Shown piece by piece: positions 1 through 34,831 of a DNA stretch of 34,831 nucleotides. How positions within the stretch are numbered: position 1 is the first letter of the stretch; each line of letters opens with the position of its first letter. Origin of the DNA: Desulfurivibrionaceae bacterium (lineage in GTDB: Bacteria; Desulfobacterota; Desulfobulbia; Desulfobulbales; UBA5123); NCBI GenBank assembly GCA_030145325.1, contig JAQYVW010000030.1, positions 1 through 34,831 on the forward strand, written 5' to 3'. Under the pieces are notes generated by a model, which was given only the letters and a program-made list of their open reading frames with translations, had not been told where the DNA came from and made no database searches. Both the position numbers and the translations under genes were made by a program.

Positions 1-213
1 GTCAATAAGGATATCAGTCTCGGTATTATTAAATCCTTTGTCTTTGCTCTCTTGATTGTTTGGATTTGTACGGGGCGGGGGTATTTTGTTCATAAAATAC
101 GCAATGCCGGTTTTGGGGCTGAAGCTGTGAGTAAGGTCACAACCCAGGCGGTGGTAATGTCGTCCATTGCTATTTTGATTTGGGATTATCTTTTGACGGC
201 GATGCTGTTATGA
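1..213 (+). CDS. mlaE: MlaE, phospholipid ABC transporter permease (C-terminal fragment)
   Basis: The window opens inside this gene; 70 codons remain before TGA at 211-213. The translated end has two hydrophobic segments (FVFALLIVWICTG and VVMSSIAILIWDYLLTAML) separated by a short loop with a conserved-looking GFGAEAVSKVTTQAVV stretch, which is the typical C-terminus of MlaE/YrbE permeases. MlaE forms the inner-membrane channel of the MlaFEDB complex that moves phospholipids between the inner membrane and periplasmic MlaC. The stop overlaps the ATG of the following ATPase gene by two bases (ATGA), so the two are translationally coupled. The identity is supported by the mlaF-mlaD-mlaA-mlaC order downstream. 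The start lies outside the window. Confidence 0.88.
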   Translation, partial: VNKDISLGIIKSFVFALLIVWICTGRGYFVHKIRNAGFGAEAVSKVTTQAVVMSSIAILIWDYLLTAMLL

Positions 214-986
214 GTGAAGCAATTATTCAATTTGTCGAGGTCGTTAAATCCTTTGGCTCCCAACGGGTTTTGGATAGGGTTAATTTTGCCATTCCGGTGG
301 GCAAGACCACGGTTATTGCTGGTGGTAGCGGTCAGGGCAAGAGTGTGACCCTGAAGCTGATTTTGGGGTTGCTGCAGGCCGATTCGGGACAGATCTTGGT
401 GGAAGGTAAGGATGTCACGTGCATGGGCCGCAAGGAACTTAACTTGGTGCGAACCGAGTTTGGGGTTTTATTTCAGGGGGCGGCGCTTCTCGACTCGTTG
501 ACGGTTTTTGATAATGTCTCTTTGCCGTTGGTGGAACGAACTGCCCTCAGCAGGGGTGAAATCAAGGAGCGGGTCATGGCGACCCTGGCCCAATTAGGTC
601 TTGAGGGTAGCGAGAATAAATTTCCGGCGCAGTTAAGTGGCGGCATGAAGAAACGGGTTGGTTTGGCCCGGGCCCTGCAATTGCAGCCCAAAATAATGCT
701 TTTTGATGAACCCACCACCGGTCTTGATCCGGAGAAAGCCATGGAGATCTATCAACTGTTTCATCGCACCCAGCAGCAGTTTGGCTATACCTCGATCATT
801 GTCAGTCATGACATTCCCAAAATATTCAATCTTGCTGATCAGGTGGTTATCCTTAATCGTGGGAAGGTGAATACTTTTGCCAGCCCTGAGGATATTACAC
901 GGTCGGAAGATCCCGATATCAAGGATTTTGTCAAGAAAACCATGGGGGATGTTTACCTCAGCAGAGAAATGGAATATGCGCCATGA
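210..986 (+). CDS. mlaF: MlaF, phospholipid ABC transporter ATPase
   Basis: This 258-residue ABC ATPase powers the MlaFEDB lipid transporter on the cytoplasmic face of the inner membrane. Walker A (GGSGQGKS) is at residues 38-45, the signature is LSGGMKKRVGLARAL, Walker B is LFDEPTTGLDP, and the switch histidine lies in VSHD. The LSGGMKKR form of the signature is typical of the MlaF/Ttg2A family. I chose ATG at 210 because it overlaps the mlaE stop as ATGA and starts directly before the first beta strand; an in-frame TTG at 180 would add ten residues encoded inside mlaE. The stop at 984-986 overlaps the mlaD start in the same ATGA manner. No MlaB (STAS) gene follows, which is common outside Gammaproteobacteria. 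Confidence 0.95.
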   Translation: MSEAIIQFVEVVKSFGSQRVLDRVNFAIPVGKTTVIAGGSGQGKSVTLKLILGLLQADSGQILVEGKDVTCMGRKELNLVRTEFGVLFQGAALLDSLTVFDNVSLPLVERTALSRGEIKERVMATLAQLGLEGSENKFPAQLSGGMKKRVGLARALQLQPKIMLFDEPTTGLDPEKAMEIYQLFHRTQQQFGYTSIIVSHDIPKIFNLADQVVILNRGKVNTFASPEDITRSEDPDIKDFVKKTMGDVYLSREMEYAP

Positions 987-1429
987 AGAAAATCAACACG
1001 GATTTTATCGTTGGGCTATTTTTGCTCGCCGGTTTTGGATGTTTTGTTTATCTCTCCCTGCAACTGGGCGAGTTTTCGATGTTTTCCATGGAAAAGAATT
1101 ATACCTTGACCGCTGACTTCAACAACGTCTCAGGCTTGAAGCCTGGGGCCGGGGTTGAGATGTCCGGAGTTGGGGTGGGGCAGGTATTCCGCATTGAACT
1201 GGGTGATAATGACCAGGCCCACGTGACCCTGTTGGTTAAGCGTGAGGTCAAGATTACGGAGGATGCCATTGCCTCCATTCGAACCCAGGGGATTATCGGC
1301 GATAAGTACATCCGTATTAGTCAGGGTGGGATGGATGATTTTCTCCCTGACGGCGGTGAGCTTGAGGAAACCGAATCAGCCGTTGATCTTGAGGAATTGG
1401 TGAGCAAGTATATTTTTGGTAAAGTTTAA
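983..1429 (+). CDS. mlaD: MlaD, MCE-domain lipid-binding protein
   Basis: This 148-residue protein has one N-terminal membrane anchor (about residues 8-28, VGLFLLAGFGCFVYLSLQLG) followed by a single MCE domain (about 38-118) containing the family pattern of NNVSGLKPGAGVEMSGVGVG and the later TQGIIGDKYIRIS. MlaD forms a hexameric ring in the periplasm above MlaE and passes lipid between the permease and MlaC. The length matches single-MCE MlaD proteins. It follows mlaF with an ATGA overlap, and about 170 bp separate it from mlaA. The C-terminal tail after the MCE domain is short and acidic, ending in VDLEELVSKYIFGKV. Confidence 0.93.
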   Translation: MKKINTDFIVGLFLLAGFGCFVYLSLQLGEFSMFSMEKNYTLTADFNNVSGLKPGAGVEMSGVGVGQVFRIELGDNDQAHVTLLVKREVKITEDAIASIRTQGIIGDKYIRISQGGMDDFLPDGGELEETESAVDLEELVSKYIFGKV

Positions 1430-1470
1430 GAAGTGGAAGCCAAATTAATACTCATTTTTATTATTTCGAC

Positions 1471-1499
1471 TTGTTGTTGGCGTCACTATGCAGCATAAT
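1471..1499 (+). promoter_or_regulatory. possible sigma-70 promoter before mlaA
   Basis: A -35-like TTGTTG (1471-1476) is followed after 17 bp by CATAAT (1494-1499), five of six matches to the -10 consensus. It lies in the 171-bp gap between mlaD and mlaA, about 100 bp before the mlaA start, and would give mlaA-mlaC and the gene after them their own transcript. The -35 match is weak. The rest of the gap shows no gene or terminator. Confidence 0.3.
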
Positions 1500-1603
1500 T
1501 TTCTTAAGAATTTTGAACGATGGCCTTTGTGCTTTTATGGTTTGTTTGCTGAAGCCTTGCGCCACGAACCACCCATTCTGTTAAATCTCTTTGAGAGTCA
1601 GTG

Positions 1604-2791
1604 ATGAGGAACTTGTTGTCTAAATTGTCTTCTCCCGGCGTTGCGATTTTTTTAGCGTTGGTTGTTTTCCGGTTGCTGCTGGCGCCGGTTGGTATGGCCA
1701 GCGAGGAAGATTTTTTTGAAGATGGTTGGGGTGATGAGGATTTTTCCGTCCAGGCCTCGGTTGCTAACGGCGGGATGGTCGATCCCCTTGAATCATTGAA
1801 TCGGGTGTTTTTTAACTTCAATGACCGGTTATACTTTTGGGTGTTGAAACCGGTGGCCCAGGGGTATAAGGCTGTTTTTGCTGATGAAGATGTGCGGCTG
1901 TGTTTCAGTAATGCCTTCCATAACCTATCCTCGCCGATAAGAATTGTTAATAATCTTTTGCAAGGAAAAATTATTGGGGCTGGTAGTGAACTGGCTTCAT
2001 TTTTGATTAATTCGACTTTGGGGATTGCCGGGCTGGCTGACCCTGCCCATAAGGAATTCGGTCTCTTGGACAGTGATGAGGATTTTGGCCAGACCTTGGG
2101 CAGCTATGGCGTTGGTAATGGCTTCTATATTTGTTGGCCGTTTTTGGGCCCTTCGTCGTTGCGGGATACGGTTGGAACTGTTGCTGATTCCTTTGCTGAT
2201 CCGCTCTCCTACTGGACTGCTTCGGGGGAAAGTGGTGGCTATGCTCTGCAAGGAGGGAAGCAGGTTAACAAGATTTCCTTGCATATTGGCAAGTATGAGC
2301 GTTTCAAAGATGCTTCCTTTGACCCTTATGTGGCGGTGCGTGATGCTTATGCGCAGCATCGGCATAGTCGAGTTACGGATGAGGTTGATGCTGCCTCGGG
2401 GTATGGAGTCAGTCGGTTAGAAAGACCTGCGGAGGAGATTCCTGCCACCAGTGTTGCCAATGCGCAGCCGGTGCCACAAGTGGTGACGCCGCCGGTTCAG
2501 AAGTCGGTGGAGTTGCCGGTGCCGGCAACAGTTTCCAAAGTGTCTTGGGATGCCATGCAGCCGGGTTTTTTTGTTCTGGTAGGTGTTTATCGTGATCCGT
2601 CAAATATTAAGCAACAGAGGGAGCGCGTCGTCCGAGTTGGCAAGGGGGCTTTGGTGGCCCGTTATCAACGAGCCGATTACTCTTTTTTTGGAGTTGAGGT
2701 TCCTGTCGGTGCAGACTTTGCCAAGGCTAAGCAGATGGAGCAAGACCTGCGCAGGGCTGGGTTCGCGGAAACGATGGTTGTGATGCATTGA
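1604..2791 (+). CDS. mlaA: MlaA (VacJ) outer-membrane lipid removal protein with C-terminal SPOR-like domain
   Basis: This 395-residue protein has a signal peptide (residues 1 to about 32, hydrophobic core AIFLALVVFRLLLAPVGMA), an MlaA domain (about 45-230) with DPLESLNRVFFNFND, LINSTLGIAGLADPA, DFGQTLGSYGVGNG and GPSSLRDTVG, a Pro/Val-rich linker (about 265-315), and an approximately 75-residue C-terminal domain that reads like a SPOR domain (FFVLVGVYRDPSNIKQQ near 323, ending RRAGFAETMVV). MlaA extracts mislocalised phospholipids from the outer leaflet and hands them to MlaC. E. coli MlaA is a shorter lipoprotein. Here no lipobox cysteine follows the signal peptide and there is an added peptidoglycan-binding-type domain. 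GTG at 1601 directly precedes the chosen ATG and is an equally possible start. Confidence 0.9.
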   Translation: MRNLLSKLSSPGVAIFLALVVFRLLLAPVGMASEEDFFEDGWGDEDFSVQASVANGGMVDPLESLNRVFFNFNDRLYFWVLKPVAQGYKAVFADEDVRLCFSNAFHNLSSPIRIVNNLLQGKIIGAGSELASFLINSTLGIAGLADPAHKEFGLLDSDEDFGQTLGSYGVGNGFYICWPFLGPSSLRDTVGTVADSFADPLSYWTASGESGGYALQGGKQVNKISLHIGKYERFKDASFDPYVAVRDAYAQHRHSRVTDEVDAASGYGVSRLERPAEEIPATSVANAQPVPQVVTPPVQKSVELPVPATVSKVSWDAMQPGFFVLVGVYRDPSNIKQQRERVVRVGKGALVARYQRADYSFFGVEVPVGADFAKAKQMEQDLRRAGFAETMVVMH

Positions 2792-2855
2792 TGTTTCTTG
2801 CCTTGGCGCGGCACCGATGGTGTTGGTAGCGGGGTATGTTTTTAAGGAGAAGATT

Positions 2856-3491
2856 ATGAATTTACAGCGAATAGTTTGGGGAAATGTTGCCATCGCCCTG
2901 CTGTCGTTCTTTTTTGTGTTTGCCGGGTTGCAGACTGTATCTGCCGCCGCCTCGGATCCTCTTACGCAGGTTAAGGGTTCCGTGGATTCGATTTTGCAGA
3001 TTGTGCAGGATAATAAGCCAGAACTTCAGGGTAAACTTGCTGACTCCTTCCGGCAGGAAATTATTGATCTTGTTTATGATCGATTTGACTTTCGGGTCAT
3101 GTCGCAACTTGCCCTGGCCCGAAATTGGAAAACAATAAGTTCTCAAGAGCAGGATCACTTTGTTTTCTTGTTTGCTAAATTGCTTGAAAACACCTATTAC
3201 GACCGCCTTAATTCTTATGCCGGTGAGCAGGTGATCTTCAAAACGCAACGGATACAGAAAAACAAGGCGGTGGTTTCAAGTGTGGTGGTGCGCAATGATA
3301 CTGAGACTCCGGTTGTTTATAAGTTGCGGCATAAGGATAATGACTGGTTGGTGTATGATGTAATCATTGAGGGAGTCAGTTTGGTGCGTAACTATCGAAC
3401 CCAGTTTGCCTCAATCATCGAAAAGGAAAAATATCCGGGCCTGATCAAGCGTTTGGAAGACAAAATTGCTAAAAACGAGTCAGATAAGTAA
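2856..3491 (+). CDS. mlaC: MlaC, periplasmic phospholipid-binding shuttle
   Basis: This 211-residue protein has a signal peptide (residues 1 to about 30, core VAIALLSFFFVFAGL, cleavage after VSAA) and an MlaC/Ttg2D domain. Family features visible include the FDFRVMSQLALARNWKTISSQ region, LLENTYYDRL, and the late YDVIIEGVSLVRNYRTQF. MlaC carries phospholipid between MlaA at the outer membrane and MlaD at the inner membrane. The start at 2856 is set by AAGGAGA ending five bases upstream; upstream in-frame codons would add a non-signal extension. The gene lies 64 bp after mlaA, and the next gene begins 5 bp after its stop, so it is probably cotranscribed with both. Confidence 0.93.
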   Translation: MNLQRIVWGNVAIALLSFFFVFAGLQTVSAAASDPLTQVKGSVDSILQIVQDNKPELQGKLADSFRQEIIDLVYDRFDFRVMSQLALARNWKTISSQEQDHFVFLFAKLLENTYYDRLNSYAGEQVIFKTQRIQKNKAVVSSVVVRNDTETPVVYKLRHKDNDWLVYDVIIEGVSLVRNYRTQFASIIEKEKYPGLIKRLEDKIAKNESDK

Positions 3492-3496
3492 CCGTT

Positions 3497-3970
3497 ATGG
3501 CTTCTGAAATTACCCCAGATGCTTGTGAGTTGGTCAAGGAGTACGCTAAGGCGGCCTTTCGATTTCTTAGCGGGGATGAATTGGCCGTCCTTTGTCCTTT
3601 TTTAAAGCTGCGCCGATGTCCCGTTGATTCTGTCTTGATGCGGGAGGGGGAGGCGGGAACCTTTATGGGCTTCCTCCTAGAAGGGAAATTGGCGGTGCGG
3701 AAAGAGACTTTGTTTGCCGGTAAGCATATTCTCTTGGCTATCCTCGATCCGGGCACCATGGTCGGAGAGATTTCGGTTGTTGCCCATGCGCTTCGAAATG
3801 CTTCTGTGGTTGTCACTGAAGAAAGTACCTTGCTTGAATTGACCAGGGAAGATTTTGATCTGCTGGTTAAGCATCACCCCGTTATCGGGGTGAAATTTCT
3901 GCGCCAGATTGTCAATGTGGTTAGTTTACGACTCCGTAAGGCCGACGATCGATTGGCCAGCCTCCTGTAG
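3497..3970 (+). CDS. stand-alone cyclic-nucleotide-binding-domain protein
   Basis: This 157-residue protein consists of one cNMP-binding (CRP-type) beta-barrel domain, about residues 25-135, and a C-terminal helix; there is no DNA-binding helix-turn-helix. The phosphate-binding cassette is recognisable as GEISVVAHALRNASVV (residues 90-105), with the conserved Gly90-Glu91 and Arg100. LLEGKLAVRKE and DPGTMVGEIS match the barrel pattern. It starts 5 bp after the mlaC stop, so it appears to be the last gene of the mla operon. The family includes sensors that act by protein-protein contact; the partner is not known. A link to lipid transport is inferred only from position. Confidence 0.85.
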   Translation: MASEITPDACELVKEYAKAAFRFLSGDELAVLCPFLKLRRCPVDSVLMREGEAGTFMGFLLEGKLAVRKETLFAGKHILLAILDPGTMVGEISVVAHALRNASVVVTEESTLLELTREDFDLLVKHHPVIGVKFLRQIVNVVSLRLRKADDRLASLL

Positions 3971-4072
3971 TTCATCCCCATTCCTTTTCGGCACCTTTTT
4001 GGGTTTCGTCAGCTCGTTCTTCTGTTACATTAATATCTTTCATTGTTAATGTGTTTTGTCTGGGGGCATCTT

Positions 4073-5359
4073 ATGTTGGAACAGAAGGATTTTATTTCTA
4101 TCTCCACCCTTGAGCTGGTTGAGTGTCTTGCCACCGCCATGGATCTGGTTAGTCCTGCCCTGGCTAATCATCAGCGGCGGGTTGGTTTTATTGCCTTAAG
4201 GCTTGCTGAGCAGATGGAGATGTCCAGAGAGTTGTGTAAAGAGGCGTTGATTGCCGGTCTTTTGCATGACTCAGGCGCTCTTTCCATGTATGACCGAGCC
4301 ATTACCCTTAATTTTGAGCTGGGCCCCACAGGTTCGTTTTCTCCCCATCAACATGCCATTGCTGGCTATCATCTAATTCGTAAGTTCCGGCCATTTGCCG
4401 AAGTTGCCCAGGTTATTCGTTTTCATCATCTGCCCTGGGGTAATGGCGAAGGCGCTTTTGTTAGCGATGAGGCGGTCCCCCTTGGCTCTCATCTCATCCA
4501 TTTGGCCGATCGGATTGATGTTTTGGTCAACGAGAAGAGTAATATCCTTCTTCAGGGGCAGGGGATCGTCGAGACTATTGAGCAGAAGAAGGGAGTGCTT
4601 TTCCATCCGGAATTGGTCAAGGCTTTTGTGGACTTGTCGAAGAAGGAAGCGTTCTGGCTTGATATCGCCAGTGTCTCAATGGGGGCCGGGGTTGCTACTG
4701 AATCAGGTTTTGCCCATGAGAAGCTTGATTGTGATGATTTGCTGGATATGACCGAGCTGTTTGGCCATATTATCGATTTCCGAAGTCGCTTTACGGCCAC
4801 TCATTCAAGTGGCGTTTCTACTTGTGCTGCAAGCCTTGCCCGTTTGGCCAACTTTTCAGAGGCAGAGTGTATGATGATGAAGATCGCCGGTAATCTTCAT
4901 GATCTTGGTAAGCTCGCGGTGCCGGTTGATATCCTTGAAAAACCTGCTGCCCTCAGCAATTCAGAGTTCCTTATTGTTAAGGCGCATACCTATTTCACCT
5001 ACAAGGTGTTGCGCAATTTTCGCGATATGGAGAATATCAGGGAATGGGCCGCCTACCATCATGAACGGTTGGATGGCAAAGGCTACCCGTTTCATTTGCG
5101 TGGTGATGAGTTATCGTTGGGGGCGCGGGTGATGGCTGTCGCCGATGTCTTCACCGCTATTACTGAAGACCGACCGTATCGTCAGGGGATGTCACCAGAA
5201 GAGGCGACCAGGGTTCTTGTTGAGATGGCCAAGAACAGGGCTTTAGATGGTAATGTTGTGCAGCTTTTACTTGATAATTTCAAAGATGTGAACCATCTGC
5301 GGGTTCTGGCGCAAACGGCCAGCCGGGATGATTATCAACTCTTCCGCCAGGGGTTTTGA
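4073..5359 (+). CDS. HD-GYP domain protein, probable cyclic-di-GMP phosphodiesterase
   Basis: The 428-residue protein has two HD-type halves. The N-terminal half (about 20-190) has a His65-Asp66 pair in GLLHDSGALS followed by FHHLPWG, which resembles but departs from the canonical motif. The C-terminal half (about 225-400) has the full HD-GYP signature: HDLGKLAVP from His276, then HHERLDGKGYP at 329-339, then VADVFTAITEDRPYRQG. HD-GYP proteins hydrolyse cyclic-di-GMP. No signal peptide, membrane segment or receiver domain is visible. ATG at 4073 has a GGGGG stretch about 7 bases upstream and is preferred over an upstream in-frame TTG at 4043. It runs convergent with the large gene after it, only 37 bp away. 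Confidence 0.87.
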   Translation: MLEQKDFISISTLELVECLATAMDLVSPALANHQRRVGFIALRLAEQMEMSRELCKEALIAGLLHDSGALSMYDRAITLNFELGPTGSFSPHQHAIAGYHLIRKFRPFAEVAQVIRFHHLPWGNGEGAFVSDEAVPLGSHLIHLADRIDVLVNEKSNILLQGQGIVETIEQKKGVLFHPELVKAFVDLSKKEAFWLDIASVSMGAGVATESGFAHEKLDCDDLLDMTELFGHIIDFRSRFTATHSSGVSTCAASLARLANFSEAECMMMKIAGNLHDLGKLAVPVDILEKPAALSNSEFLIVKAHTYFTYKVLRNFRDMENIREWAAYHHERLDGKGYPFHLRGDELSLGARVMAVADVFTAITEDRPYRQGMSPEEATRVLVEMAKNRALDGNVVQLLLDNFKDVNHLRVLAQTASRDDYQLFRQGF

Positions 5360-5396
5360 GCCCCTCTTCCCTTTGCTCTCCTTCTCCCCCCCCGGT

Positions 5397-8300
5397 CTAC
5401 TTATCTGCCGGTTCCTGATTTTCGTCACCGTTAATGGTCGAGGATGCCGGGTTGGCCTGTTCCTCGGCTTTATTCGGGCGCAGCAAGGGTTTCTTTTGCG
5501 TTGATCCATACCAGATGGTTGGTTCGGTGAATCGTTGCCAGCCCCACTTGAGAACCTTTAGCAACCCGAAGGAGACCCATAGGGCCCACGCCAGCATGGC
5601 CAATCGATAGGTCAACATGGGTAGGGAAAAGACCCACGCGCGGGGCAGCATCGGCCCGCTGACATCCTGATACCAGCGGAGGAGATTTCGCCGAGAGCCG
5701 TTGCCGACAATGTTCATGTCCGGATGACCAATCAGGCCCTGGGAGATGGCAAAGACCAGGGAAGCCATGGCCATGACGGTTAAAAAGACGATACCGACCT
5801 GGATGAGATTAAAGAGTTGCTTGTCGAGCTTGGCAGCCTTTTTTCGTTGATCCAGGGTAATCAACCATCCCACCACGGCCAGACTTGCCCCCAGGTTGCT
5901 CATGGAGAGGCCGATGCCGAGCAGGAGCCACTGGTAGAAGTGCAAGGGGGTTAAGCCGCTCTTGCTCAAGCCAAAGGCCACCAGCAGGATAATGATCAGC
6001 GCCGACCAGAAAAGAATGGCCGGCCCCACCAGTTGTTCGCCGCCCATAAAGAGGGGCCAGCGGTTGTGGGGCAAATGGAGATCGACACTGGCGTTGACGC
6101 TGGGGCTGTTGAGGTCGATGCTCGGGGTGGTGTAGCGCATGGACATCCCTGTTGCCTGGCGCCATTGCAACTCAACCTCCTGGTTGCCCGGATGGATCGG
6201 CAGGATGACTTGGCGTCCCTCCTGGCGGATCGGTTGCACCCGGCCATCGATCTTGACCTCTTGCAGACTGGCATCTTCCGGCAGGGAGAGGCTATGCTGA
6301 CCGCCCTGACTGGATTTGATCGTCAATCGAAGCACCCCATCGGTGGATCGTTGGCCGGGGTGCAGGCTAAGGTGACTTTTCTCAATGGTCAGGGTCTGGC
6401 CTTCAATCCCCTTGGGTCGCGAGACAGTCAGCACCACCTCCTCTTTGGGCCACGGGTGCCAGGTAGGCAGCCAGCGGTTCCCCTCCTGATGCTGGATTAC
6501 CGGGATGCCGCTGGTCTCCAGATGAAAGATGGGGCTGGCATCCACCTTCCAGACCTCTGTCCAGTGGCTGGTGTTCGGATGACGAAGAACAATAGTGTCG
6601 CTGGGCTCCAGAAACGATTCCCAGCGGAACAGGTTCTGGTTGCCGGCCATATTGACCTGAACCGTCTTGTCTTGAATCCGTACCCCCTCTGAGGTTACCG
6701 ATTCCCCGGGCAACAGGGGAATATTGAGGATCATTGCCGAACCGCTGCTCCCCTTTATTCGCTGAACCTTGGTCACAACCTTCCAGGTTAAGCCCAGAAG
6801 TATCTCCCGCTCCACTCGGGCAAAGGGCGGCAGGAGGCCGGTTTCCAGGATTTCGCCCTGCTGGCCATGGTGCTCGACAATCCGTTTGAACTGCAGTTGT
6901 TTATCAAAGGAGCCGTCTGGATGAATGCCATCCACGGACCAGCCTCGGGCCTTGGCGACGGCCCGGTGGGGCTTGAGGGGGAAGGGGAGTTGCAAGGTAT
7001 TTTGTTTGCCGATCCTGCCACGGAGTTCAAAGTGGTGTTTGCCAGCCGGGGCCATAACCCAGAGGGAATTCGCTTTCCTGAACAGGGCTTGGCAGGGGTT
7101 GCCGTCCATGCTGACCTGTTGGGGCAGCCACTGTTTGGCATTGCCGGGCAGGGGGAAGGCCGCAGCAAGGTCGCTTTCGGCTGTTAGGGAGATGGTAAGC
7201 TTCTGAGGGTCGATGTTAATCCGCATCTCGGAGATGTCGGCACAGTTGGGGAAACAGTCATCTTTTTCCAGCAACCGTTGCTGCAGTTCGTCAAGCAAGG
7301 GCTGAGACGGTATCTCATTGGCTCGTGCAACCGTCGGGGCCAGGAGAGGGACAAGGAACAGGGGCAGCAAAAGAAGGGGCTTCAGGCGGTTGAAATTGAT
7401 CCCCTGGCCGCGATTATAGCCCAGACCGAACATGCTCAACCCCAGGGCGATAATCAGGAAGACCCGGACAAAGGCGAGGACCAAGTTGGTTTTCGGACCG
7501 ATCAGCCACAAGGAGATGACCTGATCGCGATGCACTGGTCCTGACCAACTAAAAGGGATGGTTTGAAAGGGTTGCCATTGGGGCAGGCCCGGGCCGGTCT
7601 GGGTCAAGGACTTGGGATCATACTGGTTCACCTGACTGCTGGTCTTCAGGTTTCGGTTCAGGCCATTCATCCCTCCCATGGGTTCCGTCAGTCGGCGGGC
7701 TGCTTTTTTGCTGATCCCGTCTGCTGTTTGGGCCATATCTCTCATCTCCGGTGCTTTGAGCCCCGACCCTTTTTCGGCCAAGGTCATGGGGCGAGACTTT
7801 TTCATGGCCTGGCGATTCTGCTGCGAGTAGTCGGACATGGAGATCCAGGGGTGAGCGAGTTGGGGATAGATTCCGACCCGCAGGGTGGTGATGGAATAGG
7901 GAATCGCCAGGAGTATCAGGATCAGGAGGGTCAGGGCCTGATAGCCCTTGACCACCTGCCTGAGTTTACCTCCATCCAGATTCTTGAGCAGGGCGAAGCC
8001 GATCAATAAAGCCAGCCAGACATATCGGGGCGCACCCGGTTCATGAAAGGTGAGAACCATGGTCAGGAAAGCGACCAAGGCCAAGGGCTTGGAGAAGAGC
8101 TTGGCCATGGCAATGGTGAAGATCAAGACGATGAAAAAATCGAGTAAGGTCCATTTCTTAACCCAGGTCCCGGGGATTTGATCGATGCCGCTGGCGCTGA
8201 TCAGCTTCCAACCCGGCGGCAAGCGTAAATGTCCTGACACTTTCTGGAAATCATGATCCCAGCCGGTGGCAGGCAGGGTGGCGATATTCCCTTGGTAACC

Positions 8301-9575
8301 GCTGTCCACTGCGAGGTTGAGTCGGCCACGGCGCAGCTCGACTCCGGTCTTTTTCGACCCTTGGCGGCGGGTGATCAACTGCTCGACCCCGTCCACCGCC
8401 ACCCTGCCCAGGGCAATGGCCGGGTTCATTTCCAGACGCCAGTTGTTGTTCTTTTTTCCGGAGATATTGTCCTGGATGGTATAGCCGGAGCCGTCGAACC
8501 GCAGCCAGAGCTCGCGGTTTAAGATTAATTGATCTGGGGCTGGATGCGGATCCCCCCTCTTGATCTCCTGAAAACGGATGGTTTCTCCGCCTAACATCTG
8601 ATAGGCAGGGAATTTTTGCCAAATTTTGGGGGCAGAGGTACGGAGGGGATCAATGGGGGTGCCCCCTGTTATTTCGACGATGCGGATATTCGGGTGGCCG
8701 GAAAACAGCCAGACCTCCCGGTCTGGCCAGAAGCCGTCATGGGGTTGGGTGAAGGTGAGATCCCGGAGCTGGCCCAGGTCGCGCAGGGTGAGGGAGAAGG
8801 AAAACCGGCCCGGTTTGACCTGAACCCGCATTTCGCCATTCTGTTCGAGTTTACTGGGCAGGGAGGCGGTCAGGGACAGGGGGATAAATCTGTCCGGGGC
8901 GTAGATGGGACCCAGGCGGATCTCTCTGGCTGAACCGGCCACCTCAAGAGTACCATAGACCGTGAGTTGGGCCGGGATTGTATCGTCAATGAGCCGGAAG
9001 GCCTGGACCTTGAGGCGGTTTTCGATCTTCTCCTCTTTGTGGGTGGTTTTCAGCCACAAGCGGCCGGATGAATCCAGCTGGGGGAAGTTGATCTTTTTAC
9101 CATTAACCTGCAGTGAAACCAGTGCTGATTGGCTGGGAACCTGCACGTACTCGGGCAGTTGACGCCATTGAAAACCACCGCTGATGGTATGGTTGCCTGG
9201 CCCCAGTTTCAGCCGGGGCCGGTTGTTTTTTTGCAGAACCACGGCCTGTTTTCCATCAACCATAACCTCCTGAGGCCATTGTCGGGCCGCACCTGGCAAC
9301 TCTATCCAGCCCTGATAATTCAGGTACCAAGATTGTCTGAATGTGCCGCCGGTATCGTCAAGTTCAACCAGTAATTCGGTGGGCCACTGGCACTGTAGTT
9401 GGTCGGCATTGTTATACAGGGGGAGGCAGTGCTGCTCCTCTTGGTGGTCATGGAGAACCCAATCGACCCAGGGGGTAAGATCCGGCGGTATTTTCGGTGC
9501 TTCTTTGGCCAGGCAGAGTGATGCAGAGGCAAATAAGGGCAGGAGAAAAAGTAACAACCAGGAGAGTCTCTTCAT
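5397..9575 (-). CDS. very large envelope protein of unknown function with duplicated periplasmic module
   Basis: I do not recognise a named family for this 1392-residue protein. It starts with a signal peptide (core LSWLLLFLLPLFASASLCL). A long beta-rich stretch follows to about 470, then a cluster of hydrophobic segments (about 475-580), a linker, further hydrophobic segments that resemble a second export signal (about 694-755, ending LLAPTVARA), a second beta-rich periplasmic stretch (about 760-1180), and several C-terminal membrane segments (about 1183-1345). Two parts look homologous: LPGAARQW (93-100) with MVDGKQ after it, and LPGNAKQW (809-816) with SMDGNP after it, each preceded by a cysteine pair (50/62 and 774/778). 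ATG at 9575 is chosen because GAGGA lies about 8 bases upstream and a signal peptide follows. The gene stands alone, convergent with the HD-GYP gene. An envelope or surface structural role is possible but unproven. Confidence 0.8.
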   Translation of the reverse strand: MKRLSWLLLFLLPLFASASLCLAKEAPKIPPDLTPWVDWVLHDHQEEQHCLPLYNNADQLQCQWPTELLVELDDTGGTFRQSWYLNYQGWIELPGAARQWPQEVMVDGKQAVVLQKNNRPRLKLGPGNHTISGGFQWRQLPEYVQVPSQSALVSLQVNGKKINFPQLDSSGRLWLKTTHKEEKIENRLKVQAFRLIDDTIPAQLTVYGTLEVAGSAREIRLGPIYAPDRFIPLSLTASLPSKLEQNGEMRVQVKPGRFSFSLTLRDLGQLRDLTFTQPHDGFWPDREVWLFSGHPNIRIVEITGGTPIDPLRTSAPKIWQKFPAYQMLGGETIRFQEIKRGDPHPAPDQLILNRELWLRFDGSGYTIQDNISGKKNNNWRLEMNPAIALGRVAVDGVEQLITRRQGSKKTGVELRRGRLNLAVDSGYQGNIATLPATGWDHDFQKVSGHLRLPPGWKLISASGIDQIPGTWVKKWTLLDFFIVLIFTIAMAKLFSKPLALVAFLTMVLTFHEPGAPRYVWLALLIGFALLKNLDGGKLRQVVKGYQALTLLILILLAIPYSITTLRVGIYPQLAHPWISMSDYSQQNRQAMKKSRPMTLAEKGSGLKAPEMRDMAQTADGISKKAARRLTEPMGGMNGLNRNLKTSSQVNQYDPKSLTQTGPGLPQWQPFQTIPFSWSGPVHRDQVISLWLIGPKTNLVLAFVRVFLIIALGLSMFGLGYNRGQGINFNRLKPLLLLPLFLVPLLAPTVARANEIPSQPLLDELQQRLLEKDDCFPNCADISEMRINIDPQKLTISLTAESDLAAAFPLPGNAKQWLPQQVSMDGNPCQALFRKANSLWVMAPAGKHHFELRGRIGKQNTLQLPFPLKPHRAVAKARGWSVDGIHPDGSFDKQLQFKRIVEHHGQQGEILETGLLPPFARVEREILLGLTWKVVTKVQRIKGSSGSAMILNIPLLPGESVTSEGVRIQDKTVQVNMAGNQNLFRWESFLEPSDTIVLRHPNTSHWTEVWKVDASPIFHLETSGIPVIQHQEGNRWLPTWHPWPKEEVVLTVSRPKGIEGQTLTIEKSHLSLHPGQRSTDGVLRLTIKSSQGGQHSLSLPEDASLQEVKIDGRVQPIRQEGRQVILPIHPGNQEVELQWRQATGMSMRYTTPSIDLNSPSVNASVDLHLPHNRWPLFMGGEQLVGPAILFWSALIIILLVAFGLSKSGLTPLHFYQWLLLGIGLSMSNLGASLAVVGWLITLDQRKKAAKLDKQLFNLIQVGIVFLTVMAMASLVFAISQGLIGHPDMNIVGNGSRRNLLRWYQDVSGPMLPRAWVFSLPMLTYRLAMLAWALWVSFGLLKVLKWGWQRFTEPTIWYGSTQKKPLLRPNKAEEQANPASSTINGDENQEPADK

Positions 9576-9847
9576 CGCGGAATCCTCGGAGGCGGTGACA
9601 CTGTTTGCTTGGCGTCGCTTAACCACCATTTCTTGCAGGTAAGCTGCTGAGCAGGGTGGAGATGTTATCCGGCACTGCGCTGAGTCATGTCGTTTCTCTC
9701 TGTATCTATACTAATCGCTGCTAGCTCCGATGATCTTCCTTGTCTATGCTCAGTGATGAGTAATGCAAAAGTCTACCAGGAAAATACGGAAGTGTGAACC
9801 CCGGTGGTGCTCTTAAGGCAATCCGTGCTGTTTTATGAGCAACAAGA

Positions 9848-10498
9848 TTACCTTGTTTCTTTCTTCCCGCTCAGCAACAGCACAGGGTAGTCATGTTCCT
9901 TGCCGTCGTTGCCTTCCTTGTGGATTACGTGGGCGGTCTCAACGGTCAGTTCGATAAAACCTGCTGCTTCGGCAAAGGTGAGGAGTTCACTGGTTGAGAA
10001 TCCCAGATGGGCGACGCCGGTGGAGTCGCTGTGGAAGGTGCCGTCTTCGCGGGCAAGATCGGCCAAGGCTATGCGACCGCCCGGTGTAAGGTGATCGTGT
10101 AAGGTGCGCATCAGTTTGTCGATATCCTCGACATGGTGCAGGGTCATGCTGCTGAAGATGAGTTGAAAGCGCTGTCCAGACAATGGTTCGCGGGTCAGAT
10201 CGACAGACTTGGTGGTTATGTTGTCGATCTGTAATATTTTAATTTTCTTGTCTAATTCCTTCAGCATGCCGGTGGAGATGTCGGTGGCGAGAACGCTTTG
10301 CAGGTGCGGGGCAAGAAGGGCGGTGACCAGGCCGGTGCCGCAGCCGAATTCCATGGCGGTCATGGTTCGGGTCGGGGCTATGCGGTTTGTGATCGACCGG
10401 GCCACCCCTTTGGCCAACTCCACCCGTAACGGTTTGTCCCAGTCGGCGGCGGCCTCATCGAAAAGCTCGGTGGCCTTGTTATTACTGTTTTTTGGCAC
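9848..10498 (-). CDS. class I SAM-dependent methyltransferase
   Basis: This 216-residue cytoplasmic protein has a Rossmann methyltransferase fold. Motif I is MEFGCGTGLVTALL (about residues 50-63), the acidic end of strand 2 is in LATDIST, and the FSSMTLHHVEDID segment corresponds to the later motifs of UbiE/Methyltransf_11-type enzymes. The substrate cannot be read from the sequence. The start is GTG at 10498, supported by an AGAAGGA Shine-Dalgarno about seven bases upstream; the ATG nearby is out of frame. It lies 29 bp after ktrA on the same strand, so it may be the last gene of the abl-ktr run. The 272 bp between it and the large envelope gene show no gene. Confidence 0.85.
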   Translation of the reverse strand: MPKNSNNKATELFDEAAADWDKPLRVELAKGVARSITNRIAPTRTMTAMEFGCGTGLVTALLAPHLQSVLATDISTGMLKELDKKIKILQIDNITTKSVDLTREPLSGQRFQLIFSSMTLHHVEDIDKLMRTLHDHLTPGGRIALADLAREDGTFHSDSTGVAHLGFSTSELLTFAEAAGFIELTVETAHVIHKEGNDGKEHDYPVLLLSGKKETR

Positions 10499-10527
10499 TG
10501 TCCATCCTTCTCTGTGGTCATCGCATT

Positions 10528-11184
10528 CTAGGAATGCAGTTTACCTAGTTGTTCAATGTGGCCGATGGTGACCAGAACGTCCCCGGCCTTCAGTTCTTGA
10601 TCCGCTTTGGGGATGAACTTGAATTTCTCCGATCCGGCTGAGCGGGTGGCGATGACCTGGATATTGTACCGGTTGGTGAGGTCTATCTCTCGTAATGTTT
10701 TTCCGGCCCATTCATCAATGACCACCTCTTTGATGACCATCTCCTTATCAAAGGGTAGATGTTCGATAAAGCCGGGGATGGCCATTCGGTTTGCCAGTTG
10801 TTTGGCGGCCAGATGTTCGGGCATTACCACTTTATCAACGCCTATTTTCTGGAGCAATTTTTCATGGTCGCCGTTGATGGCCTTGACCCAGACAACCTTT
10901 ACGCCAAGCTCCTTCAGGTACATGGAAATCATGGCGCTGGAGGCAATGGAATCTCCGACGCTGATTAAGACGTGGGTAAGATCTGCCATCCCCATCTGTT
11001 CTAGAGTTGTTTTGTCGCTGGCGTCGGCTTGAAACACCTGGCTGAAGACGTGTTGAGCTCGCTTGATGTTATCGGGGTTAACGTCGATTCCCACCACCGT
11101 GTGGCCTAGTTCCATCAATGTTTTACCGAACTTGTAACCGAATTTGCCAAGGCCGATGACACCGGCTTGCAGAGTATTAGTCAT
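10528..11184 (-). CDS. ktrA: KtrA/TrkA-type RCK regulatory subunit of K+ uptake
   Basis: This 218-residue protein has a single RCK_N Rossmann domain (GLGKFG at residues 11-16, acidic ribose-binding Asp34 in VVGIDVN) and a C-terminal RCK_C domain (about 140-218, ending KAGDVLVTIGHIEQL). One RCK pair of this length fits KtrA, an octameric nucleotide-gated ring, rather than the double-length enterobacterial TrkA. It sits on the cytoplasmic face of the KtrB channel and gates it in response to ATP/ADP or NAD(H). A strong AGGAGA lies just before the ATG. The gene lies 14 bp after ktrB and is evidently cotranscribed with it. Confidence 0.92.
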   Translation of the reverse strand: MTNTLQAGVIGLGKFGYKFGKTLMELGHTVVGIDVNPDNIKRAQHVFSQVFQADASDKTTLEQMGMADLTHVLISVGDSIASSAMISMYLKELGVKVVWVKAINGDHEKLLQKIGVDKVVMPEHLAAKQLANRMAIPGFIEHLPFDKEMVIKEVVIDEWAGKTLREIDLTNRYNIQVIATRSAGSEKFKFIPKADQELKAGDVLVTIGHIEQLGKLHS

Positions 11185-11198
11185 TTTTTTCTCCTAGC

Positions 11199-12560
11199 TT
11201 ATCCTATCAGCATGTTTTCTTCGGGCCAATCGTAAAACAGTTCTTCTTGAAAGCTCTGGATCGCGACTAGAAAGACGATTGGTCCTAAGCGACCGATGAA
11301 CATCAGGGAGGTAATGATGCTCTTGCCAACCATGGAGAGTTTCGGGGTTATGCCGGTGCTCAAGCCCACGGTGCCAAAGGCTGATACCGCTTCGAAAAAC
11401 AGATCCAGAAAAAGCCCCCTGGCTTCGGGATGGGGGATGTCGCCGCCTTCGCTGATGGTGAGAAGGAGGGTGGCGAAAGTAATAATGCTGGTGGCAAAGA
11501 CAAGCAGGATCAGTGCCTTGTTTACGGAATCGCTGTTGAGGGCAAATCTGCCCATCACCGCCTGGCGGCGACCCTTGATCTGGGAATGGACAAAGGCGGT
11601 GAGGGCACGGAAGGTGGTGACCTTGATCCCGCCAGCGCAAGAACCGGGAGCGCCGCCGATGAACATCAGCATCATCATCACCAGGAGGGAAACATTGGTC
11701 ATGTGGTTAATGTCAACGCTGTTGAAACCAGCGGTGCGGCAGGTTACGGACTGGAAAAGAGCGGTGAGCAATGCTTCTCCGGTAAGCATATGACTATTGA
11801 AGCCGATGGATTCTGCCGCGTAAATGGCGATCCATCCGAAAATAATCAGAAAAATGCTAGTTTTTATGACCACTTGCGCATAATTGCTCAGTTTCCTGCC
11901 CTGGTTTTTTACGATGGGTTGGAATTTACGTGCTGCGCAGGCCTGTAATTCCACCAACACCGAAAAGCCGATGCCGCCAAGGATGATCAGGAGCATGAAA
12001 ACCAGATTGATTCCCCAGTTCCCTCGCCAGTTGCTGAGGCTGTTGCTGTATAAAGAGAAGCCGGCATTGCAGAAGGCGGAGACAGCGTGAAAAAGGGCTG
12101 AGTATGGGGGGAAGTCCTTTGGGGCCTGGATGAATAGGAAAAAAGCGCCAACGGCCTCGATGGTCAGGGTCCAGAGGACGATGCGAATGAGAAATTTGCC
12201 AAGATGGAAGGCTGGGTCATGGAGCAGGCTCTGGCCCACCGCGATCCGGTCACTCAGGGAAACGTGTCGTCGCCAGAGATAGAAGGCCAGGCCGGTAAAG
12301 GTCATAATCCCTAACCCCCCCACTTGAATAAGGGCGAGGATGACGGTTTGCCCGAAGCGACTAAAGAAGGTACCGGTATCAACCACACTTAAGCCGGTGA
12401 CGCAGGTTGCTGAAGTAGCGGTAAAAAGTGCATCTATCCAGGAGATCGGGGCGGACGTAAGGCTGATGCTGCAGTGCAGGAGGGCAGCACCGGTGATAAT
12501 GACTAGCCCGAAGAATAGTATTGGCAGGGCGTATGGCGGTATTGATGAAGGGGTTTTCAT
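11199..12560 (-). CDS. ktrB: KtrB/TrkH-type K+ translocating membrane subunit
   Basis: The 453-residue integral membrane protein has the four-fold repeated pore (M1-P-M2) pattern of the Trk/Ktr/HKT superfamily. The four filter segments are visible as TSATCVTGLSVVD, SAFCNAGFSLYS, TCRTAGFNSVD and SAFGTVGLSTG, each with the expected glycine. It conducts K+ (usually coupled to Na+ in the Ktr systems) under control of the adjacent KtrA. I use ATG at 12560, which puts the first membrane segment where family members have it; GTG at 12635 would add 25 mainly polar residues, and neither start has a convincing Shine-Dalgarno. Upstream on the same strand are the beta-lysine osmolyte genes, in keeping with a role in osmotic stress. 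Confidence 0.9.
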   Translation of the reverse strand: MKTPSSIPPYALPILFFGLVIITGAALLHCSISLTSAPISWIDALFTATSATCVTGLSVVDTGTFFSRFGQTVILALIQVGGLGIMTFTGLAFYLWRRHVSLSDRIAVGQSLLHDPAFHLGKFLIRIVLWTLTIEAVGAFFLFIQAPKDFPPYSALFHAVSAFCNAGFSLYSNSLSNWRGNWGINLVFMLLIILGGIGFSVLVELQACAARKFQPIVKNQGRKLSNYAQVVIKTSIFLIIFGWIAIYAAESIGFNSHMLTGEALLTALFQSVTCRTAGFNSVDINHMTNVSLLVMMMLMFIGGAPGSCAGGIKVTTFRALTAFVHSQIKGRRQAVMGRFALNSDSVNKALILLVFATSIITFATLLLTISEGGDIPHPEARGLFLDLFFEAVSAFGTVGLSTGITPKLSMVGKSIITSLMFIGRLGPIVFLVAIQSFQEELFYDWPEENMLIG

Positions 12561-12721
12561 AACAGGAACGAGTTCGAGGATATGACGCTGCTCGATTTTG
12601 TTAAGGAACGGGTGGTAATAATTAGTGTTTAGCACTCATAGCGCGATGGCAATGTGAACGCAATAGAAAAGATGCGAGGGCAGGTCTTGCTCTGGGCAGT
12701 TGCCAGCGGCATCGGCGCTTT

Positions 12722-13555
12722 TTATAAAAGCTGTTTATGCCAAACCTGCATGCTTTCGATGCGCCCGCAGATCTGGGTGTTGTTGATCAGGGTGCCGCCG
12801 TGCTGATAGTTGGCGCGAGCAAAGGTTATGTTCATGCCGGTGGAGAGCGCGCGCGCGATGGTGTAGGCTGTGGTCATGCCCCGAAGGCGTAATTCCCTAT
12901 CCATGGTGGCCAGGAGTTTCCCGGCCAGGCCTTGCTGGCGGTGTTTGGGCATGGTGAGAAAATCGGTCATCTCCACGTTGCCGCTGCGTTGATATTGCTC
13001 AGCCGAGGCCAGTGCGGCAAGTTCCTGATCATGCCAGACGCCGAAGTAGGTGACATGCTCAGCCATGGTGGCAGCGAGGAAGGCCGGGTCGTGTACCGGG
13101 AAGGGATAGGATGGAAAGATGGTTTGGTAGCACGCGGCCATGGCGGAGCAGTCGTTGGTGGTGCAGACCCTGGTCGTGTATTTTTCGGCCATGTCCTGAT
13201 CCTGGCTGATGGCGGTTCCCTGGGCCAGGGCAAGGATCTTGTCGCTTTCTTCGCGGCGGGAGTCATGGGCCCGCTCTGCGTCAAAGTACTTAGCCATGAA
13301 ATGACCGTCTTCGGTGCCTTTAAAAAAGTTAGGGATCAGGGCTTCGGTGCAAAAGCCGTCATCGATAAAGGCGGTGGTCCAGCGCGCAGGTACCTTAGCA
13401 AAAATCTTGCCGTAGGTGTTCTTGGTTGCCAGTTTATTGATCTGTGGCAACAGATCCGGCATGTCAGCGTCAGCCAGTTCCATCAGGTAGACGCGGTCAC
13501 TGTCGGGGCCATGTTGAATGGTGGAGTGGCCCCAGTTGAGTATCTGATCAGGCAT
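12722..13555 (-). CDS. ablB: AblB, beta-lysine N6-acetyltransferase
   Basis: This 277-residue protein acetylates beta-lysine to N6-acetyl-beta-lysine, a compatible solute known from methanogens and some bacteria. The C-terminal half (about 130-270) is a GNAT fold with a recognisable acetyl-CoA loop ([17 protein letters not shown]) and the family segment [28 protein letters not shown]. The N-terminal part (for example [18 protein letters not shown]) is typical of AblB. Its ATG overlaps the ablA stop by 8 bases, giving the standard ablA-ablB operon. The identity is strongly supported by this pairing. Confidence 0.93.
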
Positions 13556-14882
13556 CGTCGCGACGCTCCATGCGTTCGTTGGTTTCCGGGGTCAAGGTGG
13601 TGGTGTCTTCGTAGTCGGCCAGCAAGCTTGAGATGCCGATGGCCTGGGTGTCGTCATCGGCTGCAGCCAGCGGCAACTGTAGGTGGCACTCATCACAGTT
13701 GCGGTTGCAGAAAAATGGCTCGTAAGAGTCCGGTTCCTTGTAGGTGCTGATAACCCCTTCGTAGTTGCGCAGGATCACCTTGTTGGTGGACCAGGAGATA
13801 AGATAGTTGGGCATCACCGGGATCTTGCCGCCGCCGCCCGGGGCATCAATCACATAGGTAGGCACAGCAAAACCTGAGGTGTGGCCGATGAGGTTCTCGA
13901 TGATCTCAATACCCTTACCCACCGGGGTGCGGAAATGGCTCAACCCCTCGGAAAGATCGCACTGGTAAAGGTAGTAAGGTCGCACCCGGTTCATGACCAG
14001 TTTTTGGACCAGACTTTTCATGATTCGTGGACAGTCGTTCACCCCGGCCAGCAACACCGATTGGTTACCCAGCGGAATTCCGGCGTTGGCGAGTTTTGCC
14101 AAGGCACGGCTGGCGCGAGGGGTGATTTCGCGGGGATGGTTGAAATGGGTGTTAATCCACAGCGGATGATGTTTTTTGAGGATATTCACCAGATCATCGG
14201 TAATTCGTTGTGGTAGTACCACCGGGGTACGGGTGCCGATGCGGATCACCTCCACGTGTTCGATGGCGCTTAGTTCGCCCAGCAACCAGTCAATCAATTC
14301 ATCGCTGAGCAGAAAAGGATCACCGCCGGAGAGCAATACATCTCTTACCTCCGGGGTGTTGCGGATGTATTCGATGCCGGCCAGTAAGTTTTTTTTGTCA
14401 GGGATGGAGTCCACGTCGCCCACCTTGCGTTTGCGGGTGCAGTGGCGGCAGTACATGGAACAGAGGTTTGAAACATGAAATAGCACTCGGTCAGGATATC
14501 GATGCGTGAGTCCTTCCACCGGGCTGTCTTTGTCTTCAGCCAGGGGGTCGGTGCAATCGCAGCGACTGATGTGCAGTTCGGCCGGATCGGGAACAGACTG
14601 CCTGAAGATAGGATCGTTTTCAAAGTCGTAGCGGTTGATTAGGGAGAAATAATAGGGGGTGATGGACATGGGGAAATGGTCCATGGTCCGTTTCAGCTCC
14701 TCTCTTCTTTCCTTAGGAAATTCGATGTCCAGCAATCGTTCGACGGTGTCCAGTTTCTTGATCGAGTGACGCAGGTGCCAGCGCCAGTCGTCCCATTGTG
14801 AAGCGGTGGAGTCTGGGTAGAGAGCGGGGGTGGAAGGACTGGGGGTAGTGCCGGTTGCCGGTGATTCCTGATCTAAGGACAT
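13548..14882 (-). CDS. ablA: AblA, lysine 2,3-aminomutase (radical SAM)
   Basis: This 444-residue radical-SAM, PLP-dependent enzyme converts L-lysine to L-beta-lysine. The [4Fe-4S] motif CxxxCxxC is CSMYCRHC (Cys141, Cys145, Cys148). [19 protein letters not shown] matches the SAM-contacting GGDP motif, and [18 protein letters not shown] and [15 protein letters not shown] match the KamA family, including the Asp-rich lysine-binding region. A Cys-rich end ([13 protein letters not shown]) resembles the structural zinc region. ATG at 14882 is preceded by AAGGAAG; an in-frame upstream ATG would add 12 residues without a ribosome site. Followed directly by ablB, it is assigned to osmolyte synthesis, not lysine fermentation. 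Confidence 0.95.
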
Positions 14883-15136
14883 GATACTTCCTTGTTTGTT
14901 GGCATATCCGGCATACAACTGCCGTGGTTGGGAAAAACCGACGCCATAAGGTAAAGAAGAGATTCTTCGTGGAGAAGAAACGACTAAAAAGGAGAGGCCG
15001 GAAATGCGCAGATTGGAGGACCGTATTGAAATGGTCCGTGCTGTTTATTTGCCAGCTAACATAACAGGTATTAGGTGATAATGCAAATTGGGGTGGGGAG
15101 GTTCGTCTGTAACTGATTGGTATTACATCAAAAGAA
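14883..15136. other. intergenic leader of the abl operon, no gene seen
   Basis: Together with the terminator after it this gap spans about 325 bp between ablA and the small SAP-like gene. I find no convincing ORF with a ribosome site and no RNA gene. It should contain the abl operon promoter, but I cannot pick one with confidence. Confidence 0.4.
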
Positions 15137-15180
15137 ACTTGCTGTTGGCGCAGGCGGGAAGGCCATGACCAACAGCGAGT
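15137..15180 (-). terminator. terminator downstream of the SAP-like gene
   Basis: Bases 15137-15148 pair with 15169-15180 in a 12-bp stem (one G-T pair) around a 20-nt loop. On the minus strand the stem is followed by TTTCTTTTG, so it can terminate the gene that ends at 15208. On the plus strand it is followed by TTTTG, so it may work in both directions and insulate the abl operon. Confidence 0.6.
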
Positions 15181-15207
15181 TTTTGTGGCAGTTGCACTAA
15201 AAGGTGA

Positions 15208-15390
15208 TTAGGCGGTTATGCAATCATTCCGCCAGCAACAGTCGTTTTGGTCGCAGTTGTTATCGGCGGTCTGGAAACATGGATGATTCCCTTCCGTAGC
15301 CTGGATGGCGCGAATCATCTCCGCCTTCTTCATCTTGCCGGGTTTGATTCCCATGGCCTGCGCTCTTTTTTTGATCTCTTGTACGGTCAT
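15208..15390 (-). CDS. small SAP/Rho-N-like protein with Cys-rich tail
   Basis: This 60-residue protein has an N-terminal helix-extended loop-helix of the SAP or Rho N-terminal type (VQEIKKRAQAMGIKPGKMKK then AEMIRAIQ, residues 3-30), a small nucleic-acid-binding motif. A short tail follows with five cysteines (38, 46, 51, 52, 57), which could bind metal. Small SAP-like proteins of this design are seen in sulfate reducers and related bacteria, but no function is established to my knowledge. GGGAGC lies about 7 bases before the ATG, and a terminator follows, so it looks like a monocistronic real gene. Confidence 0.75.
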   Translation of the reverse strand: MTVQEIKKRAQAMGIKPGKMKKAEMIRAIQATEGNHPCFQTADNNCDQNDCCWRNDCITA

Positions 15391-15581
15391 TATTTTGCTC
15401 CCAAATGCAATTAATTAAAAGCAGGATAGTGAATGTTTATATCCAGATCCTGGGTGTTTATAATTTGAAATTAATCAATTTTCGGTACAGAGAGATAGTG
15501 GCACCTAAACAGCGTATTACGACTTTATGGGTTGCAATAAAATGATTATCAGGAAAGTGAATATCTTTGTCAAATAAAAAT

Positions 15582-15948
15582 CTGATTACCACCGAGTTTC
15601 AGCCAAGTTTTTTTAGCCTTTGCAGTTAAAGATTTTCCCATTGACACGCCGCCGAGTACCGGAAAAGTTGCCGAAAAGGAGCAAAAGGTAAGCAAAGCCG
15701 CGAAGTGCGAAGACTCCGACTGTTTGAGTCCGCCCATGGGCGGGCGAGTTTTTTTGATCCCGGCAACTTTGAGGAACGCAGGGTATCCGCCGCAGGCGGA
15801 CAGCAGTGTGGCTTGACCACATGGCGAGTGACACAGGGTGCCTTTTCTTTCGCCGCTTCGCTGCTGGTTCGTTTTCTTTGGGCAAACAAAGAAAATGAAC
15901 ATTAAATGAGATTATTCCTAAAGTTGGCTGAAACTCGCTGGTAATCAG
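15582..15948. mobile_element. 367-bp hairpin-rich element with 29-bp terminal inverted repeats (MITE-like)
   Basis: The ends 15582-15610 and 15920-15948 are inverted copies matching at 27 of 29 positions. Inside there are several strong pairings: 15664-15673 with 15761-15770 (10 bp), 15786-15791 with 15795-15800, 15807-15811 with 15817-15821, 15872-15880 with 15887-15895 (9 bp, 6-nt loop), and a 12-bp palindrome at 15731-15742. Overlapping reading frames in it have no ribosome sites and look non-genuine. The design fits a non-autonomous miniature transposable element or a mobile structured RNA. I see no clear target-site duplication. Its interior resembles, from memory, a hairpin-rich intergenic repeat widespread in Proteobacteria; this could not be checked. 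Confidence 0.6.
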
Positions 15949-15994
15949 AAAGAAAAAAAAGATAAAAGGTTGTTTTTCTTGTCACTGAGGGCAT

Positions 15995-16411
15995 TTATGC
16001 ACCGATGATTTTCACTAGGGCCCTTTTTTTACGACCACCGTCAAACTCTCCGTAAAAGATCTGTTCCCATGGGCCGAAGTCGAGCTGGCCGTCGGTGATT
16101 GCCACCACCACTTCCCGGCCCATGACCTGTCGTTTAAGGTGGGCATCGGCGTTGTCCTCGTAACCGTTGTGCCGGTATTGATTCACCGGTTCGTGGGGAG
16201 CCAGCTTCTCAAGCCACACCTCGTAGTCATGGTGGAGGCCGGACTCGTCATCGTTGATGAAGACTGAGGCGGTGATATGCATGGCGTTGACCAATACCAG
16301 TCCTTCCTTGATGCCGGATGCTTCTAAACATTCATTGACCTGGGGAGTTATGTTGATAAAGGCTCTTCTGGTGGGGATCTCGAACCATAATTCTTTGCGA
16401 TAGCTTTTCAT
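15995..16411 (-). CDS. YjbQ/UPF0047 family protein
   Basis: This 138-residue protein covers the whole UPF0047 (YjbQ) family: an early ...[25 protein letters not shown] region, a conserved [15 protein letters not shown], the [12 protein letters not shown] segment with its histidine, and the C-terminal [20 protein letters not shown]. Members form trimers with a metal-like conserved histidine site. Some have been reported to have weak thiamine-phosphate synthase activity, and the true role is unsettled. GAGAGGAA precedes the ATG. It is divergent from the Cys-rich gene to its right and shows no operon partners. Confidence 0.92.
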
Positions 16412-16523
16412 TTATTCCTCTCTATTGGTAATTGTAATCTTGTGCAGATTTTTTGACCATAATTGCCATGAGTGCTTAGCGCTTGTCAAGCAATCAGGTT
16501 GGTGAAATACTGATTGTGACCTA

Positions 16524-16551
16524 TTGACTTGTGCCGGTTATCATCTATCTT
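16524..16551 (+). promoter_or_regulatory. possible sigma-70 promoter of the CW-motif gene
   Basis: TTGACT (16524-16529) is followed after 16 bp by TATCTT (16546-16551), about 55 bp before the ATG at 16605. The -35 has five of six consensus matches and the -10 four of six. Confidence 0.4.
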
Positions 16552-16604
16552 AATATTATCGTTGTTGATAGATTCCTTAAATTTAAGTACTGAAGGTACT
16601 AAAT

Positions 16605-16886
16605 ATGGATGCTTTCTCTGCAATAGTCAAGGGTTCCGGGAAAGGGAGTAAGAACTGTTGGGAATTTCACAACTGCGGCTCACAAAAGGAAGAATGCGCA
16701 GCGTATCCCAATGCTGGCAGGAGTTGTGCCTTCATGGCTGGTACCGTTGGCGATTGCTTTGCCGTCAGCATTGATGAGAAGCAGCAGAAATGTCAGGCTT
16801 GCCCCTTTTATAACAGTGAGCATTTTGACAATCCGCAAGCGTTCGCCCAAAAATATGGTTGGCGAATTTCAGATGATCTCTTCTGA
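16605..16886 (+). CDS. CW-motif cysteine-rich small protein
   Basis: This 93-residue soluble protein has seven cysteines (18, 24, 31, 41, 51, 63, 66). It opens with NCWEFHNCG and continues with C..YP..G..C, a GT.GDC segment and CQACPFY. The CWEF..C start and the C..CPFY end are characteristic of small 'CW' proteins common in sulfate-reducing and metal-reducing bacteria, sometimes fused to signalling or chemotaxis proteins. The cysteines probably bind a metal or an Fe-S cluster, but no activity is established. GAAGG lies about 8 bases before the ATG. It ends about 58 bp before the B12 promoter and is not obviously part of that region. Confidence 0.8.
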   Translation: MDAFSAIVKGSGKGSKNCWEFHNCGSQKEECAAYPNAGRSCAFMAGTVGDCFAVSIDEKQQKCQACPFYNSEHFDNPQAFAQKYGWRISDDLF

Positions 16887-16943
16887 TTTTCTTTTCTGCC
16901 TGCTGGTTGGTATTTACTCTCTTTCTGCCTCTATTTTATCCCC

Positions 16944-16972
16944 TTGACCCTTCATTCATCGTCCGTTACATT
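16944..16972 (+). promoter_or_regulatory. sigma-70 promoter of cobalamin riboswitch 1
   Basis: TTGACC (16944-16949), a 17-bp spacer and TACATT (16967-16972) place a start site near 16979, just where the first cobalamin riboswitch begins. Confidence 0.55.
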
Positions 16973-16978
16973 GGCAAT

Positions 16979-17143
16979 CAGTTTCAGGCGCTCTTAACCG
17001 AGCTTAATAGGGAACTCCGTGTGAATCGGAGACGGGCCCGCCGCTGTGACCGGGGACAAATTCCGCACTATGCCACTGTCTTGATCAAGATGGGAAGGCG
17101 CGGAAGGAGGATGAGCCGGGAGTCAGAATACCTGCCTGCAGAC
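16979..17143 (+). promoter_or_regulatory. cobalamin riboswitch 1
   Basis: The conserved cobalamin aptamer pieces occur in order: CAGGCGC near the 5' end, AGGGAACTCCGTGTGAATC, ACGGGCCCGCCGCTGTGACC, TGCCACTGTC, TGGGAAGGCGCGGAAGGAGG, ATGAGCCGGGAGTCAG and the B12-box end ACCTGCC at 17130-17136. It binds a B12 coenzyme and normally represses downstream genes. An intrinsic terminator follows about 65 bp later, so control is probably transcriptional. A few positions differ from consensus (GTGACC for GTAACC, AGAATACC for AGGAGACC). Confidence 0.92.
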
Positions 17144-17207
17144 ATTGCGTGACACTTTTCGAGGATCGAAATCGTGTTGCCGGATCTTGCGGAGATAGAT
17201 GGGACAT

Positions 17208-17240
17208 CCCGGATCGATTATTATCGGTCCGGGTTTTTTT
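17208..17240 (+). terminator. intrinsic terminator of riboswitch 1
   Basis: An 11-bp stem (17208-17218 with 17223-17233, one G-T pair) and a TATT loop are followed by seven T residues. It is preceded by GGGACATCC, a segment also found before the terminator of riboswitch 2. Confidence 0.85.
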
Positions 17241-17293
17241 ATGCCCTCATTTTGGCGGCAGCCCCGGACCCGAACTCTACAGGGAGAACGGTT

Positions 17294-17389
17294 ATGGCCC
17301 CATGTGAAGCAAGTTTGTGCAAGAGTACTTTTTTTCTCATCAAGGACTGGGATTCCTTTCAGGTAACCATGCGTTTTTTTCTGCGCTGA
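17294..17389 (+). CDS. possible 31-residue small ORF between the tandem riboswitches
   Basis: This short ORF begins with ATG six bases after AGGGAGA, a very good Shine-Dalgarno, and runs 31 codons to TGA. The peptide begins MAPCEASLCKSTFF and ends MRFFLR, with two cysteines and no clear membrane segment; I recognise no family. It lies 54 bp after the terminator of riboswitch 1 and before the promoter of riboswitch 2, so it is the only candidate gene under control of riboswitch 1. It could be a real small protein, a remnant of a lost B12-regulated gene, or a chance ORF. Confidence 0.3.
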   Translation: MAPCEASLCKSTFFLIKDWDSFQVTMRFFLR

Positions 17390-17439
17390 AAAGCCGTTGG
17401 GGAGAGGTCTGTCAGGATGGTTGTTTCTTGACAATCGTC

Positions 17440-17468
17440 TTGACTTTCCGACCCTTTTTCAGTATTGA
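17440..17468 (+). promoter_or_regulatory. sigma-70 promoter of cobalamin riboswitch 2
   Basis: TTGACT (17440-17445), a 17-bp spacer and TATTGA (17463-17468) lie immediately before the 5' strand of riboswitch 2 (17473). The position mirrors the promoter-to-aptamer distance of riboswitch 1. Confidence 0.5.
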
Positions 17469-17471
17469 GAA

Positions 17472-17785
17472 GATCTTCAGGTGCTCGTGAAAGAGCAACA
17501 GGAAATCTTTAAAAAATTAGCAGTTTTGTTCGAGAACAAGGCGTGGTGAAAAATAAAAAGCGGAGCATATCAGTGTATATGTGAGCATTTTTCTTTTTTG
17601 CCGCCGCGCATTAATCGGGCTAAATGGCAATTTTTTATGGTTTCCAAGAGGGAACTCCGTGTAACTCGGAGACGGGCCCACCGCTGTAACCGGTAACGAG
17701 TTTCGCCACATGCCACTGTCTTAACGAGATGGGAAGGCGCGAAACAAGGATTGAGCCGGGAGTCAGAAGACCTGCCTGAAGATGA
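17472..17785 (+). promoter_or_regulatory. cobalamin riboswitch 2, interrupted by about 145 extra nt
   Basis: The 3' core is standard: AGAGGGAACTCCGTGTAACT, ACGGGCCCACCGCTGTAACC, TGCCACTGTC, TGGGAAGGCGCG and AGTCAGAAGACCTGCC. The 5' strand CTTCAGGTGCTCGTGAAAGAGC lies far upstream, at about 17475-17496, and 17473-17481 pairs perfectly with 17775-17783 to form P1. In riboswitch 3 the AGGTGC-to-GGGAA distance is about 27 nt; here it is about 170 nt. The excess (about 17506-17645) is AT-rich and holds a catat/atatg inverted repeat near 17565-17582. The aptamer may still fold with the insert looped out. Confidence 0.8.
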
Positions 17786-17849
17786 CATACGCATTGCCTT
17801 CGTGGACGGAAGGCTTTGCGAACTGATTTCGTGGATAAAAAAGGGACAT

Positions 17850-17887
17850 CCTCGAATCGATTTTATATCGGTTCGGGGATTTTTTTA
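17850..17887 (+). terminator. intrinsic terminator of riboswitch 2
   Basis: A 12-bp stem (17850-17861 with 17867-17878, two G-T pairs) and a 5-nt loop are followed by a T-rich run to 17887. Stem sequence and the preceding GGGACATCC closely match the terminator of riboswitch 1, which indicates that the two regulatory units arose by duplication. Confidence 0.82.
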
Positions 17888-17998
17888 TTTAAGGGTGTTT
17901 TGAACAGTTAGTCTTTTCGTTCAAGATCAGATTACCTTAAGCGTCAATGGAATAATGGCCCTGACCGTAGGTGGTCAATTGTTCAGGTGAAGTAAGGC

Positions 17999-18967
17999 AT
18001 GGATTTCTTAACCATCATCCCCCAGCTTTGGCATGGACTGGGTTGGCCCTTGTTGCGGCTGGTCTTTTTCGTCTCCTTAGGCTTGATGGTCGGTAACTTC
18101 ATTGAGGCCCTTAACTGGACGCGGGGGGCAGCTCGGCTGGCCACCCCGTTGATTCGGCTTGGCAACCTCTCCGATACTGCCGGGGCTAGTTTTTCCATGG
18201 CCTTTTTCTCTGGGGTGGCTGCTAACACCATGTTGGCCGAGGCGTATGATCAGGGCAAGCTCAATAAGAAAGAACTGGTGCTGGCCAATCTCTTCAACAC
18301 CCTCCCCATCTACTTTCTGCATCTGCCCACGGTCTTCTTTCTCACTGCGCCGTTGATCAAGGGGGCAGCCTTCATCTACGTGGGGCTCACCTTGCTGGCC
18401 GCCGTGCTGCGCACCGTCTGTATTCTGATCTTGGGGAGGTTTTTGCTGCCAACGCGGGCCACCGGCAAGGTAGCTGATCTGCTCACCGACCGAAAGCGGC
18501 TTACTTGGCGCGAGGCATTGACCAAGGCCTGGCTGCGGTTCAGAAAACGGATCAACAAAATCATTGTTTATACGGTGCCCATTTATACCCTGGTTTTTTT
18601 AATGAACCGCTGGGGCTTTTTTAACTGGCTTGAGCATCTGCTCACCAACCATCTCACCGTTCTTGCTTGGCTGGATCCCCGCAGTTTCGGAATTATCGTT
18701 GCCCATGTGGCTGCGGAATTCTCTGCCGGTTTGGCTGTGGCCGGGGCCTTGATCCAAGGCGGTACTCTGGACTATCGGCAGGTGGTCTTAGCGCTGTTGG
18801 TGGGCAACGTGCTGGCGGCGCCAGCGCGGATTTTTCGTCATCAGTTTCCCTACTACGCAGGGATCTTTACCCCTAAATTGGCCATGGAAATGATCTTCTA
18901 TAGTCAGACTTTCCGGGTGGGGAGCATTATTGTGGTGGGGCTGGGGTATTACTGGCTTTCAGCTTAA
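17999..18967 (+). CDS. B12-regulated Gate (nucleoside-recognition) domain membrane protein
   Basis: This 322-residue protein has about eight hydrophobic segments and belongs to the Gate or 'nucleoside recognition' family seen in SpoVM-type and transporter proteins. Two halves show a shared pattern: DQGKLNKKELVLANLFNTLP (near residues 84-103) and QGGTLDYRQVVLALLVGNVL (near 254-273), each with the same helix-loop arrangement. The ligand is not known from sequence. Riboswitch 2 with its terminator lies directly upstream (about 110 bp), so the gene should be turned off when cobalamin is plentiful. A part in cobalt, corrinoid or precursor uptake is a reasonable inference. AAGTAAGG lies just before the ATG. 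Confidence 0.8.
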   Translation: MDFLTIIPQLWHGLGWPLLRLVFFVSLGLMVGNFIEALNWTRGAARLATPLIRLGNLSDTAGASFSMAFFSGVAANTMLAEAYDQGKLNKKELVLANLFNTLPIYFLHLPTVFFLTAPLIKGAAFIYVGLTLLAAVLRTVCILILGRFLLPTRATGKVADLLTDRKRLTWREALTKAWLRFRKRINKIIVYTVPIYTLVFLMNRWGFFNWLEHLLTNHLTVLAWLDPRSFGIIVAHVAAEFSAGLAVAGALIQGGTLDYRQVVLALLVGNVLAAPARIFRHQFPYYAGIFTPKLAMEMIFYSQTFRVGSIIVVGLGYYWLSA

Positions 18968-19009
18968 GAGTAAGGCGACCGGAAGGTCGTAAGCACAATT
19001 TAAGGAAAG

Positions 19010-19176
19010 AACCTCCAGGTGCCCGCAAGGGCTTAAAAGGGAATCCCGTGCAAATCGGGAACGGTCCCGCCACTGTAACCGGCAACGAATTTCGCACTTA
19101 GCCACTGTTCACTTTCAACGAACGGGAAGGCGCGGAAGGAGGATGAACCGGAAGTCAGGAGACCTGCCTGGGGGTT
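19010..19176 (+). promoter_or_regulatory. cobalamin riboswitch 3, before cbiK
   Basis: A textbook cobalamin aptamer: CCAGGTGCCCGCAAGGGC, AAAAGGGAATCCCGTGCAAA, ACGGTCCCGCCACTGTAACC, AGCCACTGTTC, GGGAAGGCGCGGAAGGAGG and AGTCAGGAGACCTGCC. P1 is formed by 19010-19019 with 19167-19176. No terminator follows. Instead CTCCTC at 19239-19244 can pair with GAGGAG at 19313-19318, the Shine-Dalgarno of cbiK, which suggests translational control. It begins only 42 bp after the Gate protein stop and no separate promoter is evident, so it probably acts inside a longer transcript. Confidence 0.95.
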
Positions 19177-19324
19177 AAGTCGAAGCAATCCTTCGTGGAA
19201 AAGGATGCGGCTGTTGCAGTGCGGGCGGTATGCAATAACTCCTCCCTAGCGGCAATGACGTATGCCGATATCGTGCAAGGTTGTCTTCAAAATTTTGGCA
19301 TCGTCAATGAAAGAGGAGAAAGGT

Positions 19325-20296
19325 ATGCAACTCGTGAATGTAAAACCGACCCGCAGGCAAGTTATTCTTGCCGTTATGTTGTCTCTTACCATCCTGGCTG
19401 TGGCTGGCAACGGGTGGGGGATGACCAGAACCCTGAAAAAAGAACCGGCCATTGTTCTCGCCGCTTTTGGCACCACCACCAAGGCGCGGGTGACCTATGA
19501 TTTTTTTGATGCCCAGCTCCGCGAGGAGTTGCCGGCAAAGTATCGTAACCTCAAGATCGCCTGGGCCTTCACCTCGGAGATCGTCCGGGAGCGTGCCAAT
19601 GCTAAATTTATCAAGGCGGGTGTTGAGCAACGTTACCTGAGCCTGCCGCAGGTGTTGGCCAACCTTGAAAACGAGGGTTACCGTAAAGTGGCGATCCAGC
19701 CCCTGCATATCTTCCCCGGCCAGGAGTTCGAGGAAATGGAGCGGGTGATCCAGGCCTTTCGGATTATTGATCTGCGGATCGAGTATGGCGGCACCCTGTT
19801 GCACGATTGGTCGTGGCTCTTTGAAGCAGTCGGGGTGCTTGAAAAGGAATTTCTTGCCCCCAGTGAGGGGATGAATGTTCTCGTCGCTCACGGCTCTCCG
19901 AAAACCTTTGTCGGTTCCAATGCCACCTACCTCGGGCTTGATCGTTACCTGAGTCGGAAGTACGCCAACGTGGTGGCGGGAGGTGTCGATGGTGTTCTCA
20001 CTCGCGAGCAGGCCCTGGCGGCGGTGAAGGCATCGCCCACTAAACGGGCACGGTTGATTCCCTTCATGTACGTGGCTGGTGATCATATCATGAATGATAT
20101 CATGGGTGCAGAGCCTGACAAGAATGGCGAACTCTCTTGGGCCTTGGAGCTGAAAAAGGCCGGGGTCAGGGTGGATACCGTTTTTACCGACTACAAAGGG
20201 GAACGCTGTTTCAAGGGGCTTGGCTTCTATAAAGAGATCAACAGTCGCTACATTAAGCAGCTTGAGGAAAGTCTTAAGCGCTTGGAAGAACGATAA
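19325..20296 (+). CDS. cbiK: CbiK, sirohydrochlorin cobaltochelatase, periplasmic type
   Basis: This 323-residue protein inserts Co2+ (or Fe2+) into sirohydrochlorin. After an N-terminal signal peptide (core VILAVMLSLTILAVAG, residues about 14-29) comes the CbiK chelatase fold: VLAAFGTTTKAR, the metal-site His128 in QPLHIFPGQEFEEM, and His189 in VAHGSP. The 61-residue spacing fits the two metal-ligand histidines of the family. Most CbiK proteins are cytoplasmic; a signal-bearing form, CbiKP, is known in Desulfovibrio vulgaris. ATG at 19325 is chosen because AGAGGAGAAAGG lies just upstream and a signal peptide follows. It is preceded by riboswitch 3 and followed by uptake genes, which points to a role in metal-porphyrin or cobalt handling as much as in synthesis. 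Confidence 0.92.
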   Translation: MQLVNVKPTRRQVILAVMLSLTILAVAGNGWGMTRTLKKEPAIVLAAFGTTTKARVTYDFFDAQLREELPAKYRNLKIAWAFTSEIVRERANAKFIKAGVEQRYLSLPQVLANLENEGYRKVAIQPLHIFPGQEFEEMERVIQAFRIIDLRIEYGGTLLHDWSWLFEAVGVLEKEFLAPSEGMNVLVAHGSPKTFVGSNATYLGLDRYLSRKYANVVAGGVDGVLTREQALAAVKASPTKRARLIPFMYVAGDHIMNDIMGAEPDKNGELSWALELKKAGVRVDTVFTDYKGERCFKGLGFYKEINSRYIKQLEESLKRLEER

Positions 20297-20299
20297 GGT

Positions 20300-20425
20300 T
20301 TGGCTGTTGGCTATTGGCTATTGGCTGTTGGCTGTTGGCTGTTGGCTGTTGGCTATTGGCTGTTGGCTAACGGCTAACGGCTAACGGCTAAAAGCTAACG
20401 GCTAAAAGCTAACACCTAACGGCTA
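20300..20425 (+). repeat. heptanucleotide tandem array 1 (TTGGCTG type)
   Basis: Eighteen 7-bp units run in unbroken phase between cbiK and the next gene: ten TTGGCTG/TTGGCTA units, then eight units drifting to ACGGCTA, AAAGCTA and ACACCTA. The core GCT is constant in all but one. The unit is the reverse complement of the CAGCCAA unit of array 4. Confidence 0.95.
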
Positions 20426-20435
20426 AACAAAAAAT

Positions 20436-20987
20436 ATGAACCCGAATCTTAAACGACTCTTTTATAAACTCCACCGCTGGGGCGGGTTGCTGTTGGCGAC
20501 TATGGTGGTTTTTTACTGTCTCACCGGCATCCTCCTTAACCACCGGGCTGGCTTTAATTATTTTACCAGTAAGGATCGGCAGGTGGTGCAGGTTCCGGTA
20601 ACGGACACCACAGCCATGGAAGCGTTTCTGGCCATTTATAAACAGCAGATTAACCGGGCTGACGATCCCAAGGTGATCCGCATTCGTGCCGATCGCACCA
20701 TCGAGTTTCTCTATGGCTCCCATGGGAAGACCACCTATATTATCCATCCTGTCCAGGGGCGGATGGAGGTGGTCGAAAAGCACTCGCAGCAGCCGCTGAC
20801 CTTTTTGAATAATCTCCACAAGGCAGCCAAAACCAGCGTTTTGTGGGTGATTATGGCTGATCTTGCCGCAGCAGTGATTATCGGCGTCACCATCACCGGT
20901 TTGCTGGTCTTTCGTTATCGGCGGCTTGATTTTGTTTTACTTGGCGGCGGGGTTTTGCTTCTTCTCATCGGCGCCTGGTTGGCTTAA
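20436..20987 (+). CDS. PepSY-type membrane protein
   Basis: The 183-residue protein has an N-terminal membrane segment preceded by KLHRWGG (residues about 12-38), a periplasmic PepSY-like domain (about 40-130; VIRIRADRTIEFLYGSHGKT), a second membrane segment (about 140-163) ending in VFRYRR, and a third at the C-terminus. The LHRWGG...LTGILLNH start is typical of the PepSY-associated TM family, often found near iron, siderophore or heme uptake genes. No enzyme activity is known. It ends 8 bp before btuC and is the first gene after array 1, so it is probably part of the uptake operon. Confidence 0.8.
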   Translation: MNPNLKRLFYKLHRWGGLLLATMVVFYCLTGILLNHRAGFNYFTSKDRQVVQVPVTDTTAMEAFLAIYKQQINRADDPKVIRIRADRTIEFLYGSHGKTTYIIHPVQGRMEVVEKHSQQPLTFLNNLHKAAKTSVLWVIMADLAAAVIIGVTITGLLVFRYRRLDFVLLGGGVLLLLIGAWLA

Positions 20988-20995
20988 AGGAAAAA

Positions 20996-22048
20996 ATGAC
21001 CCGGATATCTTCTCAAAACTCAAGCAAGCGCGTCGCCACTTTGGCGGTGCTGCTGATCCTGGCCCTGGTCGGGATGGTGGTGCTGTCCACCGGGATGGGA
21101 TTTATCCAGATCTCGGCTGGCGAGGTCCTGCGGGTGATTCTGGATCGGATCACCGGCGATACCAACCTCACTGCCGGTCTTGACCCGCTCTTTTCCTATG
21201 TGGTTATGGATGTACGGTTGCCGCGCATCCTTACCGCGACCATCGTCGGTTCCGGCTTGGCGGTGTGCGGGGTTCTTTTTCAGGGGATCTTGCTTAATCC
21301 CCTTGCTGATCCATATACCCTGGGGATTTCTTCCGGGGCAGCCTTTGGCGCTTCATTGGCACTGCTTGCCAATATCACTTTCTTGGGCGTTTATTCGGTG
21401 CCGTTGTTTGCCTTTGTCGGTGCCATTGCCACCTTGATGGTGGTCTTGTACCTCTCCTCCTTTGACGGTCAGATGTCGGCCAATACTCTGATCCTTGCCG
21501 GGGTGATCGTCGGGGCCATTCTCGCCGCCGGGATCAGTTTTATGAAGTACATGGCCGACGAGCAGGTGGCGATGATCATTTACTGGCTCATGGGTAGTTT
21601 TGCTTCCAAAACCTGGATGGACGTGTTCATTGCCTTGACGGCGGTGACTGGTGGGTTGGGGGTGGCGGTTTTTTATGGCCGCGATCTCAATATCATGTCG
21701 CTGGGCGGTCGTTCTTCCGATTCTTTGGGGGTCGAGACGGCCAGAGTTCGGAAAATCCTCCTGATCACCGGCTCGCTGGTGGCGGCGGTCTGTGTTTCGG
21801 TGTCCGGGATCATTGGTTTCATCGGCCTTATCGTTCCGCATTTGATGCGGTTCTTGATCGGGCCGGACAATCGTCGTCTGGCGGTGGTTTCGGCCTTAGC
21901 CGGAGGCTTTTTGCTCCTCTGTGCCGACACCGTAACGAGAGCCGTGCTACCGGTGGAAGTACCCATCGGCGTCCTGACTGCGCTCATTGGCGGGCCGTTC
22001 TTCTGCTATATCTTTCGGCGCCGGCAGCGGGGGATGGTCTATGGCTGA
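20996..22048 (+). CDS. btuC: BtuC/FecCD-family ABC importer permease
   Basis: This 350-residue inner-membrane permease of the BtuC/FecCD class has about ten membrane segments. Recognisable motifs are VRLPRILTATIVGSGLAVCG, GILLNPLADPYTLGISSGAAFGA, ISGIIGFIGLIVPHLMR and the end PIGVLTALIGGPFFCYIFRR. Class members import cobalamin, Fe-siderophores or heme. Cobalamin or a corrinoid precursor is favoured here by the B12 context, but a metal-complex substrate cannot be excluded. AAAGG lies a few bases before the ATG. It overlaps the ATPase gene by 8 bases. Confidence 0.88.
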   Translation: MTRISSQNSSKRVATLAVLLILALVGMVVLSTGMGFIQISAGEVLRVILDRITGDTNLTAGLDPLFSYVVMDVRLPRILTATIVGSGLAVCGVLFQGILLNPLADPYTLGISSGAAFGASLALLANITFLGVYSVPLFAFVGAIATLMVVLYLSSFDGQMSANTLILAGVIVGAILAAGISFMKYMADEQVAMIIYWLMGSFASKTWMDVFIALTAVTGGLGVAVFYGRDLNIMSLGGRSSDSLGVETARVRKILLITGSLVAAVCVSVSGIIGFIGLIVPHLMRFLIGPDNRRLAVVSALAGGFLLLCADTVTRAVLPVEVPIGVLTALIGGPFFCYIFRRRQRGMVYG

Positions 22049-22832
22049 GCGAGGATTTATTCTCGATGACGTCTCTTTTGCCTACGGCGATAAGCAGGCG
22101 CTGGCCGGTCTCAACTTGCAGATTGAGCCGGGTTGTTTCTATGGTCTGGTGGGGCCAAACGGTTGCGGCAAATCAACCCTCCTGGACCTGTTGATGGCGA
22201 ACCGGAACCCCAATAGCGGTGGGATCAAATACAATGGTTGTTCCCTGCAACAGTACGGTCGCCGCCAACTGGCGCAGCAATTGGCCCTAGTGCCGCAGGA
22301 TTTCACCATCCATTTTGCCTTCACGGTGCAAGAAGTGGTGCTGATGGGCAGACATCCATATCTGCCTCGTTTCGGGGCGGTAGGCAAGGATGATCTGGCC
22401 ATCGCCCAAAAAGCCATGGCTGCCATCGGCATTGGTGACTTTGCCCATCGTTACGTCACCGAGCTTTCCGGCGGCGAAAAGCAGCGAGTGGTGGTGGCCA
22501 GGGCTCTGGCCCAAGAAACCCCGGTACTGATGCTGGACGAGGCGACATCCAACCTCGATGTTGGCCACACCATGGAGATATTCAACGTCGCCCAACAGCG
22601 GGTACGCAAACAGGGTGATACCGTGATCGCGGTAATCCATAACCTGAACCTCGCCGCCGCTTATTGCGACGAGATGATCTTTATGAAAGAAGGGAAGGTG
22701 GCCGCCAACGGTCCAACCAAAGAAACACTGACCCCAGCAATCATTGCCAATGTGTTTGGGGTCGAAAGCCAGGTCAACCACGATCAATTCAGCGACGCCT
22801 TGCAGGTGTCGTTTCGTTATGGGAGCCAGTAA
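22041..22832 (+). CDS. btuD: BtuD/FepC-family ABC importer ATPase
   Basis: This 263-residue ATPase has Walker A GPNGCGKST (residues 38-46), a Q-loop PQDFTIHF, signature LSGGEKQRVVVARAL, Walker B VLMLDEATSNLD, and a switch histidine in VIHNLN. The HPYLPRFG segment is typical of the Fe-siderophore/B12 importer ATPases. ATG at 22041 lies within the last codons of btuC, giving translational coupling; upstream in-frame starts would extend into the permease gene. It energises the permease encoded just before it, with the binding protein following one base after its stop. Confidence 0.9.
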   Translation: MAERGFILDDVSFAYGDKQALAGLNLQIEPGCFYGLVGPNGCGKSTLLDLLMANRNPNSGGIKYNGCSLQQYGRRQLAQQLALVPQDFTIHFAFTVQEVVLMGRHPYLPRFGAVGKDDLAIAQKAMAAIGIGDFAHRYVTELSGGEKQRVVVARALAQETPVLMLDEATSNLDVGHTMEIFNVAQQRVRKQGDTVIAVIHNLNLAAAYCDEMIFMKEGKVAANGPTKETLTPAIIANVFGVESQVNHDQFSDALQVSFRYGSQ

Positions 22833-22833
22833 G

Positions 22834-23775
22834 ATGAAAAGTATAGTAGTTTTTGCCCTATTCCTGATCTTGAATGCAGTGGGTATTGCCAACGCCGCTA
22901 CCATCACCGATGCCACCGGTCAGGTGATCGAGGTAAACAAACCTTTTACTCGCATCATCTCCCTCTACGGTGCCCACACCGAAAACCTCTTTTCACTGGG
23001 CCTCGACAAGGAGATCATCGGCGTCTCCAAAAGCGAAGATTATCCCCCCCGCGCCCTTCAAAAAGAGGTCTTCGACTACCGGGGCGATGCCGAAAAATTC
23101 CTCGCTGCCCGCCCGGATCTGGTCTTAATCCGACCCATGATCCAGCGCAGCAAAGCCAAGCTGGTGGCCAAGCTCGTCGAGGCCGGAATCACCGTGGTTT
23201 CCCTGCAGCCGGTGAACATCGACCAAACATTTTCCTATTGGCGCGCTCTCGGCATCCTCACTGGTCGTGAACAGCAGGCCGAAGTAATGGTGGAGAAATT
23301 CAAGGCTGGGCTTGCCGGTATTCAACACCGGGTAGCACAAATTCCCGCATCATCGCGGAAACGGGTCTATTTTGAGGCCATCCACCGCAAGATGAAAACC
23401 TTTGCCCCCACCAGCATGGCCATCTTTGCCTTGACCTCGGCGGGCGCTATTAATGCGGCTCCAGACGCCAAGCGGGTACGTACCAGTAATATCGCCGCTT
23501 ACGGTAAGGAGCGGATTCTTGCCAGATCGAAGGAGATTGATGTTTTTCTCGCTCAGAAAGGGGCAATGAACCGGATCAGTCGTGACACCATTATCAATGA
23601 GCCGGGTTTTGCGGCGATCAAGGCGGTGCGGGAAGGGCAGGTTTTCCTGATCAATGAACGGCTGGTTTCCCGACCCACTCTGCGGATGCTTGAGGGGATC
23701 CGCCAAATTGGTGCCATCCTCTATCCGGGAATTTTTGAGCCATTAGCCATTAGTCAACAGCTTTCAGGCAAATAA
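22834..23775 (+). CDS. btuF: BtuF-like periplasmic substrate-binding protein
   Basis: The 313-residue protein has a signal peptide (core IVVFALFLILNAVGIANA) and the class III periplasmic-binding fold (TroA/BtuF type). Typical segments are ITDATGQVIEVNKPFTRIIS, LGLDKEIIGVSKSED, FLAARPDLVLI and VREGQVFLINERLVSRP. It captures the ligand for the adjacent permease and ATPase. The exact ligand (cobalamin, cobinamide, heme or another metal complex) is not readable from these residues. It lies one base after btuD and 14 bp before cobB, so importer and biosynthesis gene are likely on one transcript. Confidence 0.88.
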   Translation: MKSIVVFALFLILNAVGIANAATITDATGQVIEVNKPFTRIISLYGAHTENLFSLGLDKEIIGVSKSEDYPPRALQKEVFDYRGDAEKFLAARPDLVLIRPMIQRSKAKLVAKLVEAGITVVSLQPVNIDQTFSYWRALGILTGREQQAEVMVEKFKAGLAGIQHRVAQIPASSRKRVYFEAIHRKMKTFAPTSMAIFALTSAGAINAAPDAKRVRTSNIAAYGKERILARSKEIDVFLAQKGAMNRISRDTIINEPGFAAIKAVREGQVFLINERLVSRPTLRMLEGIRQIGAILYPGIFEPLAISQQLSGK

Positions 23776-23789
23776 AAAGGACTCAGGCC

Positions 23790-25145
23790 TTGTCGTTTCA
23801 GAACAGTAAAAGATCTGGCGTCGTCATTGCCGGCACCCATAGTGGTTCTGGCAAGACCACCGTCACCCTAGGCTTGATGGCGGCTCTGGTGCAGCGCGGT
23901 CTTGGTGTGCAGCCGTTCAAGTGTGGTCCGGATTTCATCGATCCGACCCTGCATCATCTTGCCACCGGTCATGTGTCGCGAAATCTCGATGTGTGGATGA
24001 GCGGTGCCCCCTTTGTGCAGGATTGTTTTCATCGCCAGGCGAAGAACGCCGATATCGCGGTGGTGGAAGGGGTGATGGGTTGTTTTGATGGTGGCCAGTC
24101 CAGCAGTGCGGCCCTTGCCAAGACGTTGCAATTGTCGGTGGTGCTGGTGGTTGATGTTCGTTCCATGGCTGAAAGTGTTGCCGCACTGGTCAAGGGTTTT
24201 GAGGAACTTGATCCGCAGTTGCGACTAGTCGGGGTGATTTTCAACCGGGTGGGCAGTCCCCGTCATTTGCAGTTGCTGGCCGGGGCGCTCAAGGAACATT
24301 GTCAGGCTGAGTTGTTGGGCTATCTCCCCCGAGACACCGAGTTTACTATCCCTGACCGGCATCTTGGTTTGCATATGGGGGAGGAAGCGCCGATTAGCCC
24401 GGAGGCATTGGTCAAACTTGCGGATACGGTGAGTGAGTATATCAATCTTGACCGGTTATGTGAGTTGGCTTGCGGTCAAGTTGAGTATGAGCCGGTTGCC
24501 CCGGCAGCGGTTGCATCTGATAAAAAGCCGGTGCGGATTGGCGTCGCCCGTGATCGGGCCTTTTGTTTTTATTATGAAGATAACCTCGATATCCTCCGGC
24601 AAGCCGGGGCAGAGTTGGTGGAGTTCAGCCCCTTGCTTGACGAGGATTTGCCCCATGGTTTGGACGGGATGTATCTTGGTGGCGGCTACCCTGAATTGTA
24701 TGCGGCGCAGTTAGCAGCAAACAGTTCCATGCGGGCGGCGATCCGTAATTGGTCTGAGTCCGGGCGCCCTTTGTACAGTGAGTGTGGCGGCTTTATGTAT
24801 TTGACCGACTGTATTGTTGACTTGGATGGTGATGAGCATTCCATGTGCGGGGTGTATCCGGTTAAGGCGCGGATGAAGAAGGGGCGGTCGAGCCTTGGTT
24901 ACCGGCAGGCGACTCTTGCTGGCAACACCATCTTTGGTGAGGCGGGCACAGTTTTGCGAGGCCATGAGTTTCATTATTCGACCATCGACCCCATGCCGGA
25001 GAGCGTGGAGCGAGCCTACCGGCTGGCTGACGGTTCGGCGGAAGGGTACCAGATTAACAATACCTTGGGCGGCTATCTGCACCTGCATTTTGGGTTTAAC
25101 TTTGAGGCGGTGCAGAAATTTGTGGAATTATGTGGGAGATGGTAG
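23790..25145 (+). CDS. cbiA: CbiA/CobB, cobyrinate a,c-diamide synthase
   Basis: This 451-residue ATP-dependent amidotransferase adds amide groups to the a and c side chains of cob(II)yrinate using glutamine. The N-terminal domain has the P-loop GTHSGSGKTT (15-24), with VEGVMGCFDGG further on. The C-terminal glutaminase domain has nucleophile Cys332 in SECGGFMYL and the late histidines of GHEFHYS and LHLHFGFN. The start is a TTG at 23790: no ATG lies upstream of the P-loop, and AAAAGG lies about 11 bases before. It follows btuF closely and ends at heptamer array 2. Confidence 0.94.
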   Translation: MSFQNSKRSGVVIAGTHSGSGKTTVTLGLMAALVQRGLGVQPFKCGPDFIDPTLHHLATGHVSRNLDVWMSGAPFVQDCFHRQAKNADIAVVEGVMGCFDGGQSSSAALAKTLQLSVVLVVDVRSMAESVAALVKGFEELDPQLRLVGVIFNRVGSPRHLQLLAGALKEHCQAELLGYLPRDTEFTIPDRHLGLHMGEEAPISPEALVKLADTVSEYINLDRLCELACGQVEYEPVAPAAVASDKKPVRIGVARDRAFCFYYEDNLDILRQAGAELVEFSPLLDEDLPHGLDGMYLGGGYPELYAAQLAANSSMRAAIRNWSESGRPLYSECGGFMYLTDCIVDLDGDEHSMCGVYPVKARMKKGRSSLGYRQATLAGNTIFGEAGTVLRGHEFHYSTIDPMPESVERAYRLADGSAEGYQINNTLGGYLHLHFGFNFEAVQKFVELCGRW

Positions 25146-25148
25146 CTG

Positions 25149-25358
25149 TTAGCGGTTAGCAAATAGCGGTTAGCAATTAGCCGTTAGCTATTAGCTATTA
25201 GCCAAAAGCCAAAAGCCAAAAGCCAAAAGCCAAAAGCCAAAAGCCAAAAGCCAAAAGCCAAAAGCCAAAAGCCAAAAGCCAAAAGCCAAAAGCCAAAAGC
25301 CAAAAGCCAAAAGCCAAAAGCTAAAAGCTAAAAGCTAAAAGCTAAAAGCTAAAAGCTA
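25149..25358 (+). repeat. heptanucleotide tandem array 2 (AAAGCCA type)
   Basis: Thirty 7-bp units in constant phase: seven mixed TTAGCNN/ATAGCNN units, 17 consecutive AAAGCCA units (25198-25316) and six AAAGCTA units. It fills nearly all of the gap between cobB and the four-helix-bundle gene. The AGC core is present in every unit. Confidence 0.96.
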
Positions 25359-25383
25359 AAAAAAGCCAAACAGGGAATACAGC

Positions 25384-25746
25384 ATGCGAGATTTTAGAGA
25401 ACTACGGGTTTGGGAGAAGGCGCACGCATTCACTTTGAAGATTTATAAACTCTCGGCAAGTTTTCCTGAGCAGGAACGGTTTGGCATAACTGCTCAAGTT
25501 CGCAGAGCTACAGCGTCTATTCCCACGAATATTGCCGAAGGCTGCGGCAGGGAAAGCGAGAAGGAGCTTGCCAGATTTATGAGCATTGCTGCCGGTTCGG
25601 CGAGTGAAGTGGAATATCAGCTGTTGCTGGCTTCGGATCTTGGGTATTTGGACAAGGATTTATACGTACAACTGAATTACGATGTGAATGAATTGAAGCG
25701 GATGTTGAACGCCTTTATGCAAAAGCTGCGTGAGGGGAATGTGTGA
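25384..25746 (+). CDS. four-helix-bundle protein (23S rRNA intervening-sequence type)
   Basis: This 120-residue helical protein fits the four-helix-bundle family of proteins first found in 23S rRNA intervening sequences: it opens DFRELRVWEKAHAFTLKIYK and continues with FPEQERFGITAQVRRATASI, then PTNIAEGCGRES, and SASEVEYQLLLASDLGYL. The family is frequent as an isolated gene in many phyla, and some members serve as accessory proteins of retroelements (Avd). No reverse transcriptase or rRNA is near. The gene sits alone between heptamer arrays 2 and 3, and thus interrupts the B12 gene order. CAGGGA precedes the ATG. Its role is not known. Confidence 0.9.
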   Translation: MRDFRELRVWEKAHAFTLKIYKLSASFPEQERFGITAQVRRATASIPTNIAEGCGRESEKELARFMSIAAGSASEVEYQLLLASDLGYLDKDLYVQLNYDVNELKRMLNAFMQKLREGNV

Positions 25747-25756
25747 AACGGGTTTT

Positions 25757-25830
25757 AGTGATTAGCGATTAGCTTTTTGCTAACAGCTAACAGCTAACAG
25801 CCATTAGCCAACAGCCAACAGCCAACAGCT
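25757..25830 (+). repeat. heptanucleotide array 3 (mixed units)
   Basis: Between the four-helix-bundle gene and cbiC lie about ten heptamer-related units: ATTAGCG/ATTAGCT-like on the left, then AGCTAAC (three), AGCCATT, and AGCCAAC (three). The phase is less regular than in the other arrays. The left and right parts are partly reverse-complementary. Confidence 0.85.
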
Positions 25831-25842
25831 AGGAATTATCTT

Positions 25843-26475
25843 ATGGAAGTAGTACTGCAAAACGTCAAACCCGAAGAGATTGAGGCCGAAAGCTTCCGGA
25901 TAATTGAGTCGGAGCTTGGCCCCACTGATTTTACCCCCGGCCAGTTTGCGGTGGCCCGGCGGGTGATTCATGCCACCGGCGACTTCAGCTTTGCCGAGAA
26001 TCTGCGTTTTCATCCCGAGGCCATCGAGGTGGCCCTTAATGCAATCCGCTCCGGCAAGAATGTTCTCACTGATGTTAATATGTCAGCGGTTGGGGTTTCC
26101 AAGGGAATTCTCGCCAAATGGGGTGGTGAGGTGTTCTGCCGGGTGGGGGAGCCTGATGTTGCCGAAGAGGCCAAGCGTTTGGGGTTTACTCGTTCTGAGG
26201 TTGCCATTGCGCAGGCGGTGGAACAGGATATCGGCATTGTTGCCATTGGTAACGCGCCCACCGCGTTGTTGAAGGTGATGGAGATGATCGATGCTGGCGT
26301 TTGGCAACCTGATCTGGTGATCGGGGTGCCGGTTGGTTTTGTTAACGCTGCCGAGTCCAAGGCTTTGTTGGCAGGTAAAAATTACCCTTTTATCACCGCG
26401 CAAGGGCGCAAGGGTGGTAGCCCGGTGGCGGCGGCGATTGTGAATGCCCTGCTGCGGTTGGCGGCGGCGGAGTAA
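25843..26475 (+). CDS. cbiC: CbiC, precorrin-8X/cobalt-precorrin-8 methylmutase
   Basis: This 210-residue enzyme moves the C11 methyl group to C12 to give (hydrogeno)cobyrinate. The catalytic histidine lies at residue 43 in RRVIHATGDFSFAENL, the same position as in characterised CobH. Other family segments are VLTDVNMSAVGVSKG, AIGNAPTALLKVMEM, and the C-terminal ITAQGRKGGSPVAAAIVNAL. The length is normal. It opens the tight cbiC-D-ET-L-F-G-H run, with 8 bp to cbiD. AGGA lies about 8 bases before the ATG. Confidence 0.96.
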   Translation: MEVVLQNVKPEEIEAESFRIIESELGPTDFTPGQFAVARRVIHATGDFSFAENLRFHPEAIEVALNAIRSGKNVLTDVNMSAVGVSKGILAKWGGEVFCRVGEPDVAEEAKRLGFTRSEVAIAQAVEQDIGIVAIGNAPTALLKVMEMIDAGVWQPDLVIGVPVGFVNAAESKALLAGKNYPFITAQGRKGGSPVAAAIVNALLRLAAAE

Positions 26476-26483
26476 GCGGAAAA

Positions 26484-27587
26484 ATGGCGAAACGGCTTCG
26501 ATCTGGATATACCACCGGCGCTTGTGCGGCGGCGGCTGCCAAGGCGGCGACCTTGGCTTTACTTACGGGCGAGGTTGCCGCGCGGGTGGAGATCCCTTTT
26601 CCTGATCAGAGCCGGGTTGGGTTTGAGCTTTGCCGTTGTCTTGGTGCTGGTTCCGATGAGGTTTTGGCCTCGGTGGTGAAGGATGCCGGGGATGATCCGG
26701 ATGTGACCAATGGCGCTGAGATTGTGGCCAAGGTCCGAAAGATCGCCGACGCAGGGGCAGGGGATGATGCTGTTCTCCTTGATGGGACGAAGAGAATAAG
26801 CCTGGCGGCTGGAGTTGGGGTCGGCATGGTTACCAAGCCGGGGCTGGCGGTGGCGGTGGGTGAACCTGCCATTAACCCGGTGCCGCGACAAATGATCTTG
26901 GCCGCAGTCAACGAAGCGTTGGCAGAGGCCCAGGTTTCCGGTGGGGTCAAAATCACCATCTCGGTTCCAGCCGGGGAAGTGTTGGCGGAAAAAACCCTTA
27001 ATCATCGCTTAGGGATTGTCGGCGGGCTCTCCATTCTCGGTTCCACCGGCATTGTCAGGCCGGTGTCGGCAGAGGCGTGGACTGCCACCATCTCCGCCTC
27101 GATGAATGTGGCCCGTGAGACGGGCTTGACTGAGATCGTCCTTTCCACTGGTCGAACCTCCGAGCGGGGGGCGCAGGAGCATCTTGATTTGCCCGAGGAA
27201 GCGTATGCGATGATGGGCGATTTCCTGGAGTTTTCGCTTCTGGAAGCGGCTGGGCATGGCTTTACGCAAATTCACCTCAGCGCCATGTGGGCCAAGGTGA
27301 TGAAGGGGGCCATGAAGATCCCCCAGACCCATGTTCGCCATGGGGCCTTGGAGGCTGGTGAGGCGGTTCAATTCATGCAGGTTTTGGGTGTGGAACCGGA
27401 GGTTATTGCCGAACTTGCTGGGGTTAATACCGCCCGTGAGATCTATGAACGGTTGACGGCCTTGGGTCGAGCCGATATTGTCGCTGCCGTTTGTGGGGCT
27501 GCGAAACAGTACGCTGAGGAAACCTCTGGCTTGCCGGTGAGACTTTATCTGGTGGATGGACACGGTAAGGTGGTGACTCGTGTTTGA
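26484..27587 (+). CDS. cbiD: CbiD, cobalt-precorrin-5B C1-methyltransferase
   Basis: This 367-residue SAM-dependent enzyme methylates C1 of the ring-contracted intermediate in the anaerobic pathway. The N-terminus LRSGYTTGACAAAAAKAA is diagnostic, as are LGIVGGLSILGSTGIVRPVS and STGRTSERGAQ further on. The length is standard. CbiD is specific to the oxygen-independent (cobalt-early) route, so it fixes the pathway type. Its end overlaps the GTG start of cbiET by 8 bases. Confidence 0.97.
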   Translation: MAKRLRSGYTTGACAAAAAKAATLALLTGEVAARVEIPFPDQSRVGFELCRCLGAGSDEVLASVVKDAGDDPDVTNGAEIVAKVRKIADAGAGDDAVLLDGTKRISLAAGVGVGMVTKPGLAVAVGEPAINPVPRQMILAAVNEALAEAQVSGGVKITISVPAGEVLAEKTLNHRLGIVGGLSILGSTGIVRPVSAEAWTATISASMNVARETGLTEIVLSTGRTSERGAQEHLDLPEEAYAMMGDFLEFSLLEAAGHGFTQIHLSAMWAKVMKGAMKIPQTHVRHGALEAGEAVQFMQVLGVEPEVIAELAGVNTAREIYERLTALGRADIVAAVCGAAKQYAEETSGLPVRLYLVDGHGKVVTRV

Positions 27588-28797
27588 GATTCAACTAATG
27601 GGGGTCGCGCCCGGCGAGCAATTGGGAGCCAAGGAGCGGGAGATTGTCAGCCGTTGCGGTTGTGTGGTTGCTTCCAATCGTCATCGGCGGCTGGTTGCTG
27701 ATTGCGGGGTCGAGATTATCTCCATCGCCCCGGTGGCTGCTGCCATTGCCACCATTGCGACACGTCTTGCCGAGATGGATGTGGCGGTGCTGGCCAGCGG
27801 CGACCCGCTCTTTTTCGGGATTGGCCGCACCTTACTGGCTAAATTTGGCCCGGAACGGGTTTCTGTTCATCCTGCCTTTTCGTCGATGCAATTTGCCTGC
27901 GCTCGCTTCAAGGAGGTGTGGGACGATGTTGCGGTGGTTAGCCTCCATGGTCGGGATGCGGCGGGGCTGGCGGCCAGAGTCATGGCCCATGACAAGGTCT
28001 TTTGTTTCACCGATCGGGTCAACTCGCCGGATGTGGTGGCGCAAGCAATTCTTGATGCCTGTGCGGGGATCAATGCTGCCGATCTGGCTGCCGACTACAC
28101 CGTTTGGGTGGGTGAAAACCTGGGGGGGGATGATGAAAGGATCACCAAGGGGACGTTGCTAGAGATCGCGGCGGCAAAGTTTGCTGATCTCAACGTTATG
28201 TTGCTCAAGAGAGCATCGACGGGATTGGTTAATGAGGTTGTTTTCGGCCTTGGCGAGGAAGAGATTGAGCATAGCCGTGGGTTGATCACTAAGGACGAGG
28301 TGCGGGCGGCCAGCCTGCATCAACTGCGCTTGCCTCGTGGCGGGGTGCTGTGGGATGTGGGGGCGGGCAGTGGTTCGGTGGGGCTTGAGGCGGCGCGATT
28401 GTGCCCGGAATTAAAGGTCTACGCCGTGGAGCGCAATCCGGCCGAGCTTGCCAATATTCGCGCTAACTGCCGCAAATTTGGGGTCTATAACCTTACTGTT
28501 ATTGAGGGTGCGGCCCCGGCGTCTCTGGCCGGATTGCCCAGCCCCGACCGGGTTTTTGTCGGTGGCAGCGGTGGAAATCTGGCCGGGATTATCGAATTTG
28601 CTGCGGCTCGGCTCCCCCAAGGTGGGCGGGTGGTGGTGAATGGGGTGATTGAAAAAACCAAAAATGATGCGCCCTTGTTGCTACATAAGCAGGGGTTAAA
28701 AGTGACAATCAGCGAAATCGCCATTCAACGGCGCTGTTTTCCTGAAAATATTGAAAAAAAGATGAATCCGATAGCCATAATGGTGGGAGAAAAATGA
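27580..28797 (+). CDS. cbiET: CbiET, fused cobalt-precorrin-7 C5-methyltransferase and C15-methyltransferase/decarboxylase
   Basis: This 405-residue bifunctional protein carries CbiE in the N-terminal half (about 1-200; tetrapyrrole methylase fold, VLASGDPLFFGIGRTLLAKF) and CbiT in the C-terminal half (about 215-400; SAM site VGAGSGSVGLEAARL from about residue 260). Together they methylate C5 and C15 and remove the acetate carboxyl at C12. The same order occurs in aerobic CobL. The start is GTG at 27580 inside the cbiD end, with AAGGTGGTGA upstream. The end overlaps cbiL by ATGA. Confidence 0.96.
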   Translation: MFEIQLMGVAPGEQLGAKEREIVSRCGCVVASNRHRRLVADCGVEIISIAPVAAAIATIATRLAEMDVAVLASGDPLFFGIGRTLLAKFGPERVSVHPAFSSMQFACARFKEVWDDVAVVSLHGRDAAGLAARVMAHDKVFCFTDRVNSPDVVAQAILDACAGINAADLAADYTVWVGENLGGDDERITKGTLLEIAAAKFADLNVMLLKRASTGLVNEVVFGLGEEEIEHSRGLITKDEVRAASLHQLRLPRGGVLWDVGAGSGSVGLEAARLCPELKVYAVERNPAELANIRANCRKFGVYNLTVIEGAAPASLAGLPSPDRVFVGGSGGNLAGIIEFAAARLPQGGRVVVNGVIEKTKNDAPLLLHKQGLKVTISEIAIQRRCFPENIEKKMNPIAIMVGEK

Positions 28798-29516
28798 CAG
28801 GACAGTTTTACGTAATCGGCGTTGGGCCGGGTGACCCCGAATTGATGACCTTGAAGGCCGCGCGCCTGCTGGAAAAATGCCCGGTGTGGTTTGTGCCCAA
28901 GGCGCACCGGAATGGCGAAAGCACCGCCCTCTCTATCCTTGCTGGCTCTGTTGCCACCGATGGTAAGGAGATCATGGAGTTGCATTTCCCCATGAAAAAG
29001 ATTCGCATGGGTGAAACACCTGATCCCGAGGTGGAAGCGGCCTGGAAGGCAGCGGCAACGGCGATCCAGGCCAAGCTTGAGGCGGGAATCGATGTTGCTT
29101 TTCCCACCCTTGGTGATCCTGCTATCTATTCCACCGGCTTTTATGTTTGCGACACCCTGTTGCAAAACGCGCCGCAACTGCCCATCATCATTGTGCCGGG
29201 GGTTTCCTCCATTGGCGCTTCGGCGGCGGCAGTGGGGCAACCCCTCTGTTTGGGCGATGACCGGATGGTGGTTGTCCCCGCCACCTTTGAAAACGGTCGT
29301 CTGCGTGAGACTCTTGCCTCCTTTGACACCGTGGTTTTGATGAAGGTGCACCGGGTGATGGATAAGGTGGTGGGGCTCCTCACCGATCTTGATCTGCTCG
29401 ATAAGGCGGTGCTGGTGGAGCGATCCAGCCAGAGCGATCAGCGGGTACGGCGCGATCTGGTGGCCGCCGCCAAGGAAGAGCCGCATTATTTCTCCACCAT
29501 CATCGTGAGGAAATAG
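28794..29516 (+). CDS. cbiL: CbiL, cobalt-precorrin-2 C20-methyltransferase
   Basis: The 240-residue tetrapyrrole methylase begins YVIGVGPGDPELMTLKAARL and has PTLGDPAIYSTGFYV and VPGVSSIGASAAAVG, with the longer insert KAHRNGESTALSIL typical of CbiL/CobI. It catalyses the first methylation committed to the corrin route. GGGAGA precedes the ATG, which overlaps the cbiET stop (ATGA). One base separates it from cbiF. Confidence 0.95.
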   Translation: MTGQFYVIGVGPGDPELMTLKAARLLEKCPVWFVPKAHRNGESTALSILAGSVATDGKEIMELHFPMKKIRMGETPDPEVEAAWKAAATAIQAKLEAGIDVAFPTLGDPAIYSTGFYVCDTLLQNAPQLPIIIVPGVSSIGASAAAVGQPLCLGDDRMVVVPATFENGRLRETLASFDTVVLMKVHRVMDKVVGLLTDLDLLDKAVLVERSSQSDQRVRRDLVAAAKEEPHYFSTIIVRK

Positions 29517-29517
29517 G

Positions 29518-30282
29518 ATGAGCGAGAAAAATCCCATCTATTTTGTTGGCGCCGGGCCCGGCGACCCGGAACTGATCACCGTCAAGGGGCAGCGGTTGTT
29601 GGCCGAGGCTGAGTTGGTTGTTTTTGCCGGGAGTCTGGTGCCCAGAAGGCTGGTGGAAAACCTTGCCGCCGAGGTTCATGATTCAGCGCCCCTGCATCTT
29701 GATGAAATCATTTCTTTGATGAGTAATGCCTGGCAGCAAGGCAAGAAAGTGGTGCGACTTCATACCGGCGATCCGGCCATCTACGGGGCAATCAGGGAGC
29801 AGATGTGTCAGCTGGATAAACTCAACATCCCCTACCTGGTAGTGCCGGGGGTGAGTTCGGCAACTGCTACTGCTGCGACACTAAAGGCGGAGTTGACTCT
29901 GCCCGAGGTTTCGCAAACCGTGATCATTACCCGCCGGGCTGGGCGTACGCCGGTGCCGGAAGGCGAGGATCTGCCCAGCCTCGCTTCCCATCAGGCCACC
30001 ATGTTGATCCTGCTCAGTGTGGGGATGATTGCTAAGGTGGTTGAAGATCTCCTTAGCGGTGGTTACCCAGACACTACCCCGGTGGCGGTGGTGGAAAAGG
30101 TTTCATGGCCCGAGGAGCGGGTGATCCGTGGCACCATTGCTGATATTGCCGCCAAGGTTATCGAGGCTGGGATCACTAAAACCGCCATTATTGCCGTGGG
30201 CGAGGCGTTCGGGGATGGAGATCTGACTGCGGTTTCCAAACTATATGACAAGGGTTTCGCCCATGGTTGCCGAGAGGTTTAA
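29518..30282 (+). CDS. cbiF: CbiF, cobalt-precorrin-4 C11-methyltransferase
   Basis: The 254-residue tetrapyrrole methylase has the start IYFVGAGPGDPELITVKGQR, the CbiF-specific VVFAGSLVPRRLVEN, HTGDPAIYGAIREQM and TRRAGRTPVPEGEDL. It methylates C11. GAGGAAATAGG gives a good ribosome site. It ends 7 bp before the cbiG start. Confidence 0.96.
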   Translation: MSEKNPIYFVGAGPGDPELITVKGQRLLAEAELVVFAGSLVPRRLVENLAAEVHDSAPLHLDEIISLMSNAWQQGKKVVRLHTGDPAIYGAIREQMCQLDKLNIPYLVVPGVSSATATAATLKAELTLPEVSQTVIITRRAGRTPVPEGEDLPSLASHQATMLILLSVGMIAKVVEDLLSGGYPDTTPVAVVEKVSWPEERVIRGTIADIAAKVIEAGITKTAIIAVGEAFGDGDLTAVSKLYDKGFAHGCREV

Positions 30283-30289
30283 GGCAACC

Positions 30290-31267
30290 ATGCGCATCGG
30301 GGTCCTGGCTGTGACCGACGGCGGGCACCAGTTGGCGGCACAAATTGCTGCCAGCCTTGCCCATGCCAAGGTGATTTCCATTCGCACCACCCTTGCGCAA
30401 GAGCTTCCAGAGCTTTGGGGGCAATACGATGGCTTTGTCTTGGTGATGGCAACCGGCATCGTGGTACGACTCATCGCGCCGCTTCTAAAGGATAAAAAAA
30501 CCGATCCATGCGTGGTGGTGGTGGACGAAAAGGGCCGCTTTGCCATCAGCCTTCTTTCCGGTCATCTTGGCGGTGGCAACCACCTCGCCCGCCAGGTGGC
30601 AGAGGTCACCAACGGCCAGCCGGTGATTACCACCGCCTCAGATGTTTTGGGTCATACCGCCCTTGATCTCTGGGCGCGGGAGCAGGGTTTGGCGGTAAAT
30701 GATAACCCTCAACTAACCGCTGCCAGTGCCAAACTGGTCAACAGCGGTGCGTTGAGGGTTTTTACCGATATTGTCGCCTTGCCGTTGCCCGCCGATTTTG
30801 TTATTGTCGCAGACCCTGTAGAGGCTGATTGCGTGATTAGTAACCGTTTTGGCCTTGTAGGGGAGGGCGTTCTTTGCCTCATCCCCCGAAATCTGGTGGT
30901 GGGCATCGGTTGCAATCGTGGCACCGCCGCTGCGGATATCGAAGTGGCGTTTGCTGAGGCGTTGGCTGCCCATGGTTTGGCTGAGCAAGCAGTCTGTAAC
31001 CTCGCTTCAATCGATCTTAAAAGCGATGAGGTAGGCTTGCTGGCCTTTGCTGAATCACGCCAACTGCGCATCGATTTTTATAATAAAGATCAATTGAACA
31101 CCGTTGTCGGCGTCAGCCGTTCGGACACGGTATTACGCGCCACCGGCGCTCAGGGTGTTGCCGAACCTGCAGCACTGTTGAGCGCGGACAGCGATAATCT
31201 CTTAGTCAGGAAAATGAAATGGAAGGATGTAACCATAGCAGTGGCCCAGGCACCCTCTACGTTGTAG
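30290..31267 (+). CDS. cbiG: CbiG, cobalt-precorrin-5A hydrolase
   Basis: This 325-residue enzyme opens the delta-lactone ring of cobalt-precorrin-5A with loss of acetaldehyde. The N-terminal part (ATGIVVRLIAPLL, VVVDEKGRFAISLLSGHLGG) and the C-terminal CbiG_C domain (VGIGCNRGTAAADIEVAF, NLASIDLKSDEVGLLAFA) are both present. ATG at 30290 is favoured by AAGG five bases upstream. In-frame ATGs at 30245 and 30263 lie inside cbiF. The gene overlaps cbiH by 49 bases. Confidence 0.94.
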   Translation: MRIGVLAVTDGGHQLAAQIAASLAHAKVISIRTTLAQELPELWGQYDGFVLVMATGIVVRLIAPLLKDKKTDPCVVVVDEKGRFAISLLSGHLGGGNHLARQVAEVTNGQPVITTASDVLGHTALDLWAREQGLAVNDNPQLTAASAKLVNSGALRVFTDIVALPLPADFVIVADPVEADCVISNRFGLVGEGVLCLIPRNLVVGIGCNRGTAAADIEVAFAEALAAHGLAEQAVCNLASIDLKSDEVGLLAFAESRQLRIDFYNKDQLNTVVGVSRSDTVLRATGAQGVAEPAALLSADSDNLLVRKMKWKDVTIAVAQAPSTL

Positions 31268-31998
31268 GCACCGGCCCCGGAGGCCTGAAACATATTACCC
31301 CCGCAGCCACCGATGCCATTGCCGCTTCGGCAGTGGTGGTGGGTTATCAAACCTATTTGGATTTGATCCCGGAATTGCTTGAGGGTAAAGAGGTGGTCTC
31401 TTCGCAGATGATGAAGGAAGTTGACCGCGCCCGCCAGTGCTTGGAAATTGCCGCCAGTGGCAAGAACGTGGCTTTGGTTTCCGGTGGCGATCCCGGCATC
31501 TACGCCATGGCCGGGCTGGTTTTTGAGATGGCCCGGGAGCGGGATGACAAGGTTGCCATTGAGGTGATACCGGGCATCGCTGCTATCAACGGCTGTGCGG
31601 CCCGGCTTGGCGCCCCCTTGATGCACGATTTTGCTGCCATCAGCCTTTCCGATCTCCTCACCCCCATGGCGTTAATCGAAAAACGGCTGGAAGCGGCGGC
31701 TTCGGCGGATTTTGTTATCGCCCTTTATAACCCTAAGTCAAAAAAACGTACCGAGCACATCGTCCGCGCCCGTGAGATCATTCTCAAACATCGCGGCCCG
31801 GAAACCCCAGTGGGCATCGTCACCGCTGGCACCCGCGACCATGAATCCGTTACTCTCACCACCCTCGATAAGATGCTGGAGGCGGAAATCGGCATGCAGT
31901 CATGCGTGATCATCGGCAACACCTCCACCTTCAGATGGCAGGATTACATGGTGACCCCGCGCGGCTATACCGGCAAGTATTCGTTGGGGGGGGAGTGA
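31219..31998 (+). CDS. cbiH: CbiH, cobalt-factor III C17-methyltransferase (ring contraction)
   Basis: The 259-residue tetrapyrrole methylase methylates C17 and drives ring contraction. It shows LYVVGTGPGGLKHITPAATD, VVGYQTYLDLI, SGGDPGIYAMAGLVFE, LYNPKSKKR and NTSTFRWQDYMVTPRGY, all CbiH/CobJ hallmarks. No C-terminal Fe-S extension (CbiH60 type) is present. The ATG lies inside cbiG, a 49-base overlap that indicates coupled translation. It is the last cbi gene here. CbiJ/CobK, the reductase that would be expected nearby, is missing from the window. Confidence 0.96.
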   Translation: MEGCNHSSGPGTLYVVGTGPGGLKHITPAATDAIAASAVVVGYQTYLDLIPELLEGKEVVSSQMMKEVDRARQCLEIAASGKNVALVSGGDPGIYAMAGLVFEMARERDDKVAIEVIPGIAAINGCAARLGAPLMHDFAAISLSDLLTPMALIEKRLEAAASADFVIALYNPKSKKRTEHIVRAREIILKHRGPETPVGIVTAGTRDHESVTLTTLDKMLEAEIGMQSCVIIGNTSTFRWQDYMVTPRGYTGKYSLGGE

Positions 31999-32003
31999 TG
32001 ATG

Positions 32004-32198
32004 TTGGCTATTAGCTTTTAGCTTTTAGCTTTTAGCTTTTTAAAACTTAACAGCCAACAGCCAACAGCCAACAGCCAACAGCCAACAGCCAACAGCCAAC
32101 AGCCAACAGCCAACAGCCAACAGCCAACAGCCAACAGCCAACAGCCAACAGCCAACAGCCAACAGCCAACAGCCAACAGCTAACAGCTAACAGCTAAC
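32004..32198 (+). repeat. heptanucleotide tandem array 4 (TTAGCTT arm, then AGCCAAC array)
   Basis: The left arm (32004-32038) is one TTGGCTA and four TTAGCTT units. After a 13-bp gap the right part has 18 perfect AGCCAAC units (32052-32177) and three AGCTAAC units. The right unit is the exact reverse complement (rotated) of the TTGGCTG unit of array 1, so arrays 1 and 4 are inverted with respect to each other. It lies between the convergent cbiH and GGDEF genes. Confidence 0.96.
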
Positions 32199-32211
32199 AC
32201 CCAACAACCAC

Positions 32212-33144
32212 TCAATGCTCGCGGCGATCAATGACGTAATTGCTGCCGCTTAAGGTCTTGGCGTAATGCTTGATCTGGGTGGCGATCACTGACACCTCGC
32301 CGAAATGCTCATATTTGTGCGCGCCGCCAATGGTCACCACCGCCACCGACAGGCTGAGCAGCTCGAAGTTGGTTTCGTTGCCCTGCCGATCCTCGCCGAT
32401 AAAGGCACCCGCCTGAATATCTTCCGGGCTCAGAAACATGTTTTTGACCCGTTCGAAGTTTTCCACCAATCGCTGGCAGACTGGTTCCAGGTGCTCTTCC
32501 TTAACAATAAAAACAAAATCGTCGCCGCCAATATGGCCGACAAAGCTGCCGTCCCTCGCTAACTCTTCCACCACATTGACGGTGATCCGGGCTACCATCA
32601 GCAAGACCTCGTCACCACGTGAGAAACCGTAACGGTCGTTGTAAGGTTTGAAGTTGTCGATATCGATGTAGCAGACCCCGTAAGGCTCGTCTGAATCGAT
32701 GGTTTTTTGGATGGAGCGCAGGATGGAGGTGTTGCCGGGTAGTCTGCTCAAGGGGTTATTGTCGAAGACCCGCACCATCCGCGCCTCGGCAAGGGTGATC
32801 TGGGCCAGCATGGTTTCTGGCGTCACCGGTTTGACCATGAAATCATCCACCGGATAGTAATCCCAGTTAAGTTCAGTTTTGAGGTCTTTTTTTTCGAGAA
32901 CGAGGAGGATGGGGATGTTAGCTTTCTGGAGGCATGCCTTGGCGGCCATGATAAGTTCATGATCATGTCTGTTACCGGCAAAACCTTTTTCCGTGATCAA
33001 TAGGTCAGGTGGGTCTTCCAGGATCATGCCCACTGAATCCGATAAATTCTCGCAGATGATGATCTGGTAGCCCTTGGCCTCCAAAAGCAGACGGGTTTCA
33101 GTGGTGTGGAGGATGTTCTCGCCGGCGATGAGGATCCGCTGCAT
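32212..33144 (-). CDS. GGDEF-domain protein with degenerate receiver domain
   Basis: The 310-residue protein has a receiver-like domain (residues 1-120) and a GGDEF domain (about 130-305). In the receiver the phosphate-accepting Asp position reads Glu52 (PDLLITEKG), while the conserved lysine motif MVKPVT (Lys105) is kept. The catalytic motif is GGDDF (206-210) with the metal-binding DIDNFK at 161-166 and NDRYGFSRGDEVLL. The inhibitory I-site RxxD is RDGS (197-200), hence altered. It may be a weak or non-canonical diguanylate cyclase or a GTP/c-di-GMP sensor. It is a cytoplasmic protein with no membrane segment, convergent with cbiH. Confidence 0.88.
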   Translation of the reverse strand: MQRILIAGENILHTTETRLLLEAKGYQIIICENLSDSVGMILEDPPDLLITEKGFAGNRHDHELIMAAKACLQKANIPILLVLEKKDLKTELNWDYYPVDDFMVKPVTPETMLAQITLAEARMVRVFDNNPLSRLPGNTSILRSIQKTIDSDEPYGVCYIDIDNFKPYNDRYGFSRGDEVLLMVARITVNVVEELARDGSFVGHIGGDDFVFIVKEEHLEPVCQRLVENFERVKNMFLSPEDIQAGAFIGEDRQGNETNFELLSLSVAVVTIGGAHKYEHFGEVSVIATQIKHYAKTLSGSNYVIDRREH

Positions 33145-33188
33145 TGGTTACGTTTCCCTGGGTATTTAGCGGTAAGCTGGCAATCGCA

Positions 33189-34064
33189 TTATTGGTCGGT
33201 TGCTCCAGCCTGCTGTTCGGATTGAATTTCCAGGCTGAAACCTTTGACGTCCCAAAGCTTTTCGTCAATCTCGTCTAGGATTTCGTCGATGTCCACCGCC
33301 GACATTTCCAGCATCCGAAAGGCTCGCTGGCTCATGGGCGGCACCCAGATATCATCGCCGTGGCCGTAACCCATGCCCCGGATGACGATGTTGCCAAAGT
33401 GAACCACGGCGCTTGACATTTGTTCAGTTTTTGCCAGCCGTGGATCGTGATGGCAGGCAATTGGTTCAATTAGCTTGCCGGGCAGGTTCCATTTTTTGGC
33501 AAGCCATCTGCCCACCTCGGCGTGATCCAGGCCTAAAATCTCTCGCTCAGCGGCAAATCTCGATTTTCTCTCTTCTCGCACCATGGTGTTGATTTGCTCG
33601 AATTCTTCGGGCAGTTCCATTTTGATCGCCACCTTGCCGATGTCATGGATCAGGCCAGCGGTGCTGATCTCCTCAGGGTCGTTGAGTCCCAATCGTTTGG
33701 AGACCACACTACAGACCACAGCGCAGCCCAACGAGTGCTCCCACAGTTCGACATCCTGATCCTCCATGATTTCAAAGATCGAGGCGCTGATGATCAGACT
33801 TTTGATGACATTGAAGCCAAGGAGGATAATGGCGCTGTTCAAGGAGCTGATTCGCTGCGGAAAACCGTAAAAGGCAGAGTTAACCAGCCGTAGCAGTTTG
33901 GCGGCGAGGATATGATCCTTGCTGATCACCTTGCCCATCTGCTCTGTCGTGGTGTCTGGGTCCTCGGCCATCGTGGTGAGCTTGGTAACGATGCCGGGTA
34001 GGGTGGGGAGATTTTTTATCTCCCGAAGGGTACGGCGAAAATGTTCTTTCTTGGTCTCATCCAT
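33189..34064 (-). CDS. HDOD-domain signalling protein
   Basis: The 291-residue soluble protein has an HDOD domain (about 15-215): NLPTLPGIVTKLTTMAEDPD, LLRLVNSAFYG, SAIILLGFNVIKSL, and retained His140-Asp141 in GLIHDIGKVAIKM, with CHHDPR following. HDOD proteins are catalytically uncertain and usually take part in signalling with GGDEF or chemotaxis proteins. The C-terminal 70 residues are acidic (MSAVDIDEILDEIDEKLWDV). Its ATG overlaps the preceding stop by one base (TAATG), so it is translated with the small gene upstream; the GGDEF gene follows 44 bp later on the same strand. Confidence 0.9.
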   Translation of the reverse strand: MDETKKEHFRRTLREIKNLPTLPGIVTKLTTMAEDPDTTTEQMGKVISKDHILAAKLLRLVNSAFYGFPQRISSLNSAIILLGFNVIKSLIISASIFEIMEDQDVELWEHSLGCAVVCSVVSKRLGLNDPEEISTAGLIHDIGKVAIKMELPEEFEQINTMVREERKSRFAAEREILGLDHAEVGRWLAKKWNLPGKLIEPIACHHDPRLAKTEQMSSAVVHFGNIVIRGMGYGHGDDIWVPPMSQRAFRMLEMSAVDIDEILDEIDEKLWDVKGFSLEIQSEQQAGATDQ

Positions 34065-34375
34065 TATTCTTCTTTCCGGGCTTCAACGGCGCGTTCCATC
34101 AACCGTTTTTGGAGATGACGAAGGGGTGGAATATGCTTGACGCGGCTGAAGCGCGTTACGATGTCTTGAAGTTCCTGCTCCAGGCTTTTTTCGTCGGCAT
34201 CTTCAACGGGATGGCCCTCAACGGTAACGTGGGATACGTCCATTTTCTTAAGTCGTTCCACCAAACAGGCAGAAAGTTCGGTGCCTTTGCCGCAGAGAAC
34301 ACGGCCATCTTCGTTCTCCACATCCTTGGCTAAGGTCATGCCATCACCGGCTTGGGCAATAAGTATCTGTTGCAA
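34064..34375 (-). CDS. small protein related to N-terminal domains of HD-GYP proteins
   Basis: This 103-residue protein has a short N-terminal domain (about 1-55) whose pattern, GMTLAKDVENEDGRVLCGKGTELSACLVERLKKMDV-like with LAKDV and GRVLCGKGTEL, resembles the small domain found in front of HD-GYP proteins in Deltaproteobacteria. The rest is charged and helical. The start is a TTG at 34375, decided by a perfect AGGAGG ending 8 bases upstream. It overlaps the HDOD gene by one base, so it is likely its partner. No catalytic motif is seen. Confidence 0.75.
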   Translation of the reverse strand: MQQILIAQAGDGMTLAKDVENEDGRVLCGKGTELSACLVERLKKMDVSHVTVEGHPVEDADEKSLEQELQDIVTRFSRVKHIPPLRHLQKRLMERAVEARKEE

Positions 34376-34411
34376 GGAGAGGCCCTCCTGAGTGCTTTTT
34401 CCGCGCAGCTT

Positions 34412-34441
34412 ATAATAGGAAAATTACTTCTCCCACGCCAA
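34412..34441 (-). promoter_or_regulatory. probable sigma-70 promoter of the HDOD-GGDEF run
   Basis: Reading the minus strand, TTGGCG (34441-34436) is followed after 18 bp by TATTAT (34417-34412), with transcription expected to start near 34405, about 30 bases before the TTG start codon. Confidence 0.5.
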
Positions 34442-34831
34442 CATTTTATTTAAACGGCTGGTAAGGGTGGAAACTCGTAAAATTACTTTTGGTATAACTA
34501 CTTACTTATAATAAAGCAAGGGCTTTGGGCGGGGGGGATTCCCACATTTTTAAAGCGTGTCACGAAAGATAGGGATGATTTTTCCGTAATCTTGGTTTTT
34601 GGTAAATTCTCTCAGGACAGTTGAAAGGGAAAGGATTTGTTTATTGCCTGATTAGGACAAGGTCTTCAGGGAAAAGTTTTTTGCCCAGCTGAGCACCGCC
34701 GTATCGCCTTGGTTATCCCTCTGCCAGTTAATCGATACTGAAAAAAACAGGTTTTTCATAGCTACCTGTTGCTGCGAAAGAAACTGTTTGTTATGGTCAT
34801 TTGCGAATGGTTTTCGTTTTGTTGAGTAATT
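34442..34831. other. intergenic end of the window, no gene seen
   Basis: No convincing reading frame or RNA gene is visible in these 390 bp. The only structure noted is a 7-bp inverted repeat AACAGGT/ACCTGTT (34746-34752 and 34764-34770) with an 11-bp spacer, which might be an operator for a gene beyond the window. Confidence 0.35.

Follow-up and report, generated by a model that had tools for sequence, protein, structure and literature searches.

A cobalamin riboswitch ahead of a conserved 31-codon gene in Desulfobulbales

Layout of the riboswitch locus

We analyzed a whole stretch of 34,831 nt from a Desulfurivibrionaceae bacterium (contig JAQYVW010000030.1, positions 1 to 34,831; hereafter 'the window'), in which three cobalamin riboswitches, RS1, RS2 and RS3, lie on the forward strand (Table 1). 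All three scored far over the gathering threshold of the RF00174 covariance model, which is 31.5 bits. A preliminary description of the sequence had assigned to the first unit a promoter, an aptamer and a terminator of its own; each of these was located, the promoter as a promoter-like site. It had also seen only a 31-codon ORF between RS1 and the next promoter and riboswitch, and this reading held, as no conventional gene was found in the window between 17240 and 17620. The next gene begins 610 nt past the ORF, behind another riboswitch; the peptide gene, a cbtX-like gene and cbiK each stand behind a B12 riboswitch of their own. Upstream of RS1 there is a 93-aa cysteine-rich ORF (16605–16886), which has no Pfam match and is kept, with its NCWEFNNCG... 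motif, in two sister species, G003 and G002.

Table 1. Positions of the features in the window
Feature	Position	Strand	Score or basis
Promoter-like site, unit 1 (TTGACC-17-TACATT)	16944–16972	+	Sequence; putative function
Cobalamin riboswitch aptamer RS1 (RF00174)	16969–17153	+	117.3 bits
Candidate antiterminator CCGGATC, complementary to GGTCCGG at 17226–17232 (3′ arm of terminator)	17180–17186	+	Putative, from sequence
RS1 intrinsic terminator (11-bp stem 17208–17233, then TTTTTTT)	17208–17240	+	Sequence
Shine–Dalgarno GGGAG, 7 nt before ATG	17282–17286	+	SD-like core in 116/118 family members
31-codon micropeptide gene, ATG 17294 to TGA 17389; peptide MAPCEASLCKSTFFLIKDWDSFQVTMRFFLR	17294–17389	+	Family conservation
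Promoter-like site, unit 2 (TTGACT-17-TATTGA)	17440–17468	+	Putative function
Cobalamin riboswitch aptamer RS2 (RF00174)	17621–17793	+	98.8 bits; Rfam-matched extent
RS2 intrinsic terminator	17848–17887	+	Sequence
322-aa protein under RS2, candidate CbtX-type cobalt transporter	17999–18967	+	Context; membrane nature judged from sequence
Cobalamin riboswitch RS3 (RF00174), precedes cbiK	19000–19185	+	132.1 bits
cbiK, cobaltochelatase, first gene of RS3-controlled cobalt/B12 operon	19262–20296	+	Sequence

The 322-aa protein has no Pfam or NCBIfam family match; its homologues occur in 192 of 258 genomes of the order Desulfobulbales. By position only, as the neighbor of cbiK, it fits a candidate CbtX. 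Behind cbiK, the RS3 operon carries genes of B12 transport and synthesis. In those parts of the account of the delta-proteobacterial B12 regulon that are drawn on here (PMC545781), a CbtX cobalt transporter is predicted, cbtX adjoins and clusters with cbiK, and B12 elements precede cbiK, btuCDF and their neighbors; in Desulfotalea there is one B12 element, ahead of cbiK-cbiL. The window resembles this regulon in having B12 elements ahead of cbiK and a cbtX-type gene clustered with it; the same parts of the account do not mention a micropeptide.

The promoter-like site of unit 2 is kept in G003 in both its sequences and its spacing, and that of unit 1 reads TTGACT in G003 and G002, with a weaker −10 element (TAGGAT) and unchanged spacing. 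RS2 of the window, which has the lowest Rfam score of the three riboswitches, carries an insertion of ∼140 nt (about 17500–17645) in its 5′ part in comparison with G003; the insertion may have altered RS2 function.

Regions with several AdoCbl riboswitches, each independent and with a terminator of its own, are known from Desulfobacca acetoxidans and are covered in a review of tandem riboswitches (PMC9481103). Here, unlike in the reviewed cases, every riboswitch has its own gene. As the micropeptide ORF and the promoter-like site of unit 2 intervene between RS1 and RS2, these two do not make a two-aptamer gate on one mRNA, and we ruled out a tandem riboswitch of that kind.

The pair RS1/RS2 had been thought to result from duplication, a claim that was not borne out: RS1 shares 65% identity with RS2 and 66% with RS3, and duplication of RS1 into RS2 found no support, as neither the tree nor the identities gave a close sister relation. 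The observation behind the claim was partly right. The GGGACATCC segment and the terminator sequences are shared by units 1 and 2; however, they recur, in varied form, in the units of distant genera as well (e.g. G219), so that sharing alone is no proof of local duplication.

In G003, which belongs to the same genus and whose RS2-controlled protein is 74% identical to that of the window, the layout is the same: RS1, terminator, ORF, second promoter-like site, RS2 and gene. The ORF has 31 codons, with start and stop as in the window (peptide MASRETTHCKCTLFLIRDWDSFQLTMRCFLR). The preliminary description had proposed comparing the locus in related species, where an intact gene might lie between the riboswitches or the ORF might be missing from the same tandem layout. 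This comparison did not refute the proposal: G003 keeps both the layout and the ORF, and G002, where the ORF is absent, has only a single riboswitch at the locus (L016, around 2550–2800, minus strand). This riboswitch is chimeric: its 5′ part resembles RS1 and its 3′ part RS2, as if the two riboswitches had recombined in G002 and the ORF between them had been lost. Since the two riboswitch copies of G003 have in common an exact repeat of 45 nt, the state of G002 may also be a collapse in short-read assembly.

A conserved peptide family

A search with the single 31-residue sequence gave matches in many families of Desulfobulbales. A family profile built from 36 members and searched in 258 genomes of the order matched in 115 of them, including genomes of Desulfobulbaceae, Desulfocapsa, Desulfurivibrio and Candidatus Electrothrix. 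With the same ORF in a sister species and profile matches on this scale, the ORF is far beyond chance.

We extracted 118 loci. The start position relative to the motif is constant in nearly all of them; ATG opens the frame in 115 members, and all but two carry an SD-like core. The strongest positions are E5, K10, D18, W19, D20, F/Y22, Q23 and R27, the family core being M-x3-E-x4-K-x7-D-W-D-x-[FY]-Q-x3-R. Start, ribosome-binding site and frame are thus fixed in independent lineages, as is characteristic of a functional small protein family. No relatives of the peptide were found among the known families in Pfam, NCBIfam, PHROGs and PDB; actin-like matches in PDB were weak (best E 0.09) and were taken as chance. 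Three weak partial matches, and nothing more, came from a sample of 395 genomes of the phylum outside the order. Judged by its sequence, the gene belongs to a new, undescribed micropeptide family. AlphaFold (60 sequences) predicts one helix at residues 3–30, with mean pLDDT 82.5 and pTM 0.33, a prediction that says little for a peptide of 31 residues. As more than half of the order and the sister species G002 lack the family, the peptide is dispensable.

The link to the riboswitch is close: an RF00174 riboswitch was present upstream, on the same strand, in 87 of 90 locus scans, a number in which three loci are counted twice. Of the three other scans, one gave 30.4 bits, under the cut-off of 31.5, and two were truncated by contig ends.

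The codon-level conservation of the peptide, which the preliminary description had proposed to look for, was found. For the 24-codon core pooled over 32 near-relative pairs, pS was 0.54, pN 0.085 and dN/dS 0.094, with a bias to low dN/dS as most of the pairs were picked via protein similarity; the differences at codon positions 1, 2 and 3 numbered 93, 57 and 261. The low dN/dS together with the excess of third-position differences indicates that the peptide, not the RNA alone, is under selection. The pair of the window and G003, which is orthologous also by position, has a pN/pS of 0.31, the third highest among the 32 pairs; selection support in the window's own genus therefore appears weaker than in most others.

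One could speculate, from this ratio and from the apparent loss of the ORF by recombination in G002, that a B12-regulated gene has been lost, leaving this ORF as a remnant, and that in this genus the unit is in decay. We consider such a history very unlikely: length, start and stop are identical in the window and G003, constraint is strong in most lineages, and most homologues elsewhere are about as long, which means that no longer gene has been lost.

Genomic contexts of the peptide gene

In 28 loci, from genera g27, g28 and g41, the gene stands alone: it encodes a peptide of 30–38 residues and is followed by a convergent gene (FeoB in 17 cases, another gene in 10, and one other). A folding scan for hairpins 3′ of stop codons detected a strong one just behind the peptide in most of these loci. 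The predicted transcripts of stand-alone units, from riboswitch to terminator, have the length of an sRNA, which suits the idea that a small regulatory RNA is the conserved product and the ORF is incidental. We give this idea hardly any chance, as substitutions fall mostly at third codon positions, the frame is kept everywhere, and sequence conservation between genera does not extend 3′ of the ORF.

Two Patescibacteria (G637 and G638, genomes of 0.8 and 0.9 Mb, one of them Candidatus Campbellbacteria) encode a 27-residue version, MEQTFCKMTLFLIKDWDSFQTAMRTCL and MEQTFCKITIFLITDWDSFQKAMRKCL (L124 and L127, near position 4998). Both copies lie on AT-rich contigs in one and the same housekeeping neighborhood, flanked by a HIT-family gene and pgk/tpi; no riboswitch was found at either locus. 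The pair shows purifying selection (pS 0.92, pN 0.09, pN/pS 0.10), and a full match occurs in only 2 of 397 genomes of the order to which these Patescibacteria belong. One transfer from a Desulfobulbales, followed by retention, is the likeliest origin; the direction is suggested by how widely the family occurs in Desulfobulbales. A peptide that spreads and is retained alone in this way argues for a function in trans.

At the head of operons, in another 28 loci, a gene for a BtuB-related TonB receptor or a cbtX-like gene lies directly behind the peptide, and by a simple test stop and start overlap or abut in 20 of the 28. Such junctions suit translational coupling. The ORF could then be a cis-acting leader whose translation loads ribosomes onto the next gene by termination-reinitiation at ATGA overlaps, the peptide itself being inert; a B12-riboswitch-controlled uORF that works in this mode is known, uPPE2 of Mycobacterium tuberculosis (PMC11260477). 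We nevertheless hold a leader function to be quite unlikely. A regulated gene does not accompany every copy, since in the 28 stand-alone loci the ORF is followed by a convergent gene and, mostly, by a strong hairpin; the gene that follows in the window is far away and has a riboswitch of its own; amino-acid conservation far exceeds the need of coupling; and the two Patescibacteria retain the peptide with neither riboswitch nor downstream partner.

In G219 and G094 the gene order is peptide, cbtX-like gene, cbiK; a single riboswitch heads all three genes in G219, whereas in the window there are three riboswitches, one for each. Furthermore, in six genomes (G252, G254–G257 and G158; L163–L168) the peptide is fused in frame to the N terminus of a CbiK that has a signal sequence. 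The two groups of fusions carry different CbiK subtypes, which suggests two independent fusion events.

These arrangements, and the B12 riboswitch ahead of each of the three genes in the window, would fit a peptide that is a dedicated partner of CbiK or CbtX and aids cobalt insertion or uptake at low B12, the fusions being its one-chain version. This is a narrower form of the explanation we prefer, and as such we think it unlikely. No CbiK was detectable in 22 of the 115 peptide-bearing genomes, including G245 and G247, which are 98–100% complete, and the cbtX-like gene is also missing in several of the peptide-bearing genomes without CbiK. CbiK is absent at the same rate in the whole order (50 of 258 genomes). 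In the fusions, moreover, the peptide precedes the signal sequence and so would be separated from the enzyme by the membrane. The same 22 genomes rule out CbiK as an obligatory partner and the peptide as a CbiK accessory domain, one that occurs only together with CbiK.

In other loci unrelated genes lie some way downstream of the peptide. In five genomes (G130–G133 and G139; loci L226, L170, L233, L236 and L209) the next same-strand gene, 400–900 nt behind the peptide, is nrdJ, encoding a B12-dependent ribonucleotide reductase, confirmed by NCBIfam for one of them. As a partner this enzyme was unsupported, being present in peptide-bearing and peptide-free genomes alike; some peptide-bearing genomes have only remote matches to ribonucleotide reductase, and those in the two Patescibacteria are all weak.

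Proposed role and related systems

We think it probable that RS1 switches a small-protein gene and that its product is a new helical micropeptide of Desulfobulbales, probably a protein-binder that acts in trans and adjusts the uptake or use of corrinoids and cobalt. At high adenosylcobalamin, transcription would stop at the RS1 terminator. At low B12, polymerase would read through and the 31-residue peptide would be translated; the CCGGATC motif behind the aptamer could pair with GGTCCGG in the 3′ arm of the terminator and so act as an antiterminator. The predicted helix would then probably bind a protein partner, tuning corrinoid or cobalt uptake or use. Riboswitch, terminator, gene, conservation, purifying selection and stand-alone copies are computational results; OFF-type AdoCbl control, translation in the cell and action in trans we infer from them. 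A trans-acting, protein-binding microprotein is suggested because the conserved helix belongs to no known family, is alone in many transcripts and is free of a riboswitch in two genomes.

The preliminary description had left a choice between a lost B12-regulated gene, a B12-controlled micropeptide and a leader RNA. The micropeptide is strongly favored by conservation, dN/dS, the fixed start with its SD sequence, stand-alone copies and CbiK fusions; on the sequence data the peptide is probably an unrecognized protein produced at B12 shortage. A role as leader only is disfavored, as many units stop right after the peptide and the two Patescibacterial copies have no riboswitch. Loss of a gene in deep ancestry is possible, given that a btuB-like or cbtX-like gene immediately follows the peptide in relatives; it is superfluous as an explanation, because the riboswitch already has a gene.

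In the openly accessible literature that we searched, the only short ORFs reported under B12 riboswitches were the cis-acting uPPE2 and uMetE of M. tuberculosis (PMC11260477). The present family resembles them in having a short ORF directly under a cobalamin riboswitch and, in part of its members, an ATGA overlap. While uPPE2 controls its downstream gene in cis and is only partially conserved, the peptide described here is conserved across the order, in many loci has no gene behind it, and is found in two genomes without a riboswitch.

The inactivating factor IF17, product of gifB, binds glutamine synthetase, an enzyme of the same metabolism. Small inhibitor proteins of this kind are under a glutamine riboswitch in cyanobacteria (PMC6316151, PMC7760959). 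The likeness, a metabolite riboswitch over a small trans-acting protein, which is demonstrated there and proposed here, is one of mode of action; ligand, protein size (IF17 is larger) and the known target of IF17 set the two systems apart.

A wider proposal is possible, though we would rather bet against it: the peptides may form a new class of B12-starvation microproteins, single helices of ∼30 residues under a dedicated riboswitch that bind and re-tune a core protein shared by Desulfobulbales and Patescibacteria; the Patescibacteria would have acquired the gene by capture and dropped its B12 control.

An apparently geneless riboswitch thus gains a gene, and an unannotated family below the usual annotation length is exposed. 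It is unusual for a 30-residue peptide to be the entire output of a riboswitch, and with the stand-alone copies the role of a microprotein in B12 shortage can be studied in a clean system.
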